Source: an uncultured Chitinophaga sp. (GTDB lineage Bacteria; Bacteroidota; Bacteroidia; Cytophagales; Cyclobacteriaceae). Taken from it: 64,000 nt of DNA. Under the pieces are notes generated by a model. The model did no database searches and had not been told where the DNA came from. It saw nothing but the letters and a program-made list of their open reading frames with translations. The DNA lies in the NCBI GenBank assembly GCA_902168205.1, contig CABHOK010000003.1, positions 1,550,001 through 1,614,000 of the forward strand, written 5' to 3'. How positions within the stretch are numbered: position 1 is the first letter of the stretch; every line of letters begins with the position of its first letter. Positions 1-64,000 of the stretch are shown here, piece by piece. The position numbers and the translations under genes are program-made.

Positions 1-521
1 AACGTATCTACAACTTCAGCTACAAGTTTTTTATGGATCATGACCTGGCCATGGAAGTATCGCAGAAAACCTTTATCTCGATGTGCCGGAACCTGGCTGG
101 CCTGCAGGACATTGCCCGGTTCAAGTCATGGCTCTATAAAATTGCTGTAAACTATTGCCGCGAGGAAGCCCGCAGAAAGAAAGGGAGCCGGTCGTTATCA
201 TTCGATGTGGTATGGAACCGTGAAGCTGAAGATTCGCCCAAGTGGGAGTCGTCATCACAGCGGTATGCGAACCCGGAAAGCCAATACCAGCAAGCCGAAC
301 TCTCCGACATTCTGCAGCAGGCGCTCTTTGAGCTGAGTGATGAACAACGCGAAGTGGTGATCATGAAGGAATACGAAGGATTGAAGTTTCGTGAGATCGC
401 GGAAGTGCTGAATATATCAGAGAACACAGTGAAGTCGAGGATGTATTACGGTCTTGATGGATTGAAGAAAATTCTGGAACGAAAAAATATTACTAAAGAT
501 ACAATTGGCTATGAGCTATAA
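1..521 (+). CDS. ECF-type RNA polymerase sigma factor (5' end outside window)
   Basis: Extracytoplasmic-function sigma factor that would direct RNA polymerase to a small regulon. The reading frame is open from base 3, and the residues before the first ATG at 33 (RIYNFSYKFF) fit the start of sigma region 2, so the true start lies upstream of the window. Region 2 continues through MEVSQKTFISM and the FKSWLYKIAVNYCREEARRK segment that contacts the -10 element. Region 4 is at about residues 95-150, with EQREVVIMKEYEGLKFREIA followed by the helix-turn-helix NISENTVKSRMYYGLDGLKK. The stop overlaps the start of the next gene by 11 bases, the usual arrangement for a sigma factor and its membrane anti-sigma. 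Family assignment is secure; the stimulus is unknown. Confidence 0.9.
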   Translation, partial: RIYNFSYKFFMDHDLAMEVSQKTFISMCRNLAGLQDIARFKSWLYKIAVNYCREEARRKKGSRSLSFDVVWNREAEDSPKWESSSQRYANPESQYQQAELSDILQQALFELSDEQREVVIMKEYEGLKFREIAEVLNISENTVKSRMYYGLDGLKKILERKNITKDTIGYEL

Positions 522-1359
522 ACCTGATCAACACGATTGGATGGCTTACCTCTATGGCGAACTGGAGGGTGCTGAAAAAGAAAAGATGGAGCAGTATCTT
601 TTATCGGATCCGCATGCACGCAAAGAACTGGAGCAATACCAGCAATTGCGCAAAATGATGGGCGCCGTAGAAGATAAAGAAGTAATTGCTCCGCCCATCG
701 TAGTGGGCGATAATCGCCAGCGCTTTATCTGGAATACACCGGCCGTGCGCATGGTGGCCAGCATTGCGGCTTCTCTTCTTATCATCATCCTGGTGGGTAA
801 ACTTACCGGTACGCAAATAAGTATGTCGGGCAACGAGTTCAGGTTGAGTTTTGGTGATGCGCCTAAGCGTGAAGTGATACAGCCTGCAACGCAGGGGCTA
901 TCCGCCAACGAAGTGCAGAACATGATCAACGAGTCGCTTAACCAGAACAATATAGCGATGCAGGCAAGCTGGAAAGAAACACAGCAAAAGCTCGATGCTT
1001 CTATTCGCAGTAACCTCGCATCCAATTCCGGTAAGATCGACAAGCTGGTGAAAGAAGCTTCCAATGCTTCACAGGAACAGATCCGTCAGTTTGTATCAAC
1101 GCTGCAGAACGACAATGCAGAAGTAGTAAAGAATTACTTTCAGCTTTCTTCAACCGAGCAGAAAAAATATATTGAGGGACTACTCGTAGATTTTGCAAAA
1201 TACCTGCAGCAACAACGCAACGATGACCTGCAACTGGTGCAAACACAGCTGAAAGCGCTGGAGCAGAACACCGACATTTTCAAGCAGGAAACCGAACAGA
1301 TACTAACCAGTATCATTACCACGGTGAATGGTGCTGAAGTAAAAGAAACGAAGTATTGA
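511..1359 (+). CDS. membrane anti-sigma factor-like protein
   Basis: Probable anti-sigma regulator of the preceding sigma factor. The ATG at 511 lies inside the sigma gene (11-base overlap, translational coupling); a TTG two codons earlier is less likely. The first 60 residues (YLYGELEGAEKEKMEQYL...) look like the compact helical anti-sigma domain that binds ECF sigmas, but without an obvious HxxxCxxC zinc site. One transmembrane helix follows at about residues 75-95 (MVASIAASLLIIILVGKL). The remaining 180 residues are Gln/Asn-rich and predicted coiled coil (MINESLNQNNIAMQASWKET), presumably periplasmic. The role rests on position and topology more than on a strong motif. Confidence 0.72.
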   Translation: MSYKPDQHDWMAYLYGELEGAEKEKMEQYLLSDPHARKELEQYQQLRKMMGAVEDKEVIAPPIVVGDNRQRFIWNTPAVRMVASIAASLLIIILVGKLTGTQISMSGNEFRLSFGDAPKREVIQPATQGLSANEVQNMINESLNQNNIAMQASWKETQQKLDASIRSNLASNSGKIDKLVKEASNASQEQIRQFVSTLQNDNAEVVKNYFQLSSTEQKKYIEGLLVDFAKYLQQQRNDDLQLVQTQLKALEQNTDIFKQETEQILTSIITTVNGAEVKETKY

Positions 1360-1389
1360 TGATTCGGTATATATACCGATAAAGAAAAA

Positions 1390-2616
1390 ATGAACAGACA
1401 ATTAGATAATTCAAGGAATATGAAATCGATTATTCAAGTATGGATGAGCAGTGTGTTGGTGCTGGTGATCGGGGCTCACGTTGCAACCGCGCAGAAGATT
1501 GATGACGAGCGCATGAGACGGGATATAAGCGTAGCTGAAAATGTGCTGGGTACATTGATCAAACAACAATTCAGCAATCAGCGTACATTCTTTCAGTTAG
1601 AGATAAAAGGAAATTACCAGCAGGGATACGGTGTGACTTTTTCACTGCCTGCGGATTATACTACTCCGATAGCCTTCACGCTCGGCTCTGGCAATGGTGT
1701 GGTGGTATATAGCGATGAGTTTGAAGAGCCCGCTACTATTGATATACGCGGTAGCGAAGATGGCAGTGACGACCGCGCAGTGGTGAACGGCAGAAACACC
1801 TATAAGCTGAAAGAGAAAACAAAGGGCAGAACCCGTGGTGTTGACATGGACAGCATCCGCGATGCATACAACCTGAAAGTGATTGAAGCTGCAAAAGAAT
1901 TTATACTCGATTACAGTGACATGATCTCACAGCTTGGTCCTCAGGAAAGAATCGTAGTAACGAACCAGGGCAACCAGCCGCGCGCATGGGTAGGTCAGTA
2001 CTTCAACGCACCGAACCGTACGCACCTTTCCATTGAAGCATTGAAGTCAGATATAGCACAGTATAAAGCCGGCAAGCTGACGCGTGCACAGGCTGATGCG
2101 AAGATTAAAGTGGTGAATACAGAATCAACCAATGCGGTTGAACCTGATCTGGAACTACTGTCAAGTATATTCTCGCGCCTTTACCGTGTGGATCTGTCCA
2201 AAACATATTTCACCGAAGAGAATATATACTACGAACGTTTGAAAGATTACGGAGTGATCTACTACATGCAGGTATATAGCAGCAGCGAGCGCGACTACAA
2301 ACGCTTCGATATGCCAACGCTGAACCTGCAGGATGTAGATCAGGCAACACGCAACAAGAAAGTAGGCGAGCTTTACCCGGCCTTTGAACGCGAGCTGAAA
2401 GAGAATGTATTGGAGTATGGTAAAACCGTAAAGAGTCTGAAAGATGACGAAGTGCTGATCTTCCAGGTGCGCCTTACACGCTGTGCAAGCTGTGGTATAC
2501 CATCGTCACTCGAGATCTCTGTAAAAGGTTCTGTTCTGAAAGATGTGAATGCCGGTAAGCTGGATAAAAATGCAGCACTGGCGAAGCTTATCGTGAAGAA
2601 AGGCGAGAACCAGTAA
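1390..2616 (+). CDS. secreted protein of unknown function, third gene of the sigma/anti-sigma operon
   Basis: About 400 residues with a signal peptide; cleavage is likely after VATAQ. Two starts are possible: ATG 1390, or ATG 1420, which has AAGGA five bases upstream and gives a canonical export signal beginning MKSIIQVWMSS. The mature protein has alternating beta-rich and charged segments, no recognised catalytic motif and a C-terminal CASCG pair of cysteines. It follows the anti-sigma gene by 30 bases in the same direction, so it is probably part of the same envelope-stress unit, possibly a sensor or target. No function is assigned. Confidence 0.75.
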   Translation: MNRQLDNSRNMKSIIQVWMSSVLVLVIGAHVATAQKIDDERMRRDISVAENVLGTLIKQQFSNQRTFFQLEIKGNYQQGYGVTFSLPADYTTPIAFTLGSGNGVVVYSDEFEEPATIDIRGSEDGSDDRAVVNGRNTYKLKEKTKGRTRGVDMDSIRDAYNLKVIEAAKEFILDYSDMISQLGPQERIVVTNQGNQPRAWVGQYFNAPNRTHLSIEALKSDIAQYKAGKLTRAQADAKIKVVNTESTNAVEPDLELLSSIFSRLYRVDLSKTYFTEENIYYERLKDYGVIYYMQVYSSSERDYKRFDMPTLNLQDVDQATRNKKVGELYPAFERELKENVLEYGKTVKSLKDDEVLIFQVRLTRCASCGIPSSLEISVKGSVLKDVNAGKLDKNAALAKLIVKKGENQ

Positions 2617-2649
2617 GTAAGTTTACCATACGGTAATTTAAAATATAGT

Positions 2650-2692
2650 GTGCCGGCAGTACAATGTTATTACTTGCCGGCACGTTTGTTTC
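2650..2692 (+). terminator. hairpin terminator after the sigma operon
   Basis: A 9-bp perfect stem (GTGCCGGCA at 2650-2658 against TGCCGGCAC at 2675-2683) is followed by GTTTGTTTCTT. It lies 33 bases after the stop of the secreted protein. The T-tract is interrupted, so efficiency is uncertain. The remaining stretch to 2883 holds no gene; it should contain the promoter of the export operon, but I see no convincing box. Confidence 0.6.
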
Positions 2693-2883
2693 TTGCCGTT
2701 GATGTAGTTTTTTAAACCAATGGACTAATTATTGTAACCATCTGGCAAGAGTTGAGTACAGTTTAGAAAAGCGGATTGTGTAGTTGGGTGTGACCGGATA
2801 TAGTGTTGAAGGCGTGTTAGAGGAGTAATCCGTTAATGATTTTTTTTACAAGCGAACCCTTTAACCTCTAATAACCTTCTGAA

Positions 2884-4215
2884 ATGAAGAAAAAACTTCT
2901 AATCGGTGCAGGTGCATCTGCACTGTTGCTCATTGTATTTTTTATCGTCCGCGGCAACAAGGCCAACGAAGTTGCAGACGTGATCGCTGACGTAAAGCGA
3001 GGTCCTTTCAAAGTCGAGATCGAAACAACAGGCGAACTGGAAGCCAAGAACTCAGTGAAGATTCTCGGTCCGTCTCAACTGCGTGACTTTCGTATCTGGA
3101 ATGTTACCATCCAGAATATCATTGATGAAGGCACCGTTGTAAAGAAAGGTGATTGGGTTGCAACACTCGATCGCTCCGAGTTCCAGAATCGCTTTAATGA
3201 AAAACAAATCGAGCTTGAAAAGGCAAATTCAAAATTTGTACAGACACAACTCGATACAACACTCACCATGCGCCAGTCGCGCGATGAACTTATCAACCTT
3301 CGCTATGGGCGTGACGAGAAGCAGATCATCCTTGATCAGTCCAAGTTTGAACCACCGGCGACCATCAAACAAAATGAAATAAACCTCGAGAAAGCAGTTC
3401 GCGCGTTGGAACAGGCAGAGGAGAATAACAAGATCAAAAAGAAACAGAACATCGAGAAGATGCGCGAAGTATCAGCCGAACTGCGCAAAGTACAAAATGA
3501 ATTTACGTCCATGACCAAAGTAATGGAATCGTTCAATGTAACGGCTCCGGAAGATGGTATGGTGATCTATGAAAAAGGCTGGGATGGTAAACCGATCAAA
3601 GCAGGCTCACAAATAAACATGTGGGAACCAACGGTAGCTACACTACCGGATCTTACCAAGATGATGTCCAAAACGTATGTCAATGAAGTAGATGTACGCA
3701 AAGTAAAAGCAGGGCAGGATGTTAGCATTGGTCTTGATGCATATCCTGATAAGAAGTTAACCGGTAAAGTAATTCGTGTGGCCAACGTAGGTGAGCAACG
3801 TCCGAACTCCGATGCAAAAGTATTTGAAGTAGCCGTTGAGATCAACGGTACGGATCCTACGCTGCGTCCTTCCATGACTACCAGCAATCGCATCATCGCG
3901 AGTGTAATTGATAAAGCGATGTTTATACCCTTGGAGTGTCTGCACAGCCAGGCTGATACCGTAACGTATGTATATAAAAAGGACGGTATAAATATAGTGA
4001 AGCAGGAAGTGATGGTAGGACAGACCAACGCCAACGATGTGGTTATACTGGGCGGTCTTGCTGAAAGTGACCGGGTATATCTTTCAATACCTCCAGGAAC
4101 AGACGATGATGCCATCACACTACTCAAGGAGATGAACGGCAAGCGCAAGAAGAAAGAACAGGAAGAAAAACCTGAGGCACCGGCCAAGGCTATACCGACA
4201 GCTTCGAACCATTAA
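2884..4215 (+). CDS. HlyD/MacA-family periplasmic adaptor protein
   Basis: Membrane-fusion subunit that would bridge an inner-membrane permease to a TolC-like channel. A single N-terminal anchor helix spans about residues 4-22 (LLIGAGASALLLIVFFIVRG), with no lipobox. A barrel/lipoyl half-motif follows (ETTGELEAKNSVKI), then a long charged coiled-coil hairpin at about 90-215, the second lipoyl half (VTAPEDGMVIYEKG) and beta-barrel domains containing DVSIGLDAYPDKKLTGKV. The C-terminus is an unusual Lys/Glu-rich tail (GKRKKKEQEEKPE). Twelve bases separate it from the permease gene, so the three export genes form an operon. The substrate cannot be told from sequence. Confidence 0.9.
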   Translation: MKKKLLIGAGASALLLIVFFIVRGNKANEVADVIADVKRGPFKVEIETTGELEAKNSVKILGPSQLRDFRIWNVTIQNIIDEGTVVKKGDWVATLDRSEFQNRFNEKQIELEKANSKFVQTQLDTTLTMRQSRDELINLRYGRDEKQIILDQSKFEPPATIKQNEINLEKAVRALEQAEENNKIKKKQNIEKMREVSAELRKVQNEFTSMTKVMESFNVTAPEDGMVIYEKGWDGKPIKAGSQINMWEPTVATLPDLTKMMSKTYVNEVDVRKVKAGQDVSIGLDAYPDKKLTGKVIRVANVGEQRPNSDAKVFEVAVEINGTDPTLRPSMTTSNRIIASVIDKAMFIPLECLHSQADTVTYVYKKDGINIVKQEVMVGQTNANDVVILGGLAESDRVYLSIPPGTDDDAITLLKEMNGKRKKKEQEEKPEAPAKAIPTASNH

Positions 4216-4227
4216 TCTGTTCATTGT

Positions 4228-5592
4228 ATGATTCCACCACGAATATTGGCAAACCTCTCCATTGCTATAGGGGCGGTTATTTCCAACAAAGTGCGCTCCT
4301 TGCTTACAGCGCTGGGTATAATCTTTGGTGTGGCGGCTGTTATTGCCATGCTCGCCATAGGGAACGGAGCTCAACGTGAAATTCTTGACCAGATAAAACT
4401 GGTAGGTGTAAACAACATCGTGATCAAACCAATTGTTGAACAGAAAGAAGAAAAGATCGAAGAGCAGACAGGGCAGAAGGATAAAAAGAAATTTTCCCCC
4501 GGCCTTACCATGCGCGATGTGAATAACATCAAGCAGACCATTCCCGGTATAGCAAGTATATCTCCGGAAATAATTCTGGATACGTATGTGATTCGCAGCG
4601 GTCTGAGACGTTCCGCCAAACTGGTAGGTGTGGAGCCGGTATATTTCACGATCTATAATTTTGAAATGCTCGATGGCAAACCCTTTACGCAAGAGCAGGA
4701 ACGATTAGGTTCACCGGTTTGTGTTATTGGTAGTTCTATAAAAGCAAAGTTCTTCCCGACTGAAAATCCAATCGGTAAAACCATCAAGGTAGGACAGCAC
4801 TGGTTAACCATTGTTGGCGTGTTGAAAGAACGCGCGGTGTCTGAATCGAGCATCAGTAAACTGGGTATACGCGATTTTAATATGGATGTGTATACACCTA
4901 TACAATCTATACTGATTCGCTATAAGAACCGCGATAAAATTACCGGTGAACAACTTCGGTTAGAGTCTATGCGCAGCCGCGGCATGGTGTTCTCCAACAG
5001 CCAGAACAATGGTGAACAAAGTGAGGCGGAGCGGAAAAATTACCACCAGCTCGACCGACTGGTTATACAGGTAAATGAAACGAGTCAGCTTACACCAACG
5101 GCAGAGATACTCTCCCGATTACTCAAACGCAGACACTACGAAGTAGTGGATTATGAAATTGAGATTCCTGAAATGTTACTCAAACAACAGCAACGCACTA
5201 ATGATATATTCAACTACGTGCTCGGAGCCATTGCCGGTATATCTTTATTGGTAGGTGGTATAGGCATCATGAACATTATGCTCGCTTCTGTATTGGAGCG
5301 CATCAAAGAGATCGGTCTGCGATTATCCATAGGTGCCAAGAAGAGCGATGTTATACAACAGTTCCTGTTCGAGGCTATCATGATCAGCGTTACCGGTGGT
5401 ATCATTGGTGTTATACTTGGTGTAACCCTGGCATACCTGGTCTCCAAGTTTGCCGGTATACCTACCATCATCAGTTTTACATCCATCGTGTTATCATTCG
5501 GTGTGGCCGCTACAGTCGGGTTGATTTTCGGAATTGCCCCGGCCCGTAAAGCTGCTAACCAGGACCCCATCACATCCTTACGATATGAATAA
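4228..5592 (+). CDS. MacB/FtsX-type ABC transporter permease without ATPase domain
   Basis: Inner-membrane mechanotransmission permease. Transmembrane helix 1 is near residues 18-42 (VRSLLTALGIIFGVAAVIAML). A periplasmic MacB-type core domain covers about 45-310, and three C-terminal helices form the FtsX domain with the hallmark GGIGIMNIMLASVLERIKEI. The length (454) is that of a permease alone; MacB of E. coli carries a fused N-terminal ATPase, absent here. No ABC ATPase gene lies in this operon, so a separately encoded LolD/MacB-like ATPase is needed. Its last 8 bases overlap the start of the TolC-like gene. Confidence 0.9.
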   Translation: MIPPRILANLSIAIGAVISNKVRSLLTALGIIFGVAAVIAMLAIGNGAQREILDQIKLVGVNNIVIKPIVEQKEEKIEEQTGQKDKKKFSPGLTMRDVNNIKQTIPGIASISPEIILDTYVIRSGLRRSAKLVGVEPVYFTIYNFEMLDGKPFTQEQERLGSPVCVIGSSIKAKFFPTENPIGKTIKVGQHWLTIVGVLKERAVSESSISKLGIRDFNMDVYTPIQSILIRYKNRDKITGEQLRLESMRSRGMVFSNSQNNGEQSEAERKNYHQLDRLVIQVNETSQLTPTAEILSRLLKRRHYEVVDYEIEIPEMLLKQQQRTNDIFNYVLGAIAGISLLVGGIGIMNIMLASVLERIKEIGLRLSIGAKKSDVIQQFLFEAIMISVTGGIIGVILGVTLAYLVSKFAGIPTIISFTSIVLSFGVAATVGLIFGIAPARKAANQDPITSLRYE

Positions 5593-7051
5593 AGTATATT
5601 CTTCTCTACCTGTTTTTGTATTCTTTTTTCTCATCACTTCTTTTTCATACGCCCAGAATGTATTCACGCTGGATGATATCATTGTGCGTTCAAAAGGACA
5701 ATCGCCTGCTTCCAAACAGGCAGAGACACGAAAAGAAAACCGCTACTGGCAATACCGGTTCTATAAATCAAACTATAATCCGCAACTGCGCCTCGAAGGG
5801 AGTTTACCCAGCTACTATAAACGGGTAAACCAGATACCGCAGCAGGATGGTACCTTTCGATATATACCGGTAGAGCAAACCAATAACTATGTAAACCTCG
5901 GTCTGCAACAACCACTTCAGTGGACGGGCGGTGTGATCTCTGCCAACAGCAGTCTTGGATACTTTAAAGATTTCAATGACCCTACATCTTTAGCAGAGCA
6001 GTGGAGTGGAACGGTGATGAATATACAACTCAATCAACCGCTCTTCTCATTCAATACACTTCGCTGGGATCGCAAGACAGAACCCTTGCGTTATGAAGAA
6101 TCCAAACGCGAATATGTAGAGCAAATGGAATTTATATCGCGCGAAGCTGTCAGTCGTTTCTTTAATGTATTGCAGGCGCAGATCAATTTGCAGATCGCTA
6201 CATTCAACCTGGCCAACAACGATACGATCTATAAGATTGAACAAGGCCGCTATAACATCGGTACAACTTCGCAGGATAAATTGCTTCAGGTAGAATTGCA
6301 GTTGCTGCGCTCGCGCCAGGATGTAGCACAGGCAACACTCGACCAGGAAACAGCACGATTACAACTGCGTACCTATATAAGTCTTACCGAGGGTGAAACA
6401 TTTGCACTTAGCTTACCGGAATTCATTCCATCCTTTGATGTTACCGTAGATGAAGCACTTGAACATGCGCGCAAGAATCGCGCGGCCTATATAGCATTCG
6501 AACGAAGGCGCATTGAAGCCGATCGCGAAGTAGCGGAGGCGCGTGGTCAGCGTTTTCAAACAGAGCTTACGGCTGCATTTGGTTTGAATAACAATGGTTT
6601 GATGTTGAATGATGTATATACCGATCCTTCGGAACTGCAGCAATTTAACCTGACGCTGAGTGTGCCGGTACTTGACTGGGGGCGAAACAAATCGCGGATG
6701 CGCACCGCCATCGCCAATAAAAAACTGAACGACTATATCATTGCACAGGATGAGATAAACTTCGAGCAGGAGGTAATGACACAGGTGCGTCAATTCGAAA
6801 TGCTGAGACTTCAGATTGAGATCACGAAGAAAGCAGACGAAGTTGCTACGGAGCGTTATAATGTAGCACAGAACCGTTACCTGATCGGCAAGATCGATAT
6901 CACCAACCTGAATATAGCCTTGACCGAGAAAGATGATGCAAAGCGAAGCTATATCCAGGCGCTGAAATCTTTCTGGACAGCTTATTATGATCTGCGCAGA
7001 TTAACACTATACGATTTTTCTACCAAGCAGCTTTTGTACAAGCCTGAGTAG
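5585..7051 (+). CDS. TolC-family outer-membrane efflux protein
   Basis: Outer-membrane channel of the export operon. The ATG at 5585 overlaps the permease stop and gives a clear signal peptide (MNKVYSSLPVFVFFFLITSF... ending SYAQ); an upstream in-frame start at 5534 would add 17 residues without export character. The mature protein is rich in long amphipathic helices with two homologous halves, including SREAVSRFFNVLQAQINLQI and the late RYLIGKIDITNLNIALTEK, typical of the outer-membrane efflux protein family. Together with the adaptor and permease it forms a trans-envelope exporter. A strong terminator follows. Confidence 0.9.
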   Translation: MNKVYSSLPVFVFFFLITSFSYAQNVFTLDDIIVRSKGQSPASKQAETRKENRYWQYRFYKSNYNPQLRLEGSLPSYYKRVNQIPQQDGTFRYIPVEQTNNYVNLGLQQPLQWTGGVISANSSLGYFKDFNDPTSLAEQWSGTVMNIQLNQPLFSFNTLRWDRKTEPLRYEESKREYVEQMEFISREAVSRFFNVLQAQINLQIATFNLANNDTIYKIEQGRYNIGTTSQDKLLQVELQLLRSRQDVAQATLDQETARLQLRTYISLTEGETFALSLPEFIPSFDVTVDEALEHARKNRAAYIAFERRRIEADREVAEARGQRFQTELTAAFGLNNNGLMLNDVYTDPSELQQFNLTLSVPVLDWGRNKSRMRTAIANKKLNDYIIAQDEINFEQEVMTQVRQFEMLRLQIEITKKADEVATERYNVAQNRYLIGKIDITNLNIALTEKDDAKRSYIQALKSFWTAYYDLRRLTLYDFSTKQLLYKPE

Positions 7052-7076
7052 CGTATCGCAAGTATAATTATACATT

Positions 7077-7127
7077 AAAACAAAGAGGAGGTATATAAAG
7101 CATATACCTCCTCTTTTGTTTTTTTTC
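7077..7127. terminator. bidirectional intrinsic terminator between tolC-like gene and purB
   Basis: A 16-bp nearly perfect stem: CAAAGAGGAGGTATAT at 7081-7096 pairs with 7102-7118, with one extra T, around a 5-base loop. It is flanked by AAAA on the left and by a run of eight Ts on the right, so it can stop transcription from both sides. It sits exactly between two convergent genes. Confidence 0.9.
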
Positions 7128-7135
7128 GCAGGCTA

Positions 7136-8473
7136 CTATATACCTGTGTACGTGAAAGGTGTGATCGCCTTCAGACGTTCTTTCAATGCAGGCTTCACAT
7201 TTAGTGTATCGATGAAATCAGCGATGCTTTGCTGTGTCATCTTTTCATTTTTGCGGGTAAGGGCTTTCAACGCTTCATACGGATTCGGATATCCTTCTTT
7301 GCGGAGTATAGTTTGAATGGCTTCCGCCACCACAGCCCAGTTGTCATCAAGATCGCGGTTGATCGCAGCCTGATTCAGTTCCAGTTTGCTGATACCCTTC
7401 AGTAAAGATTGCATGGCTATATAGGTATGCGCAAGCGGCACACCTATATTTCGTAACACCGTAGAATCTGTGAGGTCGCGCTGCAGGCGGGATATTGGTA
7501 ATTTCCCGGAAAGGTGTTCAAAGATCGCATTCGCGAATCCTAAATTACCTTCTGCATTTTCAAAGTCGATCGGGTTTACTTTATGCGGCATAGCCGATGA
7601 ACCAATCTCGCCTTCCTTGATCTTTTGTTTGAAATACTCCATCGAAATATACTGCCATACATCACGGCTGAAGTCGATGAGAATGGTATTGATACGTTTC
7701 AGGTTGTCGAACAACGCTGCTATATTATCATAGTGCTCGATCTGTGTTGTCGGGTAACTTCTTACAAGTCCTAAATGATGGCAGAACTCATCACCGAATT
7801 TATTCCAGTCCGTGCCCGGGTAGGCTATAGCATGCGCGTTGAAATTACCGGTGGCACCGCCAAATTTACCGGCATGCGGCACGGTGCGCAGTTGGTTGAG
7901 TTGTTTCTCCAGGCGCGCAGCAAACACCATAATCTCTTTACCCAAACGTGTTGGCGATGCAGGTTGGCCGTGTGTAAATGCCAGCATCGGAATATCTTTC
8001 CACTCAATGGCCAGCACGTTGAGTTTGCTCAGCAACATCTCGGCAGAGATCAGGTATTCACGTTCAATGAACTCTTTCAACAACAAAGGTATAGCCGTGT
8101 TGTTAATGTCTTGAGACGTTAACCCGAAGTGAATAAACTCTTTGAAGTGATCCAGTTTCAGGCGTTCAAATTCTTTCTTGATAAAGTATTCAACAGCCTT
8201 TACATCGTGGTTGGTTGTTTTTTCGATCAGCTTGATCTCGCCCGCATGGAATTCAGTAAAATTCTTGTAGATCTTTCGCAGGTCGTTCAGCATGTGTACC
8301 GGAAAGTCTTCAAGCTCCGCGATGGTGGCAGACATCGCGATGAAATATTCGATCTCTACCTGTACACGGTACCGCATTAATCCGAATTCAGAGAAATAAG
8401 GGGCCAGAGGCTTAACAGTTTCAAAATACCGGCCGTCAACGGGCGATATAGCGGTGAGTGGATTTAATTGCAC
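7136..8473 (-). CDS. purB: adenylosuccinate lyase
   Basis: Cytosolic enzyme of purine synthesis that releases fumarate from SAICAR and from adenylosuccinate. The superfamily signature SSAMPHKVNPIDFENAEG is present near residue 290, and the N-terminal LTAISPVDGRY matches the E. coli-type PurB clade. The frame opens with GTG at 8518, but family length and the position of the SPVDGRY block favour the internal GTG at 8473, giving 445 residues; this start is a choice, not a certainty. It is transcribed alone, convergent with the exporter operon and sharing its terminator. Confidence 0.95.
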   Translation of the reverse strand: MQLNPLTAISPVDGRYFETVKPLAPYFSEFGLMRYRVQVEIEYFIAMSATIAELEDFPVHMLNDLRKIYKNFTEFHAGEIKLIEKTTNHDVKAVEYFIKKEFERLKLDHFKEFIHFGLTSQDINNTAIPLLLKEFIEREYLISAEMLLSKLNVLAIEWKDIPMLAFTHGQPASPTRLGKEIMVFAARLEKQLNQLRTVPHAGKFGGATGNFNAHAIAYPGTDWNKFGDEFCHHLGLVRSYPTTQIEHYDNIAALFDNLKRINTILIDFSRDVWQYISMEYFKQKIKEGEIGSSAMPHKVNPIDFENAEGNLGFANAIFEHLSGKLPISRLQRDLTDSTVLRNIGVPLAHTYIAMQSLLKGISKLELNQAAINRDLDDNWAVVAEAIQTILRKEGYPNPYEALKALTRKNEKMTQQSIADFIDTLNVKPALKERLKAITPFTYTGI

Positions 8474-8642
8474 GATGTCAGTGTTAAAGCTCAAAATTAA
8501 TCGCTTATGGCTATACACCCAAATCTTGCCGATAATGGCTTTACGATCTGTGTTTTAAACCGTTGAGGTACATTTTAGCTGTGTTACAGGCAATTAAGGC
8601 GCTTGAAATGCGTTCGCTGTGTACTTTGATACACGGTTTACC

Positions 8643-8673
8643 TTTTTACAAAGAAGAATCCTAACTACTTTTG
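8643..8673 (+). promoter_or_regulatory. candidate Bacteroidota-type promoter for the reductase gene
   Basis: TACTTTTG at 8666-8673 matches the TANNTTTG -7 box of the Bacteroidota housekeeping sigma. A T-rich patch at 8643-8647 stands where the TTTG -33 box is expected, but it is not a perfect match. The ATG follows 88 bases later. This is a pattern match only. Confidence 0.35.
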
Positions 8674-8761
8674 TGGTGAAGGAATTATATTTTAAGAATT
8701 ATATTTTATCGCTGCCTGGGTCTTCAAAAGGCCGGGTATAACTACATAACTGATTAAGAGA

Positions 8762-9886
8762 ATGGCGTTTAGTTTTTTTAAGAAATCCAAGCAGGAACCG
8801 AAGAAGGAAGAAACCACACACAGCGGACCGCACTACTACGACCTCAAGGTCAAGTCGATCATTAACGAAACGAAGGATGCCATCACGATTGTATTCGAGC
8901 AACCTTCGGGAAAAAATATAGGGTATAAGTCAGGGCAGTTTTTAACGCTGATCGCCAACGTACAAGGCAAGGAAGTGCGCAGGGCCTATTCATTGTGCAG
9001 CTCACCGTTTGTAGATGAAGACCTGGCCGTAACGGTAAAACGTGTGGAGCAGGGATTGATGTCGAACTGGTTGCCGGATAATCTGAAAGAAGGGCAGACG
9101 CTGAAGGTGATGGAACCGATGGGACAATTCACAACAGAGTACGATGTAAAAGGCAAGCGCCACATCGTAATGTTCTCCGGTGGCTCCGGTATAACTCCGA
9201 TGATCTCCATCATCAAGAGTATACTTTCACAAGAGCCTGACAGCATTGTGTCGTTGATCTATTGCAACCGCGATATAGACAGCATCATCTTCCGCGATGA
9301 ACTTGATAAATGGCAGACGAAATATGAGGGGCGCCTGCATGTTATACATGTACTCGACAACGCTCCGATGAACTGGCAGGGATATTCGGGTTTACTGAAC
9401 CACGAGATGCTTGTAAAATTATTCGAGCGTGTTCCGAACTGGGGCATCGACAAAACTACATACCTGATGTGCGGACCGGAAGGCATGATGAAGAATGTCG
9501 AGACATTACTGGATGTACATAAGATTCCGAAAGAGAAAATTTTCAAAGAGAGCTTTGTGCAAGGTATACTTGATAAGAAAGAGGAGAAGCCCGCGGCCAC
9601 CGGTGATGTCAAAGCACGCGAAGTAACCATTCGCTACGATGGTCAGGAATACAAAGTACAGGTAGAGCCCAACAATACTATACTTCAAAGCGCGCTCGAC
9701 CAGGGAATCGATCTTCCATATTCATGTCAGAGCGGCTTGTGTACAGCTTGCCGCGGTAAAGCATTAAGCGGGCAGGTAAAACTCGATGAAGAAGAAGGAC
9801 TCTCACAATCCGAACGTGCCGAAGGCTACGTACTCACCTGCGTAGGCCACCCGTTGACGGATGATGTAGTCATTGAGATTGGATAA
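8762..9886 (+). CDS. ferredoxin reductase-type flavoprotein with C-terminal 2Fe-2S domain (PaaE-like)
   Basis: Electron-transfer reductase, NAD(P)H to FAD to a plant-type 2Fe-2S cluster. Order of domains: FAD-binding barrel at about 25-125 (RRAYSLCSSP is the RxYS FAD motif), NAD(P)-binding domain at about 130-260 (FSGGSGITPMISII, then MCGPEGMM), and ferredoxin domain at about 285-374 with the cysteine pattern in LPYSCQSGLCTACRGK plus a fourth Cys in YVLTCVGHP. The layout equals phenylacetyl-CoA epoxidase reductase PaaE and related oxygenase reductases, but no paa gene is nearby, so the partner is unknown. The N-terminal 20 residues are Lys-rich. Its stop is followed within 10 bases by a dispersed palindromic repeat. 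Confidence 0.93.
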   Translation: MAFSFFKKSKQEPKKEETTHSGPHYYDLKVKSIINETKDAITIVFEQPSGKNIGYKSGQFLTLIANVQGKEVRRAYSLCSSPFVDEDLAVTVKRVEQGLMSNWLPDNLKEGQTLKVMEPMGQFTTEYDVKGKRHIVMFSGGSGITPMISIIKSILSQEPDSIVSLIYCNRDIDSIIFRDELDKWQTKYEGRLHVIHVLDNAPMNWQGYSGLLNHEMLVKLFERVPNWGIDKTTYLMCGPEGMMKNVETLLDVHKIPKEKIFKESFVQGILDKKEEKPAATGDVKAREVTIRYDGQEYKVQVEPNNTILQSALDQGIDLPYSCQSGLCTACRGKALSGQVKLDEEEGLSQSERAEGYVLTCVGHPLTDDVVIEIG

Positions 9887-9894
9887 TGAGAAAT

Positions 9895-10120
9895 AGCTGC
9901 GAGCTTTGAGCTGTGACTCGCGCGAGAGACAAAGGAAAGGTCGCTGGCTACAAGGTGCTGGTTGCAGGAGGAGTATCTTAATTTAGAGTTGTTGGTACCC
10001 CGGTAATAAGTGAGTATATATCGTCATTAGGAGTAAACACGATAGCAGTTTTTCTACCTTGAAGCCAGCAGCTTGCAGCCAGTAAGCCTTCTGGCAGCTC
10101 GTAGCTCACGGCTCGCAGCT
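9895..10120. repeat. nested palindromic intergenic element, complete copy (family A)
   Basis: Outer arms AGCTGCGAGCTTTGAGCT (from 9895) and AGCTCACGGCTCGCAGCT (ending 10120) are imperfect inverted repeats. Inner arms GCTGGCTACAAGGTGCTGG (from 9943) and CCAGCAGCTTGCAGCCAG (ending 10082) are a second inverted pair. The core of about 90 bases is unique. The element fills the gap between two convergent genes, and its right arm encodes the last residues and the stop codon of the CDF gene. Related copies lie at 37072-37210 and 37960-38021, with a fragment at 18555-18571. It carries no ORF and looks like a REP/MITE-type non-autonomous element. Confidence 0.75.
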
Positions 10121-11107
10121 CTCTTTCAAAGAGTGCTTCTTATTCTCCGAGATATTCTCCACCGTCCAGGTGATCTTTTTTACGAAGTTGTGTTGGCGTA
10201 CGGGGCAGTCGCCTTTGTCGCAGATGGGACATGAGGTCTTGAGACAGCCATCGGTGTGGATGAAGAATTCAACGGAGCTGCCGAAACGATCGCGTACCAG
10301 TCCGGTGAGTTTATCAATTTCAAGGTGAGCTTCGTTTACGTTGAGGTACCACGGCACAGTAAGGTGACAATCCATGTGCAGTTGGTTGCCATATTTGATG
10401 ATGCGCATGTTGTGCAGATCGATCCAGTTCCAGTTACGATTACTGTTCAGCAATCCTACCATTTTTATTAACAGATCACGATCCGTTTCATCCATGATAC
10501 CCGCCAGCGAGCTGCGCAGAATTTTATACCCGGTACGCATGATGATGAGGGCAAACACAATCGCCACTACACTATCGAGCCAGAGTATATTTGTGAAATA
10601 CACTACGATCAATCCGGCTGTTATACCCAGCGTTGTATAGGTGTCTGACTGTAAATGTTTACCGCTGGCATGCAGGGCCATGGAATTGTTGCGCTTGCCG
10701 ATACGAATACAGATCATTCCCATGATATAGTTGAGCAAGGCTGTTATGCAGATCAGGCCCATACCGATGTCGAGCTTGTGAAGTTCCCTGGGGTGAATCA
10801 GGTTGATGATCGCACTGTAGATAATGAAAATGCCGGCGACAAAAATGAGACTGCCCTCCAGGGCAGCCGATATAAATTCAACTTTGCCGTGTCCGTACGG
10901 ATGATCTTCGTCCTGGGGCTTGGCTGCAACGTAGAGGCTATACAAACCAATAAAACCGGCCACGATGTTAACAATACCTTCCAGTGCATCGGTGAGAATG
11001 GCTACCGAATGCGTAAGGTAATAGGCGATCACTTTGACAATCAGGAGAGATACCGAAAGTACCGCCACCCATTTCTGAACTTGAATATTTTTCTTTGCTG
11101 CCTCCAC
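10106..11107 (-). CDS. cation diffusion facilitator (CDF) family metal transporter
   Basis: Inner-membrane metal/proton antiporter. Five to six helices are visible, with the metal-site helix 2 TDALEGIVNIVAG (aspartate present, second acidic position replaced by Asn) and helix 5 HLQSD (HxxxD). A cytoplasmic ferredoxin-like domain follows from about residue 205. The C-terminus is unusual: CLKTSCPICDKGDCPVRQH adds five cysteines that could bind metal. The final four residues and stop are encoded by the right arm of the palindromic repeat at 9895-10120. It is the last gene of a four-gene minus-strand operon, 33 bases after the CBU_0592-like gene. Metal specificity is not predictable here. Confidence 0.9.
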   Translation of the reverse strand: MEAAKKNIQVQKWVAVLSVSLLIVKVIAYYLTHSVAILTDALEGIVNIVAGFIGLYSLYVAAKPQDEDHPYGHGKVEFISAALEGSLIFVAGIFIIYSAIINLIHPRELHKLDIGMGLICITALLNYIMGMICIRIGKRNNSMALHASGKHLQSDTYTTLGITAGLIVVYFTNILWLDSVVAIVFALIIMRTGYKILRSSLAGIMDETDRDLLIKMVGLLNSNRNWNWIDLHNMRIIKYGNQLHMDCHLTVPWYLNVNEAHLEIDKLTGLVRDRFGSSVEFFIHTDGCLKTSCPICDKGDCPVRQHNFVKKITWTVENISENKKHSLKESCEP

Positions 11108-11140
11108 GATCTATAACCCAGGATGGGGCGCAAATAACAA

Positions 11141-11389
11141 TTATCTTTTTGATTTTCGAAGCAATTTTATGACTGCGGGAATGGCAATAATAACCCACAC
11201 CACGTTGATGAACGTATTGGCAAACGCACCTTTATAAATAGAATAGATAATGAGCAGTAAACCTCCCGTGATGTTCAGAAAATAGAACAGGAACGTGTCG
11301 GACCGCAACCGTTGATAACTGTTTAGTCCATAAGCAATAATAACTTCAAACGAGCCGATCCAGCCCAGTATTTCGATTAGCGTTTCCAT
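11141..11389 (-). CDS. CBU_0592-like small integral membrane protein
   Basis: An 82-residue protein that is almost entirely membrane: three hydrophobic segments (about 5-22, 33-50, 55-74) and a basic end (KLLRKSKR). The pattern GWIGSFEVIIAYGLNS...FYFLNITGGLLLI is typical of the CBU_0592/YgjV-like family of half-SWEET-sized membrane proteins of unknown function. It lies between the barrel protein gene (43 bases upstream) and the CDF gene (33 bases downstream), probably co-transcribed. Confidence 0.8.
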   Translation of the reverse strand: METLIEILGWIGSFEVIIAYGLNSYQRLRSDTFLFYFLNITGGLLLIIYSIYKGAFANTFINVVWVIIAIPAVIKLLRKSKR

Positions 11390-11432
11390 CGTGTGACAAA
11401 ATACAAAGATGTTTGTGAGAACGTTCGAACGT

Positions 11433-13487
11433 TCAGAATTTTATGCGTGTCTGAAATTTTAGATCGCTGCGCACAGAGCCGTCCGTCTTATCAACCCCCG
11501 AACCAATCGCATCACGGTCGGTATACTGTGTGTCTGCATAGCGGACCCAGAAACTTACGTACGAATTGAGTTTATACTCCAGTAGTATATACCGGCGGAT
11601 GCCTCTGCCATAATAGGCTGGCAATGAAAACGCGAGCCATACATCATTCTCATATACATATTGCCGGTTGTCGTAGTCATCGGTATCAAACAACGCATAC
11701 CGCGCAGTAACTTCGAGTTTTCGCATGTTGAAACGAATGTCTTGTATCAACACCATGCCGCGGGTTGTCTGGTGATGAATGGAGTAAGAACTGAATTGCA
11801 ACCGTGTTTTAAAACGAACATGATCGGATGCACCAATGTCACTGCTGATCCAGTAATTATACTTTCTGCCCCGATCAGTTGTGTAAAGCGTTGATGCCGG
11901 TGATGCTATATTCCGAACCTTTGCCTCTTCACGAATTTGTGCGAACAGCGTAGTCTTTCGTGAAGGTTGGTAATTGACCCGTACCAACCACTCATGCCCG
12001 TCAGAGGGAGTGTAGATGCGATAGCGTAGCCACGCAAACTGAAACAGGTCTATATAGCCGGTAACATTAAGCCTGCGGTGAAAGGTATATTTCCAACCCC
12101 AGTATGTGCCGCGTTCATTCTGTGTCGTACTCCCTTCAGCAAATGCGTTGGAATAGAACGCATGGTACGACCGATCGAAATTCCGGTAGAGTAAAGCGAG
12201 ATCAACACGCGGAGCCATATTCCAGAGAACACCCGCTACATACGCGCTGCCGCCATGAAGCGAATGTGAAAACTCACTGAAGAACGCTGCGTTACGAAGT
12301 GTATAATTCAGATAGCTCCCTATATTTTCATTGCGCGTTCCGCTGAATATAAACTGGTTATAGCGTGTGGCAGTCTTTGCTACGGCATGGTCATACACAA
12401 TCTGGTTGTAGAGTATACCGGCATCCATTCGCTGGGTTTTGTATTGGATAACGCTTCCTAAATTCTGTTCACCTGTCGCAGCTCGTTTCGCCAGTTCTTT
12501 TTCGTTTCGGTGTAGTCCGGTAGTGATCAGCGAAGATATGATCGATGTTTCCTGTATACTATCACTAACCTGTGCATCGCGTTTGGTGCTCGAGAAGAAC
12601 CCTGACCAGTATATATTTCGGGAAACTTCCAATGTAGCAGCGATGCCGCGCAGGTTACCTGCTTCGGAAAACGATGTATAGGGTAAATGGCCGATGTTGC
12701 TTCTGCGTACAGTCGTGATGGTTTCTCCGCCTTTCCCCATCCCAAATATACCTCCGATCATCAGTCCTTGTCCAAACTGGCTTTGAAAGTCTCCGATAAC
12801 AAGGTTCTTCAGCCTGCCTTTGTTTTGCAACTGCGCATGAAAAGATATATAGTCAAATCCATATTGATGTCGCGATTGATTCCAGGTCATTTGTTCACCA
12901 GCATCTTTCTCGGCTGAAAATCCAAAACTGAAATCACCCGGCCTGCTTGAACGGAAGCGAACCGAGAGTTTATCAGGCGATCCTTTAAAATGATTATCGG
13001 CATCTGTCTCCGATCGAAAGCCTGCTTTGGTTTGTAACATGCGTTCATAGCGCATGATGAAGTAATTATCAGATTCATCTTTTACCCGTTGCCAAAGCGA
13101 GCGGTTAATGGTGGAGGCCGGATCCCGAACCTGTATATAAGGAGTTATCTTTTGAATGGTAACCAGATCGAATCCCGGCACAGCCTGCAATTCATAGACT
13201 GAAAGTAAATATCCGTTTATAAGCCGGTACTCCAGCAGGTTTTTAATTTGCTCTTCACTCAGGATTTTGAGAAAGCGAAGTTCTTCATCCGTGGCTTCGT
13301 TAACATCAAGCGGGTGGGCGAGAAGCTGTGCAAGATTATCGTAGAGATCTTCGTAATTCAGGTCAAGATCTTGTGCACCGTAGAGGTCGTCTGCGATCTT
13401 TTGAAAAACATTTTCACCATCAACAGCGTCCTGCGCGAACACAAGTAGCGTTCCCGACATAAACAACATTAGCAGTAAATATCTCAT
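11433..13487 (-). CDS. secreted helix-hairpin-helix domain plus outer-membrane beta-barrel protein
   Basis: Exported protein of 684 residues with signal peptide (MRYLLLMLFMSGTLLVFAQ). At about 50-125 it has two ComEA-like HhH motifs (LDVNEATDEELRFLKILSEE, then LSVYELQAVPGFDLVTIQKI). From about 150 onward, alternating aromatic beta-strands (FSFGFSAEKDAG..., WKYTFHRRLNVTGYIDLFQF) build an outer-membrane barrel ending in a typical terminal strand (LKFQTRIKF). The architecture is common in Bacteroidota; whether the HhH part binds DNA outside the cytoplasm is unproven. Its start overlaps the stop of the PorV-like gene by four bases (ATGA), so the two are translationally coupled. Confidence 0.85.
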   Translation of the reverse strand: MRYLLLMLFMSGTLLVFAQDAVDGENVFQKIADDLYGAQDLDLNYEDLYDNLAQLLAHPLDVNEATDEELRFLKILSEEQIKNLLEYRLINGYLLSVYELQAVPGFDLVTIQKITPYIQVRDPASTINRSLWQRVKDESDNYFIMRYERMLQTKAGFRSETDADNHFKGSPDKLSVRFRSSRPGDFSFGFSAEKDAGEQMTWNQSRHQYGFDYISFHAQLQNKGRLKNLVIGDFQSQFGQGLMIGGIFGMGKGGETITTVRRSNIGHLPYTSFSEAGNLRGIAATLEVSRNIYWSGFFSSTKRDAQVSDSIQETSIISSLITTGLHRNEKELAKRAATGEQNLGSVIQYKTQRMDAGILYNQIVYDHAVAKTATRYNQFIFSGTRNENIGSYLNYTLRNAAFFSEFSHSLHGGSAYVAGVLWNMAPRVDLALLYRNFDRSYHAFYSNAFAEGSTTQNERGTYWGWKYTFHRRLNVTGYIDLFQFAWLRYRIYTPSDGHEWLVRVNYQPSRKTTLFAQIREEAKVRNIASPASTLYTTDRGRKYNYWISSDIGASDHVRFKTRLQFSSYSIHHQTTRGMVLIQDIRFNMRKLEVTARYALFDTDDYDNRQYVYENDVWLAFSLPAYYGRGIRRYILLEYKLNSYVSFWVRYADTQYTDRDAIGSGVDKTDGSVRSDLKFQTRIKF

Positions 13488-14302
13488 GGACGTTTCGCTT
13501 TCAAACGGTAAGCAACGGTAGCCTGGTGACGTGCTCCCTGTTCGGTGTTTTGCATAAAGGCATAGTCAATGCGAAACTTCTCGGGCTTGAAGCCGAGTCC
13601 GACAAACGCAGCATTGGGTTTCAGGTTAACCCCGGTACGAAACCAGAATTTTTTATAGAACTCATATTCAAGTCCGGCTTTCCACACCGGTGTATACTCC
13701 AGATCTTTCTCCAGCTCGGATGTTACCAGCAGTTTATCAGTAGGCGTAAAAGCTATACCTACCGTGAGTGTTGTGGGGAGCCGCTCATCGTCTTCCGAAA
13801 GTGTCGGCTGGTTAATGTTGGAAATATAGGCTCCGACCGAGAACGCTGACGATAAGGTTGCAATACCACCAAACCCTAAACTCAATACACCTTTATTTCC
13901 AAAACCTTCTGCATGGTATTGTATATAGTTTAAACGTATACCGAGCGAAGCCAGACCAAACGTGTTGCTGAAACCGGCCGTGACAACTTGTTCGTTATAG
14001 AGGTCATCGCCAAAACGAAATATACCTATACCGGTAACTCCGAAGGATATCGGTAATATAGCAACAGCAGCCATGGTGTTAAATGCCGCTATACCGGGTC
14101 GCGCTTCGTATGTGCAGGCCGTTGTAATCTGATTTACTTTCGCAAGACCACCTATATTATTGAAAACAGACCATTCATCGGTGAGTGCGGCAGAAGCAAG
14201 GCCTAAGCCCTGCGCACGAGCACCCATTTGTGTAGAGGCACTTTGTGCGAATATAGTATAGGGTATACATGTCAGGCATGCTATAAGTACTAATTTTATC
14301 AC
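13484..14302 (-). CDS. PorV/FadL-like outer-membrane beta-barrel protein
   Basis: A signal peptide (IACLTCIPYTIFAQ) is followed by the SASTQMGARAQGLGLASAAL block and WSVFNNIGGLAKV, which resemble the N-terminal plug strand of PorV/PorQ and UPF0164 outer-membrane proteins. The rest is amphipathic beta-strand ending in QATVAYRLKAK. It is the first gene of an operon with the HhH-barrel protein (four-base overlap). In Bacteroidota such barrels serve type IX secretion or lipid uptake; nothing here decides between them. Confidence 0.8.
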   Translation of the reverse strand: MIKLVLIACLTCIPYTIFAQSASTQMGARAQGLGLASAALTDEWSVFNNIGGLAKVNQITTACTYEARPGIAAFNTMAAVAILPISFGVTGIGIFRFGDDLYNEQVVTAGFSNTFGLASLGIRLNYIQYHAEGFGNKGVLSLGFGGIATLSSAFSVGAYISNINQPTLSEDDERLPTTLTVGIAFTPTDKLLVTSELEKDLEYTPVWKAGLEYEFYKKFWFRTGVNLKPNAAFVGLGFKPEKFRIDYAFMQNTEQGARHQATVAYRLKAKRP

Positions 14303-14436
14303 AACGTTTTTAATTGATACCGGCTAAAAGTAGCGGGTTGTAAAGCATTGCTCCAAGCGAATGGAAGAAGATATTAATGCGGTATCAGGACGAAATATAG
14401 CGTCCCTGTTATAGAATGAAATCGTTCGGTTGTTAT

Positions 14437-14461
14437 GTACTATATATAGTACTATATATAC
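14437..14461. repeat. AT-rich palindrome GTACTATATATAGTAC plus overlapping half
   Basis: A perfect 16-bp palindrome at 14437-14452 is followed directly by a second half-unit (ACTATATATAC), making overlapping direct and inverted copies. It lies 135 bases before the PorV-like start and after the lipoprotein stop. It could be a regulator site or an AT-extrusion point; no function is claimed. Confidence 0.5.
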
Positions 14462-14508
14462 TTGAAGAGGCGAAATATACCGGATAAATCCGGTGCGTAG
14501 AGAGAATG

Positions 14509-14877
14509 TTACTCTACGCTGATCTCTTTGGCAAGACCCATCGCGTTAAAGCGAATGGCCAGTCTCAAAGCACTGTCAGAATGTTGCTCGCACTCGGGTG
14601 CAGGTTGCAGATAATAGTAGTAGAATTTCTGGTTACGCTTGTAGAGTTCGTTACGATCAGGTTTACCCAGAACCTGTACAATTTCCATTTCACTCAGGCC
14701 GAGCAATGCAGCCTTCTGTTCTTTCAGTGTTTCGATGGAGGTAACACGGGCACCACTGCATCCGTTCTTGTCATTCATCCATACTTCCGTTTCAATACCT
14801 TTCAATTCCGGTAACGGCTTTCTGCACGACAGGCACATCAGGCATACCAGCAGACAACCAACACTAAGACTTCTCAT
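14509..14877 (-). CDS. small putative lipoprotein of unknown function
   Basis: 122 residues with a lipoprotein signal: hydrophobic MRSLSVGCLLVCLMCLSC with the acylated cysteine at about residue 18 (LMCLSC lipobox-like). The mature part has a SmpA/BamE-like feel (LGLSEMEIVQVLGKPDRNEL then a YYYYLQP strand), which suggests the small outer-membrane lipoprotein fold, but that is inference. It overlaps the stop of the upstream hydroxylase gene by 14 bases and is co-transcribed with it. Confidence 0.75.
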   Translation of the reverse strand: MRSLSVGCLLVCLMCLSCRKPLPELKGIETEVWMNDKNGCSGARVTSIETLKEQKAALLGLSEMEIVQVLGKPDRNELYKRNQKFYYYYLQPAPECEQHSDSALRLAIRFNAMGLAKEISVE

Positions 14878-16099
14878 GCGTACAAATAAAATAAAACCAG
14901 CTTGCTGAAATTATAAAATATAGCGCACCCACACCGTACAGCCACACAGGCCATGTATTAAGGTACACCGCTACTATCAGAAGGGCTGGGTATAAAACGA
15001 TGCGGAACCACTCGGTCCGCTTTACCCACGCTCGTCCTTCAAATAACACGCTGCAATTTACAACCACAACCGAGATGAGGATAGTAATAAACAGATTTTC
15101 TGTTGTTGTAAAACGATCACTTCCATCGGCCTGCTTCTGACTGAATAGAAACAACGCAGTGCCCGCCAGGCAAAGTACATATTGAAAGAGCACATAGCTG
15201 GTTAATAACAGACCGGAAGGAGTTTCGTATTTCCGGTACGCGGCTTTATCAACAGCCGGTGCTGCGCGGTAGCCACCAAGATAGTCGGGGAGCCACCCCG
15301 GTTTTTTAAAGAGGTAGCGGATGCGGTCGCTCCATTTCGGAATGCGCTGCAGATCTTTTTGCATATCAACATAATGACTCACGTTGGCAAACACGGCATT
15401 CCAGCTGTTAAGCGGTTTGGTAATGCCGTAGGTGGGCTTCTCTTCTTCAGCCTGAAAGGTGCCAAACATCCGGTCCCAAATGATGAGCGACCCTGCGTGG
15501 TTCTTGTCGATATACTTCGGATCACGACCGTGATGCACGCGATGATGAGACGGTGTGTTAAAGACATATTCGAACCATCCGAGTTTACCGATCGTCTCGG
15601 TGTGTATCCAGAATTGGTAGAGTGTGTTGAGTGAAGAGATCAATACAAAGTCGAGTGTTTCAAATCCAAAGAAGGCAATGGGAAGACTGAAGCCGAACGT
15701 CCACACTACTTGCAATGAACTTTGACGGAGCGCTACCGACAAGTTATACTCTTCGCTCTGATGATGCACAACATGACCACCCCAGAACAGATTTACCTCG
15801 TGGCTCATACGATGAGCCCAGTAATAAGAGAGGTCAACCAGCAGGAAAAGTACAAGCCAGTATAGTGCGTTACGCTCCCAGGTGAAGAGCGTGTAGTGTT
15901 CAAATAAATACTGGTAAGCGCCAACTGCGAATATCTTCAGAAACAACCCGGAGAGTTGCTGGGTAATGCCGCAGCTCAGGTTGGCAATGGTATCGGGCAG
16001 GCGGTAAAGTTTTTGATGCGTAAAGCGTTCGATCAGCAATTCAATGCCGATCAATAAAAAGAAGATCGGGATGGATAGTACAATTGGGTTTGGGCTCAT
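14864..16099 (-). CDS. sterol desaturase / fatty acid hydroxylase superfamily membrane protein
   Basis: Integral membrane di-iron enzyme. The three histidine boxes are intact: HRMSHE, HVVHHQ and HRVHHG at about residues 95-190, in the arrangement that binds two irons. About eight hydrophobic helices surround them, including a C-terminal group of four (YVLFQYVLCLAGTALFLF, ILISVVVVNCSVLF). The length (411) and the extra C-terminal helices resemble alkylglycerol monooxygenase-type members more than short desaturases. Candidate substrates are membrane lipids. It is the leading gene of a two-gene operon with the lipoprotein. Confidence 0.9.
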   Translation of the reverse strand: MSPNPIVLSIPIFFLLIGIELLIERFTHQKLYRLPDTIANLSCGITQQLSGLFLKIFAVGAYQYLFEHYTLFTWERNALYWLVLFLLVDLSYYWAHRMSHEVNLFWGGHVVHHQSEEYNLSVALRQSSLQVVWTFGFSLPIAFFGFETLDFVLISSLNTLYQFWIHTETIGKLGWFEYVFNTPSHHRVHHGRDPKYIDKNHAGSLIIWDRMFGTFQAEEEKPTYGITKPLNSWNAVFANVSHYVDMQKDLQRIPKWSDRIRYLFKKPGWLPDYLGGYRAAPAVDKAAYRKYETPSGLLLTSYVLFQYVLCLAGTALFLFSQKQADGSDRFTTTENLFITILISVVVVNCSVLFEGRAWVKRTEWFRIVLYPALLIVAVYLNTWPVWLYGVGALYFIISASWFYFICTHEKS

Positions 16100-16169
16100 G
16101 GTGGTTTAGGTTGTAGCGAGTTATGGCTGTCTATGTTTTCATACGAGCAGAAGGGAAGGTGAAAGTTCT

Positions 16170-16204
16170 AAAAACAAAAAGCGATAGTAGGAGATACCAT
16201 CGCT
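16170..16204 (-). terminator. intrinsic terminator of the H1-like gene
   Basis: Reading the minus strand, AGCGATGG pairs with CTATCGCT (16197-16204 with 16180-16187) and is followed by TTTTTGTTTT. It begins 25 bases after the stop of the Lys/Ala-rich protein. Confidence 0.8.
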
Positions 16205-16228
16205 CTTCTGATTTTTTCAGGATAAAGA

Positions 16229-16675
16229 TCAGTTACCGCTGAAGAGATTTTTTTGGGCGTCATCAACTTTGTTTTCAGCAGCTTCTTTTACTTCGGCTGC
16301 TTTCTCTTCAATAGCGCTGACAACAGATGATACTTTTTCTACTACTGCATCTTTAAGCTCTACAGCTTTTTCTACAGCAGCAGCAGATAAGTCTGCAGCC
16401 TTCTCGGTTACAGCTTTCTTAACGGCCTTCGCCTTGGTTGCTACTTTGCTGGTAAATGATTTTTTAGCTGCCTTCTTCGGAGTTTTTTTAGCGGCTTTCT
16501 TAACAGCCTTCACTGCTTTTTTAGCAGCTTTCTTCGGAGCCTTCGCAGCTTTTTTAGCGCTCTTTTTTGCCGCCTTTGTTGCCTTCTTGGCAACTTTTTT
16601 AGCGGCTTTCTTAACAGCTTTCTTCGCTGTTTTTTTAGCAGCTTTCTTAGATGTTTTCTTTGCTTTTTTTGCCAT
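16229..16675 (-). CDS. histone H1-like Lys/Ala-rich DNA-binding protein
   Basis: 148 residues; the first 90 are almost only K, A, T and P in KKAAKKT-type repeats, resembling the C-terminal tail of eukaryotic H1 and the bacterial H1-like proteins (AlgP, HctB-like). From about residue 90 the character changes to an acidic, Ala-rich helix (ADLSAAAVEKAVELKDAVVE...) ending in DDAQKNLFSGN. It is likely a nucleoid-associated protein that coats DNA non-specifically. A single-gene unit with its own terminator. The repeat-rich opposite strand also gives an open frame, which is an artefact of composition. Confidence 0.85.
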   Translation of the reverse strand: MAKKAKKTSKKAAKKTAKKAVKKAAKKVAKKATKAAKKSAKKAAKAPKKAAKKAVKAVKKAAKKTPKKAAKKSFTSKVATKAKAVKKAVTEKAADLSAAAVEKAVELKDAVVEKVSSVVSAIEEKAAEVKEAAENKVDDAQKNLFSGN

Positions 16676-16997
16676 AGCGGTGAATGTTATGTATTAGGTA
16701 CCGAAAAGTTAGTTAATAATCTTTTTACTTCTGAAGGAATATATAGATTTTATTCAAAATATATCTCTTCATGTAGCATGGTGTATACCTTGCAGCAGGT
16801 ATGGATATGCACTATAGCGGTGCGTTTTACTTCGGTTATCCATGCCGGTAAATACATTCAGCGGAACAAGACTATAGTTCGTTACTCGCACGTCTTCCTG
16901 CGTACGCTGCGTGTATAGATCGCGTTAATATAGCTGAAAATAAAGCTTTTGGCCATGTTGTATGCTTGCAGACATCAACAGATATAGCATCGTTCAG
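16676..16997. other. 322-base intergenic region, no gene seen
   Basis: This region lies between the start of the H1-like gene and the stop of the hxlR gene, both on the minus strand. It should contain the H1-like promoter. I see AT-rich patches (ATATATAGATTTTATTC near 16740) but no clear box, no ORF with coding character and no strong hairpin. Confidence 0.5.
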
Positions 16998-17408
16998 CTA
17001 CACCAGTACACCGGTAGAACGATCGGCAGAAGCTTCCGGTATACCCGTTGCACATTTCTTTACATCATGCATGCGCGGAATGTTGTGGCGGATCATTTCT
17101 TTCTCCGCCCAATCGCTTAACAGCTTGATGAACGGTATAAGCTCATGACCACTGCCGGTAAGTTGATACTCCACCCGTGGCGGAAGTTCTATATACTCAT
17201 GGCGTGTTATCAGTCCGTCATCTTCCAGTTCCCGTAAGGCTTGCGTCAGCATTTTGGGTGTTATACCGGTAACGGCTTTTCGCAGCTGGCCATAGCGCAG
17301 CAGCCCTTCGCCCAGGTGCCAGAGAATCCGGCCCTTATGTTTACCTCCGATGTGTTGAAAACCATAGTCAACAGAGCATTGAGGTGCAGTGTCTTTTTGC
17401 TTCTTCAT
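16998..17408 (-). CDS. HxlR-family winged-helix transcriptional regulator
   Basis: 136 residues matching the HxlR/MarR-like winged helix: HIGGKHKGRILWHLGEG, FxxLRKAVTGITPKMLTQAL recognition helix, ALRELEDDGLITRHEY and the wing PPRVEYQLTGSG. An N-terminal cysteine (residue 10, APQCSVDY) is in the position used for thiol or electrophile sensing in several relatives. It is divergent from a quinone oxidoreductase gene with a shared 129-base promoter region holding a long inverted repeat, so it most likely controls that gene and itself. Confidence 0.9.
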   Translation of the reverse strand: MKKQKDTAPQCSVDYGFQHIGGKHKGRILWHLGEGLLRYGQLRKAVTGITPKMLTQALRELEDDGLITRHEYIELPPRVEYQLTGSGHELIPFIKLLSDWAEKEMIRHNIPRMHDVKKCATGIPEASADRSTGVLV

Positions 17409-17444
17409 ATACCTGAAAATTTTTTCTGACTGATTATCACCGTT

Positions 17445-17484
17445 AGTATCCTTTTGGTGCGCAGGGTACCAAAAAGTGCATACT
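17445..17484. promoter_or_regulatory. inverted-repeat operator in the hxlR/oxidoreductase promoter region
   Basis: AGTATCCTTTTGGT (17445-17458) is mirrored by ACCAAAAAGTGCATACT (17468-17484), a 40-base imperfect palindrome. Its AGTAT...ATACT ends fit the AGTATC-type boxes reported for HxlR-family regulators. It lies between the two divergent starts, 37 bases from hxlR and 53 bases from the oxidoreductase ATG. Confidence 0.65.
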
Positions 17485-17537
17485 TGATAGCGGCTTCACC
17501 GTCATGTTAGTTTGCTTCATTATGTAACGCAATTTTT

Positions 17538-18548
17538 ATGAAGACCATTCAATCAGACAAATTTGGAATTGAAAATTTAAAAATCACATCCACTCCGAAA
17601 CCAACGCCCGGCCCTCATGAAGTGCTGGTAAAGATAGAAGCTGCATCGTTAAATTACCTCGACCTGATGGTGATCAACGGGCAGTATAATCCTCAACTTC
17701 CGTTGCCACACGTTCCTTGTTCCGATGGCTCGGGCACCGTGGAAACTACCGGAAGCAACGTAACCCGTTGGAAAAAAGGTGATCGTGTCACTACACATTT
17801 CATTCAGCAATGGATCAGCGGAAGCAAAACACCTGAGTTATTCTTAAGTCGCACCGGTCTCGAACATCCCGGTGTACTGCGAGAGTATATTTCCATTCCT
17901 GAAACTGCGCTCGTGCGTACACCCGATATACTTTCAGCAGAGGAAGCCTCTACATTGCCGATAGCAGCACTCACAGCCTGGACCGGACTATTCGAATACG
18001 CGCGATTAAAACCCGGACAAACACTGCTGACACAAGGGTCTGGTGGTGTATCGATCTTTGCCCTGCAGCTCGCTAAAGCAGCCGGGGCGCGGGTTATTGC
18101 GCTGTCCGGTTCACCTGCAAAACTGGAGAAGCTTCGCGCGCTCGGAGCCGATGAAGTGATCAACTATCGCGAGACTCCCGACTGGCATGTTGAAGCAAGG
18201 CGTTTGACGGATAGGGAGGGCGTTGACGCTATTCTCGATGTAGTAGGAACGGACACGCTTACCAAATCTATTTACGCGATTAAAGCCGATGGATTTATAG
18301 GCCTTACGGGAAATCTCTCCGGTGCTGTAGTACCGTTTAATATATATGACACGGTGCCGGCCAACGCAACCCTGCGCGGTATATCGGTGGGAAGTGTTGA
18401 GAATTTCAGAGCACTGCTGAAAGCTGTTGAGACTGTAAAGCTGAAACCTGTTATTGATTCGGTATTCCCGATGGATAGGATACAGGAGGCGTACCGATAC
18501 ATGCAGCAAGGCACGTTCTTTGGGAAGATTGTGATCAAGATAGATTGA
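17538..18548 (+). CDS. zinc-independent MDR-family NAD(P)-dependent alcohol dehydrogenase / quinone oxidoreductase
   Basis: 336-residue medium-chain dehydrogenase/reductase. GroES-like domain at about 1-125 (PHEVLVKIEAASLNYLDLMV is the quinone-reductase form without the catalytic zinc ligands), Rossmann domain with TQGSGGVSIFALQLAKAAGA at about 155-180, and a C-terminal QGTFFGKIVIK. It probably reduces quinones or enals with NADPH. It is divergent from the HxlR regulator and probably derepressed by reactive electrophiles. The stop is followed within seven bases by a fragment of palindromic repeat A. Confidence 0.9.
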   Translation: MKTIQSDKFGIENLKITSTPKPTPGPHEVLVKIEAASLNYLDLMVINGQYNPQLPLPHVPCSDGSGTVETTGSNVTRWKKGDRVTTHFIQQWISGSKTPELFLSRTGLEHPGVLREYISIPETALVRTPDILSAEEASTLPIAALTAWTGLFEYARLKPGQTLLTQGSGGVSIFALQLAKAAGARVIALSGSPAKLEKLRALGADEVINYRETPDWHVEARRLTDREGVDAILDVVGTDTLTKSIYAIKADGFIGLTGNLSGAVVPFNIYDTVPANATLRGISVGSVENFRALLKAVETVKLKPVIDSVFPMDRIQEAYRYMQQGTFFGKIVIKID

Positions 18549-18554
18549 GGGGAA

Positions 18555-18571
18555 GGCTGCTGGCTGCAGGA
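18555..18571. repeat. fragment of repeat family A (inner arm)
   Basis: GGCTGCTGGCTGCAGGA matches the inner arm of the elements at 9895 and 37072. The neighbouring GAGGTTACGAGGGGAGCT (to about 18599) may be a degenerate outer arm. It starts six bases after a stop codon, as in the other copies. Confidence 0.4.
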
Positions 18572-18633
18572 TGGTAGCGGTGAGGTTACGAGGGGAGCTA
18601 TAATTCGTTAATCCACCTATATGATCTATATGT

Positions 18634-18671
18634 AAAGAGAGAGTCGTTGTATTGAAACGCTCTCTCTTTAT
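18634..18671. terminator. bidirectional terminator between oxidoreductase and ABC exporter
   Basis: AAGAGAGAGTCGTT (18635-18648) pairs with AACGCTCTCTCTTT (18656-18669) with one bulged base and a 7-base loop, followed by TATAAAT. The two flanking genes converge on it. Confidence 0.75.
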
Positions 18672-18701
18672 AAATAGCAATGACAGGTAAGATCGTTGCT
18701 T

Positions 18702-20438
18702 TTATATTCTGGCCTGATAGGTATATAGTTCGAAGTACCGGCCTTTCTTTTCAATAAGTTGTTCGTGTTTGCCGCGCTCTTGTATCTCGCCTCCTTCAAT
18801 TACCAGGATCTGATCGGCCTGGCGGATGGTGCTTAACCGGTGCGCGATCACAAAGGTTGTGCGGCCTTTCATCAGTCTGCTGAGACTGTCCTGTATTAAC
18901 GATTCTGATTCGGTGTCAAGATTAGATGTCGCTTCATCGAGAATGAGAACGCGCGGGTTGGCCAGTATAGCACGTGCAATAGCAACACGTTGGCGCTGTC
19001 CACCGGAGAGTTTTACACCCCGTTCGCCAATAACCGTATCGAGTCCTTTCTCGAATGAATCCGTGAACTGATCGACATTGGCAGCACGAACTGCCTGCAG
19101 CAATTCTTCTTCAGAAGCGCCCGGGCGTGGGAAGAGTATATTTTCACGAATCGTTCCTTCGAACAGAAAGTCGTCCTGTAATACAACTCCCAACTGACTC
19201 CGGTAACTGTCCAGCGAAACTTTCGCGAGATCAACACCATCTACCGTAATAGTACCGCTCTCCGGATTCAGGAAGGAAGCAGCGAGTCCGGCAATGGTTG
19301 TCTTGCCTGAACCTGATGTACCCACCAGGGCCGTAACGGTACCGTTAGGCGCAGAGAAACTGATGTTTCTCAAAACAGATTTACCTTCGTCATACGCAAA
19401 CGACACGTTGTTAAAAGCTATATCGCCTTTGATCGTGCCGATCTTCATGGTGCGCGTGATGCCATCGTCTTCCGGTGTCATGTTCATGATCTCTTCCGTA
19501 CGATCGAGCCCGGCAAACGCTTCGGTCAATTGACTGCCGATGTTACTCATCTGCACAATAGGAGCGATCATAAAACCAAGGTACAGCGTGAAGGAAAGAA
19601 AGTCTCCGAAGGTCATGTTCCCATGGATGATCATATACCCACCAATCCCCATAATACCTGTGCTGGCGAGTCCTAAGAGAAACGTTGCTGAACTAGTAAC
19701 GAGACTCGTAGAAGTGAGACTTTGTTTTACATTGAGGAAAAGTTTTTCAACGCCTGCCTCAAATGTTTTGATCTCCTGTGCTTCGGCATTGAAACCTTTG
19801 ATAACGCGAACACCGTTGAGTGTTTCCGTTAAGCGACCGGTAACTTCTGCGTTGAGTTTGCCGCGTTCGCGAAATATAGGGCGTATCTTGTTAAACGCCT
19901 GCAGGGATATAAATCCAAATATGGCAACGGGCAATAATACATACAGCGTCATCATCGGGCTGATGTTGATCAACAGCACCAGGCAGATTACTGCGCTGAG
20001 CAATCCACCCACGAGTTGTACCAGGCCGGTACCCACCAGGTTGCGTACGCCTTCTACATCCGTCATGATGCGCGATACGAGCGCACCCGATTTGCTGTTG
20101 TCGAAGAAACGCACCGGTAGTCTGAGAATCTGTTTCTGAACTTTTACCCGTAACACCGATATAAGGTGCTGCGCTTCAACACTCAGTAACTTGGTGAGCA
20201 GAAAAGATGTTACTGCTTGTATTATGATAGCACCTACTACACCGCCCAGCAGATAATATAGCATGGTGATGTTCTTCTTGGCGATCACTTCGTCAACCAG
20301 GTATTTACTAGCCCACGGTAGAACAAGGCCGGAGATGCGGCTGATAACAATGAGGATAAGACCAACAAACAAAAGATTTCTGCGGGGCCATACAATGGTT
20401 TTAAAAACATGGCCAATAGTAACTTTCGGTTTCGACAT
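18702..20438 (-). CDS. MsbA/BmrA-type ABC transporter, fused membrane and ATPase domains
   Basis: Half-transporter of 578 residues expected to work as a homodimer exporter of lipid or drug. Six transmembrane helices span about 20-315 (LLFVGLILIVISRISGLVL, IIIQAVTSFLLTKLL, GLVQLVGGLLSAVICLVLLI and others). The ATPase domain follows with Walker A (VGTSGSGKTT) near 378, Q-loop (GVVLQDDFLF), signature LSGGQRQRVAIARAIL, Walker B (RVLILDEATSNLD) and the switch histidine (FVIAHRLSTI). All catalytic residues are intact. Monocistronic by spacing. Confidence 0.93.
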   Translation of the reverse strand: MSKPKVTIGHVFKTIVWPRRNLLFVGLILIVISRISGLVLPWASKYLVDEVIAKKNITMLYYLLGGVVGAIIIQAVTSFLLTKLLSVEAQHLISVLRVKVQKQILRLPVRFFDNSKSGALVSRIMTDVEGVRNLVGTGLVQLVGGLLSAVICLVLLINISPMMTLYVLLPVAIFGFISLQAFNKIRPIFRERGKLNAEVTGRLTETLNGVRVIKGFNAEAQEIKTFEAGVEKLFLNVKQSLTSTSLVTSSATFLLGLASTGIMGIGGYMIIHGNMTFGDFLSFTLYLGFMIAPIVQMSNIGSQLTEAFAGLDRTEEIMNMTPEDDGITRTMKIGTIKGDIAFNNVSFAYDEGKSVLRNISFSAPNGTVTALVGTSGSGKTTIAGLAASFLNPESGTITVDGVDLAKVSLDSYRSQLGVVLQDDFLFEGTIRENILFPRPGASEEELLQAVRAANVDQFTDSFEKGLDTVIGERGVKLSGGQRQRVAIARAILANPRVLILDEATSNLDTESESLIQDSLSRLMKGRTTFVIAHRLSTIRQADQILVIEGGEIQERGKHEQLIEKKGRYFELYTYQARI

Positions 20439-20599
20439 TGAACGTTTGATTTGAGGTACGCAGAGAACAAGACGGAAGACAGATTAGTTTTATTCTTCCC
20501 GCCCATAAAATAAACGTATTTTTTCATTTGTGCTGTCCGGAATTTACCGGCATGTCAAATTCGATGTTGAGATCTACTTTAGCGTAATTATAGTGTATA

Positions 20600-20624
20600 G
20601 CCTCCTGTTCATTGGGCAGGAGGC
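20600..20624 (-). terminator. hairpin after the GH31 gene, possible terminator
   Basis: A perfect 8-bp stem, GCCTCCTG (20600-20607) with CAGGAGGC (20617-20624), lies 62 bases after the GH31 stop. There is no T-tract on either strand, so termination is uncertain. Confidence 0.4.
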
Positions 20625-20685
20625 TGTGTTGATGAGTATATAATATATTCTAAATGATTAAAAGCCGTTTACGCAGTATAGGCGA

Positions 20686-23109
20686 TCATAGTTTGATTTT
20701 TATAGCATCGCCTTTGTAACTCACCACCTTGTTATACTTTTCTGATAGTGCGGGACCTGTTCCTTTACCAGGCAACACCGTGATAAGATTGAATGTTCGA
20801 TTGGTAAGCATACCCGGGAACGAACCCTTTCTTTTTGAAATGGTTAAAACTTTTTGCTTATCGTTCCAGTGAAATGTTACTTCAGAATACTGCCCTTTTT
20901 CATAGTTGTAGTTGTCGCCTTCATCTTCATACAAGGTAAACTCACCATCGGCTCCGGTATATATTCTTATCTCGAGATTGTCCCATTTTTTCTCTTCAGC
21001 ATATTGAACGCGCGGACCCCATGGAAGAATAGAACCAGTCTTTATATAGAGCGGTATAATATCCAGAGGAGTTTCTTTTTGGAGGGATTGACCTCCTGCT
21101 ATTTTTTCGCCAGTCCAGAAGTCATACCAGTCGTTGCCAGCAGGAAGATAGAGCGCTCTCGATTTGATTGTGCTGAAATCTTCGACACGGGTTGTATCAC
21201 GTTCGCTTACAGCAATTTTGGAATACATAGGTTTAATAACCGGTGCAACTAGGATAGACTTCCCGAACATATAGGCATCGTTCCGGTCAATCGCGTTTTT
21301 ATCATTCGGAAAATCCATAACAAGCGCTCGCATCGGAGTTGAGTTCTTGTTGGTAACATCCCACGAAGTTGAATAGATATAGGGGAGTAGTGAGTATCGC
21401 AGGTTAATATACTTTTCGATCGCATCATAATAGCGGTTGCCTTTTTTGCCGAATTGATAAATCTCGCGTGGAGCATCCGTGCCATGCGAACGCATCATCG
21501 GACAGAACGTACCGAATTGTAGCCAGCGCACATATAGTTCGCGGTAGTCGGCATCATTTAATTTAGCCGGATATTCCAGAAGGAAAAATCCTCCTATATC
21601 CGAGTTCCAGTAGGGTATACCACAAAGTGTGAAATTTAATCCGGAAGTAATCTGATTGTGCAGTGCTTTCCACGAAGAGACTACATCTCCCGACCATGTG
21701 TTGGCACCGTAACGTTGCTGTCCGGCAAACGCAGAACGTGTAAGTATAAATACACGTTTGTCTGAAGTAGTAGCACGTTGATGATCCGATACACCGCCAA
21801 CCGTCATCAGCGGGTAAGCGTTTCTAACCTTGCGAAAAGAACCGAGATAGGTTTTGGTATCGAAATCTTCTTTTTTTAAATCAAGATGATCGGGCTCTGT
21901 TGAATCCATCCACCAGCCATCTATACCCAGCGAAAATATACCTTTGCTGGCGTAGCGCCAGTAAATATCGCGTGCTTCCGGATTATAGGCATCATAAACC
22001 CGTACACCGGATGGATATCGCATATCCGGAGGCCACACATCAAGACCTGACATCGGCCACGTGGTAATGTTGAATAGCATTCCTTTTTTGTCGAGCTCTT
22101 TATATGGCAATGTCTCCGGACCAAACGATGACCAGATCGAAATGATCATGTGTGCATTCAGCGCATGTATATCATCAACCATCTTCTTCGGTTTCGGAAA
22201 TTCAGGATTTAAAAACTCCATGGCATTCCACAGGTAGTTGTTACCCCAGTACTGCCAGTCTTGTATGATGCCGTCAAGCGGCACATGCAGCTCGCGATAT
22301 TTTTTTACTACACCTGTAATCTCATCTTCACTTTTATAGCGCTCTTTGCTTTGCCAAAAACCAAATGTCCACAACGGGAACATGGGAGCTTTACCGGTAA
22401 GCCCGCGCATTTGTGAAATAACTCCGTCTGCATTTTTGCCATACATAAAATAATAGTCAGCGCATTCTCCCACCTCAGATTTAAAATACGTTTCCGTATA
22501 ATTATCGGAAAAGGTGGTAGGAGAATAATTATCCCAGAATATACCATAGCCTTTCACGGAAAGAAAAAATGGAATGACATCTTCCAGGTTTCCCTGCACC
22601 AGGTATTTAGTCTGATGACGTTGATTCATTTTCCCATCATGAAATTGTCCTAAGCCATAGATCGATTCGGCAGAGTCTAACAAAAATGACTGCGATACAC
22701 TAAAGGTTTTATTTCCGGCATCGTTGAAATCTTCAAATATAGCCGTCTTGCCTTCTTTCAATAGTTTCTCTCCGGAGGTGCTCCGGAAGTTAAGCGTGCC
22801 TTTTTGTAAATCGAGATCAACAACAATAACTCCCGAAGAAAGTGTAACAATATTTTTTTCATTCTTTACTTCGGTCTTAACATTCTCCGGAGTCTTAATT
22901 ACGGACAGACTTTTTGTTTGGGCAACTGCTCCCGCAGGCGTCTTCACGACTCTTAAAACAGAAGGGGTATAAAAAGTCAATTCGATGGTATGCACGTTGG
23001 TGGTGCCGACCGTTGCCCGGATACCGGAGGGAATTCGCTCGTACTTTTGAGCATTTGCAAATGTTGCAACTACGATGAGTGCAACAACAAGGATAATGTC
23101 TTTTAACAT
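20686..23109 (-). CDS. secreted glycoside hydrolase family 31 (alpha-glucosidase/alpha-xylosidase type)
   Basis: Exported 807-residue glycosidase. Signal peptide LKDIILVVALIVVATFANAQ; N-terminal galactose-mutarotase-like domain to about 210; (beta/alpha)8 barrel with GIIQDWQYWG and the GH31 nucleophile motif GWWMDSTEPD near residue 400, then RSAFAGQQRYGANTWSGD containing the acid/base Asp near 470. A DUF5110-like C-terminal beta domain follows (GADGEFTLYEDEGDNYNYEKG). Length and the WMDSTEP variant suggest alpha-xylosidase or alpha-glucosidase; substrate is not decidable. It stands alone, not beside the SusC/D pair at 47.8 kb. Confidence 0.93.
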   Translation of the reverse strand: MLKDIILVVALIVVATFANAQKYERIPSGIRATVGTTNVHTIELTFYTPSVLRVVKTPAGAVAQTKSLSVIKTPENVKTEVKNEKNIVTLSSGVIVVDLDLQKGTLNFRSTSGEKLLKEGKTAIFEDFNDAGNKTFSVSQSFLLDSAESIYGLGQFHDGKMNQRHQTKYLVQGNLEDVIPFFLSVKGYGIFWDNYSPTTFSDNYTETYFKSEVGECADYYFMYGKNADGVISQMRGLTGKAPMFPLWTFGFWQSKERYKSEDEITGVVKKYRELHVPLDGIIQDWQYWGNNYLWNAMEFLNPEFPKPKKMVDDIHALNAHMIISIWSSFGPETLPYKELDKKGMLFNITTWPMSGLDVWPPDMRYPSGVRVYDAYNPEARDIYWRYASKGIFSLGIDGWWMDSTEPDHLDLKKEDFDTKTYLGSFRKVRNAYPLMTVGGVSDHQRATTSDKRVFILTRSAFAGQQRYGANTWSGDVVSSWKALHNQITSGLNFTLCGIPYWNSDIGGFFLLEYPAKLNDADYRELYVRWLQFGTFCPMMRSHGTDAPREIYQFGKKGNRYYDAIEKYINLRYSLLPYIYSTSWDVTNKNSTPMRALVMDFPNDKNAIDRNDAYMFGKSILVAPVIKPMYSKIAVSERDTTRVEDFSTIKSRALYLPAGNDWYDFWTGEKIAGGQSLQKETPLDIIPLYIKTGSILPWGPRVQYAEEKKWDNLEIRIYTGADGEFTLYEDEGDNYNYEKGQYSEVTFHWNDKQKVLTISKRKGSFPGMLTNRTFNLITVLPGKGTGPALSEKYNKVVSYKGDAIKIKL

Positions 23110-23184
23110 CTTGGCGTGGGTTAGAGTTTACAAAGTCACATTCCTGCATGAGCAAGAAGATCACGCAGGAGGAACATCATTTTA

Positions 23185-23215
23185 ATTTATAAATGTAATA
23201 AATACATTTATAAAT
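23185..23215. promoter_or_regulatory. perfect 13-5-13 palindrome upstream of the GH31 gene
   Basis: ATTTATAAATGTA (23185-23197) and TACATTTATAAAT (23203-23215) are perfect inverted copies around ATAAA. The site is 76 bases before the GH31 start on the minus strand, a position suited to a regulator operator. The rest of the 23110-23591 gap (480 bases) shows no gene, no other strong hairpin and no clear promoter. Confidence 0.55.
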
Positions 23216-23591
23216 ATATGGCAGCTTCTTGCAGCATTCTGTTTGAGAATTGCATAAACCGGAAATTCAGACTGCGTATACAGTTCTTTGGGACTATTGT
23301 GACTTTGAAATGTAGAGGTTTACTATACGTAGACTTTTGCATACCATAAACCCGTTCGCAGCTTTGTTTTGACCACTATTTTGTCGTCTGCTTCTTATTT
23401 ATCCGCGCGAAACGGGTGGCTATACTTGCCTTGAAATTTGCGCTGGAGAATAACTGCGCAATTCCCCCACCATTGTACTGCCCAAATACGCGAAGGCATT
23501 TGGCAATTCGAATCTTTATTATACCAAGCATCCGGTTTGAGAACCATGATAGCCGATGATCGGGATCTTAAGCGCACATAATTATATAGTC

Positions 23592-25151
23592 ATGAAAATA
23601 GTATCATTTGTAAGAAAAAAAAGCATTGTAGCGGTAGTCACCATTGTATCGCTGTTGCTCGTAATCAATGCAGTGCTGGTCTATCACAACAAAAATATTA
23701 TAATAAGGAACACTGCTATCATTCATAAATCGGATGAAATCTCCAATCTTGTTGACCAACTGCTATCAGTGATGTTACACAACCTTGAAATGGGTATACG
23801 CGGATACGGTGTTACAAAAGATGTAAACATCCTTAGCCCGGCTTTGGACGCCATAAATGTGAAGGATAAAAGGTTCGATGCTATAAAAATAGCACTGGAT
23901 AGTCAGCAGTATGATACGGCTCCGCTTGAAGAATTACGCAACGCGTATAGTGATTATATGGACTTTGTTCTGGAAATGAAGAAAATGATTGACCTGGACA
24001 GCACGCAGCGAGTTAAGGAAATGATGAAAGAGGATCGGGGACTACAGGTATTTCTGAAGTGGTGGGACGTAGGAAGAAAGATTCAGACCTACGAAAGAAC
24101 TATAAAGGCTCAGGCAAACAGTGACTACAAGTCTGCTGTAAATAATAATTTATACCTGCAGGCATTTATTCTGTTGATTGGTTTGCCTACACTCGGCTAT
24201 GTAGTCTACAAGTTACAAAGCGATGAACGACAGCGGCAGGCGTTGCTGCTGAACCTGGAGGAGAATAACCGCAAGTATATATTTGATCCCGGCACAACCA
24301 TAGCAGCCGCTGATGCTGAACAGGTTATCGAGAACTCTATTGTAAATCTTCAGCAAGCGAGTCGGTTTATTGAAAACATAGCCGAAGGTAAATATACTGC
24401 CGAATGGGCGGGACTTAATGAAGCAAACGAGGATCTTAACAAAACAAGCCTTGCCGGAAGACTTTCCAACATGCGTGCGCAACTGGAACAGATGAAGCGT
24501 GAAGAAGAGCGCAGGTTATGGAGCAATGAAGGACTCACCAGATTTTCGGAGATCGTGCGCAATCATCAAAGTAATTTAGCAGAATTGACGAACGAGGTAA
24601 TTCGCTTTCTTACGCAATACCTGGAAGCACAACAGGGTGGGCTGTTTGCGTTGCGCGAAGATGCAGCAGGTTCGTATCTGGAACTTTCTGCCTGCTATGC
24701 CTTCGATAAAAAGAAGTTTGTAGAACGCCGAATAGATATTGGTGTAGGACTTGTCGGACAGGCATACCTGGAGGGAGAAACAATGTTGCTCACAAAATTA
24801 CCGCAGGGATATACCTATATAACATCCGGTATGGGCGAAGCAACACCAGGCTGCCTGGTAATTGTTCCGATGAAGCATAACGATAAAATTGAGGCGATTG
24901 TAGAAGTAGCGAGTCTCACAAAGTTAGAGGACTATAAAATAACATTTCTTGAAAAAGCAGGTGAGTTTGTAGCGTCAGCCTTGCAGGGAGTACGTACTAC
25001 AGAGAAGATGCAGGAGTTGCTTTTGACTTCTCAACGACAAGCCGAAGAGATGCGTGCTACCGAAGAAGAATTGCGTCAAAACCTGGAAGAGCTGCAGGCA
25101 ACACAAGAGGCCATGATTCGTAAACAGGAAGAACTGGACCGCGAAGAGTAA
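23592..25151 (+). CDS. CHASE3-like / GAF membrane signalling protein without a kinase domain
   Basis: 519 residues from the ATG at 23592 (an upstream start at 23556 adds 12 residues without export character). Helix 1 (IVAVVTIVSLLLVINAVLVY), a helical extracytoplasmic CHASE3-like domain (about 30-185), helix 2 (YLQAFILLIGLPTLGYVVY), a linker resembling HAMP, and a GAF domain at about 310-470 (GLVGQAYLEGETMLLTKLPQ is close to the GAF of the poly-HAMP kinase in this window). A coiled coil rich in EELRQNLEELQATQEAM ends the protein. Relatives usually continue into PAS or kinase parts; here TAA at 25149 stops it, and the frame stays open for 50 further codons. Possibly a truncated gene. Confidence 0.8.
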   Translation: MKIVSFVRKKSIVAVVTIVSLLLVINAVLVYHNKNIIIRNTAIIHKSDEISNLVDQLLSVMLHNLEMGIRGYGVTKDVNILSPALDAINVKDKRFDAIKIALDSQQYDTAPLEELRNAYSDYMDFVLEMKKMIDLDSTQRVKEMMKEDRGLQVFLKWWDVGRKIQTYERTIKAQANSDYKSAVNNNLYLQAFILLIGLPTLGYVVYKLQSDERQRQALLLNLEENNRKYIFDPGTTIAAADAEQVIENSIVNLQQASRFIENIAEGKYTAEWAGLNEANEDLNKTSLAGRLSNMRAQLEQMKREEERRLWSNEGLTRFSEIVRNHQSNLAELTNEVIRFLTQYLEAQQGGLFALREDAAGSYLELSACYAFDKKKFVERRIDIGVGLVGQAYLEGETMLLTKLPQGYTYITSGMGEATPGCLVIVPMKHNDKIEAIVEVASLTKLEDYKITFLEKAGEFVASALQGVRTTEKMQELLLTSQRQAEEMRATEEELRQNLEELQATQEAMIRKQEELDREE

Positions 25152-25304
25152 GCAGAGACAAATACCTTTTTCAAAATCGACTCTTCAACGATGATGGGAC
25201 TCGTAAAAACGGACGCTGCCGATATATACTTTGATAAGAAGAATAAACGCATTATTCAACCCGGCCTTCGCGATGGTGCTATTTTGCAGTATTTGATCAA
25301 GTAG
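25152..25304 (+). pseudogene. in-frame continuation downstream of the TAA of the GAF protein
   Basis: Directly after the stop at 25149-25151 the same frame runs 50 codons to TAG at 25302 and reads like protein (TNTFFKIDSSTMMGLVKTDA, then DIYFDKKNKRIIQPGLRDGA). Two ATGs at 25191 and 25194 could alternatively start an independent 37-residue peptide. Options: nonsense mutation that removed a C-terminal tail, stop read-through, or a small separate gene. Confidence 0.45.
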
Positions 25305-25379
25305 GACTGCTGACGATAGCTTTTATGTCAGGAAGTATGTTACAGCGGGATGAGGTATAGTATATAGGCTTGTATATTT

Positions 25380-25428
25380 CTCAAATTCAAAGCCGTCATT
25401 ACGTTCGCTTTGAGGCTTTGAATTTGAG
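25380..25428. repeat. perfect 15-bp inverted repeat after the orphan gene
   Basis: CTCAAATTCAAAGCC (25380-25394) and GGCTTTGAATTTGAG (25414-25428) form a perfect stem with a 19-base loop, eight bases past the stop of the minus-strand orphan gene. No T-tract follows on either strand, so it could be a terminator, an mRNA-stabilising hairpin or the scar of an insertion. Confidence 0.55.
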
Positions 25429-25435
25429 TTAGATG

Positions 25436-27187
25436 TCAGCAATAATTCATTTCAATTAAATTGTCTCCATCTACAGCCCAGCACCGAATGTTATATTTTA
25501 ACATCAGCGGGATAAATGAATCAGGATTAAATAATCCCAGCAACGCAGATTGGTCGCCAGTATCAACGGAGATCAATCGCAGGTCAGAATTGGCGTCTAT
25601 TAAACATCGGTTTATGATCAATGACATATTCGATACATTGTACCAATCTGTACGTTCAGTAAAGGTTGTTTTATAAGCCGCTTTGCCAAGTTGAAACCCT
25701 AATGTGTATTTACATTCTCTTTCAAGTCTTTCCCGCGATTCAGAGAATCTGAAATCTGATAAACCCGAAGTTTTTAATACAGAACGGAAATATTCTTCAA
25801 AGAGCACTTTATAGTGCAAAGGAAACATTCCTCCCTCTGCATCGAACCAGATAATTCTGTTTGTTAAGTTAAGGAACTTGTAAATTGAAAATTGTCCCAA
25901 TGAACGCTGGAAGAGTGTGTAGGCATCAACTTGAAAGTCTTCAATCAATTTTGCTTCAACAAAATCTGATTTGATTTTATCAGGATTTGATTCGTTTTGA
26001 GAATTATGGCTCTCTCTTAAGATATAATTCCAGCCTCCATACGTTTTGTATTTTGCCGGAATATACTCTTCCATTTCTTTTTCGGAAATCCCTTCCTTTG
26101 TTTTTAGAATAATCGGAATATACCGTCTCAGGGTAAAACTATCGGTGCGATCATTATCAGGGCTTAAGTAGTTAACATTATTCAATGTATACGCGATGAT
26201 TTCCTTTTTATCCTGTTCGGGTAACGAAGGCGACATTACAAAGTGAGCAACGTCAATGATAGTTCTTTCATATTCATCAGCTTCCCACAATTCCCTGCTA
26301 TTCAAAAACAATTTCCAGTAGTCCATTCCCATATCTTCAGCAACATATCTTCCCTGGCCGCCCAACAGAGATCTGTATCCGTTGATGTTGCTTTGATCGC
26401 TCTGATCTAATTCGGGATATTTTTTTAACCAGAACGTTAAGCAATTCTTGTATTCGGATAAATCTATATATCTGAGATATTCACTCAAGCTGGAAGTATA
26501 CCCCAACGTAACATTCTTGAAATATCGGAAAGCCAACCTGTTGACTCTTTCAGCTAATTCCTGATTTCCCAATAACCCTATTACGGCAAATGGATTTGAT
26601 TTCTCTTCATGATAACCATCCTGAATGGATTTGATATTTCCCTTTTCCTGTTCGTTAACAAAAAACTCCAGCAAGTCTACAGCCTCTTCGTGGTAGCCAA
26701 GCCTAGATAAATAAACCGGAAGTGTAGTTTCCCAAAGGTATTTCCGCTTATAGCTGTTTCGTTCTTTAAAATATGCATCTATTAGTTCTTTACTGTTGGG
26801 AAGTTGATTTATGACAGAGAACTCAAGATGTCGAAAAATTCTTTCAGGATCTTTTGAGTCCTCTTGCTTGTAATGTTCAAAAAGAAAAAGAGCCAGGGAT
26901 TTTTCTTCAAGAAACACCTTTGATGCAAAGGAGTATCCATACTCAAAATAGCTGTAATTGTTTGCTGCTATAGACTGTTTAAGGAAATTGATTTTTTCAT
27001 CCTCCGAATAAATTTTGGAACTGGTTATTTCTTTGAAAAAACCTGAATTATATTTTTTGTCGGGATCGTAGATTAATTTTAGTTTCTCTGTTGGACTACT
27101 ATCATCATCATTAAGCATTTCATGTTTTTCCAAGAGGGCCTCATGTTCAAAAATTTCAGAGTCGAATTTTTCTGTCCAATTAGTCAT
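25436..27187 (-). CDS. large protein of unknown function, AT-rich gene
   Basis: 583 residues from ATG 27187; a TTG at 27226 would add 13. I recognise no family. The product is acidic and Tyr/Asn/Glu-rich, with no signal peptide and no transmembrane helix, and is predicted mostly helical (AVDLLEFFVNEQEKG, GNQELAERVNRLAFRYFKNV), perhaps helical-repeat-like. Visible near-motifs such as WFDAEGGMF and VDTGDQSALLGLF lack a known catalytic pattern. The gene is clearly more AT-rich than its neighbours, uses more AAT/TTT/GAA codons and is bounded at its 3' end by a perfect 15-bp inverted repeat, which suggests acquisition by transfer. No partner gene is coupled to it. Confidence 0.7.
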   Translation of the reverse strand: MTNWTEKFDSEIFEHEALLEKHEMLNDDDSSPTEKLKLIYDPDKKYNSGFFKEITSSKIYSEDEKINFLKQSIAANNYSYFEYGYSFASKVFLEEKSLALFLFEHYKQEDSKDPERIFRHLEFSVINQLPNSKELIDAYFKERNSYKRKYLWETTLPVYLSRLGYHEEAVDLLEFFVNEQEKGNIKSIQDGYHEEKSNPFAVIGLLGNQELAERVNRLAFRYFKNVTLGYTSSLSEYLRYIDLSEYKNCLTFWLKKYPELDQSDQSNINGYRSLLGGQGRYVAEDMGMDYWKLFLNSRELWEADEYERTIIDVAHFVMSPSLPEQDKKEIIAYTLNNVNYLSPDNDRTDSFTLRRYIPIILKTKEGISEKEMEEYIPAKYKTYGGWNYILRESHNSQNESNPDKIKSDFVEAKLIEDFQVDAYTLFQRSLGQFSIYKFLNLTNRIIWFDAEGGMFPLHYKVLFEEYFRSVLKTSGLSDFRFSESRERLERECKYTLGFQLGKAAYKTTFTERTDWYNVSNMSLIINRCLIDANSDLRLISVDTGDQSALLGLFNPDSFIPLMLKYNIRCWAVDGDNLIEMNYC

Positions 27188-27259
27188 AGTATCATTATTT
27201 TCTGCAAGGTCGTTTTTCAAAGACAATAATATGCGTATATATACTTCTGCCGGTTCAAT

Positions 27260-27712
27260 TTACTCCGTTTTGAGTTCTTCGGCCAGTCCGACAAGAATTC
27301 CTTCGGTACCACGAATATAGCAGAGGCGATATACATCCTTATACTGCACCACCGCTCCAACAAGTTGCGCACCGTGTTTGATGAGCCTGGCAACCAGTTC
27401 GTCCAGGTGGTTAACGGTGAACATGACGCGGAGATAGCCGAGCGCATTTACAGCTGCAGTCCGATGGTCTGATATTGTTGATGGCGTGATAAACCTTGAA
27501 AGCTCTAAACGACTGTGTCCATCGGGGGTGACCATCATGGCGATCTCAACGGATTGATTACCAAGTCCCGTCACACGTCCGGCCCATTCACCTTCAATCA
27601 TAGCTCGTCCTTCAAGCTTTAGTCCTATCTCTGTGAAGAAAGAAATGGCATTGTCAAGAGATTCTACAACGATGCCTACATTGTGCATTTGTAATAATCT
27701 ACTTTTTACCAT
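27260..27712 (-). CDS. VOC-family (glyoxalase/bleomycin-resistance fold) protein
   Basis: 150 residues of paired beta-alpha-beta-beta-beta units: MHNVGIVVESLDNAISFFTE opens the first, and LRVMFTVNHLDELVARLIKH the second. A metal-ligand histidine (MHNVGI) and Glu (LELSRF, EGILVGLAEEL) positions are present, so a metal-dependent lyase, isomerase or dioxygenase role is possible. Substrate unknown. It lies 72 bases upstream of the ATG of the AT-rich orphan on the same strand, but the composition differs, so joint function is doubtful. Confidence 0.85.
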   Translation of the reverse strand: MVKSRLLQMHNVGIVVESLDNAISFFTEIGLKLEGRAMIEGEWAGRVTGLGNQSVEIAMMVTPDGHSRLELSRFITPSTISDHRTAAVNALGYLRVMFTVNHLDELVARLIKHGAQLVGAVVQYKDVYRLCYIRGTEGILVGLAEELKTE

Positions 27713-27873
27713 AGAGTTTTTTCATGTGTTGTCTCTAATTCAGTTGTTGTGAAGATATAACCAACATTTCAATATGAAAACATTCTGGTCTATATCTCTC
27801 CGCTACCTTTTTCAAAAATCAACGTACGTCTAATTCATAGCTATGCTATATTGCAATGTTGTTAACCCGTAAT

Positions 27874-27910
27874 AAAAAAAGCAGTTGTTATAATCACAAC
27901 TGCTTTTTTA
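27874..27910. terminator. bidirectional intrinsic terminator
   Basis: AAAAAAAGCAGTTGT (27874-27888) pairs with ACAACTGCTTTTTTA (27896-27910) around a 7-base loop. On the minus strand it ends the small basic protein gene (stop 21 bases away), and a T-run is present in both directions. Confidence 0.9.
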
Positions 27911-27930
27911 TAGAATAAATTGTATCCTGT

Positions 27931-28149
27931 CTATTCCACTCTCTTATTAAGCACAGGCTTTTTGCGCGGCTGTTCTTCTTTCGATTTTCCATCTTTCGAT
28001 AGTGACCCCGGTGTGTAAATTTCTTCCACCGTGGTTTCATCAGCAAGATTTTCCTCACTTCTTGCAATCTGTTCATCAATTACAGGCGAAGTGTTGAGTG
28101 TATTATCGGGGCTGAACGCCCGTGTGGTTGTTCTTCTTGTAGTTCTCAT
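27931..28149 (-). CDS. small basic protein of unknown function
   Basis: 72 residues, hydrophilic, Arg/Thr-rich start (MRTTRRTTTRAFSPDNT) and Lys/Glu-rich end (KSKEEQPRKKPVLNKRVE). Low-complexity and probably disordered. Supported by the terminator 21 bases downstream and a free upstream region. An overlapping frame (27894-28079) is less likely because its stop lies inside that terminator. Confidence 0.5.
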   Translation of the reverse strand: MRTTRRTTTRAFSPDNTLNTSPVIDEQIARSEENLADETTVEEIYTPGSLSKDGKSKEEQPRKKPVLNKRVE

Positions 28150-28257
28150 GATGTTCTATATTTGTTTGTACAGAATAGGGCAAAAAATTATGCCTTGAGT
28201 GGATGATGGTATTAAATTTATAACACGTATTTGTTCTCACTATAAAATTACAACGTC

Positions 28258-29115
28258 ATGAGTGACTGGATCAATCTCGTTCAGGACAAGCTACTGCGCT
28301 GGTGGGTATATCTCATCAAGATGTTACCAAACTTTGCACTGGCTGTTATTGTACTGCTGCTGTTTATTTTTGCCGCACGTCTGGCGCAGCGGTTATCTCA
28401 TAAATTTTTTATGAGCGTCTCCAAGAGTGAATCCATCAGTGGACTGGTATCCGGTATACTATATTCACTGGTAATCATCTTTGGAATCATGACGGCCCTG
28501 CAGATCATGCAACTTGACAAGGCGGTGTCTTCATTGTTGGCGGGTGTTGGCATTATCGGACTTGCTCTTGGTTTTGCCTTCCAGGATCTGACAGCCAACT
28601 TTATATCCGGTGCGTTCATCGCGTTCAAGCGACCGTTTGATATAGGACATACCATTGAGACCAACGGTTTTACCGGAACGATACAGGAGATTCGCCTGCG
28701 GTCTACGACACTGCGTACCTACGCGGGCCTGCACGTGATCATCCCAAACAAAGATATATTTCAGAAGCCTATCATTAATTACTCGCTTACTGAAGAACGA
28801 AAGGTAGAGCTGGAGTTTCAGATTGTGAATTCGATTGATCTTGATTTTATATCCAATCGTATTAAAGATGCGTTGGAGAAAGCGGCCTCAAGCGATACGA
28901 TCCGTAACATCGAAGTATATTTTTCAGCAATAGCCGATCCGAAGATACAGGTGTATATATCGTTCTGGACAAGTAATAATCATCCGCAGGAATTTATGAA
29001 GGCCAGACACCACGCGATACTGGCCATCTACAACGTGTTTGCAGAAAGTAAAATATATACCGTTCAGTTCCCGGACAAAAAAAGCGGTGAACCGGTAAAA
29101 CAGCCGGCATCATGA
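28258..29115 (+). CDS. small-conductance mechanosensitive channel, MscS family
   Basis: 285-residue inner-membrane channel that opens on hypo-osmotic shock. Three helices: about 18-40 (LPNFALAVIVLLLFIFAA), 60-85 (YSLVIIFGIMTALQIM) and the pore helix (LLAGVGIIGLALGFAFQDLT), which has the Gly/Ala packing motif. The cytoplasmic beta domain begins with IAFKRPFDIGHTIETNGFTG and the VIIPNKDIFQKPIINYS block typical of MscS. Its stop overlaps the end of the convergent REC-kinase gene by six bases. Confidence 0.93.
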   Translation: MSDWINLVQDKLLRWWVYLIKMLPNFALAVIVLLLFIFAARLAQRLSHKFFMSVSKSESISGLVSGILYSLVIIFGIMTALQIMQLDKAVSSLLAGVGIIGLALGFAFQDLTANFISGAFIAFKRPFDIGHTIETNGFTGTIQEIRLRSTTLRTYAGLHVIIPNKDIFQKPIINYSLTEERKVELEFQIVNSIDLDFISNRIKDALEKAASSDTIRNIEVYFSAIADPKIQVYISFWTSNNHPQEFMKARHHAILAIYNVFAESKIYTVQFPDKKSGEPVKQPAS

Positions 29116-30390
29116 ATTGGAGACTACAACAGGGGATTTTTCGTGAACGACAGCTTCGCGGGTTTCCACCGGAAGTGATACCATAAATGTAGAGCCTTCA
29201 CCGGCTTTACTGAGTACAGATATATTTCCTTTGTGGTGCTCGGCTATTTTCTTGCAGAGCGCCAGACCTATACCTGTACCTTCGAGTTTTGCTTCGGTGT
29301 GAAGGCGCTTGAACATGCCGAATACTTCTTCCGCATATTTCTGATCGAAGCCCATGCCATTGTCTTTTACCAGTATGCGGCAATACTTATGGTAGGGCGG
29401 TACACTAGGCTGTCCGTTGGTTGCCCAGTCGAAGGAGATGGTAATTACAGGAGGTACATCTTTCTTACAATACTTCAGCGCATTGTTGATGAGGTTGTGA
29501 AAGAGCAAGCGGATAAGCCCCGGATTACCATAAAGCAATGGATATTTATCAGTGGTAATCTGGGCGTGTTTGTTTCGTATCTCTTCGTCCAGTTCGCCCA
29601 GAATATCACTGATGATAATGTTTATATCCGTGGATGTAAACTCGCGTGTATCTTCTGAAATCTTCGAGAAGGTAAGTATATCACGGATGAGCGATTGCAT
29701 GTGCTCGGCTGATTTCTGAATGCGTTCAAAATCAGCTTTACCACTGTCATCCAGTGAATCTTTATACTTCATGAAAAGCTTGTTGGCAAAGAGCCTGATC
29801 TTGCGCAGTGGTTCCTGCAAGTCGTGAGAAGCCATGAATGCAAAACGATCCAGTTCCTTATTCACAGACTGAAGCCGTTCTATATTTACCAGTAGCTCCT
29901 GGTTCAGTTGCTTTACTTTTTCCTCGGAGGCTATACGTTCCTTTACTTCATTCTCCAGGCTCTTGTTGGTGGCAATCAGTTTCTGTTCCTGTACTTTCAG
30001 CTCGTGTGTTTTTTTATACAAGTCTACGAGCACGGAAACCTTCGCGCGCAGTACATCTGCATTGATGGGTTTGAAAAGATAGTCTACAGCACCGGCCTGG
30101 TAACCTTTGTACATGTTCTCATCACCGAAGTTGTTGGCCGTTATAAAGATGATGGGTATATGCTTCAGTCTATCACGCTCATAGATGAGTGATGCCGTTT
30201 CAAAACCATTCAGGTTCGGCATCTTCACATCCATGAGTATCATGGCGAAATCAAATTCAGAGAGCAGTATCTTCAGTGCTTCTCTTCCAGACCTGGCCTT
30301 GACAAAATGATAACCATTGGGTTCCAATATACTTTCAATAGAAAGCAGGTTGTCCTCGCGATCATCAACGAGTAAGATCTTTGGTTGCAT
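29110..30390 (-). CDS. response-regulator/histidine-kinase fusion (REC-HisKA-HATPase)
   Basis: 426-residue soluble kinase. Receiver domain at about 3-120 (KILLVDDREDNLL; phosphorylatable Asp in ILMDVKMPNLNG; FKPINADVL), coiled coil at about 125-190 (VKERIASEEKVKQLNQELLV), HisKA with phospho-acceptor His in FMASHDLQEPLRKIRLF near 200, and an ATPase domain with N box (HNLINNALKYCKK) and G boxes (VKDNGMGFDQKYAEEVFGMF, GTGIGLALCKKI). It lies 29 bases after the stop of the poly-HAMP kinase on the same strand, so both are probably one operon and may exchange phosphate through this receiver. It converges with mscS. Confidence 0.92.
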   Translation of the reverse strand: MQPKILLVDDREDNLLSIESILEPNGYHFVKARSGREALKILLSEFDFAMILMDVKMPNLNGFETASLIYERDRLKHIPIIFITANNFGDENMYKGYQAGAVDYLFKPINADVLRAKVSVLVDLYKKTHELKVQEQKLIATNKSLENEVKERIASEEKVKQLNQELLVNIERLQSVNKELDRFAFMASHDLQEPLRKIRLFANKLFMKYKDSLDDSGKADFERIQKSAEHMQSLIRDILTFSKISEDTREFTSTDINIIISDILGELDEEIRNKHAQITTDKYPLLYGNPGLIRLLFHNLINNALKYCKKDVPPVITISFDWATNGQPSVPPYHKYCRILVKDNGMGFDQKYAEEVFGMFKRLHTEAKLEGTGIGLALCKKIAEHHKGNISVLSKAGEGSTFMVSLPVETREAVVHEKSPVVVSNS

Positions 30391-30419
30391 GGAGCAAAAA
30401 TATTTACCAATATAAAAAA

Positions 30420-33400
30420 TTACTTACAGAACCATAATCGCATCAGTGACAGCAGTTGATCGATCTTCACAGGCTTTGTAATGTAATCGGAAGCTCCTGC
30501 CTCAATACATTTCTGCCGATCGCCTTTCATGGCTTTTGCAGTAACAGCAATGATCGGCAACGAACTGTTCTTGTGTTCGCGTCTGATCTTTTGCGTTGTC
30601 TCATAGCCATCCATTTCCGGCATCATAATATCCATCAGCACCATTTCTATTTTCGGGTTGTCATTCAAAATCTGAATAGCATCCTTACCACTTTCGGCCG
30701 TGATTACGTTTATATTGTAGCGCTCAAATACGGTAGTCAATGCAAACAGGTTTCGTACGTCATCATCTACTACCAGTATATTTCGTCCGCTCAGTATATC
30801 TTCTTTGTTACGGATGTTTTCGACAATGCGTTTTTTCTCACGCGACAGATCTTTGTGATTAATGTGCAGGTGCGCGATTGTTTCTTCCAGTAATTGCTCG
30901 ATGGAATTAGCGCTCTTCAGAATTACAGCATTTGAATTCTGATTGAGCTGATTCATCTCAGACTTCGAGAATTCCCGTGCGGAGTAAACGATCATCGGTG
31001 TGAGTTTCTTTTTCGTCTGCGTTATCTTACTCACAATTTCCGGTCCTGATATATCCGGCAATGTATAGTCCAGGATAATGCAATCCGGATCTTCCGCCTT
31101 GATCATTTCCAGCGCAGCTGTACCGGTGGGAGCGATGCTTACCTGCATGTTAACATCCTGAACAATCTTGGCAATCTGTGAAGAGTCGATCTCGTTGTCT
31201 TCCACCACCAGTATTCGCTTGATATCGCGCTGGTTATAGGTAGCGATATCCTTGAACAAGTCGTCCAGAGCTGTGTTGTCCAATGGCTTCAGCAGGAAAC
31301 TGCGGGCACCACGTTTCAATGCCAGTGCTTTATTTTCTTCACCGGAGATTACGTGGATTGGTATATGACGATAGTTGAGATCATTGCGTAACAGGTCGAG
31401 CACTTTCCATCCGCTCGTTGCCGGTAATTTTACATCCAACGTAATGGCTACTGGCGCAAAGCGGTTGATGAAGTCGAACACCTCCAGGTAGTTCGTGGCA
31501 ATAATTCCTTTCAAGCCAACTTCGTGTGCTTTGTCAATGATGATCTTTCCGAAACGGTAATCATCTTCCACAATCAACACCACTTTATCATTGGGTTGAA
31601 CATGCGTACGGTCGTCACCGGCCTCGTTGATCATCTCATTTACAATCTCCATACCGCCTCCGCGATTATCAACACCATCTTTGGTTACGCGCAATGTGCT
31701 GAGTAATGAATCAATGTTACCATCATTATCACTCAATTGCATTTGCTCGATGGCCTTGAGGTTCTTGGAAGTTTCGAGGGTTGCTATATTTGGAACGCTG
31801 TCTACCGGCAGGAACAAAGTAAATGTACTTCCTCTGCCCGGTGAACTGTCGAGTTCAATGGTACCGCCTAAGAGTTCGGCAAGACCACGGCTGATGGACA
31901 ATCCCAAACCGGTTCCACCATATTTACGACTGGTAGAACCTTCTGCCTGCTGGAAGGCTTCGAAGATGATCATCTGTTTCTCCTGCGGTATACCTATACC
32001 GGTATCACTGATGGAGAAAGCAATAACTTTTTTCGCATTGTCCAGATTCTGGTTGCCCGGTTTCCAATTGCGTTTCGCATCATATATACTCAGGCTTACT
32101 TCACCTTTCTCGGTAAACTTGAATGCATTGGACAACAGGTTTTTCAGGATCTGGTTGAGTCGTTGTATATCCGTTTCCATCGCGCTCGGCAACGCTGAAT
32201 CCATTTCAATTCTGAATTTAAGGTTGCGTGCTTCGGATATAGGCTTAAATGTAGTTTCAACAAAGGAGGCAATTTCCCCAAGCGGAACAGGGGAGATGTT
32301 GGTTGAAATAAATCCTGATTCGATTTTGGAAAGGTCGAGAATATCGTTGATCAACTGGATCAAGTCATCACCACACGAGTGAATTGTCTTCGCATAACGA
32401 ATCTGTTTCTCGTTCAGGTTACCTTCTGCATTTTCATAGAGTTGCTGTGCAAGAATGAGCAAGCTGTTGAGCGGTGTACGCAACTCGTGCGACATGTTCG
32501 CGAGAAATTCGGATTTATACTTCGAAGTAAGTGTAAGCTGCTCTGCTTTTTCTTCGAGCGACTTGCGGGCTTCTTCTACTTCCTTGTTCTTCGCTTCCAC
32601 TTCTTCTTTCTGTTTTACCAGCAGCAATGCTTTATCCTGGAGCTCATCGTTTGTTCTGCGCAACTCGCCTTGCTGTACTTTCAATTCACTCGCCAGGGAT
32701 TGCGACTGGGTAAGAAGTTCTTCCGTACGTGTATTCGCTTCGATCGTGTTCAACACGATACCGATACTTTCGGTTACCTGTTCCAGGAAGTCGATGTGGG
32801 TTTCATTGAATGCTTCGAGTGATGCGAGCTCGATTACCGCTTTCACATCGTTCTCGAACAACACCGGCAGGATGATCAGGTTGGAAGGTTTCGCTTTACC
32901 CAAACCGGAACTGATCTTGATATACCCTTGTGGTATATTGGTAAGTAATATTTTTTCTTTTTCAAATGCGCATTGGCCTACAAGACCTTCCCCTATGGCA
33001 AATTCTTTCGGCACTGTTTTTTCATCTTTATAGGCATACGCAGAGAAGAGCTGCAATTTCACATTTGAAGTTTCCTCATCCTGTTTCAGAATATAGAATG
33101 CACCGAAGTGAGCATTCACCACTTGCGCCAATTCGGAAAGTATACGTTTCGATACCGTATCGAGATCGCGTTGTCCCTGCAACATCTGCGTAAACTTCGC
33201 GAGGTTTGATTTGAGCCAGTCCTGATCCTGGTTACGCAATGTAGTTTCGCGCAGGTTGGTGATCATCTGGTTGATCGTATCTTTCAACGCCTCGAGTTCA
33301 CCTTTCGCATCCACGCGAATGGTTCGCGTCAAGTCACCTTTCGTTACGGCTGATGCCACTTCCGATATAGAACGCACCTGTGTAGTAAGATTCGCTGCGA

Positions 33401-36400
33401 GCTGGTTAACGTTCTCGGTCAAATCTTTCCATGTACCCGATGCACCCGGTACACTTGCCTGACCACCGAGTCGCCCTTCAACACCCACTTCGCGCGCCAC
33501 CGTTGTTACCTGGTCTGCGAACACCGCGAGTGTATCAATCATCTCGTTGATCGTATCGGTCAACTGTGCTAATTCTCCCAATGCGTTGATGGAAAGTTTC
33601 TGCTTCAAATTACCTTTCGCAACAGACGTCACAACTTTTGCTATACCACGCACCTGGCCGGTAAGGTTCGATGCCATCTGGTTTACAGAGTCTGTCAAAT
33701 CTTTCCATGTACCCGCCACACCACGTACTTCAGCCTGTCCTCCAAGTTTACCTTCGGTACCAACTTCACGTGCCACACGCGTTACTTCAAATGCAAATGA
33801 GTTGAGCTGCTCCACCATCGTGTTCACCGTATTCTTCAACTCCAACATTTCACCGCGCACGTCCACGGTAATTTTTTTGGACAAGTCTCCATTCGCCACC
33901 GCGGTTGTTACACCCGCTATATTTCGCACCTGGTCAGTGAGGTTACCGGCCATCTGGTTTACGGAGTCAGTCAAATCTTTCCATGTACCTGCTACACCGG
34001 GCACGAATGCCTGTCCACCCAGTTTACCTTCAGTACCCACTTCACGCGCCACACGCGTTACCTCTGATGCAAAACCACGAAGCTGGTCCACCATGGTGTT
34101 CAGCGTTTCTTTCAACTGCAAAATTTCTCCGCGTACGTCCACGGTAATTTTCTTGGACAAGTCACCGTTCGCTACGGCCACCGCTACGTTCGCTATATTT
34201 CGGATCTGTGCAGTAAGGTTACCCGCCATTTGATTCACAGAGTCAGTCAAACCTTTCCATACACCACCAACACCTTTCACCGTTGCCTGTCCACCCAGTT
34301 TACCTTCGGAACCCACCTCACTCGCCACACGCGTTACCTCGGATGCGAATGAGTTTAGCTGATCCACCATCGTGTTGATGGTGTTCTTCAACTCCAACAT
34401 TTCACCTTTCACGTCCACGGTAATTTTCTTGGACAAGTCTCCTTTCGCCACCGCGGTTGTTACCTCTGCTATATTTCGCACCTGGTTTGTCAGGTTATCC
34501 GCCATCTTGTTTACCGAATCTGTCAAGTCTTTCCATGTACCACCTACACCCGGTACATCGGCCTGACCACCGAGCTGACCTTCGGAACCTACTTCGCGTG
34601 CCACACGCGTTACTTCCGAACCGAAGGAGTTGAGCTGATCCACCATGGTATTGATAGTGTTCTTCAACTCCAACATTTCTCCGCGTACATCCACCGCGAT
34701 CTTTTTGGACAAGTCTCCTTTTGCCACCGCGGTTGTTACCTCTGCTATATTTCGCACCTGGTTGGTAAGGTTCGATGCCATCTGGTTCACGGAGTCCGTC
34801 AAATCTTTCCATGTACCACCAACACCCGGTACGTTTGCTTGTCCACCGAGCTGCCCTTCAGAACCCACTTCACGCGCCACACGTGTTACCTCGGAAGAGA
34901 ATGAGTTGAGCTGATCCACCATGGTATTTATAGTGTTTTTCAACTCCAACAATTCTCCCTTCGCATCCACGGTAATTTTCTTGGACAAGTCACCGTTCGC
35001 CACCGCAGTTGTTACCCCCGCTATATTTCGCACCTGACCTGTTAAGTTCGATGCCATCTGGTTTACCGAATCGGTGAGATCTTTCCATACACCACCGACA
35101 CCTTTCACCGTTGCCTGTCCACCCAGTTTACCTTCCGTACCTACTTCAAGTGCCACACGTGTTACTTCCGAACCGAACGAGTTGAGCTGATCCACCATGG
35201 TATTTATAGTGTTCTTCAACTCCAACATTTCACCGCGCACGTCCACGGTAATTTTCTTGGACAAGTCACCGTTCGCCACCGCGGTTGTTACCCCCGCTAT
35301 ATTTCGCACCTGACCTGTTAAGTTCGATGCCATCTGGTTTACGGAGTCAGTAAGATCTTTCCATATACCCCCTACACCTTTTACTGTTGCCTGTCCACCG
35401 AGTTTACCTTCCGTACCAACTTCAAGCGCCACACGTGTTACTTCCGAACCGAAGGAGTTGAGCTGATCCACCATGGTATTTATAGTGTTCTTCAACTCCA
35501 ACATTTCTCCACGCACGTCCACCGTAATTTTTTTGGACAAGTCACCGTTCGCCACAGCAGTAGTTACACCGGCTATATTTCGCACCTGGTTGGTAAGGTT
35601 ACCCGCCATCTGGTTTACCGAGTCAGTCAAGTCTTTCCATGTACCACCTACACCGGGTACATCAGCCTGTCCACCGAGCTGCCCTTCCGAACCCACTTCA
35701 CGCGCCACACGTGTTACCTCGGAAGAGAATGAGTTGAGCTGATCCACCATCGTGTTTATAGTGTTCTTCAACTCCAACAGTTCTCCTTTGGCATCCACAG
35801 TAATTTTCTTGGACAAGTCACCTTTCGCCACCGCGGTAGTTACCCCTGCTATATTTCGCACCTGGTTGGTAAGGTTACCCGCCATCTGGTTTACCGAGTC
35901 GGTGAGATCTTTCCATACACCACCAACACCACGCACCGTTGCTTGTCCACCGAGTCTTCCTTCTGTACCTACTTCAAGCGCCACACGCGTTACCTCGGAA
36001 GAGAAAGAGTTGAGCTGATCCACCATCGTGTTGATGGTGTTCTTCAACTCCAACATTTCACCTTTCACATCCACAGTAATTTTCTTCGAGAGATTACCGC
36101 GTGCTATAGCTGTCGTTACTTCCGCTACATTTCGTACCTGGTTGGTAAGGTTACCGGCCATCTGGTTTACCGAGTCGGTGAGATCTTTCCACACGCCATC
36201 GACACCTTTTACTTTCGCCTGTCCACCAAGTTTACCTTCCGAACCCACTTCACGTGCCACACGCGTTACCTCCATGGAGAACAGGTTCAACTGCTTCACC
36301 ATGTCGTTTACTTCTTTCGCGATGCGCGCAAATTCACCTTGCAATACGTGACCACCAATTTCCTGCGGCATCTCCTGCGAGAGATTTCCTTTTGCAACAG

Positions 36401-36857
36401 AACTGATTACGTGCGCGATTTCTATCGTTGGGTGTACAAGGTCGGAGATCAGGACATTGAGTGAGCTTACACCACTGGCCCATGAACCTTTTGCATTGGG
36501 TAAATCGATGCGTTGCGTAAGTTTACCTTGCTTACCGATAGTGTTACCGGCACGCATAAACTCCTGCATCATTTTTTCGTTCATCGAAATGATGTCGTTC
36601 AGTGTATCGCATATTTTACCACTGATACCAACCTGGTCAAACGGCATGCGCACTGAAAAATTTCCATTGCGTACTTCTGTTAATACACGAAGCAGTTCAC
36701 GATTATCGAGGATACCCATGAACTGTTGGTATTGATCTTCATTTATAGTATAGCGTGTAGGAGCTTTCTTTTTCCCGGCAGATTTAGGAGGGGAAATTAC
36801 AGCAACATCATCACCATTCTTCGAAGATGAATGAGTTGTCTTCGTTTTTTTGCCCAT
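30420..36857 (-). CDS. soluble poly-HAMP hybrid histidine kinase (about 13 HAMP, GAF, HisKA, HATPase, three REC)
   Basis: 2,145 residues from ATG 36857; the TTG eight codons upstream is unlikely. No transmembrane helix, so it is cytosolic. Order: basic disordered start; two divergent HAMP-like units (about 55-215); eleven 92-residue HAMP units (about 217-1200, each with [12 protein letters not shown] and [18 protein letters not shown]); GAF (about 1215-1385); coiled coil; HisKA with His in [20 protein letters not shown]; ATPase ([33 protein letters not shown]); REC1 ([11 protein letters not shown]), REC2 ([11 protein letters not shown]) and REC3 ([11 protein letters not shown]). This resembles fungal group III osmosensing kinases (Nik1/Os-1), which carry five to seven HAMPs. 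Phosphate would pass from its His to internal receivers, perhaps to the REC-kinase downstream. Confidence 0.93.
33250..36240 (-). repeat. tandem 276-bp coding repeat (11 HAMP units)
   Basis: The HAMP-coding part repeats with a 276-base period; blocks such as TCTTTCCATGTACC and TTGGACAAGTC recur every unit. Units 2 to 9 counted from the N-terminus are the most alike; the first and last diverge. Recurrent wording also varies by mosaic exchange (ATV/ADV/ANV and VKGEML/AKGELL cassettes alternate), which points to unequal recombination or gene conversion. Because of this identity, copy number may be wrong in short-read assemblies and may vary in the population. Confidence 0.9.
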
Positions 36858-37071
36858 GAGGTAGAAATTTTGAAATAACAATTTACTGGAGAAATCTTCA
36901 CAAATACACGCGTGTAGAAATTAAAAAAAAGAATTTGTCAAAAAAATTATATGAACGTGCATAACGATGCGGAATAACTTCTACAGAGTATAGTGAAATG
37001 TATATTTAAAAAAGCATGCCAATGCGGAGTATAGTATATCGTGCTATAGTGGTAGCGTTGTGTGGAGATGT

Positions 37072-37210
37072 AAGCTATGAGCTACGAGGAAGGTTAGCTG
37101 CTGGCTTCTGGCTACAAGAGGTGTTATCTGCTTGTTGCATTTTTTCCTGTAGCCAGTAGCCAGAAGCCCTATATATGCCTCGCGCAGCTCATAACTCAAA
37201 GCTCGCAGCT
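37072..37210. repeat. nested palindromic intergenic element, compact copy (family A)
   Basis: Left outer arm AAGCTATGAGCTACGAGG (from 37072), left inner arm GCTGCTGGCTTCTGGCTACA, right inner arm TGTAGCCAGTAGCCAGAAGC, right outer arm AGCTCATAACTCAAAGCTCG and CAGCT (to 37210). The inner arms match over about 18 bases, so the transcript would form a long hairpin with a loop of only about 28 bases. It overlaps the TAG stop (37209-37211) of the DJ-1/PfpI gene. The remainder of the gap up to 36858 is AT-rich and presumably holds the kinase promoter. Confidence 0.75.
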
Positions 37211-37763
37211 ATTCCTGGTGTACACCTTCTGCGATTTCTTCTACCATTTTTCGACAGAATGCAGGTAGGTCCTTTGGGCTCCTGCTGGTAACTAAACCGT
37301 TGTCAACTACCACTTCTTTGTCAACCCAGTTGGCACCGGCATTGATGAGATCGGTGCGGATAGAAGGGTAGGATGTTACTTCCCGTCCTTCCAGGAGACC
37401 TGTCTCAATCAACGTCCACGGACCGTGACATATAGCTGCTATAGGTTTATGCTCCTGCAGAAATGCAGTTACAAAATTTACAGCATCCTTGTTTACACGA
37501 AGCTGATCCGGATTGAGTACACCGCCTGGTAACACCAGGGCATCATACGACTGCGCGTTTACTTCGCTTACAGTTTTATTGACATCATATTCTTTGCCCC
37601 AGTTTTTTTCAGCCCATGCCTTGATCTTTCCTTTTTGCAATGAGACAACATCCACGTGCGCACCAGCTTCTTTCAAGGCTTTGATCGGTTCTGTAAATTC
37701 GGATTCCTCAAAACCATTTGTTGCGAGCACAGCTACTCTTTTATCTCCCAGTTTTGTCGCCAT
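37209..37763 (-). CDS. DJ-1/PfpI family type 1 glutamine amidotransferase-like protein
   Basis: 184 residues with the PfpI fold: KRVAVLATNGFEESEF start, catalytic nucleophile elbow AAICHGPWTLIE with Cys at about 109 followed by His, and SRSPKDLPAFCRKMVEEI at the end. The GFEESE glutamate that pairs with the cysteine is present. Homologues such as YhbO and YajL act on glycated or damaged macromolecules and protect in stress. The gene's stop is embedded in a palindromic repeat. Next to the Ku/LigD cluster it fits a stress-protection neighbourhood. Confidence 0.92.
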   Translation of the reverse strand: MATKLGDKRVAVLATNGFEESEFTEPIKALKEAGAHVDVVSLQKGKIKAWAEKNWGKEYDVNKTVSEVNAQSYDALVLPGGVLNPDQLRVNKDAVNFVTAFLQEHKPIAAICHGPWTLIETGLLEGREVTSYPSIRTDLINAGANWVDKEVVVDNGLVTSRSPKDLPAFCRKMVEEIAEGVHQE

Positions 37764-37959
37764 AATTTTTTTGGTTTTAGTGAAGCTGTGCGTGGACGAA
37801 AAAACTATACCGGAGGGAGGGGTGATACAATGGAACAGGCGTGCAGACGCAACGTTTAAAACAGCCGCTAGCTGTAGTTTGATTTCCGTAGCGAAACCGT
37901 TTTGCTGGCATATTCTCTTAGCTTGTAACGTAGCTTGTAACGCGTGGCGAGTTTTTCAT

Positions 37960-38021
37960 GCAGCTAGCAGCCTGTAGCCCTTGTATTGCTTCTCGAAGCT
38001 CAAAGCTCGCGGCTCGCAACT
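37960..38021. repeat. half copy of palindromic repeat family A
   Basis: Only the right half is well preserved: inner arm GCAGCTAGCAGCCTGTAGCC (37960-37979) and outer arm CTCGAAGCTCAAAGCTCGCG, GCTCGCAACT (about 37992-38021). A left arm is not evident; the sequence before it has the short direct repeat TAGCTTGTAACG twice (37919-37942). It lies in the 377-base divergent gap between the DJ-1/PfpI gene and the Ku-like gene; no other feature is seen in that gap. Confidence 0.55.
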
Positions 38022-38140
38022 GTTTTTGGACAATCATTTCTACAAACCCAAACCCCGCCTTCAGCATTATCGCTCTAAACGGTGTAAAACTCTCGGGCAC
38101 GAAATTTTACGGTATGCTTCGCTACAACCCTCGCTAATTT

Positions 38141-38620
38141 ATGCATACACTTTGGACAGGAACTCTGGAATTTGGCCTGGTTAATATTCCTTTTAAAATT
38201 GGTTCAGTAAGTTTCAGTCCGGGTGCTGATTCTCCGGCACTCGCCAAGGGAAATATAATTCGCATTGAAGACTTTTTGCTGAAAGATGAAGTGCATCTTC
38301 CTTCGCCTTCGTCCGATACTACTTTTCAGATACAACCGGAAGATACGGGACTGCATGCCTTTGATATCTTTCGTCATAGCCTCATTCGCAATAATAAAGT
38401 GGCCTTTGGGACTTTCAATGCATTGGACAACAATCGCGCCTGTTGGTTGCACGCTACCGATACTACGGTTTGGTTTCACCTCGGTGATGAGGTGCGCGAT
38501 GCAGAACAGTTGAACCGGTATATCAATTTCAGAAAGAGAATCAAGCAAAAACAACTTCCTAAAAAAACTTTCAATTCTACGGTGAGACAGCTACTCGCGG
38601 GACAGATCAGAATTTTCTGA
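38141..38620 (+). CDS. internally shortened Ku-like protein
   Basis: 159 residues, against about 250-280 for bacterial Ku. The start LWTGTLEFGLVNIPFKIGSV matches the Ku N-terminus (the neighbouring Ku has IWTGAIGFGLVNIPVKLYSA). The text then jumps to IIRIEDFLLKDEV, aligned with IEITDFVQEDEIDPVYY in Ku, and continues collinearly through HAFDIFRHSLIRNNKVAFGTF, CWLHATDTTVWFHL and GDEVRDAEQLNRY. About 40-45 residues of the first barrel region, and the C-terminal arm beyond FNSTVRQLLAGQIRIF, are missing. The frame is intact, with its own terminator, so it is not an obvious pseudogene. It may dimerise with the full Ku or regulate it; that is inference. Confidence 0.8.
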   Translation: MHTLWTGTLEFGLVNIPFKIGSVSFSPGADSPALAKGNIIRIEDFLLKDEVHLPSPSSDTTFQIQPEDTGLHAFDIFRHSLIRNNKVAFGTFNALDNNRACWLHATDTTVWFHLGDEVRDAEQLNRYINFRKRIKQKQLPKKTFNSTVRQLLAGQIRIF

Positions 38621-38655
38621 GGTATATAATTCTTTAAAGCAAACAATCCATTATC

Positions 38656-38708
38656 CCCCCTCTCAGGAGCAGGACGCAAGTCCTCTCCGAGAGGGGTATA
38701 TTTTTTAT
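38656..38708 (+). terminator. intrinsic terminator between the two Ku genes
   Basis: CCCCTCTC pairs with GAGAGGGG (ending 38697), with an inner stem AGGAC-GCAA-GTCCT, followed by TATATTTTTTA. It lies about 36 bases after the stop of the short Ku-like gene, so the short gene and the ku-ligD operon are probably separate transcripts. Confidence 0.8.
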
Positions 38709-38746
38709 GCTGGCACATTATTTATAACACTGTTTGCAGAAGCTAT

Positions 38747-38770
38747 GCACGTACGTACTATTGTACGTGC
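38747..38770. promoter_or_regulatory. palindrome upstream of ku-ligD
   Basis: GCACGTAC (38747-38754) and GTACGTGC (38763-38770) are perfect inverted copies with an 8-base spacer; short matching extensions (GCTA and TAGC) lie outside. It is 39 bases before the Ku ATG, where a repressor or activator of the repair operon could bind. Confidence 0.5.
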
Positions 38771-38808
38771 GCGTAGCATCAGCATGTATCATCAAACCCG
38801 TTTTTAAA

Positions 38809-39570
38809 ATGAAAGCAATATGGACAGGTGCTATAGGTTTTGGTCTGGTAAATATACCTGTAAAATTATATAGTGCCACACAGCAAAGTGATCTGGATCT
38901 TGATCTGCTTGACAAGAAAGATCACGCCAATATAAAATTCCAGCGCGTTAATAAAGAAACCGGTAAAGAGGTAACGTGGGCCAATATCGTGAAGGGCTAT
39001 AAATACAAAGGTGAATACGTTGTACTCGATGATAAAGACTTTGAGCGGGCGAGTCCGAAGAAAAGCAGGATGATCGAGATCACTGACTTTGTACAGGAAG
39101 ATGAGATCGACCCGGTATATTATGAGACACCGTATTACCTGGAGCCGGAGCGTTCGGGGTCCCGCGCGTATAGCCTGTTGCATGACGCACTTGTAAAAAG
39201 TGAAAAGGCTGCCGTGGGAAGTTTTGTATTGCGAAGTAAAGAACACTTGTGTGTATTGCGCGCCAGCGATAAAGTAATTGTATTGAACCGGATACGTTTC
39301 GCTGAGGAGATTCGCGATACATCGGAACTGAAATTACCAGCCGGCAGGCCTAAGGCAGCAGAGTTGAAGATGGCACTTTCGCTGATCGACCAGCTTACAG
39401 GTCCGTTCAAAATAGATAAGTTTAAAGATACCTATACCGGTGAATTGCGTAAATTGATCAAGGCAAAAGCTACCGGTAAGAAAGCAGACTACCCGAAACT
39501 GAAAGTAACACATCGTAAATCGACAGACCTGATGTCGCAGCTTAAGGCGAGTCTTAAACGTGCATCATAA
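38809..39570 (+). CDS. ku: Ku protein, non-homologous end joining
   Basis: 253 residues, a normal single-domain bacterial Ku that forms a homodimeric ring on broken DNA ends and recruits LigD. Start at ATG 38809 because the family begins MKAIWTGAIGFGLVNIPVKL; an upstream frame at 38734 adds non-homologous residues. Core barrel motifs are intact (FQRVNKETGKEVTWANIVKG, YVVLDDKDFERASPKKSR) and the C-terminus is Lys-rich (KAKATGKKADYPKLKVTHRK). Its TAA shares the A of the LigD ATG (TAATG), so the two are translationally coupled. Confidence 0.95.
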   Translation: MKAIWTGAIGFGLVNIPVKLYSATQQSDLDLDLLDKKDHANIKFQRVNKETGKEVTWANIVKGYKYKGEYVVLDDKDFERASPKKSRMIEITDFVQEDEIDPVYYETPYYLEPERSGSRAYSLLHDALVKSEKAAVGSFVLRSKEHLCVLRASDKVIVLNRIRFAEEIRDTSELKLPAGRPKAAELKMALSLIDQLTGPFKIDKFKDTYTGELRKLIKAKATGKKADYPKLKVTHRKSTDLMSQLKASLKRAS

Positions 39571-42116
39571 TGAGTCTACAGGTATATACCCGCAAGCGTA
39601 ATTTCGCGCATACACCCGAGCCTTCCGGCAAAGCAAAAAAGAAATCTGCTGCGCTTACTTTTGTCGTGCAGCGACATGATGCTTCGCGACTTCACTATGA
39701 TTTTCGATTGCAGGTTAACGGTGTCTTAAAAAGCTGGGCTGTACCGAAAGGTCCTTCGATGAATCCCAATGACAAGCGACTTGCAGTTATGGTGGAAGAT
39801 CATCCGCTGGCCTATGGAAATTTTGAAGGCGAAATTCCTGAAGGTAATTATGGTGCCGGTACCGTAGAGATATGGGATCATGGCACATACGAACCGGAAG
39901 AAGAAGCATCGGATCTCGATAAAACAATGATGCAGGGGTTGAAGAATGGCTCCCTGAAATTTATACTCTATGGCGAAAGGCTGAAAGGTTCTTTTGCATT
40001 GGTAAAGATGAAGAGTGGTGATGGCAAGAACTGGCTGCTCATCAAGCATCGCGATGAGTATGCAACGGATGAGTATGATATAGAACAAGAGTCTAAAGTA
40101 AAACGTAAATCCAGGAGCAGTAAAGATAAAAGCACTTCATCTGATACATCGGTGCCGCGTTCTGTACGATCATCAAAGGAGAAGGTAACAGACTATATTA
40201 AGCCCACCATGGCCTATACGCGTGAGGAGCCTTTTAATGATGAAGACTGGATCTTTGAAATTAAATGGGACGGTTATCGCGCAGTAGCAGAAGTGGGTAA
40301 GAAGAACATCAGGTTCTATTCGCGGAACGGTTTGTCATTCGAAAGACTATATCCCGCGATAGCAGAAGAGTTGAAAAAGATTAAAGATGATGTTGTGCTG
40401 GACGGTGAAGTTGTTGTGCTTGATAAGAATGATCGTCCGAGTTTTCAAAAGCTGCAGCACTATAGTGAGAATCGTTCATTGCCGTTGGTATATTACGTGT
40501 TTGATTGCCTGCGGTATAAAGGAAAAGATATAACGGACCTGCCGTTGCTTGAGCGGAAGAAGATAGCCGCACAGGTGTTGCCGCCAGGTAATATATTGAA
40601 ATATTCCGACCATGTTGCTGCCGATGGAAAGGCTTTCTTTGAACATGCTGTGAAGCTCGGCCTCGAAGGTATAATCGCGAAACGCGCAGAAAGTACATAT
40701 GCCGTTGGAAGAAGAACGTACGACTGGCTCAAGATAAAAAATCACAATACACAAGAGGCTGTTATAGCGGGCTATACCGAGCCGCGCGGCAGCAGAAGTT
40801 ATTTCGGTGCGTTGGTGCTGGCCATGTATCAGAAAGGTAAATTGAAATATATAGGACACACCGGCACAGGCTTTACTGAGAAGATACTGAAGGATGTGTT
40901 CAAAACGCTGCAACCGGATGTTCGCAAGACATCCCCGTTCGATACGAAAGTACCCATCAATGCACCGGTAACGTGGGTGGACCCTAAGCACGTATGTGCC
41001 ATCAAATATACCGAAGTAACGGATGATGGAATTTTGAGACACCCTGTGTTCATGGGATTACGGATTGATAAGAAAGCTAAAGAAGTAGATCACCTGGACG
41101 TGGAAGTAGCATCAGACAAAAACACAAAGACAAAAGTGAAAAAGACAGTTGCCCGGAAGCCAGCAGCTAAGAAAGTTGCCAGGCGGAAAGCAAGTGATAA
41201 GCCAGAAGCCGACAGCGGTATAGTAAAGGTGCAGGGACACGAACTGAAGTTTACACACCTCGATAAAATATACTGGCCAGACGAAGGTATTACCAAAGGG
41301 GAAGTGATTGAATATTATAACAGCATTCATAAATACATTCTTCCTTACCTGAAGGACAGACCGCAATCACTCAAACGAAATCCCAATGGTATAACGGATA
41401 AAGGCTTCTTTCATAAAGATGCCGGTGATGCCGCTCCGGAATGGGTGGATAATATAGAACTATATTCAGAGAGTGCCGACAAGGAGATTGACTATATCCT
41501 CTGCAACAACAAGGCAACGTTGTTATACCTGAATAATCTCGGTTGCATTGAAATCAATCCGTGGAATTCGCGTGTAAAGAGTTTGGACAATCCTGACTAT
41601 CTCATCATGGATATAGATCCTTCTGAAAAAAGTACGTTTGACGAGGTGATTGATGCGGCCCTGGTTATTAAAGATATACTGACCAAAGCCGGTGCGGCTT
41701 CGTTTTGTAAAACGTCTGGTGCATCGGGTCTGCATGTATACGTACCGTTGGGCGCGAAGTATGATTATGAACAGGCGCGTTCGTTCGCGGAGATTGTTGC
41801 CACACTGACGATGGAGCAATTGCCCGACACGACTACGATGGAACGTTCACTCAATAAACGCAAGAATAAAATATACCTGGATTACCTGCAGAACAAACGC
41901 GGACAAACACTGGCTTCGGTATATAGTCTGCGTCCGGTTCCGGGTGCGACTATATCTACACCGCTCGATTGGAAAGAAGTAAAGCGTGGATTGTCACCTG
42001 CACAGTTTACCATGAAGACGCTACCGAAGCGATTGGACAAAAAAGGCGATCTGTTCAAAGGCGTGTTGAAGAAAGGGATTGATATGGCGAAGTGCCTGAA
42101 GAAACTGGAAGGTTGA
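39570..42116 (+). CDS. ligD: ATP-dependent DNA ligase D (phosphoesterase-ligase-polymerase)
   Basis: 848-residue three-domain end-joining enzyme. Phosphoesterase at about 20-165 (FVVQRHDASRLHYDFRLQV with the catalytic His/Asp/Arg set, and HPLAYGNFEGEIPEGNYGAG). Ligase at about 205-520 with adenylated Lys in EIKWDGYRAV near 231, DGEVVVLD, KLGLEGIIAKRAES and YDWLKIK. Lys-rich linker at about 525-548. Polymerase/primase at about 550-848 (THLDKIYWPDEGITKGEVIE, YLIMDIDPSE, SGASGLHVYVPL). The order PE-LIG-POL is that of Pseudomonas LigD and differs from the mycobacterial POL-PE-LIG. Starts on the last base of the Ku stop. Confidence 0.96.
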   Translation: MSLQVYTRKRNFAHTPEPSGKAKKKSAALTFVVQRHDASRLHYDFRLQVNGVLKSWAVPKGPSMNPNDKRLAVMVEDHPLAYGNFEGEIPEGNYGAGTVEIWDHGTYEPEEEASDLDKTMMQGLKNGSLKFILYGERLKGSFALVKMKSGDGKNWLLIKHRDEYATDEYDIEQESKVKRKSRSSKDKSTSSDTSVPRSVRSSKEKVTDYIKPTMAYTREEPFNDEDWIFEIKWDGYRAVAEVGKKNIRFYSRNGLSFERLYPAIAEELKKIKDDVVLDGEVVVLDKNDRPSFQKLQHYSENRSLPLVYYVFDCLRYKGKDITDLPLLERKKIAAQVLPPGNILKYSDHVAADGKAFFEHAVKLGLEGIIAKRAESTYAVGRRTYDWLKIKNHNTQEAVIAGYTEPRGSRSYFGALVLAMYQKGKLKYIGHTGTGFTEKILKDVFKTLQPDVRKTSPFDTKVPINAPVTWVDPKHVCAIKYTEVTDDGILRHPVFMGLRIDKKAKEVDHLDVEVASDKNTKTKVKKTVARKPAAKKVARRKASDKPEADSGIVKVQGHELKFTHLDKIYWPDEGITKGEVIEYYNSIHKYILPYLKDRPQSLKRNPNGITDKGFFHKDAGDAAPEWVDNIELYSESADKEIDYILCNNKATLLYLNNLGCIEINPWNSRVKSLDNPDYLIMDIDPSEKSTFDEVIDAALVIKDILTKAGAASFCKTSGASGLHVYVPLGAKYDYEQARSFAEIVATLTMEQLPDTTTMERSLNKRKNKIYLDYLQNKRGQTLASVYSLRPVPGATISTPLDWKEVKRGLSPAQFTMKTLPKRLDKKGDLFKGVLKKGIDMAKCLKKLEG

Positions 42117-42145
42117 CGTGTCTATGTGGGTACGTGTGTTGGTGT

Positions 42146-42607
42146 TTAGGTTAGGAGTTGAAGAGTCGCCCAGACGCCCGCGCCAAAAAAGATGTGTCCG
42201 ACAAGGATGGAAGGGATATAGTCTTTCAACGGTACGGCTGGTGGGTTGGGGTGGATGGCGAAAAAGATGCGCCATACGATAATGCCGACAATGCCGCTGA
42301 TGAAGCCATAGAGTACACAGGTTATGAAATCTGGTTTTCCGATTCCATTTGTCCAGAGTAAATAGTAGATCACAGAGAATATAATACCCACCAGGTAATG
42401 TCCCAAAATCCCAACCACAACGGCAGAGCTGTGTTCGGAGGTTTCTTTATCGGGAGTAGTTTGAAATGTAAGCATGGTGCCCAATATCTTTACCACTTTC
42501 AATCGCTTGTGTGTAATGTACGACACCAGGTATATAAATGCTGTCATCAAGGCTGTTCCTCCGATACCCGCTACTATAGCGGTTAATATATTCATGTTCT
42601 GTTGCAT
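42146..42607 (-). CDS. small multi-pass membrane protein of unknown function
   Basis: 153 residues with four hydrophobic segments (about 6-28, 62-85, 93-115, 130-150), for example GIGGTALMTAFIYLVSY and HYLVGIIFSVIYYLLW. No family is recognised with confidence. The gene begins on the last base of the glycosylase stop (TAATG overlap, 42607), so it is translationally coupled to a DNA glycosylase, an odd partner for a membrane protein. Confidence 0.75.
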   Translation of the reverse strand: MQQNMNILTAIVAGIGGTALMTAFIYLVSYITHKRLKVVKILGTMLTFQTTPDKETSEHSSAVVVGILGHYLVGIIFSVIYYLLWTNGIGKPDFITCVLYGFISGIVGIIVWRIFFAIHPNPPAVPLKDYIPSILVGHIFFGAGVWATLQLLT

Positions 42608-43341
42608 TATGTATATAGTTTTTGGCAGATGTCACAGTAGAAGGTTCTTCGATTTGTTTTTCCGAGGTATTCCTTTTTCAGTGGGACTTTATCTCTCGGA
42701 CAAGTACGCTTGGTGTGTGCCAGCCAGTGTTTCTTCAATTCAAACTTTTTCTTCCATTCCAGGAAATCAAAGCTATAGTTTACCACTTCGGTAACCAGTA
42801 ACTTCTTTTTAGCGGGCGGTAATTTTCCGATGTAGCTTAGAGGATGAATGCGCGTACGGAACAATACTTCATTCTTGATGATGTTCCCGGAACCTGAAAA
42901 TATACTTTGATCCAGCAGCGCATCGCATGCCAGCATTTTGGGATTTGCCTTCAGTTTGTTCAGGGCCTGATCAGCATCCCAATGTTCATTCATTACATCG
43001 GCTGTCCAATCGTATACTTCGTTCAGCGGTGCTTCGATGAGGTCGAGTGCGCAGGCGTAGAAGTTTAATTCTCCCCTGGAAAACTGAAGGTGCAGACGCG
43101 GGGTAGCATCTTTCTGTTCGTTGATCCGATAGCTGCCAAAGAGCAGAAAATGTACTCTGACTGTGAACCTGGGAAAGCAAATTAAAAAGTGTTTGCCCCA
43201 GCTTTTAAAGTCTGTAATCTTTTTTCCTTTCAGACGTGAGGCATCAAACTTTCGCGTGCTGCCATTGACGTCAGTAACTTTCTTCCCTTTAAATGCCTGA
43301 ACGGCTTCTTTCAAAATAACGATGGATGGTCCTTCCGGCAT
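42607..43341 (-). CDS. Fpg/Nei-family DNA glycosylase (endonuclease VIII-like)
   Basis: 244-residue base-excision enzyme. The N-terminal PEGP block (MPEGPSI) holds the catalytic Pro2 and Glu3 of the family. Helix-two-turn-helix with LLDQSIFSGSGNIIKNEVLF near 145-165, and a C-terminal zinc finger (CPRDKVPLKK...FYCDICQ) with four cysteines. The MPEGPSIVILKE start is closer to Nei than to Fpg, so oxidised pyrimidines are the likely substrates. It lies convergent to ku-ligD, adding base repair to the same neighbourhood. Confidence 0.9.
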   Translation of the reverse strand: MPEGPSIVILKEAVQAFKGKKVTDVNGSTRKFDASRLKGKKITDFKSWGKHFLICFPRFTVRVHFLLFGSYRINEQKDATPRLHLQFSRGELNFYACALDLIEAPLNEVYDWTADVMNEHWDADQALNKLKANPKMLACDALLDQSIFSGSGNIIKNEVLFRTRIHPLSYIGKLPPAKKKLLVTEVVNYSFDFLEWKKKFELKKHWLAHTKRTCPRDKVPLKKEYLGKTNRRTFYCDICQKLYT

Positions 43342-43404
43342 TGTCGAAGTATATATACCATGCGGTATAACTCATTACGAGTATACTGCATAGAAGTGCG
43401 TTGC

Positions 43405-45006
43405 TTACTTTTCTTTTTCGGAGAGTGTACGAAGCTCAACCGGCTCCAGGTCACGCGTGGCCGGGCCGGTAAATACTTTACCATCCGGAGAGTATCGTGC
43501 CCCGTGACATGGACAATCCCAGGTTTGTTCTGCGAGGTTCCAGGCTACACTACATTTCATGTGGGTGCAGGCCGGTGACACGGCATGCAGGGAACCATCG
43601 CTGTCTTTTGATACGGCAATCACTTCACCGTTAAACTTCACAACCTTACCTTCACCTTGCGCGAGGTCGGCCATGCTTTCCAGTTCCCCGGTGGTAAACC
43701 ATTTGCCAATGAATTGTTTCGCTACATCGGTGTTGTGCTCAATGAAATCTGCAAAGCCAGCAATCGGCTTGATACGTGTAGGCGAGAACAGGTCGCCATA
43801 TATACTTTCATTCTTTGTGACAAGCTCGTTTAATACGATGGCAGCCACACTGCTATAGGTCATGCCGTTGCCGCCGAAACCGGTTGCTACATATACATTG
43901 TGCGAGTGTCCCGGCAGGTGACCGATGTACGGTAGCCCATCCGTTGATTCAAAATATTGTGATGACCATTGATAGCTGATTTCACTCACATCAAAATACC
44001 TTCTGACGTGACTCTCCAACTGTCGGAAACACTTTTCTGTGTTCGGCTCGTGACCGGTTTTGTGATCTTCTCCTCCGGCAATCAGGTATTTTTCACCATC
44101 AACTACCTGCGTGCGATAGTAATGGTAAGGATCATACAGATCATAGATGAGACCATCCGGATAGTTACCGCTCTTCAGCTTTATGGCCATGGCGTAGCTT
44201 CTCCAAGGGGAGCAACGCAGGTGCAGTAAATTTATAGTAGGCGGTATATGTGTAGCGTAAATTAATTTCAATGCTTTGAATGATGCTGACTCTGCTTCGA
44301 TCTGTATCATGTCATCATCTTCGTTTGCATGCGTTACACGGCAATATTGGACAATGGTTCCGCCCAGCGCTTCAAATTGTTTAGCCAGTGCATAAACATA
44401 CTTCATCGGGTGGAATTTAGCCTGCTCTTCTACCCGGATAGCTTTTTCAAAAGGTATAGGAACGGGGATGCTAAAAATCGGCTCGAGTTTGAGACTTGCT
44501 TTTTCAGAAGCCTCTGCGATATCATCCAGTTCTTTGGATTGTTTGTCATCCTGCGAGAATAAGAAAGCAGATGCTTCTTCAAATTCACAATCAATCCGGT
44601 AATCCTGTATGTTTCGTTTGATCAGGTTGACAGCTTCACGGGTAGCCTGTACCACCAGTCGCGCGTTGTCCTCTCCGAAGTTTTTTGAAATCGTAGTATA
44701 CGGGGTGTCAAGCAATGTGTTGATGTGAGCTGTTGTACCACCGGTTGTTCCAAACCCTATATTATGTGCCTCCAGTAGGAGGCAGTTTAAACCACTCTTC
44801 TGCAATAACAATCCGGTAGATATACCCGTGATTCCCCCACCCACTATCACAGCATCGTATATAAGTGTTGACGATGCTTTACGTTGTGTTTCATAAACCG
44901 GCATATCCTGCCACAGACTTACATAAGCTCCATCTCGTGTGATCATAACTTTATGGTTTTTAGCCAGAGTGAATAAATTTTGCTGCCAGCCGGATCGAAG
45001 TTTCAT
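43405..45006 (-). CDS. FAD-dependent oxidoreductase with C-terminal Rieske 2Fe-2S domain
   Basis: 533 residues. DAO-fold flavoprotein with the dinucleotide motif VGGGITGISTGLLLQKSG near 53-71 and a C-terminal ATGFGGNGMTYSS FAD contact, then a Rieske domain at about 440-530 with C-x-H (SPACTHMKCSV) and C-x2-H (DCPCHGARYS). An ATG at residue 21 (MITRDGAYVSLWQD) is an alternative start closer to some relatives. This fusion is found widely in bacteria as a predicted glycine/D-amino-acid-type oxidase; its substrate is unknown. Monocistronic, in the stress-gene neighbourhood. Confidence 0.92.
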   Translation of the reverse strand: MKLRSGWQQNLFTLAKNHKVMITRDGAYVSLWQDMPVYETQRKASSTLIYDAVIVGGGITGISTGLLLQKSGLNCLLLEAHNIGFGTTGGTTAHINTLLDTPYTTISKNFGEDNARLVVQATREAVNLIKRNIQDYRIDCEFEEASAFLFSQDDKQSKELDDIAEASEKASLKLEPIFSIPVPIPFEKAIRVEEQAKFHPMKYVYALAKQFEALGGTIVQYCRVTHANEDDDMIQIEAESASFKALKLIYATHIPPTINLLHLRCSPWRSYAMAIKLKSGNYPDGLIYDLYDPYHYYRTQVVDGEKYLIAGGEDHKTGHEPNTEKCFRQLESHVRRYFDVSEISYQWSSQYFESTDGLPYIGHLPGHSHNVYVATGFGGNGMTYSSVAAIVLNELVTKNESIYGDLFSPTRIKPIAGFADFIEHNTDVAKQFIGKWFTTGELESMADLAQGEGKVVKFNGEVIAVSKDSDGSLHAVSPACTHMKCSVAWNLAEQTWDCPCHGARYSPDGKVFTGPATRDLEPVELRTLSEKEK

Positions 45007-45170
45007 TGGGGATAATTTATACTGAACACGTTGTTGTATGAACTACCGTGGGGTATACACTCCCCAAAACGCAAATATTTTAAGTGGATCACATATAGCA
45101 GCGGAATGATTTTTGGACATGATACTTTACTCATTGATCATTAACAACGTTGATGCTAAACCAAAACAAT

Positions 45171-45956
45171 ATGAGAGATTATGACACGGTCCTGATTACA
45201 GGAGCCACGAGTGGCATCGGGTATGAGCTTGCCAAACTATTTGCAGCGGATAAATATAACCTGGTAGTGGTGTCGCGATTTGAACGTACACTGCATGAAG
45301 TCGCAGAACAATTTCATGCGCTGGGAGCACCGAACGTTTTTCCTGTTGTGGCCGATTTGTCTATAGCAGGCGCTGCTGCGAATATATACCAGCAAACTAG
45401 GTTGCAGGGTATGGAGGTAAATATACTGATCAATAATGCAGGAGCAGGCGAACACGGTTTGTTTTGTGAGACAAGCATTGAACGCGATCTGTCCATCGTT
45501 CAGTTAAATGTTTCTTCCATGATACACCTGACGAAATTATATGCATGTGATATGTTGCTACAGAAACGCGGACGCATTCTTCAACTCGCTTCGATTGCAT
45601 CCTATCAGCCTACACCATTACTGTCGGTATATGCGGCTACCAAAGCTTTTATACTTTCGTTTACGGATTCGCTCATTAATGAACTGGAGGGAACCGGTGT
45701 AACAGTTACGGCTCTGATACCGGGCCCAACGCGTACAGACTTTTTCAGAAAAGCTCATGCGTCCCAGACGAAGGTGGCTCAGAATGATCTTGCTGATCCT
45801 GCAGATATCGCGCGTATCGGGTATGAAGCTTTGCTGCAAGGTAAACATCATGCAGTAACCGGATCATCGGTAAAGGCTGATGTTATTATGAGTAATATAC
45901 TTTCCCGTGAATCGGTTGCTTCGCGCGCAAGAAAGCAAATGGAAATAGTGTCGTAG
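45171..45956 (+). CDS. short-chain dehydrogenase/reductase (SDR)
   Basis: About 260 residues from ATG 45171; ATG 45153 would add six. NAD(P)-binding TGATSGIGYELAK at the start, NNAGAGEHG, catalytic Ser in LQLASIASYQPT and YAATKAF (YxxxK) at about 150-160, all intact. ALIPGPTRTDF follows the active site as in classical SDRs related to DltE/YqjQ-like members. The substrate is unknown. It is divergent from the FAD-Rieske gene and convergent with DUF763. Confidence 0.9.
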   Translation: MRDYDTVLITGATSGIGYELAKLFAADKYNLVVVSRFERTLHEVAEQFHALGAPNVFPVVADLSIAGAAANIYQQTRLQGMEVNILINNAGAGEHGLFCETSIERDLSIVQLNVSSMIHLTKLYACDMLLQKRGRILQLASIASYQPTPLLSVYAATKAFILSFTDSLINELEGTGVTVTALIPGPTRTDFFRKAHASQTKVAQNDLADPADIARIGYEALLQGKHHAVTGSSVKADVIMSNILSRESVASRARKQMEIVS

Positions 45957-45995
45957 TGATAGTATAGATATAGGGTAACGCGAAGCTGATAAAAA

Positions 45996-47213
45996 TCAGA
46001 ATAGCTTTAACTGCTGATTCTTTTTGGGAGGGGGAGGCACGGCTTTACCAAATACGGTGCGACCTTCGTATTTCCACGATTCTTCACGTTCTTTCTCGAT
46101 CACCGCATCCAGGTTTGTATTCGGTATAAAGTCTTTCTCGGCACGGATCGAAAGATCCGAAAGACTTTTTATGGCCTGTTGTTTATCGCTTTCTCCAAGC
46201 TTGGCCTTATCAACCGCTGTTCGGAGGGTCGCGATAGTCTCATCGTATACTTTTACAGGTACAGGAAATGGATGACCATCTTTACCACCATGCGCAAATG
46301 AAAAACGAGCCGGATCTTTAAAACGTGAAGGCGTTCCATAAATAACTTCGCTCACTAATGTTAATGACTGCAGTGTCCGCGGGCCAAGTCCTTCGAGTAA
46401 CAATAATTCTTCAAAATCTTTGGGTTGCTTTTCATGCGCGAGCCAAAGTATACTTCCCAGTCGTTTAATGTCTACATCTTTTGCTTTTACTTCATGATGC
46501 GAAGGCATTATGAGCTGACGTATTTCTTTCAGCATGCGCTCAGGTGATTCATGCGCCATCTCCATCAGGCTCGAACGCGTAGGAGAAGCTTCGCGTGCCA
46601 CCATGTTCAGTATATTTCCCTGGTTCTCTCCGCAGATCGATGCATGCGGCTCTTCGACAAAAGAAGTAAGTGAAGCCGAATGCCAATGATACCTTCGCGC
46701 AGTTGTACTCATCGGACTCATGCCTTGTTGTACCACAGCCCATTGTCCTTCGCTGCTCACGATAAAATTATGAAGATATAGTTGAAAACCATCCTGCACA
46801 GCGGTGTTATCAACCTTTGCACTAAGCTTGCTGCAGCGTGCGAGGAAGTCACCATCAAGCCCGGTATATTCTCCAACCTTTAACAATTCAGCAGGTGTCT
46901 CACGCGAGGTTTTCCCTTTACCACCACATATATAGATTCCCAGTTCTTTCGCATGCGGATTTATAGCACGCTTCAATGCACCCATCACCGAAGTAGTTAT
47001 ACCGGAAGAATGCCAGTCCATTCCCATCACGCAACCCAGACTCTGAAACCAGAACGGATCACTAAGTCTTCGCAGTACTTCCGCTTTACCATACTCAGTT
47101 ATAATTGCTTCCGTAATCGCGAGACCAAGTCTGCCCATACGCTCCGCGAGCCACCGCGGAACATGTCCGTAATGTAAAGGAAGATCTGCCGTACCCGAAC
47201 GCCTCAAGCTCAT
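45996..47213 (-). CDS. DUF763 family protein with helix-hairpin-helix and clamp-binding-like C-terminus
   Basis: 405 residues of the DUF763 family, recognised by the opening RRSGTADLPLHYGHVPRWLA, FWFQSLGCVMGMDWHSSG and the conserved LGIYICGGKGKTSR. An HhH-like segment (LLLLEGLGPRTLQSLTLVSE near 290) is of the DNA-glycosylase/RuvA type. The protein ends NQQLKLF, which fits the bacterial sliding-clamp-binding consensus QLxLF at the extreme C-terminus. This suggests a DNA-processing enzyme tethered to DnaN; the family has no established activity that I know of. It stands near Ku, LigD and Nei. Confidence 0.88.
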   Translation of the reverse strand: MSLRRSGTADLPLHYGHVPRWLAERMGRLGLAITEAIITEYGKAEVLRRLSDPFWFQSLGCVMGMDWHSSGITTSVMGALKRAINPHAKELGIYICGGKGKTSRETPAELLKVGEYTGLDGDFLARCSKLSAKVDNTAVQDGFQLYLHNFIVSSEGQWAVVQQGMSPMSTTARRYHWHSASLTSFVEEPHASICGENQGNILNMVAREASPTRSSLMEMAHESPERMLKEIRQLIMPSHHEVKAKDVDIKRLGSILWLAHEKQPKDFEELLLLEGLGPRTLQSLTLVSEVIYGTPSRFKDPARFSFAHGGKDGHPFPVPVKVYDETIATLRTAVDKAKLGESDKQQAIKSLSDLSIRAEKDFIPNTNLDAVIEKEREESWKYEGRTVFGKAVPPPPKKNQQLKLF

Positions 47214-47223
47214 GGAGAATTGT

Positions 47224-47318
47224 AAAATTGGAAGATTACAAGATTACAAAATTAGAAATTGAAACATGGCTATACCGGAAACTAATCTTCCAATTTTAAA
47301 ATTTTTCAATCTTCCAAT
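47224..47318. repeat. AT-rich inverted-repeat element (family B)
   Basis: Left part AAAATTGGAAGATTACAAGA (from 47224) and right part TCTTCCAATTTTAAAATTTT with TCAATCTTCCAAT (to 47318) are inverted with internal GGAAGATT/AATCTTCC repeats. The element lies in the gap between the divergent DUF763 and DUF6496-like genes. It does not match family A and may be another dispersed non-coding element. Confidence 0.55.
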
Positions 47319-47367
47319 CCACCCGAACGGCACGGATTTTTAGCCCCGAGAATCTAAAAAAAACGCT

Positions 47368-47637
47368 ATGGCAAAATACTCAAAGTCCGCGCAGAAAAAA
47401 GTGGCTAAAGTAATGCGCGAGAAAAAAGCAGGCACGTTGAAGAGCGGCCGCAGTGGAAGGAAAGTAACCAGTCACAAACAAGCAATTGCCATTGGTTTAT
47501 CAGAAGCGAGACGAGCAGGTGCTAAAGTTCCGAAGAAAGGAGCAAAGAAGGCGGGCAGGAAAGCAGCAAAAAAAGGAGCGAAGAAATCAGCGCGCAAAGG
47601 CGCTAAGAAAACGGCAAAGAAAAGCAGAAAGCGATGA
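47368..47637 (+). CDS. DUF6496-like small basic protein with H1-like tail
   Basis: 89 residues. The conserved core is VAKVMREKKAGTLKSGRSGR followed by HKQAIAIGLSEARRAGAKVP, seen in stress-induced plasmid- and desiccation-associated small proteins. A C-terminal tail of KKGAKKAGRKAAKKG repeats resembles histone H1. It probably binds nucleic acid, perhaps protecting DNA in dry or oxidative stress; that is inference. It has its own intrinsic terminator. Confidence 0.82.
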   Translation: MAKYSKSAQKKVAKVMREKKAGTLKSGRSGRKVTSHKQAIAIGLSEARRAGAKVPKKGAKKAGRKAAKKGAKKSARKGAKKTAKKSRKR

Positions 47638-47683
47638 GATAAGGTTTACAAATACGTTGTGTATAACCGAGTTGTTTGATAGG

Positions 47684-47712
47684 ATCCTGGGCATTACGCC
47701 CAGGATTTTTTT
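47684..47712 (+). terminator. intrinsic terminator after the DUF6496-like gene
   Basis: TCCTGGGC (47685-47692) pairs perfectly with GCCCAGGA (47698-47705) around ATTAC, followed by seven Ts. Confidence 0.92.
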
Positions 47713-47754
47713 GTATTGTCTCATTTCTTTTTGAATGTGACTGAAATCTTTTTT

Positions 47755-47770
47755 TGTCACGAACTGTCAC
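47755..47770 (+). promoter_or_regulatory. direct repeat TGTCAC upstream of susC-like gene
   Basis: TGTCAC occurs at 47755-47760 and 47765-47770, exactly one helical turn apart, with an inverted GTGACT at 47737. They lie about 50-65 bases before the SusC-like ATG and overlap a T-rich -33-like region and an ACCTTTGA box (47771-47778). A possible activator site. Confidence 0.35.
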
Positions 47771-47818
47771 ACCTTTGATAGAGCTGCATCCAATCCTCTT
47801 AAAAAATATCCAAAATCT

Positions 47819-50800
47819 ATGAAGAGGATTTTACAGATTGTATTGCTGGGCCTCTGCGCACTGGCTGGTGGTACCAGCGTTGCGCAAGACCGGACTGTTA
47901 CCGGAAAGGTAACATCCGCAGAAGATGGCCAGGGAGTGCCCGGAGTAAATGTACTGGTGAAAGGTACAACCGTTGGCTCTGTTACTGATACCGATGGTAA
48001 CTATACCATTGCGTTGCCTGCCGGAAATACCGTATTGGTATTTTCATTTATTGGTTTTAAGTCGCAGGAGATTGAAGTTGGCGATCGTACGGCAATAGAC
48101 GTACCGTTGCAACCCGATTTTCAGCAACTGTCGGAAGTGGTTGTTACTGCGCTGGGTATTGAGCGTAATGAAAAATCATTGTCCTATTCGGCACAGCAGG
48201 TAAAGGCGGATGAAAAACTTCGCATCACGCGCGATGCAGATCTCAACTCAACGCTGGCCGGTAAAGTTGCCGGTGTACAGGTGTTGAATCAATCCGGGGC
48301 AAAGCTCGGTTCTGCTGCTACCATTCGTATTCGCGGTTCGGCTTCTCTTACCGAGAAGAGTCCGCTCTATGTAATTGACGGAACCCCCGTGAATAATTTT
48401 GAGCGCGGTGCTCGTGGTGTTTCTCCGGTTGATCTCGGTATAAATATGGATGATGTAGAGTCCATTTCAATTCTGAAAGGACCCAACGCTACAGCACTTT
48501 ATGGACAACGTGGTGATGCCGGTGTTGTACAGATCACCACCAAGCGTGGTCGTAAAACCAAAGGTATAGGACTTGAACTGAACAGTACAACAACCTTTGA
48601 AGAAGTAAATATACTACCGAGTTATCAGAATACGTATGGTGGCGGAGGCAGTTCTGATTTCAGAACATTTACTTATAACGCGGGTGTGCACCCGGCAGAA
48701 TGGGCTGCGCTCGATGGCAAGAAATATCACGATTATTCAGACGATGCTTCGTGGGGACCGAAGATTGATGGCTCTGAATATATACCCTGGTATGCATGGT
48801 ATCCCGGTACAGCGTATTCTTTCAAAACAGCCAGGTATACTGCACAGCCTGATAACGTACGCGACTACTATGAAACCGGTAAAACATTCAATAATAATAT
48901 AAACTTCAGTAAATCCGGTGAAGGATATTCTGTACGTGTATCCTATACCAACCTGAAGCAAACCGGTATACTTCCCAATACAAGCCTGGATCGTAACTAT
49001 ATATCTACACAAAATTCGGCAGACCTCGGTCGCTATGTTACCATCGGCTCGAATATCAATTATACCAACGAAGTGGTGTTCGGTAATTTTGATGATGATT
49101 ACTCCAACTATAGCGGAGCAGGTTCTTTTAACCAATGGTTTCATCGCGACCTGGATATGAGCAAACTCAAAGAGTTGCGTAATTTCAAAACGCCTACGGG
49201 AGCACTGGCAAGCTGGAATCACACCAATCCGACTTCGTCCACAACATTTTCGTCTCTGAATTTTAACCGTGGTAATTACTGGTATAATCCATATTCCTAT
49301 ATGGACTATATTAACTTCACCACCAAGCGCGATCGCTTATTCGGAGATGTAAATCTGACGGTTAAACTTAACGAACATTTCCGTGTGCAGGGTTTCTTCC
49401 GCAGAAATCAGTTGTCTTCAAACTATGAAGATAAAACACCGGACATCATCGAGCGAAGTGTAGCACAGACAAATGCACAGGCCGCCTATAGCACTGGCCA
49501 GACATCCAACATTGAAAATAACTATGAGTTCCTGGCTAGCTATAACCAGGTGGTAGGTGATTTTGATATCGATGTAAATATAGGGGGTAACATCCGGCAG
49601 AACTCCTATAAAGATGTGCGCATCGCGACCAACGGAGGTCTAGTTGTGCCCGATCTTTTCATTGTCTCAAACTCCAAAGGAGCGTTGAATTACTATAACT
49701 ACCGCCAGAATAAAACGGTGAGAAGTTTGTACGGAAGAGCATCCGTTGGCTATAAAGATTTTGCCTTCCTGGAATTCACAGCGCGCAACGACTGGAGCTC
49801 TGCATTGCCGGCCGATAACAACTCATACTTTTATCCTTCGGTGGGTGGATCGTTTGTGTTCAGCGAACTTACCCAAACTGTGCTTCCATTTCTCTCATAT
49901 GGTAAGCTTCGCGGCAGCTGGGCACAGGTTGGCTCAGACATGGATCCCTACCAGCTATACTTAACGTACCCGGTAGATCAGATCCAGTTCGATGGAAATA
50001 TACTCATGACAACTCCGGACTTGTTAACGAACGCTAACATCAAACCTTCACTTTCGTCTGCGTATGAAATGGGTTTTGATCTGAAGTTCCTGAACAACCG
50101 TGCCGGTGTCAGCTTTACATACTATAAAGAAGTAAAGAAGAATGAAATCCTGAATGTAGACATCAGTACTGCCAGTGGATTCTCTGACAAGGTGATCAAC
50201 GCAGGTCGTGTAGAGCGTAATGGTATTGAGATTCTCCTTGAAGGAACTCCGGTAAGTACACGTTCATTTGAATGGAATATAGGTATAAATCTGGCGCGCA
50301 ATAACTCGCGAGTGATTGAACTGGCAGACGGTATAAATACCATCAATGCTACCACTCCTGGATACGATGTGTCCGATTACTTTGATTTTGTATACCTCGT
50401 GAACAAGACGGATTACGATGGCGGCAGCAATAAATGGGGACAACTGCGCGGTACGGGTATACGCAAGATCAACGGTCAGCCGGTACTGAATGACAATGGT
50501 ACTTATCAGACAGAGAACGATGTGTTCTTCGGTTCCGTGCTTCCCGATTTCACGGGTGGTATCGTTAATAATTTTACCTATAAGGATTTTTCACTGGCCG
50601 TAGCGATCGACTTTCAACGCGGTGGTAAATATTTCTCATTGTCTAATCTGTGGGGTGAGTATTCAGGATTGCTGTCTCAAACCGCAGCAACTAACAGCAA
50701 CGGTAAGAATGTGCGCGATGCAGTTGCAGAAGGTGGTGGTGTACATGTAACCGGTGTAAATGAAAACGGTGAGCCTGTGGCGTACGATGTAGAGGGCTAT

Positions 50801-51076
50801 AATTACTTCCACCAGTTTGTCGATCACAGTATACTGGACAATTCTGTATTCGATGCTTCGTATGTGAAGTTACGTGAGATAAGTCTGGGCTATAAAGTGC
50901 CGCTCAAGAGCCGCGTGTTGCAGAACCTTACGTTCTCGGTGGTAGCGCGTAATCCATGGCTTATTTATTTGTCCAACCGGAACATCGATACGTCCGAACT
51001 TTCACAGCGCTGGGGCGAGAATGGACAGCAGCCAGGTACACGTTCACTCGGTTTTAATATCAAAGCATCGTTCTGA
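47819..51076 (+). CDS. SusC/RagA-family TonB-dependent outer-membrane transporter
   Basis: 1,085 residues. Signal peptide (LQIVLLGLCALAGGTSVAQ), carboxypeptidase-regulatory-like domain at about 25-100 (VTGKVTSAEDGQGVPGVNVL), TonB box region (LSEVVVTALGIERN), plug domain with AGVQVLNQSG, PLYVIDGTPVNN and SILKGPNATALYGQRGDAGV, then a 22-strand barrel ending GTRSLGFNIKASF. Works with the SusD-like lipoprotein 28 bases downstream to import large ligands (glycans or peptides). No glycosidase, sulfatase or hybrid regulator gene adjoins it, so the ligand is not predictable. Confidence 0.95.
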   Translation: MKRILQIVLLGLCALAGGTSVAQDRTVTGKVTSAEDGQGVPGVNVLVKGTTVGSVTDTDGNYTIALPAGNTVLVFSFIGFKSQEIEVGDRTAIDVPLQPDFQQLSEVVVTALGIERNEKSLSYSAQQVKADEKLRITRDADLNSTLAGKVAGVQVLNQSGAKLGSAATIRIRGSASLTEKSPLYVIDGTPVNNFERGARGVSPVDLGINMDDVESISILKGPNATALYGQRGDAGVVQITTKRGRKTKGIGLELNSTTTFEEVNILPSYQNTYGGGGSSDFRTFTYNAGVHPAEWAALDGKKYHDYSDDASWGPKIDGSEYIPWYAWYPGTAYSFKTARYTAQPDNVRDYYETGKTFNNNINFSKSGEGYSVRVSYTNLKQTGILPNTSLDRNYISTQNSADLGRYVTIGSNINYTNEVVFGNFDDDYSNYSGAGSFNQWFHRDLDMSKLKELRNFKTPTGALASWNHTNPTSSTTFSSLNFNRGNYWYNPYSYMDYINFTTKRDRLFGDVNLTVKLNEHFRVQGFFRRNQLSSNYEDKTPDIIERSVAQTNAQAAYSTGQTSNIENNYEFLASYNQVVGDFDIDVNIGGNIRQNSYKDVRIATNGGLVVPDLFIVSNSKGALNYYNYRQNKTVRSLYGRASVGYKDFAFLEFTARNDWSSALPADNNSYFYPSVGGSFVFSELTQTVLPFLSYGKLRGSWAQVGSDMDPYQLYLTYPVDQIQFDGNILMTTPDLLTNANIKPSLSSAYEMGFDLKFLNNRAGVSFTYYKEVKKNEILNVDISTASGFSDKVINAGRVERNGIEILLEGTPVSTRSFEWNIGINLARNNSRVIELADGINTINATTPGYDVSDYFDFVYLVNKTDYDGGSNKWGQLRGTGIRKINGQPVLNDNGTYQTENDVFFGSVLPDFTGGIVNNFTYKDFSLAVAIDFQRGGKYFSLSNLWGEYSGLLSQTAATNSNGKNVRDAVAEGGGVHVTGVNENGEPVAYDVEGYNYFHQFVDHSILDNSVFDASYVKLREISLGYKVPLKSRVLQNLTFSVVARNPWLIYLSNRNIDTSELSQRWGENGQQPGTRSLGFNIKASF

Positions 51077-51103
51077 TACAATCATATTATATAATCAAGC
51101 ATT

Positions 51104-52594
51104 ATGGCATTAAGTATAGTTAGAAAAAGGTGGGCAGCAGTTGCCTTGCTGTTGCTCGGAGCAGGCTGCTCGGACTTTGGTGATACCAATGAAAATCCGA
51201 ATGCAGCACGTGTACCCGTACCGTTTGCATTGCTGACGGAAGCGATCACAGGAGTGCCCGCTACGCAAGCGGGATATACACTGCGCGGAGGTATAGCAGG
51301 TATTCAAACCGTGGGTGCACCGGAACCGATGTTGTATGTACAGTATTGGTCCGAGAGTCAATATCCGGAAGATTCGCAGTATGCTACAACGTTTGCCCTA
51401 TGGGACAATTACTATGCTGTGTCCTTACAGGATTTACAAACGATCATCGACCTCAATACAAAAGATGAAACTCGTGAGCAAATGGTGAAGTTTGCATCAA
51501 TCAATAATCAGCTCGCAGTAGCACGTATTCTCAGAGCATATTTATTCTGGGTGGTAACTGATCGCTGGGGCGATGTGCCGTATTTTGAAGCGTTGAAACA
51601 GAATACATTACCAGCCTATACTTCGCAGCAGGAAATATATACCGATCTCCTGAAAGAACTGCGTGAGTCTGTAGACCAGTTTGATAATGGAAGGATGCTG
51701 GATGGAGATATACTTTTTCATGGCGATGCATCACGGTGGAAGAAATTTGCAAACTCACTGCGCATGCTCATGGCGCTTCGTCTTTCGAATGTTGAACCAG
51801 CTACAGCGCGCGATGAATTTATCAGTGCGTATGAACATCCGGCAGGGCACGTTGCTTCCAATGACGACAATGTGTTTGTAGGTTTTCTCGATGATGATAA
51901 ACTACGCAACCCGGTAAATGTACTCTTTGACGGAAGGGATGATTACGGTGTGAGTGAAACGTTGATGAATACATTAACGAATCTCAACGACCCGCGCATT
52001 GAAGTATTTGCCGACCGGAACCAGGACGATGAATTTGTAGGATTGCCATACGGATTAACCCGCTCGCTGCTCATCGACTGGACAAACGAAAATGATTACT
52101 CACGCCCGGGTATAGCGATCCGTGAGACAACAACACGCGGATATATAGTGACGGCTTCTCAAATGCAACTTGCAAAAGCAGAAGCTGCCGTACGAAACTG
52201 GATTGGCGATGATGCCGCTGATCTGTATTACGATGCCATTCGCGCATCGTGGGAGCAGCACGAAGTTTTTGACCAGGATATATTCGAAGTATATACCGGT
52301 CATGCAGATGTAGAATTCTCCGGCACAGACGAAGAAAAACTTTCGAAGATCGGAACACAGCGATGGCTCGCGCTATATCCGAACGGAACTGAAGCGTGGT
52401 TTGAGTGGAGACGAACCGGGTATCCGGATTTACAACCCACACCCTATGCGCTGAACGAGAGTGGTGAGATTCCAAGACGGTATGCATACCCGAATGTAGA
52501 GGCCACCCTGAACAAGATTAATTACGAAGCTGCCTCTGCCCGGATCAGCGGAGGAGATAAGCACCATAGTCGGGTGTGGTGGGACATAGACTGA
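51104..52594 (+). CDS. SusD/RagB-family nutrient-binding outer-membrane lipoprotein
   Basis: 496 residues with lipobox LLLGAGC (acylated Cys near residue 22) followed by SDFGDTNENPN, the usual start of SusD-like-2 proteins. Four-TPR core typical: ALLTEAITGV..., LAVARILRAYLFWVVTDRWG (the WGDVPYFEA motif), and C-terminal QRWLALYPNGTEAWFEWRRT. Caps the SusC channel from outside. Translated directly after SusC. Confidence 0.95.
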   Translation: MALSIVRKRWAAVALLLLGAGCSDFGDTNENPNAARVPVPFALLTEAITGVPATQAGYTLRGGIAGIQTVGAPEPMLYVQYWSESQYPEDSQYATTFALWDNYYAVSLQDLQTIIDLNTKDETREQMVKFASINNQLAVARILRAYLFWVVTDRWGDVPYFEALKQNTLPAYTSQQEIYTDLLKELRESVDQFDNGRMLDGDILFHGDASRWKKFANSLRMLMALRLSNVEPATARDEFISAYEHPAGHVASNDDNVFVGFLDDDKLRNPVNVLFDGRDDYGVSETLMNTLTNLNDPRIEVFADRNQDDEFVGLPYGLTRSLLIDWTNENDYSRPGIAIRETTTRGYIVTASQMQLAKAEAAVRNWIGDDAADLYYDAIRASWEQHEVFDQDIFEVYTGHADVEFSGTDEEKLSKIGTQRWLALYPNGTEAWFEWRRTGYPDLQPTPYALNESGEIPRRYAYPNVEATLNKINYEAASARISGGDKHHSRVWWDID

Positions 52595-52616
52595 CGTGGG
52601 ATGTTTGATCCAAAGG

Positions 52617-52648
52617 AAAGTGTCCCGGTAAATACTACCGGGCACTTT
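52617..52648 (+). terminator. hairpin terminator after the SusC/D operon
   Basis: AAAGTGTCCCGGTA (52617-52630) pairs with TACCGGGCACTTT (52636-52648) with one bulge around a 5-base loop. There is no long T-tract (AAAAAACTTT follows), so it may terminate weakly. Confidence 0.6.
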
Positions 52649-52680
52649 AAAAAACTTTAACCAGTATAGACGCAATTACT

Positions 52681-53088
52681 ATGAAACGATTTTTGGATAC
52701 GTGGGAAATTAACAACCGGATCAATTTACTGCTGCTGGATTCTTTTGCAGATGAAAATTTTCGCAGGGCACTGTCTTCAAACCGTGCTTCGAATTTACTC
52801 GAGCAATTTGTACACATGCACAACACACGACTGTTGTGGATTGAAGAGAATGAACCTTCCCTTGCCAGTGGTTTGGTAAAACTCAAAGACCGCGGCCTTG
52901 AAAAAGAAACACTGAAACAGGCGCTCGACAAGACAGCCGATGCCATTACTCAACTCATTCGTAAAACGATGCGCGAAGGTAAGGTTCGAAACTTTCGCAC
53001 GCCGTATGAGTTTCTGGTCTTCATGATTTCGCACGAAGCACAGTGCCGCAACAAGATTGTGATGACTTCCATTGCCATGCAGAACTGA
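52681..53088 (+). CDS. DinB-like four-helix metalloprotein
   Basis: 135 residues matching the DinB/YfiT fold: helix 1 TWEINNRINLLLLDSF, helix with metal His in QFVHMHNTRLLWI, and C-terminal ISHEAQCRNKIVM with the second His. The third histidine expected in HEAHHRGQI of the family is replaced by Cys/Asn here, so metal binding may be altered. Function of family members ranges from thiol transferases to damage-inducible proteins. It follows the SusC/D terminator; probably transcribed separately. Confidence 0.78.
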   Translation: MKRFLDTWEINNRINLLLLDSFADENFRRALSSNRASNLLEQFVHMHNTRLLWIEENEPSLASGLVKLKDRGLEKETLKQALDKTADAITQLIRKTMREGKVRNFRTPYEFLVFMISHEAQCRNKIVMTSIAMQN

Positions 53089-53274
53089 TGCGTGGTATAG
53101 AAGTGCTCACACGATGGAGTAGGGATGATGGGTATATTTCAGTATAAAATCTCCTTATTCAAAGAACAAAGGGCTCCATCTCAGGCTATCAAAGCTACAT
53201 TTCAGTACAGTCTCGCATTTTTTTCAATATAACATCGGTGATTTTTGGTGAAAAGACTAACGAACCCTTTCGCT

Positions 53275-53748
53275 ATGAAGATCACCCTAAATCCCCGTGT
53301 TGAAAGACACTCCGATGGTATAGCCAGTGTCCGGTTTCAGGCGCGGCAACCGGTTGTTGTGGAGGCACTCTCGTTTCACAGTAGTGGTGCCGTTGTGTTG
53401 CAGGTTAAAACCCCTTTATCCGATCGTGTGCTGTGGTTTGGACTGGGCTTTCTCATATCGCGCGAGCTTTCACGTGATATAACCCAGATCCGTATTCAGC
53501 CAACGCTGGTCACTCCGCCAATTCACCACGAGGTTATACCTGCGGATGTTTTTGCAGAATTGGAAGTACTATGTGCGGAGACCAAAACTTTCTTTACGCA
53601 GGCAACAGCCGTTCACTGGAACTGCGCAGAGCATGAGTGTATAATAAGACGCGGTAACGTGCAGTGGCCCGCCCGGCAGTTATCTATCGGGTTTGATGAT
53701 CTGGTGGATATGATCGCGGATAAAGAGCATGCTGCAAAGTGTGCATAA
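53275..53748 (+). CDS. unknown cytosolic protein coupled to an ECF sigma factor
   Basis: 157 residues from ATG 53275 (a TTG at 53245 would add ten). No signal peptide or membrane helix. Contains a conserved-looking WFGLGFLISRELS and a Cys/His cluster (VHWNCAEHECIIRRG near 125-140) that could bind a metal. The stop is 12 bases before the sigma gene, so the two are one unit; candidate roles are a soluble anti-sigma or a redox/metal sensor. I do not recognise a family. Confidence 0.68.
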   Translation: MKITLNPRVERHSDGIASVRFQARQPVVVEALSFHSSGAVVLQVKTPLSDRVLWFGLGFLISRELSRDITQIRIQPTLVTPPIHHEVIPADVFAELEVLCAETKTFFTQATAVHWNCAEHECIIRRGNVQWPARQLSIGFDDLVDMIADKEHAAKCA

Positions 53749-53760
53749 CCCTACCGTTGT

Positions 53761-54492
53761 ATGCGTTTGGATTTACTCCGTTATAATGATGAAGAACTGG
53801 TTGCTGTTGCAGGAAGAGGCGACCATAAAGCAGCCGAGGTATTGTTTGCGCGCCATACCGGTTTTGTGATGCGGCTGGTAAAACAGTTAGGTCGCAATGC
53901 CGCTGAAGCTGAAGATGCAACGCAGGATATATGGGCGATTGTGTGGGAGCACCTTCCGCAATTCAAGCAGCAAAGTTCGTTTACTACATGGTTATACCGT
54001 ATCACCGTAAATCATGTTTTACAACAGATGCGCAGGGAGCGATCACTCCAGCGTCAACAGGCATTTGCCGCTGCGGATGACACGCTCGCTGAAGAGACTA
54101 TATTTCCGGATAACTTCCTGAATGATTACTTCTCGGGCGTATTGCTATGTCTCAGTGAAGACCAGCGTATGACGCTGGTACTGGCCGATATATTTCGAAT
54201 GGACCACCAGGCTGCTGCACGAGTGTTGAAAATAACTCCCGATAATTACCGCCAGAAACTATCACGCTCTCGAAAAGACCTGCGTAACTGGATGGCCGGT
54301 AAATGTAGTTTGCTGCGATCGGGACAAGCCTGTCAGTGTCCGCGTAAAAAACAATGCTTCATTGATGACGGTCGCGTCAATGCGCAAACCGGTAAATTTG
54401 ATACTGCACGCATCCGCAAAGTACAGGAATATATAGCGTCACAATTGCAACAGGCAGATTATGCTGCGATCGCTAGTGCTCAAATACATTGA
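53761..54492 (+). CDS. ECF sigma factor with cysteine-rich C-terminal extension
   Basis: 243 residues, about 60 longer than a minimal ECF sigma. Region 2 at about 22-95 (AEDATQDIWAIVWEHLPQFK, FTTWLYRITVNHVLQQMRRE), region 4 at about 125-178 (LSEDQRMTLVLADIFRMDHQ, NYRQKLSRSRKDLRNWM). The tail after region 4 has a Cys cluster (GKCSLLRSGQACQCPRKKQC) of the type found in sigma factors with an attached metal- or redox-binding regulatory segment. Its 3' end overlaps the convergent LytTR gene by 20 bases. The protein encoded just upstream also has a Cys/His cluster, so redox or metal signalling is a reasonable guess. Confidence 0.87.
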   Translation: MRLDLLRYNDEELVAVAGRGDHKAAEVLFARHTGFVMRLVKQLGRNAAEAEDATQDIWAIVWEHLPQFKQQSSFTTWLYRITVNHVLQQMRRERSLQRQQAFAAADDTLAEETIFPDNFLNDYFSGVLLCLSEDQRMTLVLADIFRMDHQAAARVLKITPDNYRQKLSRSRKDLRNWMAGKCSLLRSGQACQCPRKKQCFIDDGRVNAQTGKFDTARIRKVQEYIASQLQQADYAAIASAQIH

Positions 54493-56128
54493 AGCTCTCT
54501 TTCATCTCACGGAGCCGGTTGCGTGAAATCGTAAATTCTGTTTTCTGCTCATCCTTCATGCGAATGATATACTTGTGATTCTCCCAGAAGGAATAATTGT
54601 TCATCGCATCCATGTTGATGATCACCGTGCGATTGATGCGGAAGAAGCGGCCCCGCGGCAATGATTCCTCCAGTTCGGTCATATTCTGGCGCACGCGGTA
54701 ATTACCTTTCTCCGTAAAGGCATGATATGATTTGCCATCCTTCTGAAACCATTGAATATTGTCCAGGTTGATGATCTTCATGCCTTGCCCGTTAATCACC
54801 TCCAGGTGTACCCTATCCGGTAGGGTAGCCTGTCCGTTGTTTTCGGGTTGTGATGGTATAGGTATATCTATAGCAGGTGATGGCGTTTCGTCAACCGGAG
54901 TCCCGGGTACTTCCGTTATTTCTGTTTGATGCGGATGCTTTGCCTTTCGCAGAAATATAAACCCGATGGATGCTGTACAGATCACAGCGAAACTTAACCA
55001 GGGCCAGTAATCGTTCGTGGCACCCGGTGCTGAAGCAAGTGCTGGTTTATCCTTAAGCTCTGCAACTTCATCGGCTGCTTTGCGTTCAGCTTCAGCCAAC
55101 GAATCTTTATATATACTATGTTTTTGCTGGTAGTGCAGCGCCTGCTTCAGCTCGCCCATCTTTTCGCAAACAAAAGCAAGCTGCTGGTATAGTTCACCTT
55201 TTATGTGCGACAGGTTATGTTTATCAGCAAGGCTGCTGGCTTGCAAGGCAAAGCTTTTGGCTTCTTTCAGCTTGTGAGTATGCTCACATTCATACGCCAG
55301 GTATTGCAGGGCATGTATATAGTTTTTATGCAGGGAATATTTTTTTGCAATGCCCATCGCTTCGCGCACATGTACTTCCGCTTGTTCATGTTCGTTGTTC
55401 ATGCAGCATGCTCCTGCAAGTCCAAGCAATGTCCACGAAATACCTTTGGGATTTTCAAGTATTTTCTCAATCTCCAGGCTTCTTGCATAGTATTCTTTAC
55501 TCTTTGCATATTCTTTCTTTGAATCGAGCAATGTAGCAATGTTGTTCAGCGTAGTGCTCATGCGCGGCAGGTCGTTATACTTTACCTGCAAGCTATAGGC
55601 TGTTTCGTATAGTGCGAGGGCTTCATCTAATTTGCCGGTTCGTAGTTTCAGCGAGCCGAGGTTGGTAAGCGGAAGCGCCAGGTTAACAGAATCGTGTTGC
55701 AGGTACGCACGCGCCTTGCCGAAGTAATAGGCAGACCACGTAACGTGATTCAGGTTGAACAGGTATACTCCGCCCATGCCGTTGTAGGTAAGTCCGATCT
55801 GCGTAGAGTCATTCAGTTTTTCAAACAAGCGAAGAGCATGCTGGTAAGCGTTCAGTGACTCGGTATAGTTGTTTACTTCTTTGTAAAGAATGCCGAGCAT
55901 GAGTGACGATCGCGCTTCACCATCCATACTGCGTGCTTCCTGTGCATGGCGGTACGCGCGCTTGGTGAGACAGAGGGCTTTGTCAACATCTGTTTTGTAT
56001 ATCTTTTTGGAAAATCCGAGCAATATGTTGACCGAGTCTTTGCCCGTCAGGGGTTGCAACGATTGGGCAGCTACACTATGAAGCGATACAACGTACAGGG
56101 TAAGCGCAAACAACAACAGTTTTTTCAT
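54473..56128 (-). CDS. membrane-anchored TPR sensor with LytTR DNA-binding domain
   Basis: 551 residues. Signal sequence (LLFALTLYVVSLHSVAAQ), periplasmic TPR repeats at about 45-345 (SLMLGILYKEVNNYTESLNA, TNLGSLKLRTGKLDEALALY and others), a transmembrane helix at about 372-390 (YWPWLSFAVICTASIGFIFL), a Pro-rich linker, then a LytTR domain at about 445-551 (NIQWFQKDGKSYHAFTEKGN, GRFFRINRTVIINMDAM). It would connect an extracytoplasmic protein-protein signal directly to DNA binding, a one-component design frequent in Bacteroidota. Target genes unknown; no target site was looked for beyond the adjacent gap. Confidence 0.92.
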   Translation of the reverse strand: MKKLLLFALTLYVVSLHSVAAQSLQPLTGKDSVNILLGFSKKIYKTDVDKALCLTKRAYRHAQEARSMDGEARSSLMLGILYKEVNNYTESLNAYQHALRLFEKLNDSTQIGLTYNGMGGVYLFNLNHVTWSAYYFGKARAYLQHDSVNLALPLTNLGSLKLRTGKLDEALALYETAYSLQVKYNDLPRMSTTLNNIATLLDSKKEYAKSKEYYARSLEIEKILENPKGISWTLLGLAGACCMNNEHEQAEVHVREAMGIAKKYSLHKNYIHALQYLAYECEHTHKLKEAKSFALQASSLADKHNLSHIKGELYQQLAFVCEKMGELKQALHYQQKHSIYKDSLAEAERKAADEVAELKDKPALASAPGATNDYWPWLSFAVICTASIGFIFLRKAKHPHQTEITEVPGTPVDETPSPAIDIPIPSQPENNGQATLPDRVHLEVINGQGMKIINLDNIQWFQKDGKSYHAFTEKGNYRVRQNMTELEESLPRGRFFRINRTVIINMDAMNNYSFWENHKYIIRMKDEQKTEFTISRNRLREMKESFNVFEH

Positions 56129-56371
56129 ACCACACAGGTTTAGAGTTTAAAAAATCACGATACGTCAATCTGCCAGAACTCTATTTCAATACCACACTAC
56201 GATGGTTGAGTACCATGATGCATAAGCTTTCACATCTTAGAAACGATTTTTGCGTAAAAGGTTTGAAAACGACCGTGATTTTTATCCGATAAATAGAATA
56301 AACCTGCATGTTCATGTGGCAGGCTTATGAATATTAGCGGATCGTTGTACGGCATCGTACACACGACAGGT

Positions 56372-56453
56372 AAAAGAAAAGACCCTCTCTTTTCTTTTAA
56401 TGTCTAGGTTGGCCGGCAGGGATGGATTCGAAAGAGTCTCCCTGCCTTTTTTT
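56372..56453 (+). promoter_or_regulatory. two-hairpin leader with intrinsic terminator ahead of a secreted-protein gene
   Basis: Hairpin 1: AAAAGAAAAGA (56372-56382) with TCTTTTCTTTT (56388-56398), perfect, loop CCCTC. Hairpin 2: GGCAGGGA (56415-56422) with TCCCTGCC (56439-56446), followed by seven Ts, a full intrinsic terminator 28 bases before the ATG at 56481. No plus-strand gene lies upstream to be terminated, so this is either an attenuator leader or the 3' end of a small RNA. The rest of the 352-base gap (56129-56371) has a short GTACGGCATCGTAC palindrome at 56347 and no gene. Confidence 0.6.
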
Positions 56454-56480
56454 AAATGAGACACTGTAATCATCATAACG

Positions 56481-56930
56481 ATGAAGTATATACTTTCAAT
56501 TTTTCTGCTGTGGTGTATAGGCACGACAGCATGGGCACAACAGGTGAAGGAAGCCGAGGTACCTGCGAATATCCGTACCGTTGTAACACAGCAAAGCGAC
56601 AAGCATCCCATTACGCTGTGGGTGCTTGACAAGAACCGGAAGAAGTACATCGCTTCCATCATTCATGTACCGGTACTTCGCAACATCGAAGTAAGCCTGG
56701 ATGGTAAATGGTTGCGAACAACAGATGCTTTATCGCCCGATCAGTTTCCGCCTGCAGTGATGCGCGTGGTGCGCGAAAGTTATCTTGATAAAGGATATGA
56801 CGGCAGCAACTACATCTATATACAGGAGCCCGGCAATAAACGTTATGCAGTAGATCTGTCGTCTGATGATGAAGACCTGCACGTGGTTCTTGATCCCGCT
56901 GGCAAAGTTCTCAGCAAAGAAGCGCGTTAG
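56481..56930 (+). CDS. secreted PepSY-like protein
   Basis: 149 residues with signal peptide (LSIFLLWCIGTTAWAQQ). The mature part shows two beta-alpha-beta-type halves, VPANIRTVVTQQSDKHPITL and FPPAVMRVVRESYLDKGYDG, resembling the PepSY-like (BLIP-fold) domain of small periplasmic Bacteroidota proteins. Likely a periplasmic binding or inhibitory protein. It is preceded by a terminator-type leader and is monocistronic. Confidence 0.75.
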   Translation: MKYILSIFLLWCIGTTAWAQQVKEAEVPANIRTVVTQQSDKHPITLWVLDKNRKKYIASIIHVPVLRNIEVSLDGKWLRTTDALSPDQFPPAVMRVVRESYLDKGYDGSNYIYIQEPGNKRYAVDLSSDDEDLHVVLDPAGKVLSKEAR

Positions 56931-57033
56931 TACACACAGCGTTACGTTTTTGCCACAGATGGCGCACACTGGCGGATAATCGTTGTATCGCACTATTTTT
57001 ATATCTTTCTATGGTTCATGATGACTGTTAACT

Positions 57034-60000
57034 ATGGAAGGTAACTACGTTGCGCGTTGGTCCCGTTTTTTTTCAGTGGCTGTTCTGCTTATAGCGTTGC
57101 TGGGACTGGCGGGCTGGCAATTCAATATAGAGCTTCTCAGGCGACCGTTACCCGGCACCATGCCAATGAGCCCTTTAACGGCATTGATGTTGATATTGGC
57201 TATTTGTGTGTTAGCACTCTTTGTTCGGAAAGAAAGGACGGTAGTGCAGCAACGATTGGCCTATATTCTGATCGCCATTATGGTCTTTGTCTCAACGTAC
57301 AAAATCATACAGGTCGTATTCGGTCTTGACTTTGTACTGGATACATTTTTATATACCGATCGAGTGCTGGCCGAAAAGAACGAGAACCGCGAAGGTATGC
57401 CGCTGGTTACGGCTGTTAATTTTCTACTGATCATAATTATACTGCTTACTGTTTTTTCAAAGAAGAACAGAACCGTGGCATTGGCCCAGTGCTGCGCGCT
57501 CATCGTGATGCTGAACGCATTGTTCTTTCTGCTGGGCTATATGTACCGCGTGCCCGAGTTTTACTTGTCGCGGTATTATTATCCCATGGCCGCATTAACC
57601 TCGGTGAGTTTTCTGTTTCTATCGGTAGCCTTGTTGCTGGCCCATGCCGATAAAGGACTGATGAAGCAATTTACCAGTCCCTATGCCGGTAGTGTTATTG
57701 CGCGTGTACTCATACCGTTGGTAATTATACTGCCGTTGCTTATAGGCTATATACGGTTATGGGCGCACTGGTATACTATGCTTTCCACCGAGTTGGGAGT
57801 AACCAGTATTGTCCTCAGTTTCATTATTGTTTTTGCCTTGCTGATTCTGTTCAATACCAATTCACTGAACCGAAAAGATCTGCAGCAAAAGATGAACGCC
57901 AACCGGCTGCAATATGTAAACCGCGAGTTGCAGGCTTCCAATCATGAAACAGCCGCTGCCAACGAAGAGTTGCGCGCTGCACTGGAAGAACTGACTACTA
58001 CCAATGAAGAACTCATTACCTCCAATGAAAACCTGGTCGAGCTGAATGACAAGCTTGAACATGCAAAGGCAACGATCCGCGATCAGGCCGAAGAAATTAT
58101 CCGGCAGAAAGACGAGTTGCTAAGCGAATACAGGCGCAACCTCGATATCATTTTCTCCAATACACAAGAAGGTATATTGTTGCTCGATGCCAATAATACC
58201 GTTGTACTTTTTAATAAAACGTTCGAGACATTTATTGGCGGTGCCGCAGGTATTAAACCCAAGCGCGGCATGCGGCTTACTGATGTAGTTGTGAAAGAGC
58301 GGAGAGACCTGGCATTGCAGCTATATATACAGGCGCTGAATGGTGAAGCCGTTGTTACCGAAGCCTATATTTCAACACCCGAGCGTGAAGTTGTTCACTT
58401 GCTGCGGTATGAACCCGTGCGACAGTTCGGCAAGGTAACGCATGTTATCATTATGTCGATGGACATTACGGAGAAGAAGGCACGCGAGAAAATTGTGCAG
58501 CAATCGGAAGCCAACCTGCGGGCTATTTTTAACAGTACACCGGATGCCTATATATTGCTCGCAAAAGACTATCACATCATTGCGTATAACCGTGCATACG
58601 AAGAGCGTATGATGTACTATTTTCAGCGTGAACCGGAAGTAGGCGCCAATATAGCGGACTATATCCAGGAAGAGCGGAGAGAGCCTTTTATGGGGATGCT
58701 CGAACGTGCGCGGCAGGGCGAACTAGTGCAATATGAAGTGCAATCCACTGCCAGCGGGGGGACTTTGTACTGGGTAGCTGTTACCATTACACTGGTGAAC
58801 GATGAAGCCGGGCAGTTGATAGGCTACTGTATAAATCTTCGCGATACTACGGCTGTGAAGACTGCCGAAATTGCTCTGCGTGAAAGTGAGGAGAAATTCA
58901 GGGCGGTAGTAGAATATAGCGATGACGTATTTGCACTCGTAGACCTGGAAGGAAATATATTCTATGCCAGTCCGAGCTTTACACGTAAGCTGGGATATAC
59001 ATGGGAAGAGATCCGCGAGATCAAAGGACATGACTTCGTTCATCCCGATGATTTTGAACAGTATGCGCGCGAGTGGGCCGTTGTTATGGAGAACCCGGGC
59101 AAGCTGGTGTCCATTACATGCCGCGCACGTCATAAGGATGGAGGCTGGATCTGGATGCAGGGTACGTCCATCAACCTCTCGCATATACCGAGTGTAAAAG
59201 GTATCGTTTCCACCTACCGGGATATAGGATCGCAGAAAGCATACGAAAATAAAATTACCAGTATAGCCAAGGAGTTGTCTGTTCTCATTGAAACATCCAA
59301 TGTTCCTATTTTCGGTTTGGATCAGAACGGGTATATAAATGAGTGGAATGATGTAACGGCAGAAGTAATGCAGTACAGCAAAGCAGATGCATACGGTAAA
59401 AAGTGGATTGATGAATTTGTTGAGAAACCTTACCGCGAAACGGTAGATCATTTACTGACGCGCGTTTTACACGGCCACTCCCTTACCAATTTCGAGTTAC
59501 CGGTGATAACCAAGAACAACGAATCGATTATACTGTTGCTGAGCGCTTCGCCACGCTATGATGCGCAGGACCAGATCAGAGGTATAATTATCGTGGCGCA
59601 GAATATTACCGAGCTCATCGACTATCGGAAAGGACTGGAGAAAATGGTGCAGGACCGTACGCGTGAATTGAACGATGCCCTGCAGAAAGAAAAAGAACTG
59701 GCAGATCTGAAGACAAAATTTGTTTCCATGGCTTCGCATGAATTCAGGACACCGCTCTCTACAATATCACTCGCTACCGGTTTCATCAGGCGCTATAAAG
59801 CGAAAATTACTCCCGAAGATGTAGACAAGAAACTTGATGACATTGTGCGGCAGGTAGAACACATGAATTACCTGCTGGAAGATGTACTGACCGTAGGTAA
59901 AGCAGAGTCAGGTAAGGTGCAGGTAAATGTAGCACCGATCGAAATGCCGGCCTTCTTCGAAAAGATAGCCAGCGAAGTATACGAGAGCACCGGACGCACG

Positions 60001-60402
60001 CATCACATTCACATGGCGTTGGGCTGCGATCAGAAAACTATTGCAAGCGATCCGCGCATGATGCGCATCATCCTGGTAAATTTGCTTACCAACGCAATCA
60101 AGTTCTCACCCGGCAAGAATATAGTATGGGTAACGATCAGTTGCGCTACCAATACCCTGCAACTGAAAGTAAAGGACGAAGGGCTGGGTATACCGGATGA
60201 AGACCGCGAAAAATTATTTCATTCGTTTCATCGTGCTTCCAATGCCGGTGCCATACAAGGTACGGGACTTGGATTGTCGATTGTTAGAAAAACGGTAGAT
60301 TTACTGGACGGAGTAATACAGGTTGAGAGTAAATTAAATGAAGGAACAACCTTTACAATATCCATACCCATCGATGGAAGGCAAGAGAATACTGGTAGTT
60401 GA
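57034..60402 (+). CDS. multi-PAS membrane histidine kinase
   Basis: 1,122 residues. Seven to eight N-terminal membrane helices (about 8-275; FFSVAVLLIALLGLAGWQFN, LTALMLILAICVLALFV and others), a coiled coil (NEELRAALEELTTTNEELIT), then four PAS domains at about 370-490, 490-610, 615-735 and 740-860 (NSTPDAYILLAKDYHIIAYN, SDDVFALVDLEGNIFYASPS). HisKA with phospho-His in SMASHEFRTPLSTIS near 898 and ATPase domain at about 990-1115 ([36 protein letters not shown]). The 3' end overlaps the receiver-domain gene, and a NarL-type regulator follows, so kinase, receiver and transcription factor form one signalling operon. Confidence 0.93.
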   Translation: MEGNYVARWSRFFSVAVLLIALLGLAGWQFNIELLRRPLPGTMPMSPLTALMLILAICVLALFVRKERTVVQQRLAYILIAIMVFVSTYKIIQVVFGLDFVLDTFLYTDRVLAEKNENREGMPLVTAVNFLLIIIILLTVFSKKNRTVALAQCCALIVMLNALFFLLGYMYRVPEFYLSRYYYPMAALTSVSFLFLSVALLLAHADKGLMKQFTSPYAGSVIARVLIPLVIILPLLIGYIRLWAHWYTMLSTELGVTSIVLSFIIVFALLILFNTNSLNRKDLQQKMNANRLQYVNRELQASNHETAAANEELRAALEELTTTNEELITSNENLVELNDKLEHAKATIRDQAEEIIRQKDELLSEYRRNLDIIFSNTQEGILLLDANNTVVLFNKTFETFIGGAAGIKPKRGMRLTDVVVKERRDLALQLYIQALNGEAVVTEAYISTPEREVVHLLRYEPVRQFGKVTHVIIMSMDITEKKAREKIVQQSEANLRAIFNSTPDAYILLAKDYHIIAYNRAYEERMMYYFQREPEVGANIADYIQEERREPFMGMLERARQGELVQYEVQSTASGGTLYWVAVTITLVNDEAGQLIGYCINLRDTTAVKTAEIALRESEEKFRAVVEYSDDVFALVDLEGNIFYASPSFTRKLGYTWEEIREIKGHDFVHPDDFEQYAREWAVVMENPGKLVSITCRARHKDGGWIWMQGTSINLSHIPSVKGIVSTYRDIGSQKAYENKITSIAKELSVLIETSNVPIFGLDQNGYINEWNDVTAEVMQYSKADAYGKKWIDEFVEKPYRETVDHLLTRVLHGHSLTNFELPVITKNNESIILLLSASPRYDAQDQIRGIIIVAQNITELIDYRKGLEKMVQDRTRELNDALQKEKELADLKTKFVSMASHEFRTPLSTISLATGFIRRYKAKITPEDVDKKLDDIVRQVEHMNYLLEDVLTVGKAESGKVQVNVAPIEMPAFFEKIASEVYESTGRTHHIHMALGCDQKTIASDPRMMRIILVNLLTNAIKFSPGKNIVWVTISCATNTLQLKVKDEGLGIPDEDREKLFHSFHRASNAGAIQGTGLGLSIVRKTVDLLDGVIQVESKLNEGTTFTISIPIDGRQENTGS

Positions 60403-60748
60403 TGATACCGCTGATCTTCTGAAAAGTATAGTCCAGGTACTGGCCATGGAAGGGTATGAAACGATGGCTGCCGTAAATGGTCAGGATGCCGTGGACAAGG
60501 TACGCGAGGCTGTGCCGGACTTGGTGATAACGGATTTATTGATGCCAGTTATGGATGGCTATATGCTGATCGAAACACTGAAGGCGAATACATTGTGGCA
60601 AAATATACCCGTTATTGTATTCTCTGCAAAACCCGAACAGGAGAGTAAAGATAAAGTGCTGGCGATGGGAGCGGTAAAATTTATTCGGAAACCCGGCACG
60701 ATCGAAACAATATTGGACACAATACACGAAGTACTTGCCGGAATTTGA
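60374..60748 (+). CDS. single-domain response regulator (CheY-like)
   Basis: 124 residues from ATG 60374 (an upstream in-frame start at 60338 adds 12). Complete receiver: KRILVVDDTADLL acidic pair, phospho-Asp in LVITDLLMPVMDG, Ser/Thr switch in PVIVFSAKPE and Lys in KFIRKPG. No output domain. It overlaps the kinase gene by 29 bases, so it is co-translated and is the probable direct phospho-acceptor or phosphate sink of that kinase. Confidence 0.9.
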   Translation: MEGKRILVVDDTADLLKSIVQVLAMEGYETMAAVNGQDAVDKVREAVPDLVITDLLMPVMDGYMLIETLKANTLWQNIPVIVFSAKPEQESKDKVLAMGAVKFIRKPGTIETILDTIHEVLAGI

Positions 60749-60805
60749 TTTTTGAAGTATATATACCGTTGCAAACATACAGCTTATTGAACTAAACTGT
60801 TAGAG

Positions 60806-61462
60806 ATGATTAAAGTAGCAATTGCAGATGATCATGGACTGATGCGTGAGGGGATTGCTTCCATGCTGGAGAACGTACCGGATATAACCGTAATCGGTAT
60901 GGTGCAGGGAGGAGAGGAGGCGGTTAACCTGACCAACACCGTACTACCTGATGTTTTTTTAATGGATATCAAGATGCGGGGTATGTCGGGCATTGAAGCC
61001 ACGCGCTGGATCACGGATATAAATCCTGACATCCGTATCATTTTAATTTCAGCGGAAGCGAATAAAGAATTTATAGCGGCCGGAATAAAAGCCGGTATAG
61101 CAGGCTATGTATTGAAAGATATAAGTAAAGATGCGTTGCTCACCGCCATACGCACAGTAATAAAAGGTGAACGCTATTTTAGTCCCGAGGTAATGACGAT
61201 TGTATTCCAGGATTTCTATACACAGGAAAAAGTAGAGAAGACACCGGGTGCACGCGAAGTAAAAACCGATCTCACCAAACGCGAGCTGGAGGTATTAACG
61301 CTGATCGCGCATGGCAAGAGTTTAAAGGAAATTGCCGATCAACTCTTCATTAATATAAAAACGGTTGAGACACACAAGCTGAACATCCAGGGAAAGCTGA
61401 ACCTTACCAACACGGCACAACTGGTACGTTACGCGATCGAAAACAAGATCGTGAATATATAG
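60806..61462 (+). CDS. NarL/LuxR-family response regulator
   Basis: 218 residues: receiver at 1-120 (IKVAIADDHGLMREG, phospho-Asp in DVFLMDIKMRGMSG, YVLKDISKD) and a LuxR helix-turn-helix at about 150-215 (LTKRELEVLTLIAHGKSLKE, FINIKTVETHKLNIQGKLNL). DNA-binding output of the preceding kinase operon (57 bases after the receiver gene). Confidence 0.93.
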   Translation: MIKVAIADDHGLMREGIASMLENVPDITVIGMVQGGEEAVNLTNTVLPDVFLMDIKMRGMSGIEATRWITDINPDIRIILISAEANKEFIAAGIKAGIAGYVLKDISKDALLTAIRTVIKGERYFSPEVMTIVFQDFYTQEKVEKTPGAREVKTDLTKRELEVLTLIAHGKSLKEIADQLFINIKTVETHKLNIQGKLNLTNTAQLVRYAIENKIVNI

Positions 61463-61803
61463 CCAGTTTCCCGGTATTCAGGATTTTAGGGTATAGCAAC
61501 GGTTTTCGTGCGTAGCTATACCGGTTATCTGCCAACCTTTTTCAATCAACTCTAATTTTTGCAGGCTTACTTTTTCTAAGGGAATACCTTAGGAAAATCT
61601 AATCCATTCCCCTGGATTTACCCAGAATATTTCCGATAAAGACTATAAATCACGGGTATAGACTTACGCATCTAATCCTGTCCCTGATTTTTTAAAATCC
61701 TCTTTTTGCTAAAGGTTTAGCGCTCGCCCGGAGTGGATCTTTGTATCGTCAACATGGATATACATGGCGGCAGTACAACAAGATAAAGTAATGATAACGC
61801 TCA
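61463..61803. other. 341-base intergenic region with a short palindrome
   Basis: No gene is seen. TTTTCTAAGG (61572-61581) is inverted as CCTTAGGAAAA (61587-61597) with one bulge, a likely regulator site or weak hairpin. A TTTG at 61739 and T-rich stretches are present, but no matching -7 box is evident for the next gene. Confidence 0.4.
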
Positions 61804-62346
61804 ATGGTGAAACGTATGGTAGATGATCTGGAACAATCTCTGGAAAGCTCGCAGAAGAATGCTCCGGATCAGCAGGTTGATCTTGCCGAGCTGATTGGAA
61901 AAGTGTTGGCAGACTACAGCGAAAAAATCAGAGAGCAAAATATAGCCGTGACCATAAAGGTTGAGCAGCACGTAAAGCTATATATGAATGAAAGCCGGTT
62001 TCGCGTAGCCCTGGCGCATGTCATTGATAATGCGATCCAGTTCAGTGATGACGGAAAAAAAAAGAAGTTTATTGAAGTACTCGGGAACGTAAATTTTACA
62101 AGCTGTTCGGTGAACGTGATTGATAACGGTATAGGAATGGAACGCGTAACAGAATCAAAAGTATTTGATCTCTTTTACCGCGGAACAGAAAAGTCGAAAG
62201 GTTTGGGTATAGGACTTCACGTGGTGCGCGAAGTGCTGGAGCAGATGGGCGGAAGTGTATCGGTACATTCGGTATATAAAGCCGGGTCCAAATTTTTTCT
62301 GTGGCTACCGAATAAAACTGTGCGCGATGCGAACGGTGCTAACTAG
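61804..62346 (+). CDS. stand-alone histidine-kinase ATPase domain (no HisKA)
   Basis: 180 residues that correspond only to the catalytic ATPase part of a kinase. It begins just after where the dimerisation helix would end (MVKRMVDDLEQSLESSQKN, then VDLAELIGKVLADYSEKI) and carries N box HVIDNAIQFSDDG, G1 VIDNGIGMERVTE, F box LFYRGTEKSKG and G2 LGIGLHVVREVLEQMGG. No phospho-acceptor His motif and no sensor domain; an in-frame stop at 61795 excludes an upstream extension. It may be an anti-sigma/serine kinase-like or trans-acting domain, or the surviving 3' part of a kinase. Confidence 0.8.
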   Translation: MVKRMVDDLEQSLESSQKNAPDQQVDLAELIGKVLADYSEKIREQNIAVTIKVEQHVKLYMNESRFRVALAHVIDNAIQFSDDGKKKKFIEVLGNVNFTSCSVNVIDNGIGMERVTESKVFDLFYRGTEKSKGLGIGLHVVREVLEQMGGSVSVHSVYKAGSKFFLWLPNKTVRDANGAN

Positions 62347-62395
62347 AGTTTGTTTTTTTTGTTTATAGGTTGTTGTTTATAGTTTATTGTTTGAG
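62347..62395. repeat. T-rich short repeats after the ATPase-domain gene
   Basis: TGTTTATAG occurs twice, 14 bases apart (62360 and 62374), within a run dominated by GTTT/TTGTTT. It may act as a terminator-like T-rich end for the preceding gene or be part of a dispersed element. Confidence 0.35.
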
Positions 62396-62420
62396 TTGGT
62401 GAGTATAGTCTAACCGCTGT

Positions 62421-62687
62421 CATGACTCCTGAACAGGCCTGTTATGAATCATGTGGCTTGGCGGAGGAGGTGGAGGTAGTTTCCGTTGCAGTACCTACCG
62501 GGGGGATAGGAACTTGTGATGTTTACGAATCGGAAGCCTGTACTTTTAGTACGGGTATATGAGCCTCCGCCTCCGTCACTAATCTGCATGAGGATTACAG
62601 GTGATGTAGCAAGAAACAGGAGCCAAACCAGAGTTGCGGGTAACACCGCTATCGGATCAAAGCGCTTTGAAAGAGGCGCTTTTTTCT
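62421..62687 (+). ncRNA. candidate structured RNA / palindromic region ending in a terminator
   Basis: A dense set of symmetries: perfect palindrome AACAGGCCTGTT (62432-62443) enclosed by CATGA/TCATG (62421-62453); a purine-rich block GGCGGAGGAGGTGGAGG (62460-62476) complementary to CCTCCGCCTCCG (62565-62576) about 90 bases later; and a terminator-like stem AAGCGC/GCGCTT with a T-run (62660-62687). This could be a transcript with a long G-rich stem. The opposite strand has a short open frame (62449-62646, GTG start, hydrophobic beginning, MQISDGGGGSYT), so a small protein is the competing explanation. Low confidence. Confidence 0.3.
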
Positions 62688-62766
62688 TTGCTTTGCCGTT
62701 ATCCGGTAATCGTATTGTACAAGTTTCCCGAGGTGAAGAATTTGGGTTTTGGTTTGTATAACAATA

Positions 62767-62792
62767 TACCGTAATATTGCGTTATTACGGTA
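62767..62792. promoter_or_regulatory. ArsR-type operator directly before arsR
   Basis: TACCGTAATA (62767-62776) and TATTACGGTA (62783-62792) are perfect inverted copies around TTGCGT, two bases before the arsR ATG. A third copy of the half-site, TACCGTAATATTAC, is at 63141-63154 between arsR and the phosphatase gene. Symmetry and position support autoregulation. Confidence 0.75.
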
Positions 62793-62794
62793 CT

Positions 62795-63124
62795 ATGGGA
62801 ATTACGAAATCAGAACTGTTTAAGAAACGACAAAACAGAATTGCTCATCTGGCGAAAGCATTTGATCACCCTGCGCGAGTCGCTATTATTGAGCATTTAC
62901 TAAGTAATCAGACTTGTATCTGCAACGACCTTGTTGATGTATTGCCCTTGTCTCAATCAACCATCAATCAGCATTTGAAAGAACTCAAGAGCATCGGCAT
63001 CATTAAAGGAGAGATTGAAGGTCCAAAAGTCAATTACTGCATTGACGAAAAAGTTTGGGAGGAAGCCAAAGATATATTTATCAATATGTTCTCTCAATTT
63101 GTTTCGAAGAAGAACTGCTGTTAA
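62795..63124 (+). CDS. arsR: ArsR/SmtB-family metalloregulator
   Basis: 109 residues from ATG 62795 (GTACTATGGGA); an earlier TTG at 62777 lies inside the operator. Winged helix with LAKAFDHPARVAIIEHLLSN, metal-binding-type TCICNDLVDVL (Cys-x-Cys in the ArsR position of the DNA-binding helix), recognition helix SQSTINQHLKELKS and a C-terminal CC pair. It would release DNA on binding As(III) or Sb(III). First gene of an arsenic-resistance operon with a perfect operator and a second half-site after it. Confidence 0.92.
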   Translation: MGITKSELFKKRQNRIAHLAKAFDHPARVAIIEHLLSNQTCICNDLVDVLPLSQSTINQHLKELKSIGIIKGEIEGPKVNYCIDEKVWEEAKDIFINMFSQFVSKKNCC

Positions 63125-63140
63125 AAAATTTGCCCAATCG

Positions 63141-63154
63141 TACCGTAATATTAC
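63141..63154. promoter_or_regulatory. second ArsR half-site between arsR and the phosphatase gene
   Basis: TACCGTAATATTAC repeats the left half of the arsR operator, and GTAATATTAC is itself a 10-bp palindrome. It is 49 bases before the ATG at 63190, so the downstream genes may have an additional ArsR-controlled promoter. Confidence 0.5.
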
Positions 63155-63189
63155 AATGCTACACTGCCACCTAACGATAGGATTATACT

Positions 63190-63828
63190 ATGTCAACACA
63201 CAACATTACCCTGTTTCCTTCTTTACAGCTTACGGTTACACAACTGGCGAAAGAATTTAATGAGATTCCTGCCGAACGTAAACCGGTACTGAACGAGCTA
63301 ACGCAATTCATTCAGAAGGGCATTGATAAAAAGCACCCGGTATATCTGAATTTCATTTGTACGCATAACTCCCGCAGAAGTCATCTTTCACAGATATGGG
63401 CTCAGACCGCTGCATATTATTTTGGTATTCCGGATTTATTCTGCTTTTCCGGTGGAACAGAAGCAACCGCATTTAATCCGAGAGCAGTTAAGGCTATGCG
63501 GGAAGCAGGTTTTGATATCGCCCAATCAACGGAAGGCGATAACCCTGTATATGAAGTAAAATACTCACCGGCTATACCGGGTATAAAAGCATTCTCGAAG
63601 AAGTACGATGATCCGTTCAATCACAATAAAGATTTTGCTGCCGTGATGACGTGTTCACACGCCGATGAAAACTGTCCTATAGTACATGGTGCCGTAAAAA
63701 GAATTCCGCTTCGTTACGATGACCCCAAAAATTTTGATGATACACCACTGGAAGCAGCCAAGTATACGGAGCGCGTTCATCAAATTGGCAGAGAAATATT
63801 GTTTGCCTTTTCGCAGGTAAAAGTATAG
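63190..63828 (+). CDS. arsC: low-molecular-weight protein-tyrosine-phosphatase-like arsenate reductase
   Basis: 212 residues. The active loop [18 protein letters not shown] carries Cys-x5-Arg of the LMW phosphatase/thioredoxin-linked ArsC fold; [15 protein letters not shown] and [15 protein letters not shown] follow as in this family. An extra N-terminal helical region (about 1-48) is longer than in Staphylococcus ArsC (131 residues). It would reduce As(V) to As(III) for the exporter encoded next. It lies between arsR and the acr3 start. Confidence 0.87.
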
Positions 63829-63838
63829 CAGCGCAGAT

Positions 63839-64000
63839 ATGAATAATACGAAGCAACTCAGTTTCCTGGATCGATACCTTACACTCTGGATTTTTCTCGC
63901 AATGATCCTGGGCGTTACTATGGGAAATATTTTTCCGATGGAAGCGTTCATGTCAAACTTCCAGGCGGGCACTACAAATATACTACTGGCAACCGGGCTT
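63839..64000 (+). CDS. acr3: ACR3-family arsenite efflux transporter (3' end outside window)
   Basis: 54 codons are visible. The start at ATG 63839 is ten bases after the phosphatase stop. The sequence [20 protein letters not shown] followed by [11 protein letters not shown] matches the N-terminus and first membrane helix of ACR3/Arr3-type arsenite exporters. It continues beyond base 64000. Together with arsR and the reductase it makes a standard arsenic-detoxification operon. Confidence 0.85.

Follow-up and report, generated by a model that had tools for sequence, protein, structure and literature searches.

A short, bridge-less Ku paralogue beside ku-ligD in Ohtaekwangia that may regulate DNA-break repair

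The short ku gene and its neighborhood

The window, the whole 64,000-nucleotide stretch of DNA analyzed here, carries a short ku-like gene upstream of an intact ku-ligD pair. The features of this region are as follows.

38096..38140, plus strand: leader of the short ku gene, beginning GGCACGAAATTTTA; promoter-like (putative function)
38141..38620, plus strand: short, bridge-less Ku paralogue of 159 amino acids (aa), recognized by Ku similarity, three orthologs, and dN/dS
38141..38203, plus strand: codons 1-21 of the short gene, encoding a beta1-beta2 hairpin whose stacking loop, LVNIP, occupies residues 13-17
38658..38708, plus strand: terminator-like hairpin (38658-38695) and T-run, 3' of the short ku gene
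38711..38725, plus strand: TGGCACATTATTTAT, 5' of the full-length ku gene and identical at all four orthologous loci
38809..39570, plus strand: full-length Ku (Ku1), 253 aa; intact, matches the Ku profile
39570..42116, plus strand: LigD, 848 aa, with phosphoesterase, ligase, and polymerase domains; intact

The short open reading frame runs from an ATG start to a TGA stop without internal stops. Its product matches the neighboring Ku in BLASTP (E=6e-13, identities 25/93) and NCBIfam Ku_bact (TIGR02772) with E=3.8e-10 and 39.6 bits, which does not reach the curated cutoff of 150 bits; against Pfam Ku it scores only E=0.038 and 14.3 bits, under the cutoff of 25. Judged by sequence, it is homologous to TIGR02772 but outside that functional (equivalog) family. 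The BLASTP and Ku_bact similarities, together with the integrity of both neighbors, bear out the original prediction that a true short Ku paralogue adjoins an intact Ku and LigD.

The 45 bases 5' of the short ku ATG can be aligned at all four orthologous loci, and GGCAYGAWATTTTA is found near the leader position in all four; identity to the leader in the window's genome (G000) is 35/43 in G001, 29/41 in G004, and 28/41 in G005. A hairpin accompanied by a run of T or pyrimidines likewise occupies the equivalent place 3' of each copy, as a strong hairpin and T-run after the stop in the window and in UBA5867 and as a larger hairpin with a T/pyrimidine tract at the other two loci; the terminator scan itself gave a weak signal, 3 sites versus 1.2 +/- 1.2 in shuffles. 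With a conserved leader and a 3' hairpin at every copy, the short ku gene has the look of a unit separate from the ku-ligD pair downstream. The exact 15-mer TGGCACATTATTTAT occurs once in the genome, with 2 more sites at one mismatch, and is possibly a promoter or regulatory element of ku-ligD. We infer that the leader, the hairpin, and TGGCACATTATTTAT are promoter and terminator elements. The TTTG...TANNTTTG promoter pattern is absent before both the short and the full-length gene, and Rfam gave no match at gathering score within 36900-39000. A sigma-54 promoter reading of TGGCAC 5' of ku was rejected since the -12 element is missing.

A GGCAY...ATTT-like element precedes both the short ku gene (38096-38109) and ku1 (38711-38725) at all four loci, and similar strings lie upstream of ku1 in G006 and of ku2 in the window's genome (L114 and L002); the element is absent from the ku1 upstream regions of G002 and G003. 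It could be a common element of NHEJ genes. The looser form, GGCAYNWWATTTW, has 38 genome sites versus 20 for a reversed control, which is weak as a genome-wide signal.

Several other features of the neighborhood were recorded. The annotated neighbors include an Fpg/Nei-type glycosylase gene nearby. Repeated or palindromic intergenic pieces, at 37097-37167, 37188-37210, and 37992-38014, surround the DJ-1/PfpI gene and comprise an imperfect 23-nt inverted repeat and a 23-nt direct repeat. The open reading frame at 30420-36881 (minus strand; 2153 aa), by its appearance presumably a hybrid histidine kinase gene, contains a tandem array at 33649-36272 with a 276-base unit and ~9.5 copies; its counterpart at a relative's locus (L068) has 1872 aa and about three 92-aa units fewer, so that array copy number may vary among relatives. 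A conserved 405-aa protein encoded at 45996-47213 (minus strand) ends in QQLKLF, as do its equivalents at the relatives' loci L067-L069, and this ending resembles a sliding-clamp-binding peptide.

Orthologs and selective constraint

Within Ohtaekwangia, four of the seven genus genomes carry the short ku gene; besides the window's copy, one genome has an ortholog at 92% identity and two have orthologs at 51-52%. The original prediction had named full-length homologues in close relatives as the mark of a local deletion, and these were not what we found: the orthologs of all three relatives are exactly 159 aa. At each of the four loci the short gene has a divergent DJ-1/PfpI-type gene on one side and ku-ligD on the other, the genes of the relatives being assigned by sequence likeness. 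A two-peptide-pattern scan of 84,980 species genomes, our only test beyond Bacteroidota and one that would miss distant forms, placed three loci in Flammeovirgaceae bacterium UBA5867, an uncultured MAG, and Ohtaekwangia koreensis DSM 25262. The genus scans showed no short ku gene in G002, G003, or G006. The ku and ligD genes of G006 are divergent, and in G002 and G003 a putative surE-like gene precedes ku-ligD.

The short ku gene is under strong purifying selection. Its dN/dS (Nei-Gojobori) is 0.055 between G000 and G001 (dS 0.92) and 0.041 between G004 and G005 (dS 0.20), with a synonymous excess of Fisher p 8e-28 and 5e-10, respectively; the corresponding values for full-length ku are 0.030 and 0.019. 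These low ratios indicate that the short gene is strongly constrained, slightly less than ku itself, and its absence from three of the seven genus members indicates that it is dispensable. In line with the view that the gene is not decaying, the frame lacks internal stops, both ratios are low, and the orthologs are of equal length.

Wider scans returned no further short Ku, either in 295 family genomes (query P0001) or, among the candidates scored, in 390 order genomes (short-only profile) and 395 phylum genomes (combined profile A5); in the order and phylum scans, part of the first-look candidates was scored in many genomes. The TIGR02772 screen at E<=1e-4 was insensitive, recovering the short Ku of the window and missing the other three known orthologs, and the phylum and genus scans were therefore redone with alignment A5, which recovered all four, a result that is partly circular because A5 includes those four sequences. 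The remaining matches listed in the family, order, and phylum scans fall in frames of at least 254 aa, except the one in G847. G015 gave a weak match to P0001 within a 1002-aa frame; the 123-aa Ku frame of G847 was rejected as a short Ku since it runs off the end of a 6,333-base contig. The short-long pair expected in relatives is thus present in four of the seven genus genomes, and as a general Cytophagales pair it was found nowhere else in the family, order, and phylum scans. No short-Ku relative was detected on viral contigs with P0001, on plasmids and phages by tblastn, or in PADLOC; P0002 as a lone query also found nothing on viral contigs, on which the Ku alignment as query did recover viral loci.

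Other candidates were set aside. Those in G039 and G058 (loci L019 and L018) gave Pfam E values of 0.0086 and 0.0012 over profile positions 108-185 only and were taken as chance matches; these regions hold larger open reading frames that presumably encode a dehydrogenase and a transporter. Partial Ku frames in G213, G263, G059, and G072 span profile ranges 1-182, 55-259, 1-49, and 1-238, respectively, without the bridge gap.

The short protein lacks the bridge, most DNA contacts, and the C terminus

The short proteins were aligned with 35 Kus, comprising the window's Ku, 22 from the family and order (including the window genome's own Ku2), 10 viral Kus, and those of Bacillus subtilis and Mycobacterium tuberculosis. 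Residues ~36-85 of the window's full-length Ku are missing from all four short proteins, forming one gap of 49-51 columns in two alignments, with edges that depend on the alignment; when distant viral Kus are included, the gap splits and its edges shift. The collinear alignment with the neighboring Ku had been correctly anticipated, and the gap is slightly larger than the 40-45 residues given for it. In mycobacterial Ku the bridge consists of residues 23-91, three beta-hairpins that run antiparallel to those of the partner and enclose the DNA, and it makes 20 hydrogen-bonded contacts in the homodimer (PMC12784962). Since the gap lies inside this published bridge, the missing part belongs to the ring-closing bridge, a point that the original prediction had proposed to test.

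Most of the residues that contact DNA are also gone, as judged against a contact list for B. subtilis Ku (PMC12784961) from which the window's own full-length Ku also departs at several places. None of the six contacts of the ring motif (motif 1) is kept in the short Ku, three being deleted and three replaced. Among the 10 residues of motif 2 (counted in one protomer), all four short proteins retain only H19, T20, W22, and K36; every one of them has substitutions at K106, R126, Y128, and R161, and the position of R188, occupied by R, K, T, and T, is kept in one. The full-length Ku of the window has D at R49 and T at R126, and the loss of DNA-binding residues is therefore partly lineage-wide. 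Residues 1-118 carry a net charge of -6 in all four short proteins, and the charge of the C-terminal tail is positive (+4 to +10). With four motif 2 residues kept and a basic tail, some DNA contact is possible.

The short Ku ends near residue 217 of the window's full-length Ku, about 36 residues early, and the C-terminal arm is absent, as predicted. Across residues 119-140 identity between G000 and G004 is 2/22. A C-terminal Q-I-R-[IL]-F, which resembles a bacterial sliding-clamp peptide, was rejected as such: it is present in only two of the four orthologs, the other two ending in Q-R-I-R-F-F, and it aligns with Ku's own GELRKLI. LigD recruitment requires a minimal C-terminal region of Ku (PMC13201618), and this region is absent from the short Ku.

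The stacking loop is retained

The best conserved of the 11 segments compared is the beta1-beta2 segment, with 18/21 identical residues between G000 and G004 versus 81/157 overall, and the same 18 residues are invariant in all four orthologs. The hypergeometric p of 6e-4 for this excess is uncorrected and refers to segment boundaries chosen after viewing the alignment; the next best segments, 8/10 and 7/9 identical, are nearly as conserved. The segment contains LVNIP, corresponding to L30-V31-N32-I33-P34 of B. subtilis Ku, identical in all four short proteins and preceded, at the position of G29, by G, G, D, and D. L142/L143 are represented by I/L and F, which likewise counts against a strictly kept stacking contact.

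In B. subtilis Ku the LVNIP loop is the center of contact between adjacent homodimers, and the L30G and N32E mutations abolish oligomers while leaving DNA binding not significantly reduced (PMC12784961). Similarly, L13A/V14A in M. tuberculosis Ku abolishes filaments and the equivalent M. smegmatis mutant does not restore survival, whereas filaments still form in the helical-contact mutant S201A/Q197A (PMC12658125). The short Ku has kept the LVNIP contact and has lost a recognizable helix (alpha3) of the second contact.

The retention of LVNIP may, however, serve folding rather than stacking. T replaces N32 in 17 of the 35 Kus, so the stacking loop itself varies, and among Ku positions conserved at 80% or above, the short proteins keep 5/8 on the stacking face and 8/23 elsewhere, numbers too small to decide. 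In the Ku2 proteins of the family the loop reads SLVTIP instead of GLVNIP, which hints that the Ku2 stacking surface differs.

Predicted fold and origin

An AlphaFold2 model of the short Ku, made with a 22-row alignment, has a mean pLDDT of 76 and a pTM of 0.68. Averaged over blocks of ten residues, pLDDT is 83-94 between residues 61 and 120, 54-66 in the linker standing in for the bridge, and 47-50 over the final 20 residues. In a Foldseek search of the PDB, bacterial Ku chains rank first (best E 1.9e-7), at moderate TM-scores by query (0.52-0.55) and high rmsd, followed by eukaryotic Ku; Med25 ACID (2l23; E 8e-3, TMq 0.46, a weak match) and Sld7 rank 45 and 49, and no chain titled SPOC is among the best 50 of 657 rows. 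The four short sequences alone gave a pLDDT of 50.7, showing that the predicted fold rests partly on Ku sequences. By sequence and model, the short Ku is predicted to retain the Ku beta-barrel core.

The window's genome encodes a second full-length Ku (Ku2) on another contig (L095, 9733-10590, minus strand), and the A5 profile found no further Ku-like places in it. A 39-row tree groups the short proteins together (100/100); their very long branch joins among LigD-linked Ku1 rather than Ku2, at an exact position made unsure by long branches and odd composition. The short Ku is therefore likely to have arisen by duplication of the LigD-linked Ku and to have diverged fast. The simplest history would be a duplication followed by a burst of change in which the bridge was lost, and then by strong constraint.

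A model for the short Ku and its alternatives

Four genomes hold a Ku-related protein that lacks most of the bridge and the C terminus and is under strong purifying selection. With no ring, no route to LigD, the main DNA contacts lost, and the stacking hairpin kept, this protein would most simply act on full-length Ku. We propose that it would neither form a ring nor recruit LigD and would instead dock, through the LVNIP loop, on the outward-facing side of a full-length Ku homodimer bound to DNA. Unable to thread DNA or to offer a second Ku ring, it would cap or limit the Ku array at the break, which might adjust synapsis and repair or set the ends free. Expression is probably from its own promoter, beside and possibly together with that of ku-ligD. 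Because the stacking loop is kept, capping or tuning of Ku arrays is favored over completion of the ring. That the short Ku, as a non-ring unit, binds the stacking face of full-length Ku and so serves to cap or tune Ku arrays seems to us quite possible, if short of probable; that it is a natural bacterial Ku-filament cap, a ring-less paralogue ending or tuning Ku arrays through its LVNIP face, is put forward more tentatively.

Alternatively, the barrel may bind proteins other than Ku, taking up a peptide in the manner of SPOC or Med25 ACID and so linking another protein to the repair site. SPOC, the Ku70/Ku80 barrel, and ACID are structurally homologous (PMC4981400), and the loss of DNA-contact residues and the presence of ACID in the model's list of PDB matches are consistent with such a role. 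That match is weak, however, the annotated neighbors show no obvious partner besides Ku and LigD, and LVNIP is kept even though SPOC-like binding has no need of it, leaving this explanation doubtful if credible.

The original prediction had raised heterodimerization with the full-length Ku. A short protein joined to one full Ku through its barrel and the full Ku's sling would give an open ring: either a half ring able to load onto or come off DNA that has no end, or a Ku with altered affinity. One protomer's sling does wrap the other's beta-barrel (PMC12784962), the barrel appears from the model to be kept, and the short and full-length genes are adjacent at all four loci. Missing, however, are the bridge and its 20 hydrogen-bonded contacts, the C-terminal part is shortened and diverged, as seen in residues 119-140, and the best conserved segment is the one that carries the inter-dimer loop. 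Because the bridge is a main homodimer contact (PMC12784962), a heterodimer is possible but less strong a candidate than had been suggested, and we consider the open-ring form rather unlikely.

It is improbable that the short Ku works as a DNA- or lesion-binding monomer, with the barrel, the residues H2, T3, W5, and K19, and the basic tail placed on the minor groove, DNA ends, or abasic sites and the DNA left unthreaded. H2-T3 corresponds to H19-T20 of the second DNA-binding motif of B. subtilis Ku, whose abasic-site lyase activity has been proposed to be located outside the channel (PMC4245934), and the basic tail and the nearby Fpg/Nei-type glycosylase gene would also suit such a role. Against this, the main arginines and lysines are missing from both motifs, and the core carries an acidic charge. 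Finally, a functionless relic or misread open reading frame, to which the absence from three of seven genus genomes and the subthreshold Pfam score might point, is scarcely credible, being already contradicted by selection (dN/dS 0.04-0.06), equal length and synteny in four genomes, and conservation of the leader motif and hairpin.

Comparison with known systems

We found no description of a bridge-less bacterial Ku in the open-licence PMC literature, a limited search, nor any mention of one in the accessible parts of PMC11936186 and PMC7719229. Structures of Ku filaments on DNA date from 2025-2026 only, and the accessible parts of these filament papers present bacterial end joining as Ku plus LigD and yielded no account of how Ku filament length is controlled. 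If the proposed docking on full-length Ku is true, the short Ku would be a dedicated regulator within an end-joining system otherwise described as two-protein. A ring-less, selected Ku paralogue with a stacking loop is a natural probe. The short Ku may thus be a natural regulator of DNA-break repair.

Like bacterial Ku (TIGR02772; B. subtilis and M. tuberculosis; PDB 9vnq, 8v53, and 9i91), the short Ku has the N-terminal strand pair WTG..F.LVNIP, the same order of elements, linkage to ligD, and, as predicted, the beta-barrel core. Unlike bacterial Ku, it lacks ~50 bridge residues, a recognizable alpha3 contact, the C-terminal LigD-recruiting region, and most DNA-contact residues, and it is 159 aa long versus ~250-290 aa in the relatives compared. 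Multiple Ku genes in one genome are known, with KuA, KuB, and KuC in Streptomyces and four in Sinorhizobium meliloti (PMC7719229, PMC5124664), and Streptomyces Ku proteins guard DNA ends and stimulate ligase (PMC5124664), but no bridge-less form is described for these genomes in the accessible parts of the papers. The short Ku also resembles phage Ku-like proteins (PHROG 4873), matching the first 26 profile positions (E 2.4e-4); these differ in that the bridge region is kept in the 14 aligned of 15 viral loci found. Eukaryotic SPOC and Med25 ACID are, like the proposed short Ku, Ku-type barrels without a DNA ring that serve protein contacts (PMC4981400), although their cellular role is another, a sequence link was not seen, and the Foldseek ACID match is weak. 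The short Ku would show how a ring protein can become a regulator through the loss of one insert, in parallel with the SPOC and ACID barrels of eukaryotes.
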